From contig JAKCVP010000391.1 of the NCBI GenBank assembly GCA_023512835.1, positions 372,001 through 436,000 on the forward strand: a stretch of DNA of 64,000 nucleotides. Direction: 5' to 3'. Below are positions 1-64,000 of this stretch, piece after piece (position 1 is the stretch's first letter; each line of letters starts with the position of its first letter). The notes beneath the pieces were generated by a model. That model did not search any database and was not told the origin of the DNA. It saw only the letters and a program-made list of their open reading frames with translations. This DNA comes from Taxillus chinensis (lineage: Eukaryota > Streptophyta > Magnoliopsida > Santalales > Loranthaceae). The position numbers and the translations under genes were made by a program.

Positions 1-1176
1 AAGCGTGATCCACTCCTTGAAAAACGAATTCACATTCGTCCCCATATACACCGCCGCACAAGCCGACACACCAACCAGCGTAATCGCGCCCATCCAAAAA
101 TTCACCGCATTATTCGACAGCCGATCCCGGCCCACGACAAGCCTCCGGCTCGCCTTACCATCAGTAACATACTGCACTTTCGCCCCGCCATCACCCTCGA
201 CAATCTTGCCCGTTTTCCCATCGACAATGCTAGCCTGGTACACTGCGCCAAGCACACTATCGAGCAGCGCCCCGCCGAAGCCAGCGAGCGTAACGAGTCC
301 CGCGAGCTGGAGTGTCTGTTCGAAACTCCACTGGCGCAGATACTGCTCGCGCGCAGGCAGGGCCTGGTAATTATGCACGTACGCCGTGCGCAGCTCCGCA
401 CGCTCATTCTGGCCCTTGCAGAACGGGAGGAAGACTACGCCAATGGCCGCGACGATAGCTGCGCCCAGCGCACTAGCGCCTAGACCAGCCAGACTGACGC
501 CGCCGTTTGTGCCGCGGGGAACGCGGCGGGGGGCCTTGAAGCCTAGGATCAGAGGGAGCGTGGTGACGAGCCATGGCTCGCCGGTGCTGAGGATGCCTAG
601 TTCCGAGGCGAAGGTGTCTGCTGTCACGGCTGCGTAGTAGGCTAGGATGCCGTAGGGGAGGGCGGAGACGATGCTCGGGGGGCCGTAGCCTGTTGTCGTT
701 GGCTGCGGGTGTGGGAAGCAAGTCGTGAAGCCGGAGGCGATTAGGAAACCCGGGGCGAGCTCGAGTTTGATTTGCAGGTGAAGCGCGTGGATGCCGATTG
801 CGAGAGTCGCGGGGAGACTGTTGCATAGCACTTGGTAGGCGGTGCGCGGGTGGGGTGCGTCAAGGACGTTGCCCGAGGCAGAGGTGGTGAGGGTTGCTTT
901 GTGGGCATGCTTGATCTAGTGTGGCATTGTCAGTCGAATCGTTTCGTGCGGGCATAATGGAATCGGCAGGAAGCTTGCCTTTGTGACAAAAGTGCCCGTG
1001 ACGAAGAAGGACACTAGCAGGATGAAGAAGATGCTCCACGGGTGGGCTGCGTGCACGAGACCAGTCAGGACAGCGACGGCGATGCCAGCTGGTGTGAGTG
1101 ACTTTTGGAGTGCGGCCCGCAGGGCGACAAGGGCCAGGACGCCGACTTTGATGTAGAACTCTGTAGGAATCTCCAT
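1..1176 (-). CDS. TMEM19/DUF92-family integral membrane protein (3' end beyond window)
   Basis: Two exons are visible on the minus strand: 1176-979 (66 residues, starting MEIPTEFYIK) and 915-1, which is still open at the window edge. About 371 residues are present, so only a short C-terminus is probably missing. The protein is strongly hydrophobic, with several membrane helices. After the junction it carries the family's Gly/Ser-rich loops (SELGILSTGEPWLVTT; RRVPRGTNGGVSLAG) and ends in the window as NSFFKEWITL. These features match DUF92/TMEM19 proteins, relatives of the plant phytyl-phosphate kinase VTE6. The enzymatic role of the fungal members is not settled, so I assign none. The intron 978-916 begins GC rather than GT (AAG/GCAAGC) and ends CACTAG, with a CTGAC branch-like motif. 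It is needed to join ...GTFVTK to IKHAHKATLT. Confidence 0.8.
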
Positions 1177-2020
1177 CTTTACGACTGGCAGAGATCTGGC
1201 AACAAGGACAAAGATAGGTAGGTACCTAGTAGCAGCAGGAGTGGTGCTGGGGAGCTTTTGAAGGTTGATGACGTCCTAAGGATCAGCCGCCGGAGACCAA
1301 TGACCCCTCCCGCGTACCTGATTACAATACTACAAATCCACACCTGCAACGGTCGCCATTGGATGCGGCAAGTGGAAAGAACAGCTGTCAAAATTAACTC
1401 TAGATCTGGATTGCCCGTCTACCTGGAGTATCTCGGTAAACACTGGCTGCTTGTCTCGCAGAGTCTGGAAGTAGGTACATTAGGTAGCCATCCCGCCCGC
1501 TACTTCACAATCTCCATCTAGAGCGTCCAGAAGTTTGTACCCATCAGAGCCGCAACACTCAATTCTACCAAAACAATGCGTCCATCATGCTGCTGCTACC
1601 AATGCTACTGCTATGAATGTGGGCTTTGAGCAGGCAGCAAAACGCCGTGAGCGACATGCAGTCGCCGTCTGATGCGTATGCAAATTCAGCGGGTTTCACC
1701 CTAAATGCAGGTCGTAACTTCATCATCTACCCGAGAGGATTGTTGCTTCCCAAACGCCGTCGCCATGCATTTCGTTCAAAAATCAAAATCGGAGTTGCCC
1801 AGCTTTCCAAAGCATGAGCTAGGAGGCGTGTGATTAAAGGTCGAGGTGGAGAGGGGGGATGTAGGAGGTCCATTGGTCCTGAGCCAGTGGGGAGGGGTTT
1901 CGTCAGGGGTGAGTGTCAGTGCACACAGTGCAAGCTGAAGGTGTCTATCGCCGGCTCCAAGGGGAGAGTGGGGTATCAAAAAGCAATAGTAATAGCGGCC
2001 AAGTCTGAAAAATCCAGCAC
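1177..2020. other. Intergenic, no gene seen
   Basis: This stretch is the upstream region of the TMEM19 gene and the downstream region of the OTU gene. Short open frames on both strands lack domains or splice logic. It contains two of the TAGGTAGG-like motifs discussed in the findings (about 1214-1230 and 1470-1490). Confidence 0.6.
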
Positions 2021-3424
2021 CTATATGAACAATGTGGTGATACCGGAGGACATTGAGGTGTGTGATGAGGTTTGTGGATTGGGCTGAGCCTTGGGCCCAT
2101 CAGATGCACGGACGGCCGTGAGCTTCGCCGCCTGCTTATTGGCACGCTTATTTTCGCGAGCTGCTTGCTTTTGTGCTTGCTTCTTGAGGCTCTTTTGGTC
2201 GCGTGCTGCACCCAGGCGCTTCGTCGGCTGCCCGTTAGGGCTACGGATACTGTTCGTGTTCAGCTTGAGGGTAATTTTGCTGGTAGTGGATTGAGCGGAG
2301 TACTCTGAGCTGGAAGACGTGTCGCCGTCTTTGAGGGCGGGTGGCTTCCAGTCTTCGACGTCAGTGTCCGAGGCATTTGGATCGTATTCCACGCGACGGA
2401 TGATGGTGTCTTGCGAGCGTTGGGGAGAGGAGAGATTGACCATTGAGCTTTGCAAAGACTCTAGTGAGTCATCAGGGAACTGTCCCAGATGAGCTGCAAT
2501 TTGGTCGTTGCGCTTCTTGGTCTTTGTGGCCTTGCTAAGGCGTCGATCTTGACGCTTGTTGCTTGGTCCACGAGAGCCGTCAGAGCTGCTGTCTTGCAGA
2601 GGTCCGAAGCTTGAGGAAGGAGCCGACGTGTGGCTTGCCGTGTCAGGTTGGCTGGCTTGGCTCGTCGGATCGTAGTCTGTAATCATTTCAAAGGCAATAT
2701 ACACGTCGCCCTTGGCTTTCTGCAGGGCGGCAATCAGAGTGTCTCGAGAGTGCATGCTTGAGGTTGCAGCGTCGAGCTCTTTGATAACGGATTCATTCAG
2801 AGCAATGGACGCGTTTCTTTGACGGGCGGCCAACTGAGCTTCTTCCTCGGGCGATAGAACAAGAGGTCTGACCTGAGGTACTCCTGTATGAGGCCCGTCG
2901 CGGTTGCGTATTGACGAATAATGCTCCCAGTCATGGTAGGCAATGTGACAAATGTCGGCCTCTTCCTCAGCACCAGGCACCAGGTAGGCAAACTCGGCAC
3001 GATAGACCTTGACATTGACATGGAAGGCCTTCGCAAAGGCGACAATCTCCATGTTGTCACCCCAGGTGCCACCTTTGGCCATGCGGTCCAGGTGCTGGTC
3101 GTAGACGCGGTCGACCTCCGCCTCGGTGATCTCGGTGCTGTCATGATAGTTGGAGTAGCCGCCAGCGTTCTTCCTGCGTGGCTGTCTGCGAGTGCCGCCG
3201 CCAGGGCTCACGTCCAGGAACCATTTCATGTCATTGCGGTGGGCGCGCAGATAATCTATGACGGCGGTGCGTAGCTCAAAGTGACGTGCCTGGGTGCCGT
3301 AGAGCTGGTCTGAGAGGGCGTTAAAGAGGCAGTTGCCGTCTCCAATTATGTTTGCGGCATAGAGGCCAAGGTTCGGTAGCAGGGGAAATTCGGCATCATA
3401 TTGCTGGACGGTAGATCTTGGCAT
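2021..3424 (-). CDS. OTU-domain cysteine protease (deubiquitinase, OTUD3-like)
   Basis: A single-exon gene of 467 residues starting at the ATG 3424-3422. The N-terminal OTU fold spans roughly residues 20-175. The catalytic Asp/Cys motif is GDGNCLFNALSDQL (D29, C32). The His motif near the end of the domain is EHYSSIR (H168), preceded by the typical WGDNMEIVAFAKAF segment. Known OTU enzymes of this type cleave ubiquitin chains. The remaining 290 residues are low-complexity, Ser/Gln/Lys-rich and probably disordered, with a basic Lys/Arg/Ala-rich patch around residues 410-435 that could be a coiled or nucleolar-targeting segment. The next gene upstream is the divergently transcribed D-amino-acid oxidase, 692 bp away. 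The catalytic assignment is firm; substrate preference is not readable from sequence. Confidence 0.88.
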   Translation of the reverse strand: MPRSTVQQYDAEFPLLPNLGLYAANIIGDGNCLFNALSDQLYGTQARHFELRTAVIDYLRAHRNDMKWFLDVSPGGGTRRQPRRKNAGGYSNYHDSTEITEAEVDRVYDQHLDRMAKGGTWGDNMEIVAFAKAFHVNVKVYRAEFAYLVPGAEEEADICHIAYHDWEHYSSIRNRDGPHTGVPQVRPLVLSPEEEAQLAARQRNASIALNESVIKELDAATSSMHSRDTLIAALQKAKGDVYIAFEMITDYDPTSQASQPDTASHTSAPSSSFGPLQDSSSDGSRGPSNKRQDRRLSKATKTKKRNDQIAAHLGQFPDDSLESLQSSMVNLSSPQRSQDTIIRRVEYDPNASDTDVEDWKPPALKDGDTSSSSEYSAQSTTSKITLKLNTNSIRSPNGQPTKRLGAARDQKSLKKQAQKQAARENKRANKQAAKLTAVRASDGPKAQPNPQTSSHTSMSSGITTLFI

Positions 3425-4116
3425 CTTGTGTAGAGCGGTAGCAGGACTAGGCTAGCAGAGCGGTGCAGTGCCAGTAGGCAGGATGGGCGTGGGCGGTGGT
3501 GTGGATAAGTGTTGCTTCAAGAGACAATGCAGCGGGCTCTGACAGCGCCGGCATGGGAGAGGTTGGGAGAGGTAACGAGCAGCAGGCCGGTGAGTCGTTA
3601 CAACTCGCCAGCTGCGCTCTGATCTTGGGAATCGAAGAGGTCGGACGAAAGAGTGAAATTGTGGGGAGGTGAAAGTCGAGCAAAATAAGGTGTTGGAAAG
3701 CAACCTCAGGCGCCCCAGAGCATCGCGCCGCCGAGCCCGCACTAGCCACTGTGCCTGCACCGACTCTCCCCGTGGCCCATTGCGCATCATCTCGTGCTGC
3801 TCTTCTGCCCCAGCCTGTGCGACGCCCGCGGAGCGCAGAAAGATAAATGCATCAATCCATCGCTGGGCTGAATCATGATATTGACCACCGTGGGTATGGC
3901 AGCGGTCAACATGGTCTGGTGCTCTGACTTGGGCCTGCTACCTAGCTATCTGGATAGAGAGATATCTGGGCACAGCGCGTGTGCGGACCCTCACCGTAGT
4001 GACCTCTCACGGCGCTGTGCTTGTGACTCAAAAGCTGCACATTTTCCGTTTCCCGTCTGTCTTCTGCCCTCTGGCCTCAGCAGCCCACCAGCATCACCTG
4101 CAACGACTGAAGCGAA
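3425..4116. promoter_or_regulatory. Divergent intergenic region between OTU gene and D-amino-acid oxidase
   Basis: This 692-bp interval must hold both promoters. It includes pyrimidine-rich blocks near 4050-4100, common in fungal 5' leaders. I cannot identify a specific factor site or a clear TATA element. Confidence 0.4.
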
Positions 4117-5560
4117 ATGACCGACAAGACCAGGGTCGTCGTGCTTGGGTAGGATCATCTCTGTCTCGTCCGAAGCCTCCCTACCCCCACCTTTAGGCCC
4201 CCTGTGTCGTGCAGTGTCAAAGTCCCTCCCTGGCCACTAACCTAGCTGCCCCTCTGCCGAACCGCCATCTTGTCGCGTGATACTGTACTGGCTGACCATC
4301 TTCTGTCAACAGCGCCGGAGTCATTGGCCTCACCACCGCCCATCTGCTCTCCCACGATGACACCCTCGACATCACAGTCGTCGCCAAGCACATGCCCGGC
4401 GATTATGACATAGAATACGCCTCGCCATGGGCCGGCGCAAACTACGAGCCGTAAGCACTGTACCATCAAGCCGCGATCTGGTCTTACAAACTTAATCTAA
4501 CATGGTCCCTGAAAAGCATGTCAGCAGCCGGCACGCCTGAGCAGATCTACGAAAAAGACACTTGGCCGGAGCTGCGTCGCCTCGCACAAGACGTTCCCGA
4601 GGCAGGCATCCATTTCCAAGGTGCGTATGCCATCCTGAACTCTTCGCTCCGCTCCATCTGCTGAGCACCTCGTGCTACAGATTGCCTGCTCTACAACCGA
4701 AAAAAGGACGTTGAAACCGTCAAGGGCAGCTTCCTAGCCAATCTCCTAATCGAGAATCCTTGGTACAAAGATAGCGTGCCAAATTTTCGCCCTCTTGAGA
4801 AACACGAGCTACCCAACGGCGTTGACTCTGGCAACGTCTTTCGTTCAGTTTGCATCAACACAGCCATCTATCTACCGTGGCTGGTATCGCAGGGTTTGAA
4901 GCGAGGCGTCGTTTACCGCAGACGAGTTCTGAAGCACATCGATGAGGCCGCCCAACACCATGCATCAGGCGCTAGGGCTGTCATAGTCGTCAATGCTACC
5001 GGCTTGGGCTCCTTTAAGTTGGGCGGTGTGCAAGACACAAAGATGGTACCTGCAAGAGGTCAGGTAGTCATTGTCAGGAATGAGCCAAAGGCCATGATGG
5101 CTGCCTCTGGCACTGACGATGATCCCGATGACGTTTTCTACATCATGAACCGTGCCGCAGGTAGGTCTGAATCATCCTCACATTAATGTCTTCTCGTTAC
5201 TGATCCCTCGACCCAGGCGGCGGGTGCATTCTTGGTGGTTGCTACCAAAAGGGCAACTGGGAGTCTCAGCCAGACATGAACTTGGCTCTTCGCATCATGA
5301 AGAGAGCTGTGACCCTCTGCCCTGAGCTGACCAATGGCAAAGGCATCGAGGCGCTCGACGTGGTCCGTCATGGCGTCGGGCTCCGGCCTTGTCGTGAAGG
5401 TGGTGTGAGGCTCGAGACCGAAAGGCTCGGGGCGGTGCAGGTTGTGCATTGCTATGGTCACGGCGGTTATGGATATCAAGCCTCCTATGGTTCTGCGCAG
5501 GCTGCAGTCAGGCAGGTGAAGCAGGCCATCCAGATACAATCCTCTCGTGCCAAACTTTGA
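4117..5560 (+). CDS. D-amino-acid oxidase, peroxisomal FAD enzyme
   Basis: Five exons (4117-4148, 4313-4450, 4517-4620, 4681-5160, 5217-5560) give 365 residues, a usual length for D-amino-acid oxidase. The first splice rebuilds the dinucleotide-binding motif VVVLGAGVIGL at the N-terminus. SPWAGANYEPM follows across the second junction, matching the SPWAGA-x-x-xP signature of this family. Near the C-terminus is HCYGHGGYGYQASYGSA, the conserved G-H-G-G FAD/substrate loop. The last three residues are AKL, a type 1 peroxisomal targeting signal, as in other fungal D-amino-acid oxidases. The enzyme oxidises D-amino acids to oxo-acids, ammonia and hydrogen peroxide. All introns have GT...AG borders; phases were checked and the frame closes exactly. 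A D-aspartate oxidase specificity cannot be excluded from motifs alone. Confidence 0.9.
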
Positions 5561-6701
5561 GCGCAAATCCATGTCGATGTCGATAAGACCCCTGGCGTTG
5601 CAGTCTTGCTTGTTGAAATAATCCTGCGTTTGCTGCCAGCACGACGCACGTGTGTGACAGGTGACGATTCCGAATGTCTCTAAACGATTAGCGCAACGAG
5701 GTGCAATGATGAAGGCCAATGCTCGATATTATCTGTTAACAATGGTGGCTGGTCCAAAGATCGCGATTGCAATATTGTCACGCGTAGGTATACGACCTCA
5801 CCTGTTCGCTCATCATGACATATTTCTCAATACCAGATGGACTTTAGCGGTCCAGGATATCGGAGAAGTGTGCGAGTATCTGGCAACTGAGACTGAAGGT
5901 GAAGATGATGATTTGATGAGCTGCAGAGAACCGAGCTTTAGTCAGCGTGATCCTCATCATTTCGAAGCCTGGCTTGCAACGGTAGTAGAGCCAGTCAGGA
6001 TCTTCCAGGTTGTAGCCGTCACAAGTGCGCGCGCACAGCCCCTCCATGACGGCATTGGCCATTGCTAGAGACCTTTCTAAAGCAAACGATGCGATGCCCG
6101 ACAATGTAAGACCGTAAGGCGTGCAAGATTGATGAACCCTTGTGCGGTCAGGTCGTGCGACTCAGCTCATCAGACGAGCAGGCCTGACCGGGTGCAACAA
6201 TACCAGATGCGTGCCACATGGGCGAGAGCGTGTGTTGTGCATCAGTGAAGGCGAATTGAAGGGGGCCAGTGTGACGCTAAAAGAAGGGAGAAGTGGAGCA
6301 CATCTGCATGCGCATGTTCAGCCAAGCCACTGTCCAAAATAGAAGAGCATCATTGGGCGAATCACCGCGTTGAAGCGGTCGCATCTGGCGAGCTCAAGCC
6401 TTGAGGCGCTTAAGTCACAATGGTCGGCTAGTCAATGCAATGCTACGCCGTCTGATCATTGCTGGTTGTGGACTGACAAGCTGCAGTGAACCCTCCTTCA
6501 CTGTGTTCCCTCTCGCTCCTCTCTCCCTTGCCAGCAGCATATATCACCACTCCTTCCCCTTGCTCGTCCTGCGTTACTCTGGCAAGAGTAGACGCTTCAA
6601 GCCCGCATCCGCCCTTCCCAGACTTCTCTTCTCCCCTCCACCTACCCACGCTCGCTACAAACAGTGCCAACAACCGCAAGTTCTAATAGCCGCCATTCGC
6701 G
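5561..6701. other. Intergenic, no confident gene
   Basis: This stretch lies between the D-amino-acid oxidase and a secreted-protein gene. A minus-strand frame at 5844-6104 contains two Cys-bearing stretches and a hydrophobic end, but it starts at a non-ATG codon and I could not extend it by credible splicing. The last 200 bp are pyrimidine-rich and look like the promoter and leader of the gene at 6702. Confidence 0.5.
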
Positions 6702-7543
6702 ATGCAGTCATTCGTTCTACTTGCGCTCGCCGCTATGGCAGCCGTCACTAATGCTGTTCCTACAACCAATGCTCCTGCCAAGGTTGATATCGTCACTGGT
6801 ACTGCGTACACTGCGACCTTTGACGAAGCTGACGCGCCCAACCTCCAGCCAACTCTGGGCGAGGTAAGCAGCAACCGCACCTACCAAGGTCTCAAGTAAG
6901 TCTCTTTCTGCACACACGGTCTGCCCTTTGTCAGAATGCTCACATGTCACAGCTGGACCGATGTCAACCTAGCCATCCAGAAGCCTTCTGGGACCGCCAC
7001 GACCTTCTTCCTAATCCCAGAGAGCCCGGCACAGTATGGCCAGATCCCCCCAGTATTCAAAGACTTGGCCAACTTTACCCGCGTCTTTTCTGACCCTACG
7101 GGAGTGTTGAGCAGTGCTAAGAAGAATGAGAAGATTCAGCTCAACGGCTTCTACTATGGTTGTTCTCTTCCCGAGCTCCTTCCTGGCTACTTCAACCGGC
7201 CCATCGACTGCACCGTTACTGTCACCGGAAGTGGTGGGATCGGTGGACAAGTTCAGACAATCTTCAACGAATACAAGCCAGTTATTGGTAAGTCTTCCTT
7301 TGTGGCCTTCTGGGGGGCATTGGCTAACAAGGTTGTGTAGGAGACTGTCTTTCGCTGGGATCGACAAGCTTGCAAGGTGGCGGTTGCGCTCGTTTGGCGT
7401 ATGTGGATGCGCAAGCTCTGTCATTTTACGGACCTTATGATACCATTACCATCAGCGCCCCTGCTTCTCTCAACCCCAACTCTACGCGCACTAGCGTCTT
7501 CATTGATGACGTGAGCTACACGACTCACAAAGTGGCTGTCTAG
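6702..7543 (+). CDS. Secreted hypothetical protein
   Basis: Three exons (6702-6895, 6953-7287, 7341-7543) give 243 residues. Introns are 57 and 53 nt with GTAAGT donors and CACAG/TGTAG acceptors. The start MQSFVLLALAAMAAVTNA is a clear signal peptide with cleavage expected after Ala18. The mature chain has an N-glycosylation site (NRTYQGLNWTD), several paired Cys and a beta-strand-like ending SVFIDDVSYTTHKVAV. That pattern is reminiscent of jelly-roll secreted proteins of filamentous fungi. I do not recognise a named family and assign no function. A secreted or cell-wall role is an inference from the signal peptide and Cys content. Confidence 0.75.
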
Positions 7544-8389
7544 AAGGTGTAATATTAGTCCTAGTCGGTGGATGGAGAGCACGATCAAGGGATAATTTGA
7601 TGGTCATTAGCGGGAACCTGACGTTGAGAGAGGATGCCTTGATGTCTGCTCTGCATTACAACGAGCGACAGACCCTTAATACACGAATGCAACGACACAT
7701 TGACGAGCTTTGAACCAATTTCTTCTGGCGTTGGCTTTTCTCGAATTGATTCCGTATGACGATGAATTTTCATACAGCAAGACAAGAACTCGGCTGTGGT
7801 GGTTGAGAAGATGGGCAATGGAGGGACTATCGATGACGACGTGCACGAGCTGACGAAGAGACTAGACGACGGTGGCTTGGGGCGACGCAGGCGTTCAATT
7901 GTCGCCCTTCCACGGCCATTATCCTCCTGCAAGCTCCTAGCCTGCGTGATATCCAGTCAGCCAGCAAAACGAGGCGGAACCGCAAAGTGGGCAGAGTGGG
8001 ATCGATTGCGCGCAGGTGAACAGCAGGTGTGCCGCACAGCCCTCCCACGGCTCCACTGGGCTCCTCCCCCCAGCAACGTCACTCCCGTCCCAGCCTTCCT
8101 CAAATTCGGCCCTCGTACGGGTCGACCTCCACCACTCACGCTGGATCCTCAATCTCTTGACGACTCGTTGGCCTTGCCGCGCATCATTCCCTCTGCTTCC
8201 TCCTCGCTCGGCATTGGCTTAGCTGCTCGCAATTCAAACGACGGCTTCCGATCTTCCCTCGACTCCTCCTCAGCCGCTGCCCGCCCACTGACATCAGACG
8301 GCAAACGTCGCTCGGGTTCCATCTCTTACGCGCTTGCCCATCCTTCCTCTCCGCCTTCTTCAACCGCAAAATCACAACATACTGCTATC
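7544..8389. other. Intergenic and probable long 5' leader
   Basis: A plus-strand frame stays open from 7796 into the first exon of the next gene, but its composition is simple and unlike a protein domain. I read it as promoter plus 5' UTR. Nothing else is recognisable. Confidence 0.5.
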
Positions 8390-10781
8390 ATGGGCTCCTA
8401 CGTATTCAGATGGTAAGTCTGTCTCTGCTTTACGCCTTTTCATTCTGAAATGATTCGGCTGGGACCCACAGCCTGGCTGCCCGCCCGCGCGAGCTCAACT
8501 GGAGCTCCGTCTAAACTGCCCGCACTCTGCCAGGCACAGTCGCCCAATGTGCCAACCACCAAACCCAGCTCGCTCTACACATCTCTGCCTGCCCTCCTCG
8601 CTTGTTCACAGCTCTGAGCTAATTTGTCGCGCTACCAGGGAGAAGCCTGGCGCTCACAATGTCTTCGTTACCGGCGACTTCGATAACTGGTCCAAGAGTG
8701 TTGAGCTCAAGAAGGAAAATGGCATCTTCGAGAAACAAGTAGATCTACCGCTTGGCAAGGACTTGATACACTTCAAGTTCGTCGTCGATGGCAGCTGGGT
8801 TATTGACGAGTCTCTGCCAACCGACAAGGACTCGAGCGGCAACACCAACAACGTCCTCAGAGCCGAAGACCTGAGCGTCATCCCCGCTGGCGGTCGCAGC
8901 CACAGCGCTACTCACGACGCTCCCACTCCCGCTGCTGCTGCCGTCTCGGGCGCTGCATTGGGCGGCGCTGCTGCTGCTGGTGCCGGCGTTTTAGCGGCCA
9001 CGTCTGTCCCTGGTGCGTTTCCCGAGACCCCAGGCGCTAATGGTACGTCTATCACTCCTCCACTCAATATCTACCCTGGCGATGAGGTCCCCGACTACTC
9101 GACCTACAACGCCGCTACCGCTTCTCCAAGATCACGCTTCTTACCATCTGAGACGCATGCTAAAGAACCCCAAGAGAAGGAACAGACCTTCGCCGTCAAC
9201 CCTCTCCCTGCCTCCGAAGGCACCGGCAACCCTATCAAGGTTGCTGCAGGCGACCCGCTGCCAAAGCCCAGCGAGGTAAGCGCCAACACTGTTGGTAGCC
9301 ATGTCACTACCGACCAGGATTCCTACGAGAAATCGGATAGATACCCCACCGGATCGGGCAGCACATGGGATGGGAAATTTGGCGTCGCTCCTTACATGAG
9401 CGGACCGCACGTCGAGGGTGCCAACCAGCCCAAGACTCTGACTGGCGAGATTGCTGGTGGCCTGGCTGCAGCCGCAGCCGCCGTGGGTTTGGGCGGTGTC
9501 GCTGGTGCCATTGCGTCATCGGCCGGTCCCAACACAACTACCAGCCAACTTGCAGGTGAACAGCCAATCGAGCCTCGCAGTGGACAGGACCCTACAATCA
9601 AGTCTGCTGCTGGTCAAAGCACCAGCACCGCTCAGCTCGCCAGCCAGGTGCCTCTGGAGCCTCGAGGCGTTCCCCAAACCGTCAGCGACAGCCAGCATAT
9701 TGCCAATGCTTCGCCTGAGGCTAGCAGCAATGCGGACGCTCTCGCCGATAAGGAGAAGCTTGAGCAAGAACTGAAGGCAAAGGTCCCTGAAGAGCCTGCC
9801 ACTTCCGAGGACAACATCTCCAAGAAGGCTATTGCAGGTGCAGCGGCTGGTACAGCGGCTGTCGGTGCTGGCGTTGCCGCCGTCTCCAGCAATCTCCCTT
9901 CGTCCATTCAGAACGCCATCTCGAGCATTAACCTGAACTCCGACAAGAGCAATGTGCAAGACGGCAACATCACCAGCTCCGGCGCTGCTCCGGCGCAAAC
10001 AGCATCTGGAGTTCCGCAAGAAGTCCAGGACTCGATCAACAAGGCTCACGCCAGCCCCGAGGCAGCTGCAAACCCTACTGCGGTTGCGGAAAAGCAGCAG
10101 CTCGAGGCCGAGCTCAAGTCCCATGTTCCCAAGACAGACGAAGCTGCCGATGCAACGCCCGCTACCTCTGCCGCTCTCTCCCCGGTCGGTCCTACGGCTG
10201 AGTCGTCGACTGGCCTTGCTTCGAGCTCTGCCGGCCCTACAATCGCTGACGAGAACACTATTGCTGCTATCACAATGGCCAACAATGCCGCTCCACCAGC
10301 AACCGACTCTGGCGTTGCGACGCCCATTGTCACCTCTGCGCCCGGCAACGCAACGGCTGCTGCGGCTGCTGCCCGCGAGGCAGAGTCAAGCTCCGGCACT
10401 GGTCTCAACGCCAGCGCCGAGCAGCCCGCGCAAAGCATTGCCACCGAGACCAAGCAGCTCGCTTCGCAACCTGAGCAGCCATCAAAGGGCGGTCTGGGCG
10501 TTGCCGATGGTAAAGTTGCCGTCGCCGAAGGTCGCTCTGATAGCCGTGATGTGAGCCCTATGAGCCGCCCAGCCCAGCCATCTGTTACGACCGGCGTCAA
10601 CACCACGTCCACTCCCGTCAAGTCAGCTGCTGTCGCTGGAAACTTGGGTTCCCCTGCTACTCCAGTGGCCCCCTCATCCGCTGCCGCCTCAAGCACTCCT
10701 TCAACCACGGATACAAAGGGCGAGAAGAAGGACAAGCGTAGGAGCCTCTTCGGCCGCATCAAGGACAAGCTCAAGAACTAG
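8390..10781 (+). CDS. Crp1/Mdg1-like protein with AMPK-type glycogen-binding domain
   Basis: Exon 1 (8390-8412) and exon 2 (8639-10781) encode 721 residues. Splicing gives MGSYVFRWEKPGAHNVFVTG, which begins an AMPK1-CBM/CBM48 fold of about 85 residues (continuing GDFDNWSKSVELKK... and HFKFVVDGSWVIDES). Yeast Crp1 and Mdg1 share this N-terminal domain; Crp1 was described as a cruciform-DNA-binding protein and Mdg1 acts around pheromone signalling. The rest is Ala/Ser/Thr/Pro-rich and disordered, with Ala-rich hydrophobic patches (GAALGGAAAAGAGV; AGGLAAAAAAVG). A partly repeated block of the type SPEA-x-x-NA-x-A-x-x-EKLEQELKAKVP recurs as SPEAAANPTAVAEKQQLEAEL. The end is strongly basic (KKDKRRSLFGRIKDKLKN). 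The start was chosen because the domain begins directly at this ATG. A longer in-frame upstream ATG at 7796 exists but adds non-conserved sequence. Confidence 0.8.
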
Positions 10782-11388
10782 GATCTCAGCTATGCCTGAT
10801 GCTCCCTTGCCCTGCATCTGGTGGACGAGTCGTTCTTAGCATGTTTGTGCCAGTTGAAGTCGTTCTTGGAAGCACAGCGTTTGGACGCTTCGATGCGGTA
10901 TTATTTGATTTGGCTATGCATGATACCTCTGGTGACGCACAAGTCAACCTAATTCTGGATTTTCTGTTGGAATGTCGATAGCTTGGAGGGGCGAGAGTTG
11001 GCTATGCATGAGACGAGGCTCGGAGAGGAATGATACTGGTGAATAGCACGCATAATGAGATGTAGCATCGTATATGATTCTCGCATTTGACCTCGCTCTT
11101 CTTTTACACGTTTGGTGCTTGCTGGTGGCTTTCGCTTTTCGAGATAGTTTGCTCTAGCTCTTGCTTTTGCAGTGTGCAGAGCATCAGGTTCCCGGTACTT
11201 ATGTTGTAAATGTAGATGACAGTAAGTGGGTTCGAACTTGGTGTTGTGCTAGTCTACTCAAGGGATCGTGAATCGCCGTCAGGATGTCAGATCCTCAGTC
11301 GACGACGGCGCGCACTGATATTAGATCATCGTTCACCTGGGGCTGTGGGACACAGTATGTGGAGGGTACGCAAACGTTTTGACGTTCA
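10782..11388. other. Convergent intergenic region, 3' UTRs
   Basis: This region lies between the Crp1-like gene (plus) and CWC27 (minus). AT-rich patches suit 3' processing signals, but no coding frame or RNA gene is recognisable. Confidence 0.5.
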
Positions 11389-12975
11389 TCATCTTTTTAC
11401 CCTTCGCCTTTCTGTCTTCAACTCCCTTTCTCTCGCCTTTGGATCGAATATCGAAGTCTCCATAATCTGCGCATTCTGCTTCTTCCACTCCAAATCCTTG
11501 CCCAGCCTATCCTTTGCAAACGTCAAGCGATGCGACATCCAATCGAGCCCGTTGTCATCCTCATCGCTCGCCGCCTCTTGTTCCTCGTCCCATTTCTTGC
11601 ATGACTGGCAATTCGGTACAAAGTGTAGATCACAGACAGCCTCTTCTTCTTCCTCGTCCATGCCCATTTTCGATGAGGCTGCCTGCTTCTCCGCGTGCTT
11701 CATTGCGCCATGTCCATTCGATGCCGCTGATGCCGCTGCGTTCGCAGACCGAGACTCATGCGCCTTGAGCTGCGACGCAGCCTTGATGCGATCCTGAAAA
11801 GCGCGAAACTGATCCACGACCTTTTGCTCTTCGGCGGAGACGATACTCGATGATGCGCCGGGCGCTTTCCGCTTACGCCCTCGCGTCGCGGTTTCCGGGA
11901 TAAAGGCCTCTAGGGCGCTCTTCTTGTGCTTTTGGTGTGATTGGGGTGCTTCGACTACGGCGCGGCGGAGGGATGATTTCAGGGCTGCGATTTCTTCGTC
12001 TGCTTTTGAGAGGGCTGCTTTGGATTTTGCTGCGTTGGGGTTGTGCTCTTCTTCTTCTTCTTCGTCGCTGTCGTCGTCGTCGTTGCTGTTGTCTGATGAG
12101 GGTGATTTTGTTGATCTTCTGGGTGCTGGAGGCATGGGCGCTTTGAAGGGTTGTTTTGTGACTTTTGTCTCTTTTTGTTTGGGTATCGGCTCGTCGTGTC
12201 CCTCCTTTAGCGTCTCAGTTTCAGTCTGCGCCTTGCCGCCTGCACTGCCAGCATCAACGTCCATGAACCGCGGGTTGACCTTGCTCTTCTTCGTCTTTGC
12301 AGCCACGCTCTCCCCTGCATCACCGTCCTCGCCCTCATCCCCCACATCGAAGCTAAGCAGTTGTTTGCCCCCCTTCTTCGTCTTCTTCTTCTGCTTTTCA
12401 GCGGGCTTCTCAGCCGTCTCCTGCACAGCCTTGACCTGCGCCACCATCCCCTCAAACGGATTAACCACCACAGTCGCACCCGTGATGCGCGTAGGGTATA
12501 TCGGTCTCTCTCCTTCGCCCACCTCCCCCTCGCCCATCTTGACCAAATTATATATCGTGTCGCCCACCACACGCCCAAAGAGCGTATGCCGCCCCGTCAA
12601 CTCCTCCGCTTTTCCCAACGTGAAGAAAAACTGCGATCCGTTATCATCGCCCGTGCCCCCGTTAGCCATCCCCACCAATCCCCTGCGATTGAACTTGAGC
12701 CGTGAGTGGAATTCATCTGCAAAGGGCGCGTTGTTGTCGAGCGCGCTCACGCCGCCGGACCCGGTACTCGTTGGGTCGCCGCCTTGCAGGATAAAGCCTG
12801 GGACGAGCCGGTGGAAGGATGTGCCGATGTAATACCCGTTTAGACAGTGTTGGAGGAATGAGCGTGATGCAAGTGGTGTTTGGGCTGCGAAGAGCTCTAG
12901 TTCCAGATCGCCTGTGGATGTGTGGAGGATGCATTTTGCTGTTGGTTGGGGTTCGAGGTTGTAGACTTGGGACAT
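11389..12975 (-). CDS. CWC27: Peptidyl-prolyl isomerase CWC27, spliceosome-associated cyclophilin
   Basis: An intron-less gene of 528 residues. Residues about 10-170 are a cyclophilin domain: GDLELELFAAQTPLASRSFLQHC, FHRLVPGFILQGGDPTSTGSGG, NGSQFFFTLG and HTLFGRVV are all diagnostic. The CWC27/SDCCAG10 subgroup is recognised by the start MSQVYNLEPQPTAKCILHTS and by the C-terminal signature DWMSHRLTFAKDR...ETSIFDPKARE. Long acidic and basic disordered stretches lie between. CWC27 binds CWC22 and joins the activated spliceosome (Bact). Many members lack strong isomerase activity, and activity here is not decidable by eye. It faces the Crp1-like gene tail to tail. Confidence 0.92.
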   Translation of the reverse strand: MSQVYNLEPQPTAKCILHTSTGDLELELFAAQTPLASRSFLQHCLNGYYIGTSFHRLVPGFILQGGDPTSTGSGGVSALDNNAPFADEFHSRLKFNRRGLVGMANGGTGDDNGSQFFFTLGKAEELTGRHTLFGRVVGDTIYNLVKMGEGEVGEGERPIYPTRITGATVVVNPFEGMVAQVKAVQETAEKPAEKQKKKTKKGGKQLLSFDVGDEGEDGDAGESVAAKTKKSKVNPRFMDVDAGSAGGKAQTETETLKEGHDEPIPKQKETKVTKQPFKAPMPPAPRRSTKSPSSDNSNDDDDSDEEEEEEHNPNAAKSKAALSKADEEIAALKSSLRRAVVEAPQSHQKHKKSALEAFIPETATRGRKRKAPGASSSIVSAEEQKVVDQFRAFQDRIKAASQLKAHESRSANAAASAASNGHGAMKHAEKQAASSKMGMDEEEEEAVCDLHFVPNCQSCKKWDEEQEAASDEDDNGLDWMSHRLTFAKDRLGKDLEWKKQNAQIMETSIFDPKARERELKTERRRVKR

Positions 12976-14487
12976 TGTGTGGAGGGTGCGGGCGAGGGTG
13001 GATATTGGTTTTGTGTTCTGTTGTTTGTGTTTAGGGTTGGGCTTGGACTCGTGCTTGCATAGGGGCTTTTGAGCGATCGGAAGAGGAGAGGGGAGGGGCG
13101 GGTGTATGTCAATGCGCGAGGTAGGTCATGGAGCTTTGAAGTGCGGAGAGGATCTCGTCTGATGAGGCGGCGCAAGGAGAGGTCCTTCTCTGATTTGTAG
13201 AGACGTGCTTCCCGGATAGTATGTACTGTAGAGTATACCAAAGGTTCGTGAGCAGGCGAAGAGGGGAAGCCGGATTGCAGTAGCAGGAGGTAAAGTAAGT
13301 GAAGTGCGACGCGCGACGCTTCCGATCTGCAGTGCATGTGAGAGTGACGCTCGCGCGCGAACTTTTCTGCGCTTGCGGTGCCGGGTTGTTTCAGGTGGGC
13401 TTCATGAGCGACCGAGCCGTCGCTGCTTTGGCCGAATGCTCACGGCCCAGTGCCATGCCTGCTGCGCACTTTCAATTCAGTTGCACGTGCCATTGGGTAT
13501 TACCATTGGAATCTGATCTGAGGCCTTGATGCGGCCCTCTCTTTAATTCTATGTCTTTGTGGAGAGATCACCATGGTCATGAGATCCCGTCGAGACATCA
13601 CCGCGAAGCTATGGTAGGGAGACGACAGCCAGAAGAATAGAAGGACTTGCCATAGTGAGCCAGCTGCAAGCGCAAGACCGAATCAGCCAGTGGACAACGC
13701 ACCAAGCTCAGTGTTCGTCGGCACAGACTGGTAGATTACAATCCACAACTGATTGGGAACAGTGATCGCGGGCCCACGAGAGACCGGGCTTGTAGGTCGG
13801 GACTTTGTGGAATGAGATACAGATTGTTGCATCTGCATCACAGCAGCCCAGGTCAGACTCGTACACAAACTCACTGCGCGTCCTGATATCGATCTGCCGA
13901 AAAGTGCGATTGCGCGTCGAGTCAATGGATCCCATGTCTGGGGACGAGCACGTGGCAGCGGGAGGAATCTGAAAAGGTTGAAGAGCCTTTGAACTACGTT
14001 AGCTTCATCATCTTATATTTCAGTCAAGTGGAGTGCCGTGTGAGGGACATCGCATACGTGAGGAAATAGACATTAGTCACCTGTGTGCACTTTGTACTCC
14101 TGTCTCTGATCATCCTTCCACGATATTGCCTGTTTATGTGCGACTGCATCTTCAAACCCACGCTGTATTTACAAACTCCTAGTAGCATGTCCGCTTGCGA
14201 CGTGCATTGTGCCCTGCCGAGAGAGGCTTCAATCTGGAAATATTCACAAGGTGACTGGGGATAGTGGACCATGAGCATCAACACGTGGGTAGTGAAGCTG
14301 TCTGCCAGCATCAACCCAGAGGATGATGCGTTGTGACGGACAGGCAACTGAACTACAGCGTATTGGTTCAACAGCGCACTTCGTGTGTTCTTTGCACGCC
14401 GTTTGCTTTTCTCCCGCATCTTTCATCTCCTACCCGTACATTTGCCTCGCTTCGGTGTAGGCCGCCCTCATCATCTCAGGCGTGAAC
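12976..14487. other. Long intergenic stretch, one weak Cys-rich exon candidate
   Basis: About 1.5 kb lies upstream of both CWC27 (minus) and the gene at 14488 (plus). A minus-strand open stretch at about 13971-13708 encodes several Cys residues and sits just behind a plausible intron end (GCTAACG branch, CTTTTCAG acceptor). No upstream exon could be fixed. Nothing else is recognised. Confidence 0.4.
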
Positions 14488-15138
14488 ATGTGGCCTGGAC
14501 GTATAGTAGCTAGTCTCCTCTGCTATGAAGCCCTAAACGCATCCTCCCTGGCTTCGCCACTTTCAACAGGCGGAGGCGTCAGGCCGCTGGCAATCGGTAC
14601 GCAACAGTCCAGCACCATGTCGCCCCGCGACGTTACGTCTGCCGTGCGTGACACACCAGACTCTACACCAGACGTTGTCCCCAACCCATCGACCGTGCCG
14701 CCCCTTAGTATCTATGGTTCGCCGTGGCGCAGGCGCAAATTTACCATGACTTTCCCATTGGGCTTTCAGACGCTAGAACCTAGTTCCGGAGTCGAATGGA
14801 TCATCTCATATCATGCCGTGGGTAATCCTCCATTTCGAAACTGGTACATTGACGGGGACTGCGTGAATCACCAGCATCAGATCAAAAAATGGGAAGTTCT
14901 CGACTGGCGGACAGAAGAAATTGCCAAGGATTACATGACGGGCTCGATAAAAGGCTGGTTCAGGTGGGAGCCAGGCGAGGGCATGAACGTGAGCGCCACG
15001 TATTCGTGGACTGAAAAGTTCACGGAAAATGCGGCGCATTTGATCAATACCACTGATTTGCTGATTACAGCAGAGGTGAATGGGCTTTATTTGCAGGATA
15101 ATGTGGCGTACAAGCACACCTACGTTGAGTGGCAATAG
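14488..15138 (+). CDS. Small secreted or membrane-anchored hypothetical protein
   Basis: An open frame of 216 residues from the ATG at 14488; the GTG six bases earlier is not a credible eukaryotic start. The N-terminus MWPGRIVASLLCYEALNASSLA is weakly signal-peptide-like. After a Pro/Ser/Thr-rich linker comes a compact region with many aromatic residues (FRNWYIDGDCVNHQHQIKKW, GWFRWEPGEGMNVSATYSW, TYVEWQ), two N-glycosylation motifs and few Cys. That favours an extracellular beta-rich fold. I do not recognise the family. The 3' end is 287 bp from the convergent NOP2 stop. Confidence 0.55.
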   Translation: MWPGRIVASLLCYEALNASSLASPLSTGGGVRPLAIGTQQSSTMSPRDVTSAVRDTPDSTPDVVPNPSTVPPLSIYGSPWRRRKFTMTFPLGFQTLEPSSGVEWIISYHAVGNPPFRNWYIDGDCVNHQHQIKKWEVLDWRTEEIAKDYMTGSIKGWFRWEPGEGMNVSATYSWTEKFTENAAHLINTTDLLITAEVNGLYLQDNVAYKHTYVEWQ

Positions 15139-15425
15139 GGAGGAGCGGTCTTGGAGTGCTCTTAGAGGCTCTGTTTATATCTCACGTATTGGCCGAGATG
15201 CGAGTGATCTGCCTTGTTCTCCAGGACCTGTACGAAGTACGATCACATTTCTGCCATTGGTAAAGCCACCTGGATCTCGTCTCGCTTTACAGGTTGGCAA
15301 ACTGGAGAGTCTGTTTGCAACGAGCAAAGCAAGCAGGACTAAAAGCATGCCAGCGGGAGAGGTTACCACGGGGACGCAGTCATTGGCAATACGTGTATCA
15401 TTATGCTACCAGGGGTTTCCGGTTT

Positions 15426-17441
15426 TCAACCCTGTGCTTTACTCTTGTCCTTCGCCTTCCTCGGGTCAGCCTTCGGGTCCTGCCCCCTCCGCTTCTTGTG
15501 CTTCTGCAAAGCTCTCTCGATGAGTTTCTCATCGGCATCGTCATCGAAACCGCCAAACTCGTCTTCCTGCTCTTCCTGCTCCGCCGATGTTTCGTCGTCG
15601 GTTGAGCCAAGGACCGCTACGTTCTCGACTGCGACATCGTCGACGTCTGCGCCTCCACGGCGTGCATCGCCATTCACGGCGGCCGTCGAGGGAGTCGGGC
15701 CGGTCTTCTTGAATTTGCTGACGAAGAAGCCGTCCACGTTGTATGCATGCGGATAGTAGCGTCTAGTCATTTTCAGACTTGGGTGGAACTTCTTGCCCAT
15801 GTACGCTGTGAAGCCTTCGCGGCCGAACGTGAGTCCTGTTTCGACCAACTTGACGTTCGGGCGTTTGTTGAGAACGTATTGGACTACTTGTTCATTCTCC
15901 TCAACTGTGACACTACACGTACTGTAGACAATGTAGCCACCCGTTTTACTCCGATGATCTACAGAGTCAACAGCTGCAAGCAGCAATTGTTTCTGCAGGT
16001 GAGGAAGTCGTAGAAAGTCGGCCTCTGTCTTGTTGGTCTTGACACTTGCATCCTTGGCTATAACGCCTGTACCGGAGCATGGCGCATCGAGAAGCACACG
16101 ATCAAAGCCGCCCATTACTTTCGGAAACTCCATGGCGTTGTGATTGCAGATAATTGTGTTCTTCACACCTAGACGGTGCACATTACCAATCAGGGCTTTA
16201 GCTCTGTCCTTGTTCGAATCGTTGGCGAAGACTACGCCGGTATTCTTCATCAAAGCTGCGATATGAGTCGTCTTTCCACCGGGGGCGGAGGCCATGTCAA
16301 GAACCCGTTCGTTCTCCTGTGGCGCGAGAGCCATTACAGGAAGGAATGAGGATGCAGCTTGCAGGATGTAGTGGCCTGCGAGGTATTCTGGAGTAGCACC
16401 AAGTGGCACGGCACTTTCGAAGACCTGCAGCCCAACCTTGGACCACTTGCCCACAGGCTCCAGCTGTACTCCACGATTGATGAGCGTCTGAGCCAGCTCA
16501 CGGCGATGGGTGCGTAAGGTATTCGTGCGAATGACGATTGGACGAGGCGTCTCGTTAGCCTCGAAGAAGGCAAACGCTTCTTGCGCAGGGAAGAGGTTGA
16601 AAAGCTTTTCGGCGAGGAACTTGGAGTACCCATAGTAGGCGCAAATATCGCGGAGTAGTCCCTGCACATACTCGGCTCTCGAGCGGCCCTGGTGTTTCTC
16701 GTGGTCCTTATGTTGTTTCAGTTCAGTCAAGATGCGTATCGTGTCTGTGATACGAGTCCGTAGTAACTGTAGGTCAGGCGCAAGGCGGGTCTTCAAGCCA
16801 GGCTCTTCATCATCCTCGTCATCCAAAGCCGGTAGAGTGTCGCCAGCAATGTTGGTTTGCATTGCCGCTTCTTCAAGCTCAGCTTGTGCATCTGCTGCTT
16901 CTTGCGCTGCTTGAGCGTCGAGCTTGTTTGATATTGCTTCCGCGTTGGCTTTTTCAAGATCGTCGAGATCCCCATCTTCATCGTCAGACCACATGCCGAA
17001 ACCACCTGCAGGCTCATCGTCGTCTGACACCATAACATCATCGTCGTCTTCGTCAAACTCGTCAGAGGGAAGCTCGTCGTCATCTAGACCGTTCAGATCG
17101 AGGTCATCGAGCTTTTCCGCGCCGTCGCTGTCAAGGTCTTCGTCTGAGTCGAGAAGCTGCGCCTTTTTGGGTACTTTGGCCTTGGGCTTGGCTAAGGTGC
17201 CGTTGGTGTCTTTCTTGCCATGGCCATTGACAGGCACTTTGACAGCAGGCTTGGTGGACTTGTCGTTCGACTTGCCGTTGGTGACAGGAGCAACATCGTG
17301 GGATCTCCTTCTCTTCTTCGCCTGTGGTTCAGCTTGTATTACTGGTATGTCTTTGCGTTTCTTCGAGAGCTTGCGTTCGTCTAGCTTCTCAGGCATACCC
17401 TGATGCTTCAGTCGATTGCTCAAAGGCTTGCTTTTCCCCAT
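15426..17441 (-). CDS. NOP2: NOP2, 25S rRNA cytosine-C5 methyltransferase
   Basis: A single exon of 671 residues. The first 220 residues are basic then very acidic, as is usual for nucleolar NOP2. The NOL1/NOP2/Sun methyltransferase core follows, with the SAM-binding motif VLDMASAPGGKTTHIAAL (about residues 378-395), motif IV DAPCSGTGV (about 455, including one catalytic Cys) and motif VI YSTCSVTVEENE (about 503, the second Cys). The C-terminal TRRYYPHAYNVDGFFVSKFKK is typical of the family. NOP2 methylates a cytosine in the large-subunit rRNA and is needed for 60S assembly. The gene is divergent from the U3 snoRNA locus that starts 225 bp upstream. Confidence 0.95.
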   Translation of the reverse strand: MGKSKPLSNRLKHQGMPEKLDERKLSKKRKDIPVIQAEPQAKKRRRSHDVAPVTNGKSNDKSTKPAVKVPVNGHGKKDTNGTLAKPKAKVPKKAQLLDSDEDLDSDGAEKLDDLDLNGLDDDELPSDEFDEDDDDVMVSDDDEPAGGFGMWSDDEDGDLDDLEKANAEAISNKLDAQAAQEAADAQAELEEAAMQTNIAGDTLPALDDEDDEEPGLKTRLAPDLQLLRTRITDTIRILTELKQHKDHEKHQGRSRAEYVQGLLRDICAYYGYSKFLAEKLFNLFPAQEAFAFFEANETPRPIVIRTNTLRTHRRELAQTLINRGVQLEPVGKWSKVGLQVFESAVPLGATPEYLAGHYILQAASSFLPVMALAPQENERVLDMASAPGGKTTHIAALMKNTGVVFANDSNKDRAKALIGNVHRLGVKNTIICNHNAMEFPKVMGGFDRVLLDAPCSGTGVIAKDASVKTNKTEADFLRLPHLQKQLLLAAVDSVDHRSKTGGYIVYSTCSVTVEENEQVVQYVLNKRPNVKLVETGLTFGREGFTAYMGKKFHPSLKMTRRYYPHAYNVDGFFVSKFKKTGPTPSTAAVNGDARRGGADVDDVAVENVAVLGSTDDETSAEQEEQEDEFGGFDDDADEKLIERALQKHKKRRGQDPKADPRKAKDKSKAQG

Positions 17442-17665
17442 TGTGCTTGCTGTGAAAAGTAACTCAAGAGGGGTCTCCGGTCTGCGCTGTGGTCGTGCTG
17501 CATTTCACTTGCCCGAACTTTTTTTCGAATCTTCACTGCTAGCTCACCCGACGTGCAGCCGCCGGCCATGCGCGGCTTAGTTTTTCCGTCGGAAAATCTG
17601 CTAGCGTCCGTCCAAGAATTTCGCATATAATCTCGCTCGCCCGTCCATTCTCTCTTCCTTCTTCA
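17442..17665. promoter_or_regulatory. Divergent promoter between NOP2 and U3 snoRNA
   Basis: This is 224 bp between the NOP2 start codon (minus strand) and the predicted U3 5' end (plus strand). A TATA-like element, CATATAAT at 17624-17631, lies 35-42 bp upstream of the U3 start, a sensible Pol II spacing. Sharing by two ribosome-biogenesis genes is an inference from position. Confidence 0.5.
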
Positions 17666-17984
17666 GTCGACTTTAGTACGTCCTTCCCAGCACCTACCAG
17701 CACCCAGCACACTTGCTAACGACCTCCACAGCTTCATAGAATCAATTCTATAGTAAACGACCTTCTTGATGTTCTCCTGAACAGCTACAAACCTCACCCC
17801 AGGCGATGACTACATATCCTCGCTGCGCTAGAGTGATGCGGATTTACCTTCGTTCGTGCACTTTTCGAAAAGCCTTCGGGCGAAGTAGAGCTGTGCCAGA
17901 GGGTGGCTATGATCTCTGCCTCGCCCGGCTTCGACTTACGTCGGCTGGACGACGGCGCGCGGCGATGGAAGTCTGATGGGCTCT
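17666..17984 (+). ncRNA. U3 snoRNA (box C/D, intron-containing)
   Basis: U3 guides the early cleavages of pre-rRNA in the SSU processome. The proposed RNA has a 10-nt exon 1 (17666-17675, GTCGACTTTA), a 56-nt intron (17676-17731; donor GTACGT, branch GCTAAC, acceptor CCACAG) and exon 2 to about 17984, for about 263 nt mature. Splicing creates GACTTTACTTCATAG, matching the U3 5' leader, followed by TTCTATAGT, the end of box A. Further boxes appear in canonical order: C' (GGCGATGAC, about 17793), B (GAGTGATG at 17831), C (CTATGATCTCTGCC, about 17908) and D (GTCTGA at 17971-17976). The C'-to-B spacing is close to that of yeast U3. An intron at this spot matches the two Saccharomyces U3 genes. 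Box A itself differs from the usual GGATCATTTC (see findings), so a degenerate copy is possible. The exact 3' end is estimated. Confidence 0.72.
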
Positions 17985-18486
17985 GTCTCTTCTTTTTCAT
18001 CATCGTGCTCGTTCGTGAACGAGTACCTGACGAAGAACGAATCCAATACACATTCCCAGCTCAATCGTTGTGTACAATCCTGCACACGAAACATTCATCG
18101 TGTACGGCCACATTGTCCCGGCAACGAGTTTTCTATTTTATTCCGGCACACATTTGTTCTCGCAGTGAGAAGGCTGTTCAAGCACTCATTCGTGAAATGC
18201 TCCATGGTTATGCCACACATAAGGCCATTATCGCATGACCGAATTGCCGTCGGTGAAATGTGTTGCCTTGACGACTGCACATAAAAACTTTTTCTAATAG
18301 AGTGCGGCTCAAGAGAAAGCGTGTAAAGTGACGACGCGTCGACGCGTCTCGCTCTGAACCCGGGAACCGATTAGCTACTGCTCGCATGTCAATCATCAAT
18401 TGACCCTCTCCAGAAGTCTACGTATGACACTTGTGTAATTGCACTTCTGATCACATAGAACATAGGCTCCTACGTCCTTACCAGTC
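17985..18486. promoter_or_regulatory. Upstream region of RFC5
   Basis: 502 bp between the U3 locus and the RFC5 start codon. A palindrome GACGCGTCGACGCGTC lies near 18331-18347 and contains ACGCGT, the core of the fungal MluI cell-cycle box bound by MBF (Mbp1/Swi6) upstream of S-phase genes. Given the gene downstream, an MBF-type element is a reasonable inference, not a demonstration. Confidence 0.5.
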
Positions 18487-19658
18487 ATGGCTCTTCTTGT
18501 CGACAAGCACCGCCCTCACAAGCTTGAAGATCTCACGTACCATGCTGATCTCACTGCACGCCTTCGCGCGCTGGTATGTACTGCTTTGGCCTTAGATAGC
18601 AGCATAAACTCACGGTGAACACAGGCGCAATCAGGCGATTTCCCACATCTTCTCGTCTACGGTCCCTCCGGGGCTGGCAAGAAGACCCGCATCGTCGCCA
18701 CCCTCCGCGAATTGTACGGCCCCGGTGTAGAAAAGATCAAGATCGACTCGCGCGTCTTCCAAACGTCATCAAACAGAAAGCTCGAATTCAATATCGTCGC
18801 ATCGATCTATCATTTGGAGATAACACCTTCAGACGTTGGCAACTACGACCGTGTCGTCGTTCAAGATCTGTTAAAGGAAGTGGCACAGACACAGCAGGTC
18901 GATCTATCAGCGAAGCAGAAGTTCAAGGTCGTGGTGATCAACGAGGCCGACCAGTTGACACGAGATGCGCAGGCTGCGCTGAGAAGGACAATGGAAAAGT
19001 ACAGTCCTAACCTTCGACTGATATTGTTGGCCAACTCCACATCAAACATCATCGCACCTATAAGGTCGAGAACGTTGCTGGTCCGGGTAGCAGCGCCTAC
19101 AGAGGTGGAGATTTGCGAGGTTCTAAAAAAGGTGGGAAAGATGGAGCACTTCAAGGATGTGGATGCCTTGAATCAGAAAATAGCTCGAGAGAGTGGCCGC
19201 AATCTGAGAAGAGCACTGTTGATGTATGAAGCGGTCCATGCACAAAAGTACGATCCTCTGCTACGCTGGCCCTGATTATCACTGACATATCTCATAGTGA
19301 AGTAGTGTCAGAGAAGACACTGGTGCCTCCACCAGACTGGGAAGCACTTATTTCACAAATCGCAGACGAAATATATGAGGAGCACACACCAGCTAGGATC
19401 CTACAAGCCCGAGCAAAGCTATACGACCTCCTCACCCATTGCATACCTGCGACCACGATACTGAAGACATTGACATGGAAGTTGATACCCAAAGTCGACG
19501 ACGCGCTGAAGCCAGAAATCATCAAGTGGTCGGCGTTCTACGAGCATCGAATTCGACAAGGAACTAAGGTCATCTTCCATCTAGAAGCATTCGTTGCAAA
19601 GTTCATGCGCGTCCAAGAAAGCTTCTTATGCGGCATGGATATTGATTTCGACATCTAG
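18487..19658 (+). CDS. RFC5: Replication factor C small subunit (yeast Rfc5 / human RFC3 orthologue)
   Basis: Three exons (18487-18573, 18625-19247, 19298-19658) give 356 residues, the same length as human RFC3. It starts MALLVDKHRPHKLEDLTYH. The P-loop is GPSGAGKKTR; the KK form is characteristic of this subunit. Walker B is VVVINEADQL, lacking the classical DExx acid as expected for the Rfc5/RFC3 branch. The sensor/SRC region reads APIRSRTLLVRV, with Thr where family members usually have Cys. The C-terminal collar domain begins after PPPDWEALI. The protein is a subunit of the RFC clamp loader that places PCNA on primed DNA and of the alternative Rad24, Ctf18 and Elg1 loaders. The last intron was chosen because it restores HAQNEVVSEKTLVPPPDWE in frame. 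Confidence 0.93.
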
Positions 19659-20715
19659 GTATCTAAGTGTTGGTTGAAGAATTCTGATGCCACTGAGATG
19701 CTCGGACGGATTGCCTTATCCTGAACTCCGCAGTGCAAAATTCAACTTACTTGATCCCCGACTTCACTCTCCGCTTGAGGCGCTGACTCCCGCGAGACCA
19801 CATCATCCCAAGCGATGTCCTTCCAGGCTCTCCGCGCCCGAGAATCATATCGCAGTCCGGGGATGGCAATCCTAAACTAAAAGAGATCATCGGAACCTAA
19901 GGAACCCCCTTGGAGGATATACATGGAGATGAGGTTCGGCAGGACTTGCTCATGTTGACCGGCGTACGACTTAAGATGGAAACATGTCTGGACGCCTGGC
20001 TGGAGACGGAATAGACCTGAGCCTCCATATTACACGAAGGAGGCTGCGGCCCGTGTTCGTCAGCAGGCCACCGGGACCAGGTTCCAGCAGAGCCCACGAA
20101 TTTATGTGATCCTTATCCAGCAATATTAAATACGAAACGACAAGCGTTTTACTTGGCAAACTTCATAAACTTCTTCCAAACAGGGCAAGAATCTGTCAAT
20201 TCCTTGGAATGCCTTTGTGCCATCCTTTTATTTTTTTTTCCTTCTCAAGAGCCATGACTTGCTGTTGCCATGCAAATTTCCCCTCACTCGCACCTCAGCG
20301 ATAATAAATGCTAGAGCATGCAGCGCTTCATTCAGGCAGATCTGTGCCGAAGCCTGAAGCCTGAGTCAAGACACTAGCTGAGCGACTTCCCTGCGTCGTT
20401 CCAGGCGCTTCTGTGCTGCTCGAATCTGGGAAATGCACATGGCGTTCAACCGGCACTTGAACCAAAGCTATCGTGGAGACGCAATGCTTCGAGTCATGGA
20501 CGACTGTGTCCAGGTGAGCTTCTGAACTAGAGTCGACCTGGCGGGCATTTCTCCCCACCTACGTCACCGGCACCCGCACCTGCCAAAAGTATTGGCATGC
20601 AGTGGACCTCAACGTTGAGAGCCTCATACGCATCTGTGAAGTCTTTTGACACTCTGAGAGGCTGCGAGCAACTGTCAGTCAGCTGATACGATCGAAGACC
20701 TATCGAGTTAGCAAG
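19659..20715. other. Intergenic, no gene seen
   Basis: About 1.05 kb without a supported gene. It includes the RFC5 3' region and the promoter of the small gene at 20716. A T-rich tract lies around 20225-20245. Confidence 0.5.
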
Positions 20716-21231
20716 ATGTCTTCCAACCTAATGGAGACTTCGCCAGGAGGCGAAGAGCCACCGTAAGATACCTCAATATACCCTCGCAAAAAATTGTCGT
20801 GTGACGAGCATGCATTTACAATATTCCACCCAAAAGCTACGAACAGATAGATACAATTGACAAGGCAGCACCAAAGCAGACAGGTCAATTAGGTGATTCA
20901 AGTGAGCCATTGCCTTTCTTCAAGATCGATTCACAATTCTACTTGGTTGAAATTAACCTCAACAGGCCAACATACAAGCACGCCAACCACGGCACCACTC
21001 GCTACCACTGAAGCGAAGGAGCGTGGCGAGCGAACCACCGAGAACATTCGCTATGGTCAGAACATAAGCGAGAGCGGACTTGGTGGCACAACCACTGGCG
21101 TTTCTGGAGAAGCTGACAGCACCGGATATGGGAGACCACGCGAGCAAGGCAACGAGCCTACTGCTGCTGAGCAAAGGAGAGCGGCCGGATATGGTGGAAA
21201 AGAGGATACGAGTCGTGAGATCGGTGCGTAA
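20716..21231 (+). CDS. Small disordered hypothetical protein, three exons
   Basis: Exons 20716-20762, 20837-20901 and 20966-21231 give 125 residues that close exactly in frame. Donors are GTAAGA and GTGAGC; acceptors are CAAAAG and CAACAG. The protein is hydrophilic with no hydrophobic core. It is rich in Gly, Thr, Glu and Gln, and holds short motifs such as ENIRYGQNISESGLGG, SGEADSTGYG and GYGGKEDTSREIGA. Gly/Tyr-containing polar proteins of this size ending in GA occur widely in filamentous ascomycetes. I know no assigned function and suspect a stress-related, hydrophilin-like protein (inference). The first two exons are short, so exon boundaries are less secure than the last exon. Confidence 0.55.
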
Positions 21232-24200
21232 ATTTCGTCGAGTCATGCAGGAGCGGCCGCAACGGAGCCAAAGGGCAGTCGAAAATGAAAAGTTATTCAA
21301 CTACAGCAGTGGGCGGTTTCGTCTTTGTCGAATGCTGTCGAGTAGGTACTGGGCATTGATTAATCTCAGACGGAGAAGTCTTGGAAAGAACAATGTTGAT
21401 GAGAGCTGTTAATGAGGAATGTGCCTGAGATCGGATGGCTCGAGTGTGTCGCTCCTTCCCTGGACAGTCTGCGCCTGCCATCGAAGACAATCGTAGGCCG
21501 GATGCCACCAGCACGCTCGCCGCTCATCCGAACAACCTTACGATCGTAGAACTATCGCGTTGAGCACATGAGTAAAGACGTAGATTCAATGAGCGTCAAA
21601 ACCTTTAGCTCTCTCTTGAGACTATGAACACAAGTATCGTCAATTCTGGCACTCAGCAAAGCCAACGCCGACTGTAACGCGCTGGCTCCTAATGACGAGA
21701 TTCCCCAACACAAGGAGCCCTCGAGCATGTATTCATGAGCTGGTTCAAGGATGGTCTGCCATATTCGAGAACGGGAATAGCATCAAGATAGTTAACGTGC
21801 CCAGATTTCAAGAATCCTGTTGGATAAAGTATGTGAGTAGTGACAAGAACACTGAGAAGCTTCAGGTCTTGCCATCAGAAATGCTGACTTGACTTGTCAA
21901 GTATCTGCTACAAATCAAGCGCACCAACGAGAGGTAGTGCTCAGAGCCGAGGCTGGCATACAATTCGATGAATAAGTTCGCCATGCTGCATTTCTTCCGA
22001 GGTGCATGCTTGCTTCTCAAAGCCCGGCACGACTTCGAACAGCTCCAGAGCAGGCCTTGAGACTGCTAAACACTTTTGAATGTGAAGCATACTGTCATGG
22101 CGCCCGGCAGCAATTCGCACAGCAAATGTGCTCGGAGAAAAATCAATTCGACACAGGGGAAAGAGCTTCTGGCAAAGTGGCAATCTCTGCAATACTCAAC
22201 TCTAATTACTCACAGAAAGGGATTGAAATGTTACACAGCAGACCGATGCTTTGCAGACACAGAGACGCCGGTAAAGCACCAGTCAGACATGTATACAGAA
22301 GCCTGCAGAGACCCACGCAGGGTCTCTTCAGTGAATCTAGGCTCAGGCAAGATGCGGGGGGTGAAGAATTCGTAAGCAGATTCTTTATTCTCATAGGGCC
22401 GGCCACTCATTGAGACTTGCAGCGCACCGGCTGACGCGAGATCGTCTAGCTAGCAGGAAGCAGGCGCCTAAGAAACAATGCATGAAGGTCGGGACTGGCA
22501 CTCCGCCTGGGACTCGACTCGAATCCCGGCATGGAGTTGCCTTCGACTAGCGTTGGCCCTTCGAATCCCAGCAATCGAAGTGGGTACAACGGCCCGTTGT
22601 AGCGTTGGATGACTTGCAATCGCGCCCGCGAATACATGGCCTGGGAAACCTTATGGCAAGCTTCATCGTCAGCGGCGATTAAGGCACCAATGCGGAGACG
22701 GAGGCGAGGCCACGCAACCTGGAATCCTCACATGGAGGCTTGACGAGCCTCTGAGAATGCCATGCGTGACCAAGCCTCTGTGGAGAATATCTATGCCGGG
22801 CAACACGACACAGTGGACATGTGCTGTTGATGATCGGGTCATGGAAGTAGCTTCTCGGTGGCTCCTCAACGACTTGACATGGTTAGCTGCGGCGTGTAAG
22901 GTGGTAGTCAGCGGTTCACTACGGCAAGCTAGAGACAACCAGGCAGACTGGGATCTACGAGAACGCCACTATCCAGTCGCACCAGCTTTTTCTACAGCAG
23001 ACAGGATCAGTGCCTCTAGGACTACTGCGGTATCTTGTGGTTACATGCTCGTTGAACGCGGAGGCTGAGACATGGACTCGACGTCGAGATGCCAAAGACT
23101 AGTGAGCAACCTAGGTGTGCATTGCGTATCCGTTACTCGAGCATTCGAAGCAGCTCGAAGACTTTGGCCTAGCTGCAACTACAAGGGGGTAAGCTCAGCG
23201 GGTCGTGCAGAGCGCGACGGGATGAGACAAGTCTTCTGGCCGAGCAAATCGCGTAACCCATTCTCATGACGACGTCTTGTTTGCGTACGAAGCTCAGTTC
23301 GGCCAGCGTCCGAAGAGGCTATCCCGCAGCGCCCAGCCAGGCGCAGTTTCTTGCGCATGCATAGAATGGTGGACTTGGCCCAGCTAGCATGTGACTGGCG
23401 GACGGCAGCATTGTCTACTCCGTCTGATGGGCAGATGGCAGGCAGGTACATTGATATCGTCAGAGTACCTCAAGAAAGGTGGTCAGCTTTGATAGCTGCA
23501 GGCACAGTTCCCGTGCCTCGGCGACGGGAGTAGAGGCTGAGGAGCAGAAGTCGCCTGGCTGCATACAATGGTACCGACGGAATCTCACAGCTGTAGGCCA
23601 TCTTCCATGCACAGTGCGCGCTTACAGCTGAAGGTGCAGCAATATGACGAGATTAGCCGTTGCAAGGCGGACTCAGGAGGTGCTCATGGAGAGATGTTTT
23701 GCAGCAGGCGATTGGCGCGGCCGCTAAAATAAATGATTGCAGCGCAAGCACGAGGGAAGCAGGGCAGGTTGTGGGCGTGGAGCAGTTGCAAGAGTGGCAC
23801 AAGGAGTGCCGATCGAACAGATGAGCAGCCCGTCGTCGGCGAAGGGCCGTGGAGGAAGGTTGAGTCGAGTGCTGCAGGGAGGGAGGCTTGCATGGGGGCA
23901 GCTAGCGGGAGCAGAAAGGACATGAAAAGGCGAGGAGATACCTCCTGGTCGGGTGGACGTGTGACGCCCATGTGCGTCTGCAGTGCCGAAGCGTGCGGAC
24001 ATTGTTCTAGAAGGGGCAGTCTGGAAGCCCAGGCAGCGTGCGTGGCTTGACTAGGCCGCACCACAGACCCCACGAGGGCCTGCATGGAGAAAAGCCAAAC
24101 GCCTCGGGATAAAGCTTCTCAAATGAAGCGGTCACCAGAGCCATGGACGGCGAGAGGAGCGCAGTCGGGGTGTGGGTGACTTGCAAGCGCAGGTCAGGTC

Positions 24201-24985
24201 GATCTCGTCCGGCACAGCAAAGAGCCGCAACCGCGATACGCACAGCGACAGCGCAGAGAGAGCGAAGGTCAAGAGGAGGAGGAGGAGGCTGTGTGACGAC
24301 GAGTCGTGCAATTCCCACTGCCGTGCTCGTGGTGCTCGCGCTGCCCGACACCGACGATCGAGTTTCGGCCAGCGTGAATCGTGCCAAAGGCAACGCTCGC
24401 CTTAGGCCTCATGCGGCCTTAGACTCGACTCCTGCAATCCAGAGGCGCTCGCTGGCTTCGCGTCCAGATGCCTGCCAGCAGCGCGCACGACGCCTCCAGC
24501 AGCCTGGCCAGTCGACGCGCCGCCTGGCAGCCACTCGTACTCGACGTACCCCCCATCAGGAGAGTGTGGGCGCATCGAGCGCAGCAGAGAGGAAGCTTCA
24601 TTGGCAGCCTGCGCGCTGCAAGGACCATCGCCGGCTATACACGAGCCAGACGCAACGCGCCAATCCTCTCCTTCGCGTCCCCATCTCGGCCGTGCCCGCC
24701 GGATCGACCAAGACCTCTCACGCGCGCGCCGCCAAACTCTGTCTGCCCACGCCAGCTCTCAACCTCGTGTCATGCCATTTTCCTCCTGCTTCCCCTTGTA
24801 TCTCCGCTCCTGCAGCTTCCACCCGCGTCTTCACGCCTTGCAGACTCGCACAAACCACTGCTTAAGAGCCCTGACTTCTCCTGTGCTTCCTCAGCACCGC
24901 TCACACGGCACCCTGACACCTCGCTGACATGTTGGTCCTACCCTCGGCCCGCTGTTAACGGCTCAAATCCTCCCTCCACCTCGCC
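21232..24985. other. 3.75-kb stretch without recognisable genes
   Basis: Both strands hold only short frames with no domain, signal peptide or convincing exon chain. Composition is mixed and close to the rest of the window, not strongly AT-rich, so this does not look like a RIP-mutated repeat. A GGA-repeat-like tract occurs near 24272-24287. The final 500 bp are C-rich and probably the leader of the gene at 24986. Confidence 0.5.
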
Positions 24986-26086
24986 ATGGATCCCTCAGCC
25001 CCGACGACTGCGCAACCTCACCAGCGCAGCCCTCGTCCTGGCTTTAGGCTGCTTTCGCGACTGCGAAATTTCTCAAGACGCCTGTCTTGCACTTCACCAC
25101 CGCGCCCAGAATTAGATGGAAGTCCGGCACGTGCAGCCCAGAGCCAGACCCGCCCCGTTGAGGACCCACCACGGCCCACAGAGACAGAGACACCGTCTCC
25201 ACCCCGGCCAGACCTGCCCATCCATCCGCATGAAACGAGACGACCAAATGACCAAAATGTCTCTCCCTCAGACGACGCCGCGGTGCCTGTGGTACCGCTG
25301 GCTGAAACACCCTCTTCCCCACTTCCAGTGCTGCAGTCACCTGCTCCACGGCCCCGACGCACTCAATCCTCTTCCAACCGCCGCCCATTCCGACCCTCGA
25401 CAATAGCGCGCCTCCGTCGAAAATGCCACAAATGCGACTCGCCATTTATATTTTCGGAACGGACTTGCCAGGAATGCGATCACGTGATTTGCCCTGACTG
25501 CCCTTGGGACTCTGCTGCATCACTCCACACCACCATATTACCGCCAACGCTCGACCCGGTGTCGATACCAGAGGCGGCCGTCGCCACACCTGACGCTGGC
25601 GCGGCACCGACAGACACATTGACGCCCGCTGTGATATTAGACGCTCCTCCCGGCACGCTGTCTACACCGCCGCCGGACCTAATACCAAGCACCTTCAATG
25701 ATTCCGCCTCCTCGTCAGACGACTCTTCCACAGCTACCTCGGAGTACGACAGCGATTACTCGTCATTACCCTTTCGACGCACGGCGAACCTGCAAGCCCG
25801 CACACACAAAAGACCGCGGATGCGCGTCCGACATATTTGCCATCAATGTAACGGGCAGTTTGCCATTGGTCTCACTGGCGCGACAGCTGCTTGCGCGACA
25901 TGCCAACACGACAGATGCACAGACTGTCAACGAACGCCCGAGAAGCGATTGAGAGTGCAGCGCGAGTTTGAGGCCGAAGTCGTTGCCGTTGTGCGTGCTC
26001 GCCTCGAAGGCTACGGTGTAAGAGACGTCCCGGCTGTTGTCCCAGTCGGGCCTCCGGTAGATCGAGTAGAAGTCGTCGAGGCTTGA
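24986..26086 (+). CDS. Hypothetical protein with two Cys-rich zinc-ribbon-like knuckles
   Basis: A single-exon frame of 366 residues. The N-terminal 130 residues are Pro/Arg/Ser-rich. Two similar Cys clusters follow. The first is CHKC...CQEC...CPDC at about residues 150-175; the second is CHQC...CATC...CTDC at about 285-315. Each has the spacing C-x2-C, x10-15, C-x2-C, x4-5, C-x2-C, as expected for small zinc-binding ribbons. Between them is an acidic Ser/Thr-rich linker. The arginine-rich run RPRRTQSSSNRRPFRPS lies just before the first cluster and could be a nuclear signal. I know the pattern from uncharacterised filamentous-fungal proteins only. Zinc binding is inferred from Cys spacing; no function is assigned. 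Confidence 0.6.
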   Translation: MDPSAPTTAQPHQRSPRPGFRLLSRLRNFSRRLSCTSPPRPELDGSPARAAQSQTRPVEDPPRPTETETPSPPRPDLPIHPHETRRPNDQNVSPSDDAAVPVVPLAETPSSPLPVLQSPAPRPRRTQSSSNRRPFRPSTIARLRRKCHKCDSPFIFSERTCQECDHVICPDCPWDSAASLHTTILPPTLDPVSIPEAAVATPDAGAAPTDTLTPAVILDAPPGTLSTPPPDLIPSTFNDSASSSDDSSTATSEYDSDYSSLPFRRTANLQARTHKRPRMRVRHICHQCNGQFAIGLTGATAACATCQHDRCTDCQRTPEKRLRVQREFEAEVVAVVRARLEGYGVRDVPAVVPVGPPVDRVEVVEA

Positions 26087-26954
26087 AAATTGTTTGGAAA
26101 GGTCCGCCTGCAATGCTAGTCTCACCCTCGAATAGCTCACAGAAGTTGCTACCCGACACCTCTACTCAACCCTTCATCCGCCACCATTGAACATATCCCA
26201 CCCCACATACATCACCGTCACCTGCACATACGTACATGCACAACCATACACATCGCACATACCACCGCACATACCACAATATACGACCCGCTCCGACCAA
26301 GTAACCCCAATCGGACCACACACAGAAAGAAATTACAAAAAACCAAAACGAAATCTTTTACGAGTTGACGACATAGCAAGGCGTTTGGCGTATGCGGAAT
26401 CCACGTAGATTCCGCCATTTTTTCGGGCGCCCTGTCTTGATTCTTGTTTGGATCCCTTTTTCTCTGCCCCTCACCCCTCTCGATGAGAACAAGGATGGGA
26501 GAAGAAAGTGTTTCCTCTGCTATTATTTTTTCCAATATACCCCATCTCGATTTACGAGCGCAGCATGAAACGTTTTTTTCCAATCGTTCTGAACGGATGT
26601 CCTGTCTAATTTTAGTTCTCAATTGGTGTGATTTTTCCACTGAGCAAGAACAAGAATAAGATGGGAAGCATCGTCCCGATTGGACTGGAATATGTATTGC
26701 ATATGACGCTCATGCTCATGTCTGCTCCACTGTTGGGGAGCCGTAGCTCGTTACGCTGCGTGAGATGACGAGGATAGAAGAGAAGAGAAGAGCTGGAGAA
26801 ATTGTTTGACCACGGACTTGGGTGCTTTGTGGACATGTCTACTTTTGTCTAGTAGATGCCTTAGGTAGTCCATCCATCTCCCGAGCAAAATTGGGGACAC
26901 AGATTGAACAGATTGAGGGGAAAGATTGAAGATGCTGGAAGAGAGTTGGATATT

Positions 26955-26990
26955 AATTTATTTTTTTTTTTACTCATGCTTGGTTTTTTT
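26955..26990 (+). repeat. Paired oligo-T tracts
   Basis: Two runs of ten or more T separated by about 15 bp, in an AT-rich segment. They could mark a 3' UTR or a nucleosome-poor site. Confidence 0.7.
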
Positions 26991-27118
26991 TTATTCTACT
27001 TTTGTCTCGTCGTGTTTTGAGTGATTTACTTGACTGTCTTGACTTGGCGTATCTTGTGTGATGCATGTTTGGCTGATTAGAGATTTGACTCTTTGATTGC
27101 TGATTAGGTGCACGACCT

Positions 27119-27140
27119 AGGCAAGGCAAGGCAAGGTGAG
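27119..27140 (+). repeat. Short GGCAA tandem repeat
   Basis: Three perfect GGCAA units and one decayed unit. Confidence 0.7.
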
Positions 27141-27284
27141 GGAAGTCAAGGTAAGAACAGGTACTGTAGTTGGAAATATAAGGTATTGCACACTGCATTA
27201 AATGGTATTTAGATATATACCTTGTTGCATTGTATTGTCGTGTAGGTAAGTTTCTACTATTATGCCATTGTGATGCCCGAAGGT

Positions 27285-27335
27285 ATGCAATAATGCAATA
27301 ATGCAGTGATGCAGCAATGAAGCAATGCAGCAATA
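27285..27335 (+). repeat. Degenerate TGCAAT tandem repeat
   Basis: About seven units related to ATGCAAT or ATGCAGT in succession. Outside any gene. Confidence 0.7.
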
Positions 27336-27993
27336 CATTCAACCCTCCCGGAGCCTTAATGCTTCAAGGTAGTCCTCGACCGACCACAACAACAAAATAT
27401 TGATCCGAACTGCATAGCCAGCAGTTGAGTGCCCAAGCGCCGTGTCCATGTCATTGATTTAGCCGTGGCAGTGCTAAAAGTAAAATGCCTCTTTGAACCG
27501 GTAATGAGAAAATAAAATGCCTCTTTGAGCCATATGCGCCAGCCTAGCCCACTGAAGACGCAGGGGAAAACAAAGTCAAAAAGAAACAGCAAACGGAAAT
27601 GCAATGCTCAGGAATGCCCTCCAGAAGTAAGTCAATGCTCGAGCGCGCAAGCGAGGTCAGAGGAAAAGACGGAATCGGCTCAACATGCGCTGAGATGAGC
27701 CTGGCTCTTACGGGTGCCGTGACCATTTGGCTTTGACATGGCTAGTCTTCGTTGCTCGGCTCAGCAGCATCGTCGGGCCAATAGTCATCGTCGGGCCACT
27801 GTCTCACAGAATCTGGCCAATATTCATCCCTCGGATACTCTTGATACTCTGGCCAGTGTTGATCACCTCTCTCACATTGCTGCCCGTCTTCCAGCCAGTG
27901 TTGCTCAACTCTCCATCGATGTTCCTCGTCCACTAGCCAAGGCTGCTCAGTTCTCGGACAGTGTTGCTCGTCCAATGACCAGGCAGACTGCCC

Positions 27994-30351
27994 CTAGTTC
28001 TGTCCGCCGTAAAAGCCGCCATCCCAATTGAACCCGGGCAACATGTCGTCTGTCTGCCCTGCATCCGATCCATCTAGCCCTATGAACTGCTGCGCAAAGT
28101 CCTGATCGTGGAGCGTGGATTGAAACAGATGCTGCTGACTCTGTTGAGGCTGCCGGTGGTGTGCTTGCTGTTGTTGGGCTTGAGGCTGTGCTTGTGGTTG
28201 CGCCTGACGTTGGCTTTGTTGTGATGTTGGTCTGTATGGCTGCTGCTGGTTTGCGGCGTATGGTTGCGTAGAAGAAAATGCGCTTTGTTGGGTATCGTAG
28301 TTTTGGGACTGGGTTGAAGGTTGCGCAGAGACTTGCGATTGAGATCGTGCTTGATGCTGTTGATTGAAGGCTTGCTGATGCTGATATTGCGCTGTTTGAT
28401 TAAACTGCGCAAAGTTCGATGCTGGATATGACTGTGACGTCGATGTGAAGGTGTTGGCATTGTACTGTGGGACTTGCTGTTGGCGAGGCGCAGACTGCTG
28501 TTGTTGCTGCTGCTGTTGCTGCTGCTGTTGCTGTAGTGGTGTTGAACGCCCGGAAGGCGTCTGGAGTAAAGTCGAGTCCTTCTTGACCTGTTGGAGCTGA
28601 GCCGGCTGCTGTTGCTTCTGCTGTTGCTGCTGATTGTCGCGTCCTCGGCTGATTCTCAAACCGGCTGGAATGCTTCGGCCAAAGGCCAATTCTCGCGTGT
28701 CTTTCTTGATCGTCGCCGGGCACGATTGCGGGCTGGTTGGAGCTTTGTTGCAGTCCCCCTGCGCGTTCATATTCGCTGTGACATCATGACTTACGCCCTG
28801 CTGCTTCCCTATTTCGAAGCTACGGCTGTTCAACAGAGGTGCCAGCGTGTTCGTCTCGTAGTAACGACCTTTGAACTCAGATAGCGTAATAGAGCGACGG
28901 TCGAATAGCTTCCAGAAATGTACGCGTGGTTGTTCCTTGTGTGTACGTGTGATATCATTCCGAAGCGCTAGGTCCTGGCGAACGCGCAAAGGAAGGTGCG
29001 ACGTCTCTTTGGATTGAGGATCACGGCCTAGGTCGACTTCGTATTGATACAAGTCGCCTACCAACAACAGCATGGACTTTGACAGATCATTGGACGCGGA
29101 ACGTTCAACAATAGCGTGAAGAACCAGCATGTCTGTCGCTCGTGGTGACGCGCGGACCCTCAGAGCATCTCCCACCCACAGCTTCTCTGCCCCAATGTAC
29201 ACGCCATTATAGCGCGTCTCGCCCACAGGTGTCGAAGCGTCTTTTGCCAAGGGATCAAAAGGCGTGAACGTTGTTTCTACAGCCTTCACAGCCATGATGC
29301 TGCCATCCACCTCGGCATCACCGCCAGACCCGTAGCGCCCAGCAATGGCTGCAGACCAATCAACGTTGTCATAGGTCAACTCAGGTCTTCGGAGCCCTTG
29401 CATAGTACACGGAGGGGCGCTCCATGCTAGCCATGGCCGCAGGTCGTTGTGTTGTATCCACTTGGGAGCTGGATGCTCCCAAGGATGAGATAGAGGCTGA
29501 ACGTGATACTGCGCTGACGTGATGCCTGCGTTTCCCTGGGTTCTCTCGATGATCATGCCAAGGCCCCATCGATCTCCGCGGTTGAACCAGGCAATCTCAC
29601 CCTGACGAAAGAAGAACAAGTCCATTTGCAGGTCAATCTGTTGCTCTACAGAGAGGATGCGGGGGAGTGCTGCAGGCGTTAAGGAAGGCCTTGGTACAGC
29701 CTTTTGGGGTATCGTTTCTTGCTTCACTACAGCTTCTTGTCTTGTAGATGGCTCTTGCTTCACCACGGGTGCGGGCGACGCAGTCTTCTTGATTGCCTCT
29801 TTGGCTTCCTTTGCCTTGATCCTGTCGTCTTCAAGCTCTTCAGGGGAGCAGAAGCGGCAGGTGCAATTCCCGTTGTCTCCAGCTGCGTCCGTGCATAGCC
29901 ACAGCAAGTGAGGGAAGAATTCGGCCGGACTGCGAAATCGCTTCCTTCGCCCATCAGGATGACCGTACAGATAGGCATCCTGACGCTCATTCGCACCAGC
30001 GGCATGGTTCTTTCCGGAATCGAGCGTGGATCCATCAGCCGAAACCTTGCATTTCACATGCTCAAACAAACGATAGCCCTCTGGTAGTGAGGCGAGGATA
30101 TAGTTCTTGTTCTGTGTCTCTGGTCCCCCAATCTCTCGCACAAGCATGCCAGCCAGCTTCCGGCGCCAATCGACCTCCTTGGTGTCACCTGGAACGCACT
30201 CTCGATAGTAATCGCTGATTCCTTTGTCGTTGGGTTTCGCGTCTAGCTGATCTGGAGTAGGCTCATTGCGCTCTGGGGTGAACTTGGAAGCTGACTTGGT
30301 CTGAAGCTTGCCATCGGAACGTCTAACGAAAAGAGGATAGAAGATGGCCAT
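27994..30351 (-). CDS. clr2: Clr2-like transcriptional silencing protein
   Basis: A single exon of 785 residues. The N-terminal part matches the fungal Clr2 family: the run YILASLPEGYRLFEHVK, then DAYLYGHPDGRRKRFRSPAEFFPHLLWLC and the Cys-rich CTCRFCSPEE at about residue 165. The central region (about residues 230-520, beginning near FFFRQGEIAWFNRG) corresponds to the second Clr2 domain. In Schizosaccharomyces pombe, Clr2 belongs to the SHREC histone-deacetylase complex that silences heterochromatin. The last 200 residues are Gln-rich with a nearly pure Gln run, typical of a disordered tail in filamentous fungi. The gene ends at TAG 27996-27994, after GGFYGGQN. The same frame is open for another 83 codons beyond it. 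Confidence 0.85.
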   Translation of the reverse strand: MAIFYPLFVRRSDGKLQTKSASKFTPERNEPTPDQLDAKPNDKGISDYYRECVPGDTKEVDWRRKLAGMLVREIGGPETQNKNYILASLPEGYRLFEHVKCKVSADGSTLDSGKNHAAGANERQDAYLYGHPDGRRKRFRSPAEFFPHLLWLCTDAAGDNGNCTCRFCSPEELEDDRIKAKEAKEAIKKTASPAPVVKQEPSTRQEAVVKQETIPQKAVPRPSLTPAALPRILSVEQQIDLQMDLFFFRQGEIAWFNRGDRWGLGMIIERTQGNAGITSAQYHVQPLSHPWEHPAPKWIQHNDLRPWLAWSAPPCTMQGLRRPELTYDNVDWSAAIAGRYGSGGDAEVDGSIMAVKAVETTFTPFDPLAKDASTPVGETRYNGVYIGAEKLWVGDALRVRASPRATDMLVLHAIVERSASNDLSKSMLLLVGDLYQYEVDLGRDPQSKETSHLPLRVRQDLALRNDITRTHKEQPRVHFWKLFDRRSITLSEFKGRYYETNTLAPLLNSRSFEIGKQQGVSHDVTANMNAQGDCNKAPTSPQSCPATIKKDTRELAFGRSIPAGLRISRGRDNQQQQQKQQQPAQLQQVKKDSTLLQTPSGRSTPLQQQQQQQQQQQQQSAPRQQQVPQYNANTFTSTSQSYPASNFAQFNQTAQYQHQQAFNQQHQARSQSQVSAQPSTQSQNYDTQQSAFSSTQPYAANQQQPYRPTSQQSQRQAQPQAQPQAQQQQAHHRQPQQSQQHLFQSTLHDQDFAQQFIGLDGSDAGQTDDMLPGFNWDGGFYGGQN
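28494..28535 (-). repeat. CAG/CAA polyglutamine repeat inside Clr2
   Basis: On the coding strand this is a mixed CAA/CAG run encoding about 13 consecutive Gln. The interruption of CAG by CAA limits slippage. Length may vary between isolates. Confidence 0.85.
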
Positions 30352-30939
30352 GCCAGCTCGTTTGGGTTGTGATCATGGACAATTTTCGCTTCATGCACCG
30401 GACAAGAAACGAAGCACGAAGACGTTGGTGGTCTGAAAGTCAAAAGAGAGGGGAGACAGGATGACGGTGAAAGTCAGATGGAAGTTGCAGTGCGGCTCTG
30501 CAGATCGTTCTGAGCCTCAGGCAGGCACAGCACCAGAACCCACTAGCACCTGCCGTGCCTGCATCTACCACCCGTACTGCATCGCCATACACCTTAACTT
30601 ATGCTCAGAAGTTGGAGAGTAAACGCAACGGTTGCTAGGGGAAATGTGTCTTTTGCTATTGATGACCTACAGCAAGGTCATCATGTGGGTATTTCCTATT
30701 GCTAGCTATCAAGAGCAGAGTGCCTCAGTTGAATTCAAACACACCATCCACTCCACAGTCTCATACAGTAAGATGCGGGTCACCGCTCCATAGTTTGACC
30801 CAAGCTTACAGGGATATGCCTTCTTGATCCTAACGCCTCCCACAAAAAGTCATCCAGCAACATTTCTGTCAGCACCTTCTTTGCGACAATGAGCGCTGAA
30901 GAGAAGGTGCTGCTGAGCAAAGTAGTTTGTCATGTCTCT
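30352..30939. other. Intergenic between PKA-R and Clr2 (tandem, minus strand)
   Basis: 588 bp containing the PKA-R 3' UTR and Clr2 promoter. No gene seen. Confidence 0.5.
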
Positions 30940-32469
30940 CTATGATAGCTGCATGCTAGCTCTCTTGCGTGGGTCATTCTTTCTGAGCAGCTCTTGGACC
31001 TGTGGGCCAAGTAGTCTTTGGAAACCCTCCCTGTTCAATACAGCCACTTTTGCTGCAGTCTTTGCGACGATGCTGGCTGCGCGAGGCTTATTGTCGAGCA
31101 GAGCAAGCTCGCCAAAGTACTCACCGCGACTGTAGCTTGTGACCGCACCATTCTCGCCTTGTTTGTACGCTTCGACTTCACCAGATTCTAGGATGTAGAA
31201 ATTGTCACCAGCATCGCCCTCTCGGATGATGACATCACCAGGATTGAAACGTTGAGCATTGAGTGCATCGGCAATCTTGCATCTCTCATAGCTGGTCAAG
31301 CCCTTCAGCAGAGGCACTTCAGCGAGAAAGCTCTCGTACATGCGTCGGCGTTGAAACGCCGAGTCCATGATGATGCGACGAAAGGTGACACGATCGAGCT
31401 GCCACAGGGTGCTTGCATCCGTTGAAATGACAGTAGCGGCACGAGGAGTGCTGTACATGAGGGCCAGCTCTCCGAAAGAGCCACCGTCGCTAATCGTGGC
31501 TACCTTGCGTCCGGGAAATTGGGGGACTTTATCGTCGGCGACATAAATGTCGAATGTGCCCCGCTCAACAACATAGAAAAAGTCGCCTACATCGCCTTGG
31601 GAGATGATGCGGATGTTCTTGGCGGGGACAGGATATTCTTTAAGGGCATCTAGGACCTGGGCCGTCTGCTCCGGGTCGATGTGAGCGAAGAGGAAGTTGG
31701 GTGCAATGGCCTGGCGCAGGCGTTGCTGTTGTTCGGGTGTCTTGGGGTAGACGGGCGGGGTCCAGTTCTTGTCTTCTTCAGAACCGGGCGCAATAGACTC
31801 GGCAGAGACAGAAGTCCGTCGGTTGTAATTATAATTTTGGGGCAAAGGAGCGTGACCTTCAATGGGGGGCAGAGCTCCAGGCTGAAAGCCTGAAGAGCCA
31901 AAGGAGAACTCTGGTTGTTGGGTGGCAGCCATGTTGGATGATGAGCGGTGATCTTCAATGGCGGCGAGCTTGGCGGTGGGGAGAGGGGCGGTCCTGTGGT
32001 GACCCGTACGATTCGCGAGGGTAGAGCAGCTGGAGGAACAGGCGGTTGAGCGGTGGTCGGAAACGACAATCAATGGAGGCGGTGGGCGCGCAGGTGACAG
32101 TGGTGGTGAGGAATGTGGTGGAGGGTGCGGAGGTGGGTTGAGGTGATGCAAGAGAAGGGTGCGCTGAGCCGCAAGTCTGTGGTTGAAATGGTTTGCGCAG
32201 AATTGCAGAAGGTCGGGAGGAGAGTCGAGACGGAGATAATCGTGGATGAGAAGGTCGATTTCTTGGTTGAGGGTGGTGTGGAAGGGGGGAGGGGATGAGG
32301 AGGAGGAGGAAGCGACGGAGGGGCAGTGGTGGCAGTGTTGGTGGCAGAGGTGGAAGGGCGACGCGGTGATGATGGAGAGCTCATCAGATGAGTGGGTGAC
32401 GAAGCTTTTCGCGGGGTGGGCGCTAATCGTCGCCTCCACCACCAAGTGACGCTCTTTGATGCAGCTCAA
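30940..32469 (-). CDS. pkaR: cAMP-dependent protein kinase regulatory subunit
   Basis: The C-terminal 300 residues hold two cyclic-nucleotide-binding domains with phosphate-binding cassettes FGELALMYSTPRAATV and FGELALLDNKPRAASIV. Upstream is the inhibitor site NRRTSV with a phosphorylatable Ser (type II-like). N-terminal to that is the dimerisation/docking helix pair, recognisable from EIDLLIHDYLRLDSPPDLLQ through FCANHFNHRLAAQR. The subunit holds the PKA catalytic subunit inactive until cAMP binds. The start is unresolved. The frame is open from an upstream stop near 32618 but has no ATG before the docking domain; the first in-frame ATG (near 31933, MAATQQPEF) lies after it. The coordinate 32469 is only a formal TTG boundary. 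An upstream exon, a non-AUG start or an assembly error must supply the true N-terminus. Confidence 0.85.
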   Translation of the reverse strand: MSCIKERHLVVEATISAHPAKSFVTHSSDELSIITASPFHLCHQHCHHCPSVASSSSSSPPPFHTTLNQEIDLLIHDYLRLDSPPDLLQFCANHFNHRLAAQRTLLLHHLNPPPHPPPHSSPPLSPARPPPPLIVVSDHRSTACSSSCSTLANRTGHHRTAPLPTAKLAAIEDHRSSSNMAATQQPEFSFGSSGFQPGALPPIEGHAPLPQNYNYNRRTSVSAESIAPGSEEDKNWTPPVYPKTPEQQQRLRQAIAPNFLFAHIDPEQTAQVLDALKEYPVPAKNIRIISQGDVGDFFYVVERGTFDIYVADDKVPQFPGRKVATISDGGSFGELALMYSTPRAATVISTDASTLWQLDRVTFRRIIMDSAFQRRRMYESFLAEVPLLKGLTSYERCKIADALNAQRFNPGDVIIREGDAGDNFYILESGEVEAYKQGENGAVTSYSRGEYFGELALLDNKPRAASIVAKTAAKVAVLNREGFQRLLGPQVQELLRKNDPRKRASMQLS

Positions 32470-34702
32470 AGACTTTCCAGAACCCTTCTGCTCAACGTCC
32501 TGAGTCGCGTGCGCTGCTCTTTGTTGCGATGTCTGCGTTCGGTGTCTGTTGGGTATTGCCTGTAGGGATGAATACAGCTGGAAGAGGACTGGATGCTAGG
32601 TGCGATATAGGGTGTGTTGGAACATGCAGTGACAAGTCTCCTCCACTACCACCAACAAGTCATGCCATCGCCTGGTATTGCAACTCTAAGGAATCTACCT
32701 CCACCTCCACAGCGCCTGCCTCCTGATTCAGCGATGTGACCCACCCGTGCACCCGACCTGCCTTGCGAGCACGGGAACTGCGACTGTCGTCCAAGCTGGA
32801 CATACGGCAAACACAAAGTCTATTGATCCTTCCATCGCTAGGCCTCACCCACCTTGTCTTTCAGCACTGACTGTAACAAACAAGCCAACGCCGCTGTTTG
32901 CCCAAAGGACACTCTTGGCTAGAGCGTCGTTGATCATGACATGGGTGCAATCGCAGTCTGGGGCTGACGAATCAACAGCGCTGCTGACAGGATCCCTCGG
33001 ATGATCTCCTTGACTCCCTCGTCTTGTTGCACCGCTTCACTGTCGACTTGGCTCCTGCATCGCCCTCGCATTTCCTTCGCCTCAGTCTTTATATCTCTAC
33101 GTCTATGTGTGACGCCTAGATTTGCTGAATGATGACATCACGGTACTTGTCAACAACTACCGAAGCCCAACCCTTCAATCATCATTATTGAGCCTGGTTA
33201 ATGCTGAGACATCTGCTCCCCATTTAAACGCAGATCTCTACTCAATGTATGCTCCATTGCTGAGCGTCCCCGCATCAAGTCCGAGCACGCGTGCTCTGGT
33301 CACTGATCCTCGTCGTCATGCTCAAGGTTGGCCCAGCACTTGGCTACCTGCTCAGCCTCCACAAGCTCGTCATGGTCACACCTACATAGACAAGACCTCT
33401 CAATTCTACCATTAAGCTGTATCTGACAGACGCAGATCTTGCAGAGTGCTCTGTCTGGACGCAGACACCGCCACAGCAATGTTGCTCTGGATGAAAGATA
33501 TCTCGGCGCGCAATCGCTACCCCAGTACTTTTGATCTCTTCAGACGGCCTCTTTGCATTTAGAACGTCAGTACACATTCACGCACACGACAAGCTGCGCC
33601 CGCTCGCACAAATACAGTGCAAAATCCCTCGATCTAAGCCCCTTCAGCAAAGTCAAATTGTTCACTTCGATTTGTTCGGCAAGGGTTCCAAGTCCAGCCT
33701 TCGTCACCCCAGGCTGGTCTAGTGCATTGGTACCGCGAGGCACTGCTGCTTGCTTGACAAGCACGTTGCCGAGATCGCGCACGTGGCTGCTTCATCAATC
33801 AGAGCATTGAGATGCAAGGCATACTGGCATAAGATCACCCTGAGCTACAAAGAAAGGCGGATCTGCCTTGTAGCCTCTTGCGCACGAATCGGACAGGCTC
33901 AAGTGTCGAGCATCAGGGTGCTTCTCGCTTGTAGAGCTTGGCCTGCGTCAAAGAGGCCGCAGAGAAGCCTTTCGTGGAGAACAGCAGGCATTGCTTGGCG
34001 TGTCTTCAGTTCCTGTCAGGTAAGTGCCCGACGACACGAGGCCCACGACCGCCAATGGCTTGCAGCCACTGCAAATCGCCGTGACAAAATAGGCAGCTCC
34101 ACGGGGCCACAATGTAGTATGTGGTCATCCTAGCGGCTCTTGCCCGCGTGCCAACACGATCGATATAGGCTATTACTTCAGTGCGACCTTCAACCTCAAG
34201 ATTGCTACTGCCAGGGACGTAGACTTGACAACAATTGATAAACATCTATCCTCCAGAGCATAGGAGCACGCGTCTTCTACTGTGGCCTCCCGGCACAATT
34301 CTGAGCATCTCAGTGCGAATTAAAATAGCACAGATCTGACAAGTTGGACAATCTTGTGCCTGTCGTCAAGCAAGGTTGCACGCGGAAAAGACCCGTTGAT
34401 CTTTCGCTTAACTCATTCCACGTTTTCGTATTTTCTGGCGAGGGACCGTGCACATTTTGCAGACGTCCAATTCTTGTGACGAACATAAGGCAGATGAAAG
34501 ACATATGCTCTCCACACGAGTCGATCTTTCTGCCCATCGACTGGCTATGAGGACTTGCGAGATCTGCTTCATAGCTTCGCCCCTTGACTCAAGCAGTGCT
34601 GTCGAGAGGTATAAGAGAGGTAGGATGCCCGGCCAAATGTAGATGAAGTAGAACATAAGCTCTTCAATTCAATCAAAAGACATATCCTAAACGCTGCTCA
34701 TC
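32470..34702. other. 2.2-kb stretch, no gene supported
   Basis: This holds the unresolved 5' part and promoter of the PKA-R gene (minus) and the promoter of the lysozyme gene (plus). A minus-strand frame at 33782-33567 has protein-like composition but begins at GTG right after stop codons, and I could not join it to another exon. Confidence 0.45.
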
Positions 34703-35583
34703 ATGTTGTTTAAGACCAACCTCCTTGCTGCGGCTCTCCTGCCTCTCCTCGCCCAGGCCGCTGACTCCTGCACCGCCGGCGGCCAGCACGGCCAGTGCAT
34801 CTCCACAAGCTCATGCAGCAGTGGAGGAGGCAAGTCCACCGCTGGTCTCTGCCCAGGAGCTGCCTCTATCCAGTGCTGCACTTACGGTACTTGCACCAAG
34901 TCCGGCACCAAGGGCACCTGTGAGCCAACCTCATCATGCTCCGGCACATCGTAAGTCCACGCCCGACGAAATTCCTGATATTCCCAACCGCAAAGAAACT
35001 AACGCCCGTCCCTGACAGCACCGCCGGTCTCTGCCCAGGACCATCCAACATCCAATGCTGCACAGCCGCATCCAGCGGCGGCGGAGGCAGCAGCGGCTCC
35101 TGCCCGCCAGACCTCAACAGCGCCTCGATCAACCTGCTCAAATCCTTTGAGGGTTTCCGAGGCTCGCCCTACAACGATCCGACGGGTCATCAGACCGTCG
35201 GCTACGGCCACTTGTGCACGCAGTCCGGCTGCACGGAGACAGGCTACTCGTACCCCATGTCCGAAGCCCAGGGCCAAGCGCTGCTGCAAAAGGACGTGAA
35301 ATCCTACGAGTCGTGCCTCAATGCTGCGGTCAAGGTGAAGCTCAACCCGAATCAATATGGCGCGCTCGTCTCGTGGACGTATAATGAGGGGTGTGGGGGT
35401 ATGCAGGGCAGTGCGCTTATTAGTCGATTGAATGCGGGTGAGGATCCGAATACTGTTGCTGCGCAGGAGTTGCCTAAGTGGAATAAGAGCTCTGGGCAGG
35501 TTTTGCCTGGGTTGACGAGACGGAGGGCTGCGGAGGTGGATTTGTTTAAGACGGCGGCTAGTGGGACTGCTATTCATTGCTAG
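34703..35583 (+). CDS. Secreted GH24 (phage-type) lysozyme with Cys-rich modules
   Basis: Exons 34703-34950 and 35019-35583 give 270 residues. MLFKTNLLAAALLPLLAQAA is a signal peptide. Residues about 21-100 form small Cys-rich modules in which STAGLCPGAASIQCCT and STAGLCPGPSNIQCCT are near repeats; the intron falls at the start of the second copy. The GH24 domain begins at SINLLKSFEGFRGSPYNDPT. Glu of SFEGF, Asp nine residues later and Thr six after that match the E11/D20/T26 triad of phage T4 lysozyme, and VGYGHLC follows as expected. The C-terminus GLTRRRAAEVDLF is the family's usual end. The enzyme should cleave bacterial peptidoglycan outside the cell. GH24 is mainly bacterial and phage; its presence in fungi is usually explained by ancient transfer. 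Confidence 0.9.
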
Positions 35584-36213
35584 AGGACATGAGTGTGGGC
35601 TGCTACCTACCTAGATATCTTACCCAGCTGGGTATTGCATGTAGGACATGGATCCCATGATAAGATCCAGGACGGGCGTCGACACTACTAGCATCATCGG
35701 TTGAAACAACAGAAATGCATAATGTACCTCACCATCAAACCCCTCATGCTATAGGTCGAAACCCAATCGTGAACGGTCTGCAGGCGAGGGACGACAAGAC
35801 CGTAGTCAGGTCATCTTGGAGTGTTTTTCGCCAGTCGTATACTTCCGCAGCCATGATTGAATGGCTTGCCAAAGAGATTATCTAGCGGTCTCGGAAGACG
35901 GTCACACGTGCCATTGATTGATACGAGTGTAGGAGGGAAATGAGTAAAGGAAAGAAAAAATTGTAGAGGGATCGCCCATCGAAGGCTCGAATCAGGTGGT
36001 GTTCCATTCGTGCTGTCGTCTTGTTTGGACAAAGACGCTGGGCGCGCGGTATTGGTATCCTCAATAATCCGCCATCAACGCCAATCGAACTTTTATGCCC
36101 GCTCCATCTTCATCTTCGACGTTTTCATGCACAGGCGGAGCAGCCGCTAGCAAGACCCATTGTTCATGACACATTCAACCCTGCCGTTGACCGACACAAG
36201 ACGAAAAATCCAT
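35584..36213. other. Convergent intergenic region, no gene seen
   Basis: 3' regions of the lysozyme (plus) and RPL26 (minus) genes. One TACCTACC motif lies at about 35602-35612. Confidence 0.5.
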
Positions 36214-36822
36214 CTACGAGGAGGTGGTGTCCATCTTGTCCAGGGCAGCCTTGGCAGTCTCTCTGCCCTTGGCGCGGCGCTCGAGAATCTGCTCGCGGTC
36301 CTTGTCCAGCTTGAGCTTGTTGATGACGACCTTGGAGGGCGCAATGGGGATGGGCACGCTCTGGCCGTTTGACTTTTCGCGGGAGACGCGCTCGATGTGG
36401 ATGCAGTACTTGAGACGGTAGACGGAGGTGACCTTGCCCTCGCGGCCCTTGTTGATACCACGGGTGATGACGACCTCGTCGTCCTTGCGGATGGGAATGG
36501 ACTTGACCTGTGTGTGCGAAACATTGGACGTTAGCGCTGCTGCGGCAGAGGTGCATTTGCGCTCTGCTCTGGCTGAGAGGCAGCAAACGGAGAAGACGGT
36601 TGAGGTAGACTTACGTTGTACTTCTCCTTCAGCTCCTTGCTAAGAGGCGCGCTCATGAAGGTACGGCGGACGGAAGAGGGAGCAGTGAAGTATTCTCTCC
36701 TGCTCTTGCTCCTGGAAGAGTGCTTTGCTGCAATCACAATGTCAGTGTTAGCCAACATTGCGTGCGCCGGTCAAGGCACAAAGAACACTCGGAGAAGACG
36801 CACCTGGGTTTGTCTTGGCCAT
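36214..36822 (-). CDS. RPL26: 60S ribosomal protein L26 (uL24)
   Basis: Three exons on the minus strand: 36822-36804 (MAKTNP plus one base), 36727-36615 and 36507-36214, for 141 residues. The sequence is unmistakable: [39 protein letters not shown], then [15 protein letters not shown] and [21 protein letters not shown], the KOW-containing core. The extended C-terminus ([21 protein letters not shown]) is longer than in budding yeast, as in other filamentous fungi. The tiny first exon just after the ATG is typical of fungal ribosomal protein genes, and introns near the 5' end are a known site of expression control. It is divergent from the C2H2 gene, 370 bp away. Confidence 0.96.
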
Positions 36823-37192
36823 GGTGGACGACTGTGTAATGCGAGAGGATTTGACGCTGCGATCGCTAGAGAAAGGCGAGCGAAAAGATGAGGTTGCGAC
36901 GGCCTGGATTTTGCGTAGCGAGAGTGGGTCGGCGAAATTGGCTCAGTCTTCCGCGAGGCAGTCACTTGTTTCGGCTCTTGAGCTTAGATCGCAAGTGAGT
37001 GGGGGGGCTACGGCGGCGCGACAGTCGGCGGTCCAAGCTCCTGACGAGATGACCTCGAGCGATGGCGAAGCAAGCAAGGCAAGACCAATCGCGCTGAATC
37101 TTAGATCTGGTCAATTTCACGCGTAGCCTGTGCCCCCGTATCTTTGAATTGATCACTACTCCCGCGCGAACAATAAGCCGAACACGGCGCGT
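36823..37192. promoter_or_regulatory. Divergent promoter RPL26 / C2H2 gene
   Basis: 370 bp shared upstream region. I see no certain factor site. An in-frame minus-strand open stretch here is not protein-like. Confidence 0.4.
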
Positions 37193-40100
37193 ATGGCTCC
37201 CTACGATCAGGCCCAATATGGCTATTCGTACGCGCGACCAAGCGATTCTCAGTACGGATCCTATAACTCGTCGTACCAGGGCACGCGAGTCCCCGCCACA
37301 ACGCAGTATCAGACGCCGGCAAGTCAGACTCAGACATCAGAAAGCTATACAAGGACGCACAGCTATGAGGGTGGGGAGTCTTCTGGTTGGGCGAGCCTGA
37401 ACAACCAAAGTGGGAGCAGCTACGATACATCGAGGACGCCTGCAAATAGCTTTCAAAGCACACAAGGCAGTGGACTGAGCCAGTACGCATATACTGCAAA
37501 CAACAGCACAAATCAGCCGTCCTCATACCAGGCTACAACCTCGCAGCATGGACAGTACTCGGGAACATATCCGCAAAGTTCGCAGGCGAGCAGCGCCAGC
37601 ATCACCTATGCCACGCACGGGAGACCCCAAAGCGTCACATCGGTGCATTCTGCGAGGTCAGACGGAGGGCAACAAACCGTGACGAACCCACGGCAGGCGC
37701 CTGCACAGTCGCATAAACCGAATGTCGCCTCTTACAGCCAGCCTGGTGGCAACGCAGGAAGTGGATGGGCCTCTCAACAGTCTACCGCGCAGAATTACTC
37801 TACCACTCAGTCGAACCAAAGACAGTATCAACGCCAAGATCAAGTTCCAGCAAACACCGCGGCGCCGCGCGCATCGACCAGTGAACAGTATCAGTCGCAA
37901 TCCTACGCACCTACAGCGCCAGTAACAGTTGATCCAAGCCAGGTCTACGACAACTCCCATGAGATCCAGCGCGCGAACAAGAAACGCGCGGAAGCCGAGG
38001 CCGTCAAGAAAGCAGAGGCAGAGCGAAAGGCAGCAGAAGAACGCAGGGCTGAGGATGCGCGGCTACAAGCTGAGAAGGCGGAAGCTGAAGCTGCAGCAAG
38101 GGCACAAGGTGCTATGGCTGCAAAAGAGTTGGCGAAACAAGCTAGAAGGAGCGACGGTGCTAAGTCTCGAGGCCGGAAAGAAAAGGCCAAGGGAGTCGAC
38201 AACTCCACGGACGAAAATGCAGCAGACGCTGCGGCTGCTATGGCTCTCATGGCTTCTGCTAATGCGGGCGTCACCGGCAAGTCGGGTCAAACAGCCCTCG
38301 AGAAAGAAATGATGAAGATGTTTGCGAAGATGCGTGAATTCAATAAAAAAGATCCTGCTATGTTGTCTCGCTTGTGGCAAGAAGAGCGAGATAGGCATTT
38401 AGCGGAGGGAAGTCCAACTTCGGGAGATACGGGTGGGCCGGCGGAGAAGGCAACGCCACGGAAACGAGCTGGCTCTGCCAAATCTTCAAGTCGACCCAAA
38501 GGCTCTAAAGGGAAGGGGAAGGGCTCCAGTCAACAGAACGCGGAGCAGCAGCCGGAGTCTTCGACCACAGCAGCATCAGAGCCTGTTGTGCCCGTTGCAG
38601 CTGCGGGCGAAGCAGTCAAGCCACCGCCACAAGGACCCGCGAAAGCAGCTCAGACCATATGGCCTGCTGACAAGAAAGCTACCATAGCTGCAGCTGCAGC
38701 TTTGTATGTCTCTCAGCTTCCTGAGAACAGTGGCAAACGCCTCACTAGTCTCGAAGTCAGCGCAATCCTCGATTCCAATCCTAGCTACGTTGAGCTATGT
38801 CGTAGCATCGTAGACAAGGGCTTCAAGCTGGACTTCTCGCGTTTCGCGAAGCACCTCATCAGTGCTGTACCTGAAGTCAACAAGCCTAGCGCACCCAAGG
38901 GTGTTCCTCGAGGAGGGCCTGAGCTTGAATCGGCAGCTCCACGCAAGGACGTCAATGCAAGTCTACGCGATGCAGAAGCCCGCCTGCACAATGGGGAGTC
39001 TTTGCTACCTAAGCCAAAAGCAAATTCCGCTAGCAGAAACAAGGCACAGTCTACCAGTCAAGCCCGCCCAAATTCACATTCAAAGAGATCCCCAAAAGCT
39101 GCCACGATCAGTGCAGCTGCCGAGACCCCAACCCGAGTCTCGATTGATCCAAGTCTTGAAGGACTAGACGCAGTGAAGGACTTTGTTGATATCGGAGATC
39201 CCCTACCGCTTGGTGACAATGACGGCGATGCCACGTTCATACCGCCCACTGCGACCAAATCTCGTCCGAGGAAGCAAAAGCCTTCGGTGACTCCTGGACC
39301 ACCGACCAAGGAGGATATGGCCCGTAAGCGAACCTTTGCTGATCTCATTGATCTCACTGCGGCCCAGTCCGACAGCGATGAAGAAGTGTTCTTCCCACCG
39401 CTGAAGAGGCATGAGCAAAATTCTGCCACAAGTCTACCATCACCACCCCGGACAGACCAGGAAACAGCGGTGCAAGGTGCAGTCGCCGGCAGTCGACCAA
39501 TGCCTGCTGAGGCGCCTTCTCAAAAAGACGGAATGTCAAAATTCCGACTAGATGTGGGTGCGCGTCCAACTGTCTCGGCACAAGACGTCCTTGGGCATTA
39601 CATGAACAGACCGCGACAGTCTACCCAGCAGCCGGCTCAAGGCGCCGCAAACGTCAATCAGCCTGTTTTACCCCAATCTGGTCCGACCTCTACTCCTCCC
39701 GAAACTTGGCCACGAAAATTTGATCCTAGTGCTCCCATTCATATTCCACCAGCTCACCCTGCGAAGCATATGATAGTAGCCCAGCCTCTCGATAGCAAGC
39801 GCGCATTACGCAGGGCGAAATATGACTCAAGGACTATTGCTCGAGATGTGCTTCTGGCCTGTGGACGTCATCCAGAGATGCGAAGCTTGAATGCTCATTT
39901 GGAGACATTGAAGCAGCCGTTCCCACACCTCAGCAACAACAATGTGGACTTGTCGACTTTTCGTTGGGATGTTGTTGATCCCGGAGGTCCAGCGCCAGGG
40001 TCTGGATCCGTCAAACCTCCTGAGCCTACTATAGTATCAATTGATTTGGGTGCCGAAGCCGACGATGAGAGTGATGGAGCAGGCAAAAGCCACCAGTCAG

Positions 40101-41032
40101 CCCCCGGTTCTAGCGCGCACGCATCGAATCGCCCTGCTGCGACTGCAATGAGTTCATTCCCAGTCATTCCGTCGTCAGATGTCCCGCCGCATCGTCGCAT
40201 CGGCCGACCACCTGGCTCATCGAATAAACCAAAGACTCCTTTGACGCGGAACCCTCCTGGTCAATCTACCCCGGGAACTGGTGGCGACAGCAGCGGGTAC
40301 AAAGCTTTGTGGGCATTGCAGCCAAGATTTGACGCACAAGGAAATCCCATTAAACGCATAGGCCGACCACCAGGTTGGCGCAAACACATGCAGTCTACTC
40401 CGTCAGGTACCCCTGCGCCCTCAACAAAAAGGAAGTCGGAGCCGGAGCCTGTCTACCAAGTGTACAAGTGTGAGTGGAGAGAATGCGCTGCTGAGCTACA
40501 CAACGTTGCGACGCTAAGAAAGCATGTCTACAAGAAGCATGCGCAGCGCGACCATGCGGGGAAGCTGCCGTGTCACTGGAACGCATGTGGCAAGGCCCGA
40601 ACCATGATCGATACAGAGACAGGTCAAACTCGCTCAGAGCCGGACATTGTGTCTTTCCAGGCAGATGACCGCTGGAAAGCGCACATCGAGGCTGAGCATA
40701 TTCGGCCCATTGCTTGGAGACTCGGTGACGGACCTACAGGCGGGGTCACTGATCATACAGAGACCGATTCAGAAGCTTATCTCTCTGATCGTCTTGGTCG
40801 ACAAGTGACGCCGAAGATTGTCATGCCGGACGAGGTGGAGCCATCATCCGCGCGCCGGGCAAAGAGATCTGCTGAAGAATCGGCACGTCAGCAGCAAGCT
40901 GATCTAGAGCGCAGGAAGCGAACGATCGGCCCTGGCGTAGACAAAGGAGGCGCGAGGTTAGCCAACGAGAAGAGGCGGCAGGGGTTCGTTGATCATGATG
41001 ATGGCATTGAACTTGTTGACGAATCTGATTAG
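37193..41032 (+). CDS. Large nuclear C2H2 zinc-finger protein with AT-hook-like motifs
   Basis: An intron-less frame of 1,279 residues. The first 240 residues are Gln/Ser/Tyr-rich and disordered. A charged coiled-coil-like stretch rich in Ala, Glu, Lys and Arg follows (about 258-320). A conserved-looking module begins at IWPADKKATIAAAAALYVSQ and continues to NPSYVELCRSIVDKGF (about 480-555). Near the C-terminus are two GRP cores, RRIGRPPGSSNK and KRIGRPPGWRK, of AT-hook type. They are followed by a C2H2 finger (YKCEWRECAAELHN...RKHVYKKHA, C-x4-C-x12-H-x4-H) and a second, longer Cys/His arrangement (CHWNACGK...WKAHIEAEH). The architecture suggests a chromatin or transcription factor of filamentous ascomycetes. 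I do not know a named orthologue. Confidence 0.8.
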   Translation: MAPYDQAQYGYSYARPSDSQYGSYNSSYQGTRVPATTQYQTPASQTQTSESYTRTHSYEGGESSGWASLNNQSGSSYDTSRTPANSFQSTQGSGLSQYAYTANNSTNQPSSYQATTSQHGQYSGTYPQSSQASSASITYATHGRPQSVTSVHSARSDGGQQTVTNPRQAPAQSHKPNVASYSQPGGNAGSGWASQQSTAQNYSTTQSNQRQYQRQDQVPANTAAPRASTSEQYQSQSYAPTAPVTVDPSQVYDNSHEIQRANKKRAEAEAVKKAEAERKAAEERRAEDARLQAEKAEAEAAARAQGAMAAKELAKQARRSDGAKSRGRKEKAKGVDNSTDENAADAAAAMALMASANAGVTGKSGQTALEKEMMKMFAKMREFNKKDPAMLSRLWQEERDRHLAEGSPTSGDTGGPAEKATPRKRAGSAKSSSRPKGSKGKGKGSSQQNAEQQPESSTTAASEPVVPVAAAGEAVKPPPQGPAKAAQTIWPADKKATIAAAAALYVSQLPENSGKRLTSLEVSAILDSNPSYVELCRSIVDKGFKLDFSRFAKHLISAVPEVNKPSAPKGVPRGGPELESAAPRKDVNASLRDAEARLHNGESLLPKPKANSASRNKAQSTSQARPNSHSKRSPKAATISAAAETPTRVSIDPSLEGLDAVKDFVDIGDPLPLGDNDGDATFIPPTATKSRPRKQKPSVTPGPPTKEDMARKRTFADLIDLTAAQSDSDEEVFFPPLKRHEQNSATSLPSPPRTDQETAVQGAVAGSRPMPAEAPSQKDGMSKFRLDVGARPTVSAQDVLGHYMNRPRQSTQQPAQGAANVNQPVLPQSGPTSTPPETWPRKFDPSAPIHIPPAHPAKHMIVAQPLDSKRALRRAKYDSRTIARDVLLACGRHPEMRSLNAHLETLKQPFPHLSNNNVDLSTFRWDVVDPGGPAPGSGSVKPPEPTIVSIDLGAEADDESDGAGKSHQSAPGSSAHASNRPAATAMSSFPVIPSSDVPPHRRIGRPPGSSNKPKTPLTRNPPGQSTPGTGGDSSGYKALWALQPRFDAQGNPIKRIGRPPGWRKHMQSTPSGTPAPSTKRKSEPEPVYQVYKCEWRECAAELHNVATLRKHVYKKHAQRDHAGKLPCHWNACGKARTMIDTETGQTRSEPDIVSFQADDRWKAHIEAEHIRPIAWRLGDGPTGGVTDHTETDSEAYLSDRLGRQVTPKIVMPDEVEPSSARRAKRSAEESARQQQADLERRKRTIGPGVDKGGARLANEKRRQGFVDHDDGIELVDESD

Positions 41033-41321
41033 GATGGCATGTTTCGCGATCAATCCACGAATTACGGACAAGCGAGACGCCTCTGATCTTGTGCAGGGTC
41101 TCACGTTGGCACGCTTGCCCTCGGAGAAGATTTCACTAATGATAATGGGAATTCTGATCCCGTCTTCAATCATTCCGTTGACTCCAAACACCGTGGTATC
41201 CTATGAGCTGTCTTGTTTACTACTCGTACAACGTATGCCGAACGTTCCTTGTATACTTCGGCGCTATTACAGCTGCGCCTCTCCTTGTCTTGGGTTTCTA
41301 GCTGTCGCATTGGACGGATGT

Positions 41322-41495
41322 CTATTTGACGGGTGCTGGCGCAGCACCAATGTCCTGTCTCCGCTGCTCGTCCAGTAGTACCTCGCCCTCTTCCGGCTTT
41401 GCGTTGACCTCGAGGAAGTGGTATACGACGACCAGGAGCACTGCGACTGAGCCGAAGAAGATGGCGAGCCCGTTAAGTTGGTCGTCGGTGATCAT
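41322..41495 (-). CDS. OST4: OST4, mini-subunit of oligosaccharyltransferase
   Basis: A 57-residue protein from the ATG at 41495-41493 to the TAG at 41324-41322. It starts MITDDQLNGLAIFFG, the signature of Ost4 proteins, followed by a single membrane helix (FGSVAVLLVVVYHFL) and a short polar tail. Ost4 bridges the Stt3 catalytic subunit and Ost3/Ost6 in the ER oligosaccharyltransferase that N-glycosylates secretory proteins. The yeast protein is 36 residues; filamentous-fungal versions have a longer tail like this one. It is easily missed because of its size. It is divergent from TMA46 and ends 289 bp from the convergent C2H2 gene. Confidence 0.9.
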   Translation of the reverse strand: MITDDQLNGLAIFFGSVAVLLVVVYHFLEVNAKPEEGEVLLDEQRRQDIGAAPAPVK

Positions 41496-42117
41496 GGTCG
41501 TGGTTTTGGCGGGATAAACCTGAGAGGGCCGGTTTGGTTCGTGGGAATGCGATACTTGGAGATCCGCAGTGAAAGATGCAAGGTGGCTACTGGCATGTCG
41601 GTCAGTGTAATCCTCGAGCGCATGCGCATGCCGCACAAGATGCATCAGCTTACTGTCAGATCTTGCTCGTCTTCCTTTGAAATGCGCTGGAGCCTCTGCG
41701 AGTCAAATGATATCTGCCACCTACAGCTGTCGAAGAATCCAATGGGTTGCGGTTGCAGTTGCTCCACGCTGGCCGACGCGGCACGTTTTGGCCCCGATCT
41801 TCCGACCTCACGAGGGAACGTCGTCATATTCTTCGACGCTCGTCTCTCATCACATCACCCAAAATACGACCCTCGAACGAACTTGCACCTCTCAAGCCTC
41901 ACTTCTACATAAGAGAAACTCATTGCCGACCTAAACCAGTCGCTACACTGCGCAACTTGCCGCGTGTCACACGACAACGCCTACTTTGCCTCTTCGCGCC
42001 CCACTTCCCTGACAGAAACACTTTCTTGCACACTGGGACAATATACGGGAAGAAAGAACTCGAAAAGCTGAAGGTCTCAATTACGTACAAGTCGCCAAAC
42101 TCGTCGCAGCCGCCAAT
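41496..42117. promoter_or_regulatory. Divergent region OST4 / TMA46
   Basis: 622 bp holding the promoters of two housekeeping genes. Overlapping short frames here are not protein-like. Confidence 0.4.
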
Positions 42118-43219
42118 ATGCCTCCCAAAAAGGGCGAAAAGCCAAAGGCGGCAAAGACCGCAGTCGACAAAACCTTTGGCATGAAGGTTCGCAGAGCCCC
42201 GCGCAAGCATATCTTAAAATGCTAACTGATCTTGTCACAGAACAAAAAGGGTGGTGCCGCACAACGTCAGATTAAGCAAATCGAAGCCCAAAACGCACAC
42301 AACAAATCCGCAGACCAGAAGCGCAAAGATGCGGAAAAGGAAGCGCGCAAAGGAAAAGGCAGCAGCCGAAGCCGCTGCACGCGAAACAGCCGAACTATTC
42401 AAACCCGTCCAGACGCAAAAGGTGCCCGTAGGCGTGGATCCCAAATCAGTACTGTGCCAATTCTTCAAAAAGGGACATTGCGACAAGGGAAAGAAGTGTA
42501 AATTCAGTCACGATCTCAACATTGAGCGTAAATCGGAGAAGAGGAGTCTTTACGACAATGGTGAAGCAGAGAAGGAGGAGAAGGAGAAGGATGAAATGGC
42601 CGACTGGGACGAGGAGAAGCTAAGGCAGGTCGTTATGAGCAAGCACGGTAACCCGCGGACGACTACAGACAAGGTGTGCAAGTTCTTCATCGAAGCGGTT
42701 GAAAACTCAAAGTACGGATGGTTCTGGACATGTCCGAACGACCAGAACGGCAAGTCGTGCATGTACAGGCATACATTACCACCTGGTTTCGTGCTGAAGA
42801 CAAAGGAGCAAAGAGCGGCAGAGAAGGCGGCTATGGCGAACAGCCCTATGCACACATTGACGCTAGAGGATTGGCTAGAAAGCGAGAGACACAAGCTCAC
42901 TGGTACACTAACGCCGGTCACACCTGAGTCCTTCGCCAAATGGAAGAAGGACCGACTTGACAAGAAGGCCGCTGAGGAAGAAGCTCGACAAGCCAAGGAA
43001 GCCACAGGTAAACGTCTGTTCGAGCAAGGTGGCTACGAAGCCAGCGACGACGAGGGCGATGATGACGATGCCTGGAATATGGAGGCGATGCGAAGGGAGA
43101 CTGAGGCTCTGCGGGCAAGGAAGGAGGAGGAGCGCCTACTTAAGTCGTACGGCGCTTCTGAAGCTCCTGAAGTGCCTGTCATCTCAAATGGCGAGGGTTC
43201 ATCAGGAGAAGCATCATGA
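42118..43219 (+). CDS. TMA46: Tma46/DFRP1-family CCCH zinc-finger protein, reading frame interrupted
   Basis: Exon 1 (42118-42186) encodes MPPKKGEKPKAAKTAVDKTF and ends GMK. After a 54-nt intron, exon 2 begins NKKGGAAQRQIKQIEAQ. Both ends match Tma46 (human ZC3H15/DFRP1), a ribosome-associated partner of the Rbg1/DRG1 GTPase. At about 42350-42352 the homologous frame shifts: ADQKRKDAEKEARK is in one frame, and EKAAAEAAARETAELF onward is in the +1 frame to the stop at 43219. There is no GT donor nearby, so an intron does not explain it. The second frame carries two CCCH fingers (CQFFKKGHCDKGKKCKFSH; C-FF...CPNDQNGKSCMYRH) and the DFRP region LTLEDWLESERHKL. An extra base in the A/G-rich run, from mutation or assembly error, is the simplest reading. 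The intact protein would be about 348 residues. Confidence 0.85.
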
Positions 43220-43844
43220 GCGTATATCTATTACCGGGTAGTTATTTGTAGGGAGTCCACTTGTAATCGCTCGCCCGCACGCGAGTGCTCGGGCTCGAGC
43301 GAGACTTTTCGCCATGACCTTTTGAGCCTATACGAGACGGTCCATCGGATCGCTGTTTGTCCTGAAAAGCACACACATCTTTCTTGCAGCGTACGTGTCT
43401 TGTCTACTCAACTGCTAAATCTGTTGGAAATGCTGGTACCTAATTGGCGGTACTCAGGCATTGAACGTGTTGATAATTAAAAACGTCGTTCGTAAGTCTA
43501 GTAGCACGCAAGCATGCCCTGCATTGTCGTCACTCGGAAGTCCGAACTTACATTGTGGACGAGGACCTTTTGTGCCAACGACCCTGAAGGCTTGGACAAG
43601 TATAAAGTTGACTCGTTGAGTTTGACTGTCACTTCAGTAGAAGAGGATATAGCATAAGAGTGCCCACAGCAATCAGAGCAATCACAACAGGACCGAAGCC
43701 CAAGCCGACCTGGACATCTACCATCTCAATCACCCCACATCACCAATCTGATATCAGCAACAGACACCCTCTGACTCTCTCCAATCCCTAAGTACACCAA
43801 ATCTTCTCAAAATTCAGCTGCAAAAAATCACGGAGACTCAAACC
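43220..43844. other. Intergenic, promoter of amidotransferase gene
   Basis: 625 bp. A GC-rich inverted repeat based on CTCGCCCG/CGAGCGAG lies near 43268-43302, just after TMA46, and may form a hairpin in its 3' UTR. No gene seen. Confidence 0.45.
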
Positions 43845-45028
43845 ATGGCCGGAAAGCTACCTCTTCGCATCGCGATTCTAGAAACAGACACGCCAGCACC
43901 GGGCGTTCTAGCCCGCTACGGAACCTACGGCGACATCTTCAAGGACCTACTAAAGCGCGGCGCCGACAAGCTTCAGCATCCTGGTCTGTCATCCACACAA
44001 GGACTAGACATTTCCGCCTACGATGTCGTTGACAAAATGGAGTATCCCCATTTGGAGAACATTGATGCCGTGCTCATCACAGGAAGCAGTAAGTTGCCGT
44101 TCCTCTCTTCTAATCTCATGATTCTTCCTTTATGAGTTATAATCTCGTCGATGAAGCCGCGCGGGATCGACAAGAGTGAGGGAGAAGGACGAGGAGAAGT
44201 AGAAAAAGACGTCTCAGACGAGAAAGGAGAGCAACGACTGGAAGAACCGAACATCATCTAGATGTCAAGTCTACTACTCGTGATTGAATTGCTCAACTGA
44301 CGAGCGCACAGAATACGATTCCTTCGCAGACACACCCTGGACCTTGAAACTAGTCGAATTTACACGGAAACTTCTTACAGAACAGACGAGAATCCGCGTC
44401 ATAGGCGTATGGTGCGTTAGTTTCCTTCCCCCATTTCTCCCGTTTTCCCTTGCCTTTCTCCCTCTGCATCTGTCGTCCCTCTCCCTCTCCCAGTCCCAAA
44501 GTCCTTCTTCGCGACCTCAATACTCCATCATCCCCTACGCTACGCACTCCCTTTCCCCCTTTCCCATCCAAGCCCAAACTCAAAAACTCATCAAACTCCC
44601 TAAAAAGTTACGGCCACCAAATCATAGCCCGCGCCCTCTCCGCCCCCGTAGGCCGCTCAGGACACTGGGAACTCAGCGTAACCCCAGTGTCCCTCTCCCC
44701 CGTCGGAACGCGCCTCTTCAACACGCCCACAGGCCAACTGCGCATCCACCAAATGCACCAAGATGCCGCGTTTTCGTATCCCGATGGCGTAGAGCCGCTG
44801 GGATCGACGGGGGCGTGCGCGACGCAGGGCATGTACGGCGCTAAGCGGCTGCTGACTGTTCAGGGCCATCCGGAGTTTAATGGTGTGATTATGGATGAGT
44901 TGCTTGACATGAGGCGGGATAAGGGATTGTTTAGTCAGGAGATGTATGAGGATGCGAAGAAGAGGGCGGGTGGCGAGCATGATGGGGTTATTGTTGGGGC
45001 TGCTTTTTTGAGATTCCTGCTGGAGTAG
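43845..45028 (+). CDS. Class I glutamine amidotransferase-like protein (yeast YLR126C family)
   Basis: Three exons (43845-44088, 44312-44411, 44608-45028) give 254 residues. The second junction restores the catalytic Cys in RVIGVCYGHQIIARAL (C115), and QGHPEFNG supplies the catalytic His/Glu pair. An N-terminal DAVLITGSSKYDSF motif is also typical. This group of stand-alone GMP-synthase-like amidotransferase domains includes uncharacterised yeast YLR126C. Known relatives hydrolyse glutamine or gamma-glutamyl substrates; the physiological substrate is unknown here. The introns are unusually long for this locus (223 and 196 nt), and the second is very pyrimidine-rich. Both have good GT/AG borders and the frame closes. 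Confidence 0.85.
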
Positions 45029-45301
45029 ATTCGGAGCGAGTGTAGATACCTAAGTAGGTAGGTAGGCAAGTAGGGAGACAGACACATGTTTTAGCCTGAG
45101 CGTCCAGAGCAGGCAAGGACGATATTCATGGATCATGATAAACCTCAAGAAATGGCTAAAGAGTAGACAGATAGCACAATTGCTCCAGATTCTTGATCGG
45201 TAGGCTGTAGAAAGACATCCTCCTACGCTGCGAAGCTAGTTTTCTAGCTAGTATGGGTATCATATGCATCTCACGAAGAGCCTCCGTTTCCATCGCAGCG
45301 T

Positions 45302-48300
45302 CTACGCATAGTCGTCATCGCCCTCTGCATCTCCTTCAGCGTCGCTATCAGTAGAGTGACTGCTTCGCTTGCTATTCTTCTTCTTCCCAAGGCTGGGTCG
45401 ACCGCGCTTCTTCGGAGCTTTGACGGGACTGCCATCTGTATAGGAAGACCTCCTTCTCTTTCGATTCTTGCTAGAACTTCCAGGCATTTCCGTCTCCGCC
45501 TCGGGTACCGCTCCATTACCTTCAACTTGCTCCTCCTCATCTGCGTCGTCCCCAACCGCGACCTTGTGCTCATTGTCGACTGACAGTGCTTGCATAAAGT
45601 TGCGGCACTGGGTCAACATGGCAAAGTCGTCATCCAGAGAGATCTCCTTAAGCTGCTCGATCTTGGCTACGAAGGCTTCTGCGGAGACGCTGTTTGACTT
45701 GACAGGTGCCTTGCTAGCATCCTTGGCCGCAAGCTTTTGTTTCCCAGTGGGCGAAAGTGACCACGCCTTCTTGATATACGTGCGTGCCTCCCAGAGCATT
45801 GAGAGTATGATAGTTGCGACTGTCAGAGCCTTGAAGTCTTCGCGAGGAATGTTGGGTTGTTGCGCAGTCTGCGCCAAGGGCTGGCTCTCTCTATCTATAG
45901 TAGCTTCGACCGCAACGCTGGATGTACTTGGTTGACAGGATTCCAGCACTGGCTCGAGTGTGTGTGAAAGCAGGTTGCCAGTGTCAATGAAGATCTTCTC
46001 TAGGCACTGGTGAAGGTGTAACGCATCATCGGTGCGTGAGAACTCGAAAAGGGCAAAGTTCTCCAAAACGAATGCAGTGTATGGGATACGCTGACTCAAA
46101 TCAGTCATTGACTTAGCTGCATTGAAGTCGAGTCTGCGCGTCATGTCCATGAAAAGCTTCTTGCGGACGGCTGCAGTGCCAGACTTGAGGATCTCGAAAA
46201 ATGGCTTCAATTTTGGCGTTGAATCATCTTTTACTCCAGAGTCCTGCTTAACAACATCGCGTTGGTAGTCAAAGGCTGCCTCCACAGCATGTACATATTC
46301 CTTCCCAAGCATGCTCTCATGCTTGAGATGCAGATCCTGATGCTCGGTAGTAGCGGTCTTTGCGATGAGAGCATTTGGAGATGTTTCAAGGGCAACAAGT
46401 GTTGGTGCACACTCTTTTGGATGGACCAAACCTTGGCGGTTAATGCTCGCGATGGTCTGAACGGCGATCCAGGCAGAGGAATCGTGGGAGGCAAGGCATA
46501 TCCTCAGAATATGAGAGAGAAAGCGCTGCGCCAGCGACGTAGCAGCGCCATCATGCTCTGTGACAGCGAGCGACTTGCCAAGTCTTTGGGCCCCTGTTGC
46601 AGTGCCATCGCCGACAGCGATCTCAGCACCCGTCTTTGATCGAATTTCTTCGGCTTTGTAGAACTCTAGAATCCCCTCGAGGATGCTGATTTCCATGCGG
46701 ACGTCTTTGCTTTTGAACACGTCTTCGAACGCTGCGACCACTTGCGGTTTTGCGAAATTCTCGGGCCATGACTGACAGATCATACTGACTGACTCTAGGG
46801 CCTGAAGACGCACGCCTCGAGGTTGTTTCTGATCCAAGAAAGGTATCAAAGTGTCAACGATAAGTTCTGCAATGGTCTGGTCCTTCTTCATCCTCGGGAA
46901 CGAAGCTTTGAACAAGGCCTCTTGACCGCTCAGGTCCCAGTATTTGGCACATGGTCCAATGATCATAATGTATCTTTGGGTCTTGTTTCGCAGGCTGTTG
47001 ACAGCATCAGACTCGCCATTCAGGTCCTTGCCGTTCGCACTCGCCACACCAACGACGATGGACTTTGTCAAGTTTGCCAGCCTTGGCGTATCGTTGAGAA
47101 CGCTGTTCATGATCCAGAGACACTGCGCCACCTCCTTCAACTCAGCGGTAGCAAGCTTGGGTAGACTTTTGCGCAAAATATCACCAGTCTCAGTCAGGAA
47201 CTTCTGTTCCAGGCGTGGTAGGATTGGCAGCACGCAGCAATATATTGACACTACCGAGCGATAAATGGCTTTGTCTTCGTCTGTCTGCATATTTTGCAGA
47301 TATGGACCCAACAGCTTCATCTGATCTGCGTCGAAAAGTCTAGGACAGGCGACAGCAAATATCTTTAGCGTTTGGAGAGTAGACGACTGGGATGGGCTAC
47401 CCTTTTCCTGCGTGTTGTCTATGAAGCCGTCGAAGAGCTGACCGATAATAGCTTTGGCGACTGCTCTATTGGAGGCAAGTTTTTTGCCAGACTTGTTGAG
47501 GAGAGCGTCCATAAGTTCTTCTAAGACTGTTGGATTCTCGCGGCGGAGTTGCGCAGTGCCCACCAGATGCCAGGCGTGCTTTCGGACATCACGTTTCTCA
47601 GAAGCACTCAGCTCATTTCGTGCGACTGCGCCGTAAAATAACGCCATCCACATGTCCTCGATTGTCGATTTGGCCAGTTCGTTGACAGAATTTTCGGGAT
47701 CTGCCACACAACTGATGATAGCTTCTGCGATCGAGTCCCGCATGACCTTGTTTTCATTTCTCTGATAAACTTCTTTGAGTAGCTTGATAGCTTTCTTCCG
47801 CACAGCCACGGAGCGATCTGATGCCGCGTCGAGGAGCGTCTCGTATCCTTTGACATCGAGACTAGGCTTGATAGAAAGACACTTACCGAGTAAAGTTAAA
47901 GCTGAGTCTCTTACTGATGGAGAGGAATCGTCCGCGGCACGTAGAGCAGTGATGATGACTCCGTTTGAAGTGTGGACAATCTGCTCGTTCTTTTCGAGGA
48001 GCTGTATGACACTCTTCAATGCCCGACTTTTGACAGTAGCGTGAGGGCTTTTGAGGGATCGGATGAACGCGTCAAAAATAAGTCGTAGTCCCTTGCAGAA
48101 TGGGGTGCTGAGCACGTATAACGCCCAAGACAGCAATCCCTGGGCCGCAGAGAGCTCTGGGAAAACACTTTCCGTGACGCAGATGGAAGGCTGCAGGATC
48201 GCTGACTGAAGCCAGTCAGCGAAGAGGCTCTTTTGATCTTCGACGTCCCGCTTTGCTTCCTCATCTTCTGGCAATGGCGTATTCATCATATCCTCAGTAG

Positions 48301-50769
48301 CAGAAGCGAGGATAAAGCTCGACGCGCTCTGGATTTGGAGGGTTGGATCATCACCTAGGTGATGCAGTACGGCTTGGCACAAGGTTTGCTTGTCCTCCAA
48401 TGCCCATTCGACGTTGCCCTCCTCAACAAATTCGACCGATAGGCGTTGCAAGCATTGGTCCAAAGCTGTCTGACCACCTTCAGCATTTCTCGAGCATCGG
48501 ACAACATAGCTGTGTAAATCAGCAATTCCAGAGCCCAGAGATCCCATTAGCTCCAACGCCATGCTTTTCTCAGGTGCAGATGTCTTGTCGCTGGAGCTTA
48601 TCGAAAGAAGCATATTTAGCTCCTGCCGCAACAACAGCTCGGCAGACGGCCAATCTGAGTGACCTAGGACGCTAACGAAGTCTTCTGTGAAGATGTCTAA
48701 CAGGTTGCGATAAGGTTCATCGGAGGACTTAGAGACACGCAAAGCTCGGGAGAGTATAAAACGTATCACGGTCCGGCCAGTCTCATGAGCCTCATCTACC
48801 AGGGGCTTCGCAATAGCCCAGACGCTTCTATTTCTCCTTTTGACAGGCTGATCTTCATCTTCGTCGTCATTGTGGTTGTTGATGGTCTTGGATATGTTGT
48901 GACCGTCAATATTTGACGGTTGAGCAGCGCTGATTTGTACAAGAAGCATGATCAGGGCCGAGATGACCTGGATAGGCTTGCTGTTGATGATCTTGAACTG
49001 GCGCGCGCTTTGCTTCCCGACGGGCAGCTTCTCCAGAGAAGACAGAATCTCAGTGAGGATGCCCTTCCGGTGCTCAGGGTTTCGAAGGAAGACTTTGGCG
49101 AGGACGTCCATGCTTTTCCTTCTCGCATCTTCAAACGCAGTTATTCCAAGGATCGAGTCCTTCTCCGTAGCCGCATTCTCGACGAAAAGTAGATGCACGG
49201 CAAGAGCTTCGATCGTTCCGACAGCCTCTTCCGACAACTCGACTTGCATGAGCAGGTCTCCCACAATTTTCATCGTAGTGCCTGCTCTTCTAAGGACATG
49301 GACTGAAGTATGTCTCAAGGCATCATGCCGGCGAAATGCTTCGTGTGAGATTGCTGAGTCCGATGTGCCTTGATCCTTACTTGCCAGGCGGGCCTCTACG
49401 ATTGGAATCAGGCCGTTCTCAAAGATGTGTCTGAGGGAGGAGAGAAGGTCCTGCAAGATCTCTTCGGAGAAGAGTTGTCTGTCGTCGCGACCGCCCATCA
49501 TTATCTTCATCACAGTCCGGCCTGCTCTTAGAGCATTCTCCGCCACCTGATACCGTGCATCGAGCTCCGCTGCTTCAATGTCGTCTAGGTCCTGTGAACT
49601 GAAGAACGATAGGCTCGATGCTGCAAGGAACGACCGATGGCACAGACGTTGGAGCCTGACAAGATATTCCGGAGACGCTTCGTTAAAGCGTCGTGTCGAA
49701 ATTACTTTCGAAAGCGCATTATAGAGTTTCCCTTGTACAGATGATCGTATCAAGAAGCCCGACTCGCTCAAAGCGTCCGATCTGGTAAAGTAGTGCTCCG
49801 CGTTCGTTGATATGGCACCTGATGTATCTGGTTCAAGATTATCTTCTGCCTCGAAGATAGATAGCATGAGATCTTGTAATGCGTTCAAAGCGTTATCACC
49901 CTCCTCGCGCTGGTCTCTGCTCAAATCACGCAGCTCGCTGAGCTCTGCTCTCTGAAGCTTCTTCTGCTCTGGAGACCCCCGGCTTTGGACCACGGCTTCA
50001 TCAAAGGCCTGATTCGAATAGCTCTCCGGTGCTCTACTCGATAGACTGATCTGTACGACAGGTGTATTGCCATTGATTTTTTGTGAGGAAGGTAGATTTT
50101 GCTGCACTGTGGAGTCCGATCGGTGCAGACTTGGAGTCGCAACTTCAGAGAGATTTGATTTGCCTGGGAGAGCCTTCTTCGGTGGAGTTTGATGTTGCGA
50201 GCTTGATGCATTCTCACTCTTGACGCGTGATGAGGCGACTCCAGTTGGGGATGTAGGTGTTGGGTAGCGAAAGCTGACACCAGCTTGCCGCAATACCATA
50301 GCCGCAAAGTCGGACAAGTTCGATTCTATAAAAGGTACTGGCGTCTCTGGCGTCGCCTTCGCATTTGTGGCCATTACAGAAGGCGGCTGATGAGCGAAAG
50401 TGGATCTGAATCGATAGGTGTCAAGTTTGGCGGCCTCAATGATTTCTCTCGTGTCATTCAAAGCTTGTTCAAGTTTGGACGGCGTGTCAAGACTCAGGAA
50501 CATTTGCTCAGCGTGGGCCTGCTCTTCGCGGTTTAGAACGTTGGTGGAGAACATAGTGGCTGCCGCATTCGGGAGAGGTAGCATCTCTATGATGAACATG
50601 TCAGTAACGAGACTGAGGGAATTCGCTTGGATCGCATACCAGCATCAAACGGCACAATGGAAGAGAAGGCAGTGTGCTGTAAGGCCTCATCGACAGTGGG
50701 AAGCCGCATGACGCGCGAGCCGCTCGCAGCTGGGCCATTGTTGCCATCGCTCTTATCTTGTTGGCTCAT
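45302..50769 (-). CDS. SCC2: Cohesin loader subunit SCC2 (Mis4/Nipped-B)
   Basis: Exon 1 is 50769-50640 (start MSQQDKSDGNNGP) and exon 2 is 50586-45302, separated by a 53-nt intron (donor GTATGC, acceptor CATAG). The product is 1,804 residues, normal for this family. The N-terminal third is disordered and Ser/Pro-rich. The middle and C-terminal parts are helical HEAT-type repeats; LKSPHATVKSRALKSVIQLL, SSPSVRDSALTLLGKCLS and DRSVAVRKKAIKLLKEVY around residues 900-1000 are the conserved cohesin-HEAT and Nipped-B core. The tail is basic (KNRKRRRSSY...KKRGRPSLGKKKNSKRS) and then acidic, and includes an AT-hook-like KKRGRPS. With Scc4, Scc2 loads cohesin on chromatin. Only 386 bp separate its start from that of RPA12. 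Confidence 0.9.
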
Positions 50770-51155
50770 ATTGTGGACTGGACAGGACTCAAGCAGCACG
50801 AGGGCTGACTTTCATGAGGGGCGTCATATGACCATTGACAACGCGTGTGGGCGCTCGAACTTGGTCAAATGATGATCGCGATATAGACCGGAGGCAGGTT
50901 CAAAGGAGTGTGGAAGCATGCCCACCATGCAGCTGTCAGGTATGGCACGCGGTTGCTTTGTGGTCGTGGAGTCGCAGGGACTTTGTCGGTCGTACCGTCC
51001 CTAACTGTGCCGCGCGCGCAGGCGCCCTAGCGCGGAACTCCAAAGCTAAGCGCTCATCACTTCGCGAAGTTTTTCTTCTTGGTGACACTGACGAACAATC
51101 CCTTCCCTTTAGAATCTCAAACTCTGCAACAGACTCTTTGACGCACGTCCACAAG
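50770..51155. promoter_or_regulatory. Divergent promoter SCC2 / RPA12
   Basis: 386-bp shared upstream region. CACGCG and ACGCGT elements (for example near 50840) resemble MBF-type boxes, plausible for a cohesin-loading gene, but single occurrences are weak evidence. Confidence 0.35.
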
Positions 51156-51631
51156 ATGACTGCCATCGGATCTCTCGTCTTTTGCGACGACTGTGGCAAT
51201 CTCCTCGAGTCCAACACATCGCAGAAGAAGACGACGCTCAAGTGCGACATTTGCGGAGCTACGTGCAAGGGTATGCCCAACACCACTGGAATTCGACATG
51301 ATCTTTTCATTAACCTTGGATTGATTAGACACGGCGGAGAAGGTCATCGTCACAAAGTCGAAGCCTGCCGACTTCCCTTCTGCATTGCGACAAAAGCACT
51401 CCCAATTCCAAACCGAGCAGCAGTCCACAAACACCGATGCCGAAATCGACAGACCGTGCGAGAAATGCCAGCATCCCTTCGTTAGATACTACACTCTGCA
51501 ATTGCGCAGTGCAGATGAAGGCTCTACTGTCTTCTACACTTGTCCAAATTGCCAATACCAGTATGTCAATTGCGACTCGCAGAGACAGGTCGCAAAACTA
51601 ACGTATATACAGGTGGAACGAAAACAACTGA
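51156..51631 (+). CDS. RPA12: RNA polymerase I subunit RPA12 (A12.2)
   Basis: Three exons (51156-51270, 51329-51560, 51613-51631) encode 121 residues. The N-terminal zinc ribbon has CDDCGN and CDICGATCKG. The C-terminal TFIIS-like ribbon has CEKCQHPFVRYY, the acidic hairpin QLRSADEGSTVFYTC and CPNCQYQW. The Asp-Glu pair of the hairpin is needed for RNA cleavage by A12.2 and TFIIS. The last exon is only 19 nt and adds WNENN before the stop; without it the ribbon would be followed by read-through into the intron. The subunit works in rRNA transcription by Pol I. Its stop lies 26 bp from the stop of the convergent DOHH gene. Confidence 0.93.
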
Positions 51632-51657
51632 AGCATCTTGACAAGAGGTTCCATATC

Positions 51658-52729
51658 CTACGCGGCCGCTACGGCAGGTTGTGCAATACTAGCGTACTCG
51701 GTCTCACCGGTCCTTTCAAACTCTGCCATGTCCAGCGCAACAATGATGCTATCCCGAACAACTTGCTCAGGATCATTTAGAAACTTTTTGAGAACGTCCT
51801 CCACACCCTCCTCGTCGCCAAGACTTCCAAGAGCCTCCGCTGCTTCGTGCCGAACCATGCTCTCTTCCGTTCCATTGCTGAGACATTCTATCAGGCTTGG
51901 GATAGATGCAGGATGCGACAGTTGACCGAAAACGAATGCAATCTCGTGTCGGAAGAGCGCAGAGCCATCGGCGAATCCTGTCGCGAGAGCCTTAACGGCT
52001 GGCACAGCGGTGGGAAGATCGGGAGGAGAAGCAAGATCTCGTAGTGCGAACATTGCTCTGTAGCGCTTGAAGAGCGGCTGCTTGACATCCATCAGTTGTC
52101 TTTGGAGTTCTTCAATGGAGGGCTTGTCGGCTGCATCGGCAAGAGGAGGGGCTGGATCAATGGATGAGAAGTCGCTGATGAACCTTGTTAGCTAGCTCAT
52201 CTCAATCCCGCATACACGGGTCATACCTGGTCTTGAGCTTCTCAGTCTGGCTGGCTTTTGAATGCTCCCACTCTATGCGATCCACGGCAATATCGCAAGT
52301 CTCCCGGACGACGTCCGGCTCTTGCGCGTCATCCCTCAACTGCTTCAGTAGCTGCAGACTTCCAGCGTCTCCTAGAGCACCGAGCGCTTCTGCGGCTTCA
52401 TGCCGGCACATGGCATCCTGTTGTTTGTCTTCAAGGGCTTGCCGTAGAGGCGCAATGGCTTCGGTATGCCGTGTCTGACCGAGACAGTATGCGAGCTCGT
52501 GTTTGAGCAGGGCCGAAGGCGATTCAAAAGCGGCGGCAATTGCTTCTATCGAAGGAACAGTCTGCTTCGTGGCAGGGTGCAAAGCGGCATAATGTTTGAG
52601 AGAGAACAGGGCACGAAACCGGCGCGCAAGAGGTTCCGATTCGGACACGAGGACAGATCGAAGTTGCGAAACCTCCTCTAGACCACTAGTTTGGTCTGCG
52701 GACTCGACTTCGACTGCTGAAGGTGCCAT
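51658..52729 (-). CDS. LIA1: Deoxyhypusine hydroxylase
   Basis: Exons 52729-52227 and 52183-51658 give 342 residues. The protein consists of E-Z type HEAT repeats in two halves. All four His-Glu iron-binding motifs are present: [41 protein letters not shown] and [15 protein letters not shown]. The intron is only 43 nt (GTATGA...AACAAG) and joins KLKTR to [16 protein letters not shown], as expected. The enzyme completes hypusine synthesis on translation factor eIF5A using a di-iron centre. It is divergent from DIB1 (281 bp) and convergent with RPA12. Confidence 0.95.
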
Positions 52730-53010
52730 TTTGCTTGTGCTCAGGTAGAGTAGAATATAGAGACAGAATGTTCAATTATTTTTGGGCTAGAGCGATCGCG
52801 GAGAGGGGCGAAGAAAAGTAGCCCCACAAGAAGATCTTTTAGATAAAACCCGCACGTGAATGCCTGGATCGTCTGCACATGACTGACCTCACTCTACGTC
52901 TGCGTCCCCGCCCTCAACTTTCTTCTGGCGTAAAACGTCTGCGCTTATTCCTGCTCACACACCGCGCACACGCATTCTAGCTCGGCGCACAGTCTCTGAC
53001 TACCGTCAAT
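52730..53010. promoter_or_regulatory. Divergent promoter DOHH / DIB1
   Basis: 281-bp region for two essential genes. It contains an A/T-rich patch (ATTATTTTTGG near 52773) and a CACGTG E-box-like element near 52853. Function is not demonstrable by eye. Confidence 0.4.
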
Positions 53011-53493
53011 ATGGGGTCTATTATGTTGCCCCAGTTACGCACGGCCTGGCACGTTGACCAGGCCATCATGCAGGAAGAGGAACGCGTCGTTGTTATGCGC
53101 TTCGGCCGCGCCCACGAAGCAGACTGCATGAAGCAAGACGAAGTCCTCTACCGTATGACCACTGTCTTTCGCACTGAATCGTATCATCACTAACCCAGTC
53201 CAGGCATTGCCGAGCGCGTCAAAAATTTCGCAGTCATCTACCTCGTTGACCTGGACGAAGTGCCCGACTTCAACGCCATGTACGAGCTCTACGACCCACT
53301 TACCATCATGTTCTTCTTCCGCAACAAGCACATGATGTGCGATTTCGGCACTGGTAACAATAACAAGCTGAACTGGTTGCTAGAAGACAAGCAGGAGATG
53401 ATTGACATTATCGAGACCATTTACCGTGGTGCAAAGAAGGGTCGTGGTCTCGTCATCAGTCCCAAGGACTATTCAACCCGTTATCGATACTAG
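53011..53493 (+). CDS. DIB1: U5 snRNP protein DIB1 (Dim1/TXNL4A)
   Basis: Two exons (53011-53152 and 53204-53493) give 143 residues, equal to yeast Dib1. It has a thioredoxin fold without the catalytic Cys pair. Diagnostic stretches are MLPQLRTAWHVDQAIMQEEE, VVVMRFGR, RIAERVKNFAVIYLVD, DPLTIMFFFRNKHMMCDFG, NNNKLNW and the C-terminus KGRGLVISPKDYSTRYRY. Dib1 is a component of the U4/U6.U5 tri-snRNP that blocks premature spliceosome activation and leaves before catalysis. The intron is 51 nt and sits between VLY and IAER. Confidence 0.97.
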
Positions 53494-54762
53494 CGTGCGC
53501 CAGACTGACAGGATCCAACAAACGACTCACTGTAGTCTGCAGCAGCTTCTCTTGCTCACAACCTGCGCGATCCAGCGCTATCACATGCAGCCGCCGAGCT
53601 GAGGACCTCTCCAGGGAGCCTCCTTTGGGGAACCCATCCACTGGTACACGCCGTGTTTCGCGCCTTCTCTTATAGAGTCCAGGCGTGCACGGCTATGCTC
53701 GTCAAAACATTGCTCTAGAGCCCAAGTACTTTTTGGTTAGTCTCACAAAGTCACGAAACTCATTTACAGCCATGCTAATGTCTCTTTTCCCGCAAAGTCG
53801 TCGGCAGCTTTGTAAGTGCTCGTGATGGGTCGGTGAGATCCACAGTAGTTGCCACCTTCGATGATGGTCCAGACGAGCCCCTGCCATGCGTCTGAGATCT
53901 TCTGTGACTGTTGAAACGCCATCCATACAAGCTCATGGTCGGCGTGTGCCTCGCTACTTCACCCCGTTCGACCGGCCCATGAAAGACGGTTCGTATCTCA
54001 CAGCTGATGAGCCAGACCTCAGATCATGCCACTGCCCTGGTAGTAAGGGCGTAGAAGCTCGATAACGCCTCAGCTGTGTGATCTATAGGCCTGTCGAAGC
54101 ATGATACTGTATATTTGGCCAATGTCATGCAGTCGCGTATGAAGCTTAGTCAAAGGACAAGAGACGAAAGGGTATCTATAGCGCACAAAGGGTCTGATGC
54201 ATAGTAATTCAACCATGAGTAAGACGTCCTGTACCATAGTAAATATGTGGCGTCAAAACCTACGGACTTTGGACTTGAGTCGTAGTTCTGATACTCGTAG
54301 ATACTTTGCAGGCGCCATAAAGATGACAATGAAACTAGTCTTCTAATCCTGGACCGAGTTCAATGTGTACGGAAGATCTGGACCTTGACAAACTTCGAAG
54401 TTACTTCTGGGGGTGAGGCAATGTAGTGTACTATTTCCAGCATAGCCCCCCAAATCAGGGTCGTCGTGACACTTCCAAAATATCAATGACAGCCTTTCAC
54501 CAGACAGAACAATTATGCGAGTCCAGAAAATAGAGAGCAATCAGCCGGCAAATGGCAGATTGCGCAGCAATGCAACACCAGAGTCAAAATGCAAGCAGGT
54601 AAGAGATTATCAAAAGGGGAAAGGTACAAATATAACCTATACACATGTGAATGTATTAAAAGTATGACATGAATGATAAAATCCCTGACATGAGTCGCAG
54701 TAATTAGCCTTCGAAGTGTCTCAATGCCCCGCACCCACACACCGTCCTAGCGCCTGACACAT
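53494..54762. other. 1.27-kb intergenic stretch, no gene seen
   Basis: 3' region of DIB1 and, on the other strand, downstream of the PAN-domain gene. The part from about 54050 on is AT-rich. No domain, exon chain or structured RNA recognised. Confidence 0.5.
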
Positions 54763-56605
54763 TCAGGCCTGCGTAAGCGAGACATCATCCAGGACGAAGA
54801 AGCCAATGTGTCTAAATTGCCCCGACTGGCGGCGCGCCACACGACCATTTGAACAGTAGCTCGCCATCATTAGTCCTTGTGGACGCGGCACGCTGAGAAC
54901 CCTGTTTACATTGAGCCAGAAGAACGGTCCCTCCTTCAACACGGTCGCTGACACCAAGTGGTTCATGGCTTCGTAGCCGCCCAGGTAAGCCCGAATGTTG
55001 CAGTTTGCTCCGCCGTACACGCCGATCGAAAACGGTTTCCAATAGAAACTCAGGGTATACCGACGCGCGGGATCTATACCTCCTACACGCTGGGACAAGG
55101 TTGATTCTCTTGTGTGGTCCGTGTCAAGTATGCTGTTCGTAAGGCTGTGTCAGTCGTTACGGCAAAGATGTGTTTGGGAAGAGGTAAGATAGGAACAGAA
55201 GAGAAGGAGCAGAGAAAGAGGCAATGGGGGAGAAAGAACGAAATGATCTCTCTCACACTGAACCTTGGCCGCTGCTCGCTGCCGGCGTTGGAGAATCCTC
55301 CGCCCTGGATAGACCAAGGCATGGGTTTTTCCGGCTCGAAGCCTCCATTGCGAAAATTTAGAGCCTGAACTGCAGGTGGGACCCCTGTGGCTAATGCGAA
55401 AACTGTGACGGTTACGGGAGATGCTGTTTGCGTGACTAGTACCTCAGTCGTTCTAAAATTTGTGACGGTCTGTTTGCACAAATTTTAGCGTTGATACTTT
55501 GCAATTGGGCATCTTTGGGATTCGTACGGCTGTCCGAAAGTTGGTCACCGTTGTGGCCCGAGTTCGTGTAGTGAGACTGCGAGGTTTATTAGCTTGGAAA
55601 CTAGGGTAAGGTAGGCAACTGGCATACCTCGTCAGGATAGCAGTGGTGTTCACAGTCGATGTTGCGGTTACGCTCAGCGTTGAGGATGGTACGACCGTAA
55701 CGGTAGCAGTGCTCCGAGTCTGCAAGCAGGAGCAGGCCGCCTCTTGGAAGGCACTGTCCGAGGCATGAATGCTCGCGAGGACAGCAGAAGGCTGTACGTC
55801 GCATTCGATGAGGTCAATCTTCCAATTTGCAAATGTGGTTTTGACTTCATCTTTCAGCCAGCAAATTCCCGTTGCTCGATCCCACGCCCCAACCTTGCAA
55901 CGAGTGTCCTCTGCACATGCTTTGCTGCAGGCATCGAATGTAGAGCACTGGAATTGACGGTAGTCGCCAAAGGGCCTGTCGACACCACAGCGGCATTTGC
56001 AAGTCCTTTGGCCGCAGCCAGTAAGAGAAACGCCATTTCTGCAGATTTGATTCCGGCCAGGCAGCAATACTGATCGCGGAGCCAGAGGCACGCCCAGATC
56101 TGGCAAGGCAATGGTTGAAGTATCATCGAGACTGGATCTTGCGGCGTTTCTTAAAGTTATCACAACCGTAGGTATGTTGGAGGTTGGGATGGCTAACGTG
56201 ACTGTCACGGAGACGGTAGGCTACATAGTTCTAGTAAATGTGATGGGACATGATTATGAAGACATTAGCACGTACAGTAACATCAACGACCCTAGTCACG
56301 GGGCGAAACACGGTGACGGGCACCAGTTGGATTCCATTAGTGTTTGTAATTGTTGTGTACTCAATGGTAGTTCGGACGAGTGGTGATGTTGCAATGGTAT
56401 TTGTGACCGTCGTGGTATCAATGACTGTGGTGAATGTACTAACAGGGGCAGTGACTGTGCTAGTGACTGGCGTCGCCGGGAAGCTGGAAGCGCAGTAAGT
56501 AGACGCCGGTGCATATTCTTTGACAAGTGATGCCAAGTCGCAAGGAGCTACTGGCCCGTTCGAAGGGCAGGTAGCCGGGGTGGGCGCGGAAAGAAAAGCG
56601 CCCAT
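54763..56605 (-). CDS. Secreted PAN/apple-domain protein
   Basis: Five exons on the minus strand (56605-56276, 56220-55628, 55576-55528, 55469-55264, 55132-54763) give about 515 residues, closing exactly in frame. The N-terminal region is Thr/Val-rich, with mucin-like repeats (TVTNTIATSP, TTTVTN, VTVFRPVTRVVDVT). Around residues 190-240 is a Cys-rich PAN_4/apple-type module: DYRQFQCSTFDACSKACAED, TRCKVGAWDR, GICWLKDE. A further Thr-rich linker leads to a C-terminal domain of beta-sandwich type (ARRYTLSFYWKPFSIGVYGG ... IGFFVLDDVSLTQA) like carbohydrate-binding or wall-associated modules. The start is uncertain: MGAFLSAPTPATC is short for a signal peptide, and an upstream exon is possible. The 4th intron uses a weak donor (GTTCAG). 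A wall or extracellular role is inferred. Confidence 0.65.
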
Positions 56606-57448
56606 TGCAAAGGGTAGGCGAAGTGTACGCGAAGTCACTGTCTCGCAACGTTGCAGGGGGGATCCTAAGTTTGAGCGGATGCAAAGGGGTTTAATAACAT
56701 TTAAGATATGCGACCTGCTCTTGCTCCAGACTCGCTCCAATCGGTCATAATGAGCCGACTGTTGCCCGGCTATTCGCTTGCCGGGCACGCAGGGGGTTTC
56801 AAAGCAGTGAACAATATCAACGAGATCTCGGCCTGGCTAACATGACTGCGGAAAGGTGCCTGACTAGATGGCGTTCCTGATCGATGCTTTTGGCGACGCG
56901 GTAAGGCCAGACTCGCTACAGGCAGAGCCTCGTGAAGGGCATAGCCCTGGAAGGTGGGGATGGCGTCAAAAAATGGGGTATTCAAAGGTTGAAAGCAAGG
57001 AAATGGAAGGGCCAAGGCACCAGGACCCACAGTGGCGCTCTATGCAAGATCTAGAAGGCCTAGGCATATGGAAAATAGCAATGCTTAGGCTGGCTGAGGG
57101 TACTCGGCCTCTTTCCTTGGAGACGAGGCTTGTCAGGCTCCGAAACATATACACGGTCGGCCGTGTCAAGTCATAAATCAGTGGAAGGAGGAAGAGTCTG
57201 GCACGACTGGACAAGAGGGAGTGAGGTTGAGGTCGAGACTCGGTCTCGTGTCGGTTTTCAGGAACGAGGAAAGCGAGATGGGTGGATGCAACCAGAAACA
57301 TCCTGGCACTTCGCTTGAGGGCGGAGCACGCGGAAAGCAGGCGCATGAAGATTGAGCATCGACTCCCACCCCGCTCCTTGCCCCATGGGTCTCGCTGGAG
57401 TCGACACCAGCAGCCATCAGCATCAGCATGACATGACATACATTGTAC
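56606..57448. other. Divergent intergenic region, no gene seen
   Basis: 843 bp upstream of the PAN-domain gene (minus) and RAD57 (plus). Frames on the minus strand are open over long distances but lack any domain. Confidence 0.5.
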
Positions 57449-58702
57449 ATGACCGACCTGCTGCAAGTGCTGCCTTCGCTGCAAGTCCAGCCATGGTCGC
57501 ATCTACTTCCCTCGCTCGAACGCGCTGCCGTCACGGTCGCCGACATTTTGTCTCTTGATCCCGTTGACGTCGCAAAGTATGCACAGATACCAGTGAAAGA
57601 GGCGCAAAGGCTCGCCGATGTACTGACCGACGCTCTGCATACCGATCTAGGCTACGCACCAACCGCCGTAGATGTCAGTAGCCCGGACACGTTGCGAAGT
57701 CCTAATGCCGCTTGGAGCACAATAAGCATGTTGGATGATGTCTTGGACAGAGAGTTAGACGGCGGTATCCCCACTGGTTACCTGACCGAATTCACTGGCG
57801 AAGCAGGCGTCGCTAAGACGCAGTTTCTTTTCACCCTCTTGCTGTCCGCTCAACTGCTGGCTTATCCACCTTCAAGCCCCCGGCGCGCTTCCATCTACAT
57901 CACTACCGAGTCGGCTCTATCCACAAGTCGACTGTCACAGATACTGCGTGAGAATCATCACCTTCAAGCTCTCGCACCAGAGGAGCGACCATCCCTCAGT
58001 CGAGTTCTCTCCATCGCCATTCCCGACCTTGAGGCGCAGGACCATATCCTACAGTACCAACTGCCAGTCGCTATCGAGCGCCACAATGCCGGTCTGGTGG
58101 TGATTGACAGCATTACAGCCAATTTCCGTGCTGAAAATCATCGTTCTGGGTCTGGAAAGTCAGGACCGAGGTTGATGGCCCAGCGCTCTGCAGCGTTGCA
58201 GCAACTAGGTGCCCATCTCCGTAATTTGGCACGCAAATATGACTTGGCAGTCGTCGTAGCAAATCAGGTCGCTGACCGCTTCGATCGAGCCAGCTTCCCC
58301 AGTATTGGCGAAGCTCAACCGTCCTCTAGCTCACACGTCTTGTCCTCTTCGCAAGCGCCGCAACTGTCCCAGGATGAAGCACAAGATGCCGTTGACGACT
58401 TGATGAATCTCGAACATCAGCAACGATGGTTTACGGGTTGGGGCGACTTAGCACACGTGTCCATGGGTCTCAAAACACCCAGTCTCGGCCTTCCGTGGGC
58501 GAATCAGCTAGACGCGCGTATAGTCTTGTCAAGAGCTACTTGGACCGGACCTAGGCGCCCGGACGACCTCTCTAATTCCAGATGGCGGAGGAGATTGAAG
58601 GTCGTCTTTGCCCCCTGGACAGCAGACCACGCAGGTGAGAGGGGGATCGAATTTGCTGTCACTGGCGGAGGGCTGAAGGGCATCTCCAAGGATAACAAAT
58701 GA
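57449..58702 (+). CDS. RAD57: RAD57-like recombination mediator (RAD51 paralogue)
   Basis: A single exon of 417 residues from the ATG at 57449 (MTDLLQVLPSLQ). An N-terminal helix-hairpin-like region (SLDPVDVAKYAQIPVKEAQRL) precedes a RecA-type ATPase core: STISMLDDVLDRELDGGIP, TGYLTEFTGEAG, the P-loop GEAGVAKTQF (about residues 124-133), and Walker B HNAGLVVIDSIT. LARKYDLAVVVANQVADRF and LDARIVLSRAT complete the fold. The pattern LDxxLxGGIPxGxLTE and length support RAD57/XRCC3 over RAD55. With Rad55 it stabilises Rad51 filaments in homologous repair. The Gly just before the P-loop Lys is Ala here. The XRCC3-type naming is an alternative for the same orthologue group. Confidence 0.85.
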   Translation: MTDLLQVLPSLQVQPWSHLLPSLERAAVTVADILSLDPVDVAKYAQIPVKEAQRLADVLTDALHTDLGYAPTAVDVSSPDTLRSPNAAWSTISMLDDVLDRELDGGIPTGYLTEFTGEAGVAKTQFLFTLLLSAQLLAYPPSSPRRASIYITTESALSTSRLSQILRENHHLQALAPEERPSLSRVLSIAIPDLEAQDHILQYQLPVAIERHNAGLVVIDSITANFRAENHRSGSGKSGPRLMAQRSAALQQLGAHLRNLARKYDLAVVVANQVADRFDRASFPSIGEAQPSSSSHVLSSSQAPQLSQDEAQDAVDDLMNLEHQQRWFTGWGDLAHVSMGLKTPSLGLPWANQLDARIVLSRATWTGPRRPDDLSNSRWRRRLKVVFAPWTADHAGERGIEFAVTGGGLKGISKDNK

Positions 58703-59310
58703 GTGAGCGACCGTCGTCCAACCACCATTACTGAATTCTGTCGTCTAGTGGCAAGACTCTGCGGCAACATCTCATATTTAGCACTCAAGTAGCACAAGAC
58801 CGTTGAATCGACAATCCGTTGGCTGTGCGCAACGTGCAGTGAGAAGTATCGATTCGAGTGGCACCTGTACCCACATATGCGCAGGATCCCTGCGACCCAC
58901 GACTGTCCCATGAGTCTTGCTGTGTTCGAGCAAGCACTTTGCCTCTTCTTCCGCCGTCAAGATCTATCCCAGCTGAGCAAACGCTTTCTCTTGCTTTGCA
59001 ACAGCCCAAACAACACATGCCGCTATGAGGATGAACAACCCTTACCAAAGATGCAAGACTGGGGCAAGTGAGGACCAGCGGTGCAGCTCACAATGCAGAC
59101 AGGCACATGCAATGCAGGCGATTAAGAGCCAACAAGACTGAACGGACTTGAAAGGATCTGCTGCGCAAGTTGAAGACCTTTCACGCCTCCTGCCCATCTG
59201 GCCTGCCCATATTTCCTCCCCTTTCGCACTCGCGTCCTTCACCTTGGTCGTCTTTCTGTCGCCCGAGCGACCTTTACCTACTCAGTCAGCTCGTAAAATT
59301 GCCAGGTACA
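58703..59310. other. Intergenic, no gene seen
   Basis: 608 bp between RAD57 and the membrane-protein gene. The in-frame ATG at 59170 belongs to an upstream extension judged less likely than 59311. Confidence 0.5.
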
Positions 59311-60549
59311 ATGACGTCCCGCCCTCCGGTGTGTATCGAGGCCATTCTCCACAATGTGCGAAACGATGCTCTCGCTAAGGCGAATGCTAGCACTGCTGCC
59401 AGTACATGCAGTGGTGGCCGATTCACCATGGTCAAGGCTGTAGCCGATGCAAATACTGATACAATCGACAACGTGCGCGGTGCCAAACACGCTCGCAACT
59501 TACCCAATGCTAGATTAACAGAGGATCCTGATACCATCTCCACCACCACCACCAGCACCACAACTACCACCACCACCATCAACACTTCCTCAAGCGCCAA
59601 TGCTAATGCCGCTTTCACCATCCCAAGTAGCGGCGCGCAGAGCGCCTGTCAGACTCCCACCCGCTCTCATCCGACCACCTCCACCGCCGCCGCAAATGCC
59701 AACACCAACACCAACGCTAACGCAAGTGCCATCCGGGTGGTCCCAGCCGCCGCACCAACAATCGCAAGTATGCATCCAGCAGTCTACCGCGAAGCTCTCC
59801 GCGAACACCGCCCCGGCCGTCGCTCCGTCAAATCACCACCGAGCGACATAGCCTGGATCGCGCGCTTCATGCAAGTTCTCTGCGCAACGGCGCACCTCTT
59901 CACCCTGGTACTGTGCTCATCGGCATATCCTCCTCCACTGTATCTCACCGGACCAACGACCAACCCCGAGCGTGTGGCCGTCGACGCCAGGACCAGCTCC
60001 ATCCAGACTCGATATCGTATTCTGATCATAGTGTCGTGCGCGGCGCTACTGGGTTCATTTGATCTCTGGCTTGCGGCACTGAATGCACGCGGCTACGCTT
60101 CGGGCTTCAGAGCAGGACAGGTCTTCCGGCCCTGTGTTGAGCTTGTGTCGCTGAGTTGCTTTGTTGTGTCTGTTCTGCTGCTTGCGCAGGCTGCGGACGG
60201 TGAGAATCTCTGGTCACGGGCGTACTCTATTGACGAGCTGTACTCTGCGAACGTGCTCGTTCTCAGCACGGAGATTTGGGGTGCATTCTGTGTCGTATGG
60301 GCCGTGACGAATGCCGTCCTCTTTGGAAGCGGAGGGATGGTGCTTGTTTACATCACGGGGAAGATTCTGGAGCGTAGGGAGAAGCAGACGGGGGTTGTGC
60401 TGCCTCGGACGGAGACAGAGGTGAAGGATGAGGGAGATGGCGAAGATGAGGAGGTTGGTCTGTTCCCCCTGAGCGGATTGGGTTGGCCATGTCCACGTGA
60501 AGGTACCTACCTACTTGACAGTAGGCAGTCTAGCGGTCAAAAGAAATGA
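59311..60549 (+). CDS. Four-helix membrane protein of unknown function
   Basis: 412 residues from the ATG at 59311 (MTSRPPVCIEAILHNVRND). The first 190 residues are low-complexity, with a run of Thr codons (about 59540-59585) and Asn/Ala/Thr repeats. Four hydrophobic segments follow: FMQVLCATAHLFTLVLCSSA, RILIIVSCAALLGSFDLWLA, VELVSLSCFVVSVLLLAQA and WGAFCVVWAVTNAVLFGSGG. The topology resembles MARVEL-like proteins of filamentous fungi, but I see no decisive signature. The C-terminus is charged and acidic. An ATG at 59170 in the same frame would add 47 residues of no particular character. The Thr/Asn tract may vary in length between strains. Confidence 0.6.
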   Translation: MTSRPPVCIEAILHNVRNDALAKANASTAASTCSGGRFTMVKAVADANTDTIDNVRGAKHARNLPNARLTEDPDTISTTTTSTTTTTTTINTSSSANANAAFTIPSSGAQSACQTPTRSHPTTSTAAANANTNTNANASAIRVVPAAAPTIASMHPAVYREALREHRPGRRSVKSPPSDIAWIARFMQVLCATAHLFTLVLCSSAYPPPLYLTGPTTNPERVAVDARTSSIQTRYRILIIVSCAALLGSFDLWLAALNARGYASGFRAGQVFRPCVELVSLSCFVVSVLLLAQAADGENLWSRAYSIDELYSANVLVLSTEIWGAFCVVWAVTNAVLFGSGGMVLVYITGKILERREKQTGVVLPRTETEVKDEGDGEDEEVGLFPLSGLGWPCPREGTYLLDSRQSSGQKK

Positions 60550-63500
60550 TGACATGGTTTTGATATGTAGGTACGATAAGGGACGGAGTGCAGTGGGGAT
60601 TGTGGCGTGGTTGGTACGTATGCACAGTGGACTGTACATTCCCACAGCCACAGGGTATCTGGAGGTAGGAGGTCTGTTCCATACATTATGTATCAGCCAC
60701 ATGGACAGTCTGACCCAGCAGTATCCGATGCACAACATATCCATGGGCTGCATAGCGCAGAACTAGCCAGCATCGACCATTTACACTGTCCGACCAAGCC
60801 CTTCTTTCACATGCACCTGACCTACCCATGTACCTACCTATCCCAGGTAGTAAGCATGTACTCTACAGCACGAGTCTCACCCGACAAGCCTAACTGCCGT
60901 GCTTCTTCAACATCAACCAACGCACCTGATACCAGGCTGATGATCAGCAATCCCACAACGTCGCAACATGCACCCGAGAAGGGACAAAAGCAAACCAGTG
61001 AAACACGGCCCTTTCCTCCTAAGCTGATACTGCAACGTCGAAGAACCTTGGGCGAAGTAACATCGCACATTGTGATCAATACTATGATCAATAAACTCAG
61101 TCGGCCTCCTAAAGCATCGTTTCGTGTATGCATGTGCATCACTGCACCAGCTGTAGTTGCCTACCTACACACCAACTCTACAGACATACAAAAATGGACG
61201 ACTGCAGCGATGAGACTGCACGAAACGGCGTTGCCTTGGCTGCCTGACTGCCTGTGCGAATGGAAGTATTGCCTGCACCTCTACCCAGGTGCAAAAGCGA
61301 CAGCCTACCTGCAATACTACCATGGAACCTCCGACCGACATGTACTCTGTACCAATACACATCCAGATGCAACTGCCGTCCCACTCTGTCCAGTCAATTC
61401 CGAGTCCAGCCGTTTGTATCTAATCGAGCCTCATTCAATGCGCTTAGAATGTACAAGAGGACACGCTTGTAAAAGGTAAGTTTACTGCTTGTCCCCTCCT
61501 GGCATGTCTACCTAGGGTACCTATGCAGCCTCATCTGAGCGACACGCGCCCATGGCGTCAACAGTCTAGGAATCCAAATAGACATGTACGTCGTTTGTCA
61601 AGCTACAGCAGACAACGCCCTGAAGATCTAGTCAACAGCAAGCAGACCGAACCCAACGACAGCCAGACGGACAACGGACATTGGACGGACAAAACGGACA
61701 CATCTTCGGGCCTATATTCCATCCACTCCACTTCCACTTCACTGGCCGCAACCATGAATGTCCCTTGCGTGTGCCTCTTCCCCAAGGTTCCCTTTCTCTT
61801 GGGCTCCAACCTTCCCCCACACACCTTATCTCGTCTTACCACGTGCTTACATCTCATGTCCAATTTCCCCTACCACTCAAGGTGTCGATCATACCCCTAC
61901 GTCATGTAATAATGATGGATTGAAAAAGCATCCAGTGACACTTCACTGCCTTTGTACGACCCTGCGTGCCTAGCCAAGGCGCACACGATACACTGCGAAT
62001 GGAACGTAGCACGCGTGCCTGAGGTAAGATACCGTGTGTAGGCGCCGCAGGTAAAGCAGCACTCGATCAAATGCCTCAGACACGGCAAATAATCCCCTAG
62101 CGCGCAACACCTCGATGACACCTTTACCGATCCAGCGCCTCGTCTCTCCAGAGAACGTAAAAAATGGTACTTATACTGAAAGGACAGATCGTGCATGGTA
62201 AGGGGAAACAAGAGACAAGTTGGGACAGCTTAGGTAAGCGTGGTGAGCATAAATGGCAAGAGACCTGACAATTGAAAGAACATTGAACAAGGCAAAGGCC
62301 AAGTGCGGTAACTGTCCTCACCTGCCCGCAAGACGAGCCGCCCGATTCGTAAAGCGTGGTACGGCAGATAGACACACACTCCACTCCGCCACGCGCATCG
62401 AAACGAACCGGAGGACCCGCGCAAACGGACGCTCGGTTCGACCCGCGAGCGAGGCGTGCGAGGGCGTTTCGATTTCCCTTGTTGCTCGTACACACACGCG
62501 CACACGCACAAGCACACGCACATGCGCCGCTCCACGTTTCGCACTAATATCTGGCACACCTACGCTCTATGCGCACCGAGCTAGTGTCTAGCCTCGTAGC
62601 CTTTTAGACTTGAGGACTGGAGATCAGTGTCCTAGCGTCGGCTCACGAGGGAGATGGCGTCGGCTGAAGAAGAGAGCACCACACGCACGTACGCGCAGGG
62701 CAGAGAAGGGGGAGCAGGACAGCAAGGCAAAGCCATCCGTGCCACTTGCCGTCGTACCTACCTACCTCGAGATCTAGCACGAACAGGGCGTGTGTCCAGA
62801 CTTCAGTCCCATCTTGAGCAGCCTCTAGCGTCCAGCTTTAGTTCAACACTTGACCTCCACCCCTTCTCTCCTCTCGAATCTGCCTTGCCGTTGCCCTTGG
62901 ATGATTTGAGGAGTTGGAGCTAGACGATCGGTGAAGCGCGTGGCGGCTTACAGATTTACATTCGACTTTGGTGCTGTGCTGCGGATCGGATTGGCTGAAA
63001 CGGCGTTATTGATGGGTTGACGGGATTTCCGTAGGACTTCCCCTACCTAACTCCCCTTACCTACTTCCCGTCATGTCTCTACTTAGTGCTTTCATTGGAT
63101 GCTTCGAGCAATGGCTAATGGTTTCCCGCGCCTGGACTCGGCGAGCTGTCTCTGCCTCGATTAACTGCGTTGGCTGGCTCAGATGGCGTGCATGACAAAT
63201 TGTTGCCGATATAGAGCGTCCTCAGACAGAGACACGGTAGATATTGTAGCGGTAAGATATTCCTGGAGGAGCTAGTGTTGCTGCTGCATCAGAGTGTACT
63301 GCAATGCCCGCTGTGTGTACAGCTTTTCCCACCTTTGTTTCGCAGCTCCCAATCCTTCCGCTGGCTAGGTAGAAGCTAGACTTTCTCCTACTTGGCTCGA
63401 GCATCGCCACTAGTAAACACTATTTGTGCTGCATTTTGCGCAAGGCCCAGACTGTGGGTCAAGGAACCCAACACTCTTGAGACAGTCCCAGATTTGGGTC

Positions 63501-64000
63501 GGTACTTGGGTAGATGGAGTCAGCGTTGAGAGCCACTGGAGCATCAAAAACCGGGGATATGAAAACTCACCGCCTCCGCTCTTCGGATCAAGGTAGGCTT
63601 TGCAACCGGTGTGATTTCCTATAGGGTTGCTGGCTGCAAGAGATCTGAGACACCCTGTATAGTCATCAGAGGATCCGCATTATTGTCATTGCATGCCCAT
63701 AGGATCCATGCCAAATACTCCGCAGCGTTTGTCGTTCCACGTCTTATCAACGAGGCATGCAGCCTTCGCCTCTGCGTCTGTCTGCACACATGCTTCTCCT
63801 ATACTTACATATGCAGATGATAGAATAGAGATATAGGGACACGACTGTGAATTGATCTAGGCGGCGCGCATCTTGTGGAGAATTGTGGAGAAGACAGTGC
63901 ACTTCTTGACAACAGCCTGACACGGCTTGCGGGGGAGCTGCTTGCTAAATAGACGCGAATTCAAACATGAGACCCGCTCATTCTTCAGGCAATAAATGTG
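60550..64000. other. 3.45-kb terminal stretch without a recognised gene
   Basis: The longest plus-strand frame (60607-61479) is a patchwork of His, Thr and Cys with no domain or codon regularity, and overlaps frames on both strands. The region contains at least nine TACCTACC/GGTAGGTA-type motifs and the CA-rich tract listed below. I see no transposase, polymerase or tRNA. Confidence 0.5.
62490..62526 (+). repeat. Impure CA-dinucleotide microsatellite
   Basis: CACACA/CGCACA/AGCACACGCACA-type alternation over about 37 bp. Alternating purine-pyrimidine sequence of this kind can be length-variable. Confidence 0.8.

Follow-up and report, generated by a model that had tools for sequence, protein, structure and literature searches.

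A fungal U3 snoRNA gene with a short predicted intron, adjacent to NOP2, in the Taxillus chinensis genome assembly

The window analyzed here, a 64-kb stretch of DNA (G000:C221:372001-436000), very probably carries a working U3 snoRNA gene of a Pezizomycotina fungus, in which nucleotide 10 is followed by a single short spliceosomal intron. The contig that holds it measures 505,796 bp, within an assembly of 520,938,286 bases and 264 contigs. The family match, the order of the boxes, the restoration of the exon junction, the pairing of the 5′ stem, and the complementarity to 18S rRNA that make up the spliced U3 reading were all computed.

The identity of the gene was explored using covariance models. 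The fungal U3 model RF01846 matched the plus strand at positions 17722-17981 with 114.9 bits, against a gathering cut-off of 95, and with an E value of 8.4e-28 for the 64-kb window. These values exclude chance for the exon 2 body and bear out the U3 locus proposed in a preliminary description of this DNA. RF01846 is the sole Rfam family that reaches its gathering score within the 64-kb window. The alignment of the unspliced DNA spans the full model (1-274), with low posterior values in its middle part. The preliminary description had given the gene a span of 17666-17984, of which the start stands and the 3′ end is corrected to 17981 by the model; the spliced RNA is predicted to be about 260 nt long.

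Exon 2 (17732-17981, plus strand) forms the snoRNA body. It contains box A (GAATCA, 17739-17744), which belongs to a segment with computed pairing to the fungal 18S rRNA start (UGAUUC), followed by box C′ (GCGATGA, 17803-17809, with the GATGA core at 17805), the core of box B (AGTGA, 17832-17836), box C (ATGATCT, 17909-17915, with ATGATC at 17909), which matches the Rfam consensus, and box D (CTGA, 17973-17976). The RF01846 alignment and a motif search place boxes A′, A, C′, B, C, and D in this order, with box A′ present only once the RNA is spliced, and the canonical order of C′, B, C, and D described earlier is among what they recover. The strict published patterns (PMC5832005; Canzler, Stadler, and Hertel, 2017) were matched in the spliced sequence for A′, B, and D. 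Those for A (GYATCW), C′ (WYGATGA, one letter away from the box found), and C (RTGATGA) had no exact match there, and these three boxes were assigned via the RF01846 alignment.

The neighborhood of the gene was also examined. On the minus strand, at 15426-17441, lies NOP2, encoding a 25S rRNA (cytosine-C5)-methyltransferase (PF01189, 2.7e-74; best chain 8i9r_CP, nop2-like, 2.7e-241). These domain and solved-homologue matches confirm NOP2, which lies divergently from U3 as reported at the outset, its start codon being 224 bp away from U3 +1. A TATA-like element, CATATAA (17624-17630, plus strand), identified by motif match only, has its TATAA starting 40 bp before U3 +1. Downstream, on the plus strand, a gene for a replication factor C small subunit was read over 18487-19275, with an intron at 18574-18624 and 245 residues up to the first stop; the best chains for this clamp-loader subunit bear the name Replication factor C subunit 3 (1.1e-80), and 7sgz_E, named subunit 5, gave 4.3e-73.

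Given their proximity of 224 bp, a working promoter shared by NOP2 and U3 is possible. It is unlikely, on present evidence, that one divergent promoter co-regulates the two genes, one for a large-subunit rRNA methyltransferase and the other for an RNA of the small-subunit processome, and has been kept in the fungal lineage as a conserved unit beyond mere neighbors. Such a unit, which would be compatible with the U3 gene proposed here, agrees with the adjacent, divergent placement of the genes and with the part that both play in ribosome assembly, but neither the HomolD core nor PAC or RRPE motifs occur in the 224 bp between them. HomolD controls C/D snoRNA genes in ascomycetes, according to PMC8162545. 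The 64-kb window has only two HomolD matches, at 23390 and 53903, with 3.1 expected by chance. A literature search combining nop2, U3 snoRNA, and divergent promoter returned no report, which says little, since subscription papers were mostly outside its reach.

At the 5′ end of the gene, exon 1 (GTCGACTTTA, 17666-17675, plus strand) forms the 5′ arm of hairpin M1 and also supplies the opening two bases of box A′. It is followed by a predicted intron of 56 nt and spliceosomal type (17676-17731, plus strand; GTACGT...GCTAAC...CACAG). The branch motif GCTAAC at 17715-17720 fits RCTRAC, with the branch A located 12 nt before the last base of the intron; the acceptor is CAG, and the donor GTACGT is one letter off the consensus GTRWGT of PMC5832005. 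Joining of the exons forms box A′ (TA|CTT) from two bases of exon 1 and three of exon 2. When exon 1 takes the place of the intron stretch, the first 18 positions of RF01846 are aligned without gaps, with 15 consensus identities versus 10 for the unspliced DNA. The spliced M1 hairpin makes 14 of the 15 Rfam 5′-stem pairs and folds at −10.4 kcal/mol, a value reached by none of 200 shuffled sequences. The predicted 10-nt exon 1 and 56-nt intron, already described with these same signals, are therefore strongly supported, splicing restoring both box A′ and the stem.

The choice of splice sites was compared with alternatives in the window. Among 34 GT/AG combinations (donors within 17400-17734, acceptors within 17690-17741, length 35-300), the pair 17675/17732 ranks best, and no other restores box A′ together with more than 11 of the 15 stem pairs. 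As a measure of chance, 10-mers from the plus strand of the window were set before exon 2: 259 of 63,990 reach at least 14 pairs, and 40 of 63,990 do so and restore box A′. Ninety-seven window 10-mers lie directly 5′ of a GTRNGT donor, and two of them reach the pair count, the exon at 17666 and one at 7278.

These results bear on a different reading, that of an intronless U3 gene starting within the supposed intron, with the 10 nt upstream matching by chance. Intronless U3 genes do occur in fungi (PMC5832005), and Rfam aligned the unspliced DNA over the full model. That alignment, however, enters the intron at its 5′ end (from 17722), where the pairs are broken; the unspliced 5′ stretch has no box A′, makes only 10 of the 15 stem pairs, and folds at −3.6 kcal/mol, with 9 of 200 shuffles as good. 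Moreover, the splice signals and the restored junction fall together at one place, which leaves an intronless gene highly improbable. The case shows that a plain Rfam annotation (17722-17981) lacks exon 1 and lets U3 begin within the intron.

With the U3 gene taken as spliced, its 5′ end is complementary to the start of the fungal 18S rRNA found in the same assembly. A search with a fungal 18S pattern gave seven copies on contig C1, all seven of which start with TACCTGGTTGATTCTGCC. Nucleotides 1-40 of the spliced U3 pair with this start at −15.4 kcal/mol (14 of 2,000 shuffles as good), and a smaller shuffle run on the UGAUUC form gave 10 of 1,000. The predicted duplex has 11 contiguous pairs including box A, and an ACU/AGU helix crosses the splice junction. 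The first 96 nt of the unspliced sequence reach −11.9 kcal/mol on the fungal start, with 302 of 500 shuffles as good, and exon 2 alone reaches −10.8 kcal/mol (105 of 2,000). On a plant-type 18S start, the spliced end gave −10.9 kcal/mol, and on a UGAUCC form, −11.1 kcal/mol (106 of 1,000 and 123 of 1,000 shuffles as good in two runs). Since at least two fungal 18S types are present on C1, the 18S rRNA used here may not be that of the fungus of the window.

Box A of the window gene reads GAAUCA, and both fungal 18S types on C1 start with UGAUUC; PMC10789308 prints a fungal primer with the UGAUUC start, and PMC2958029 gives an SSU primer. In yeast, box A is GGAUCA, the exon-junction primer being printed as ...TACTTCATAGGATCATTTC in section 6 of PMC3454408. 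A compensatory change between box A and 18S rRNA was considered and weakened by two controls. Putting G back into box A at the differing position leaves a pairing of −14.9 kcal/mol with the fungal 18S, and the yeast U3 5′ end hardly prefers UGAUCC (−16.7 kcal/mol) over UGAUUC (−16.4 kcal/mol). The A/U match between box A and 18S rRNA thus counts little by energy and is weak evidence. For the hinge, the best site in the 5′ external transcribed spacer (ETS) lies about 222-241 nt upstream of 18S, with 3 of 60 shuffled ETS sequences as good, so that this pairing is only suggestive.

By analogy with established U3 biology, the window gene would be transcribed, spliced, assembled into a snoRNP, and used in pre-rRNA cleavage. 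The TATA-bearing promoter would give rise to a precursor starting at about 17666, from which the spliceosome would remove 17676-17731, joining the halves of box A′ and completing the first hairpin. The C′/D and B/C motifs would then assemble the snoRNP, and the 5′ end of U3 would pair with the start of 18S in the pre-rRNA and guide small-subunit processing.

The host of the sequence was addressed through NOP2 and through other U3 loci. The NOP2 protein has a best match of 78%, and its closest named relatives share about 62% identity among the best 120 of 7,823 matches. Within those 120, these named relatives are mostly Dothideomycetes with some Leotiomycetes. A plant U3 gene is present elsewhere in the assembly (L003:1502-1713, on the 51.7-Mb contig C2), where model Plant_U3 aligned over 1-221 without an intron at 170.7 bits. 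The fungal relatives of NOP2 together with this plant U3 mark the window as fungal sequence within a plant assembly of 521 Mb, most simply derived from an endophyte, an epiphyte, or a contaminant. Across the assembly, RF01846 has at least two matches, the window gene and the plant U3 (59.7 bits, below the cut-off), a lower bound given that scoring covered 24 of the 10,439 first-look candidates; among those 24, the window U3 is the only match above the cut-off. It is very unlikely that this U3 copy has decayed or fallen silent and that the fungus has its working gene at another place in the genome. Boxes A and C′ are one letter off the published consensus, the assembly may lack some of the fungal sequence, and further copies could be missed at this sampling; against this, the boxes are in place, as are the 5′ stem and the computed 18S pairing, and the sole other scored match is the plant gene.

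Other fungal and plant sequences were encountered in the assembly. The array of fungal rDNA (L012-L018; G000:C1:263018-329190), with a repeat length of about 11 kb, lies within the 58.1-Mb contig C1, with parts read as N, and its 5.8S adjoining the 18S copies is presumably of fungal type. The presence of this array in a plant-assembly contig may be a scaffolding error. Beside it lies a second, differing fungal-looking 18S type that starts with UGAUUC (L023:1-1087, minus strand; about G000:C1:339163-340249), and the assembly may therefore hold at least two fungi or rDNA types; the array does not count as evidence of one fungus only. A group I intron match of 71.8 bits (L019:4028-4329, minus strand) sits in a 1,210-base insert near the 3′ end of a fungal 18S. 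A seed-plant 18S pattern had five matches on C3 and C6, with irregular 18S starts that may mark fragments. To judge by their open reading frames, contigs C16 and C248 hold fungal-looking genes as well.

Searches of other collections returned little. A search for related fungal loci found no stretch with the U3 patterns in a genome-contig collection, and the fungal-type 18S pattern had no match in a viral-contig collection. One U3-pattern stretch in the latter (L001) had no Rfam match at gathering score and was taken as chance. A scan at bacterial settings found no tRNA genes within the 64-kb window.

The U3 introns of fungi have been surveyed in 147 genomes, where 138 of 310 U3 genes contain one, including those of the vast majority of the Pezizomycotina analyzed (PMC5832005). 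In that survey, the first hairpin carries 133 of the 138 introns in its 5′ half, and the introns of Dothideomycetes show slight variation in position. GT-AG ends predominate, as do RCTRAC for the branch site and CAG for the acceptor. Direct experimental evidence is attributed there to Saccharomyces cerevisiae and Neurospora crassa only. In N. crassa, three U3 genes all contain a small intron (Liu et al., 2009, as cited in PMC2780460 and in PMC5832005), and PMC2780460 describes these genes as independently transcribed. A U3 intron in a filamentous ascomycete was consequently on record both in N. crassa and in most Pezizomycotina analyzed, and a claim of novelty is not supported. Nor is such an intron enough to show that the U3 intron is old, as had been suggested, given that the authors of PMC5832005 could not distinguish on their data one old gain with sliding from several separate gains. 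The window gene is one more well-delimited intron-bearing U3 gene, and the picture of U3 introns and their age is unchanged.

The window gene fits the known Pezizomycotina pattern (PMC5832005) in its U3 body, box order, and M1 hairpin, and in having just one short intron, which lies in the 5′ arm of M1 and has GT-AG ends, an RCTRAC branch, and a CAG acceptor. It differs in the length of the intron, 56 nt versus an average of 92 nt, and in its donor and box A, GTACGT and GAATCA where the consensus is GTRWGT and GYATCW. With N. crassa it shares the small intron in a filamentous ascomycete. With S. cerevisiae SNR17A/B it shares an intron near the 5′ end; that of yeast is removed by the spliceosome, has the branch GACUAAC, and in U3A measures 157 nt rather than 56 nt (PMC3454408). 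The two introns had been described as lying at nearly the same place, and near they are, although the sites are apparently not identical: the insertion follows TTTA in the window gene, whereas the yeast site, as judged in part from the primers printed in PMC3454408, apparently lies about five bases further 3′.
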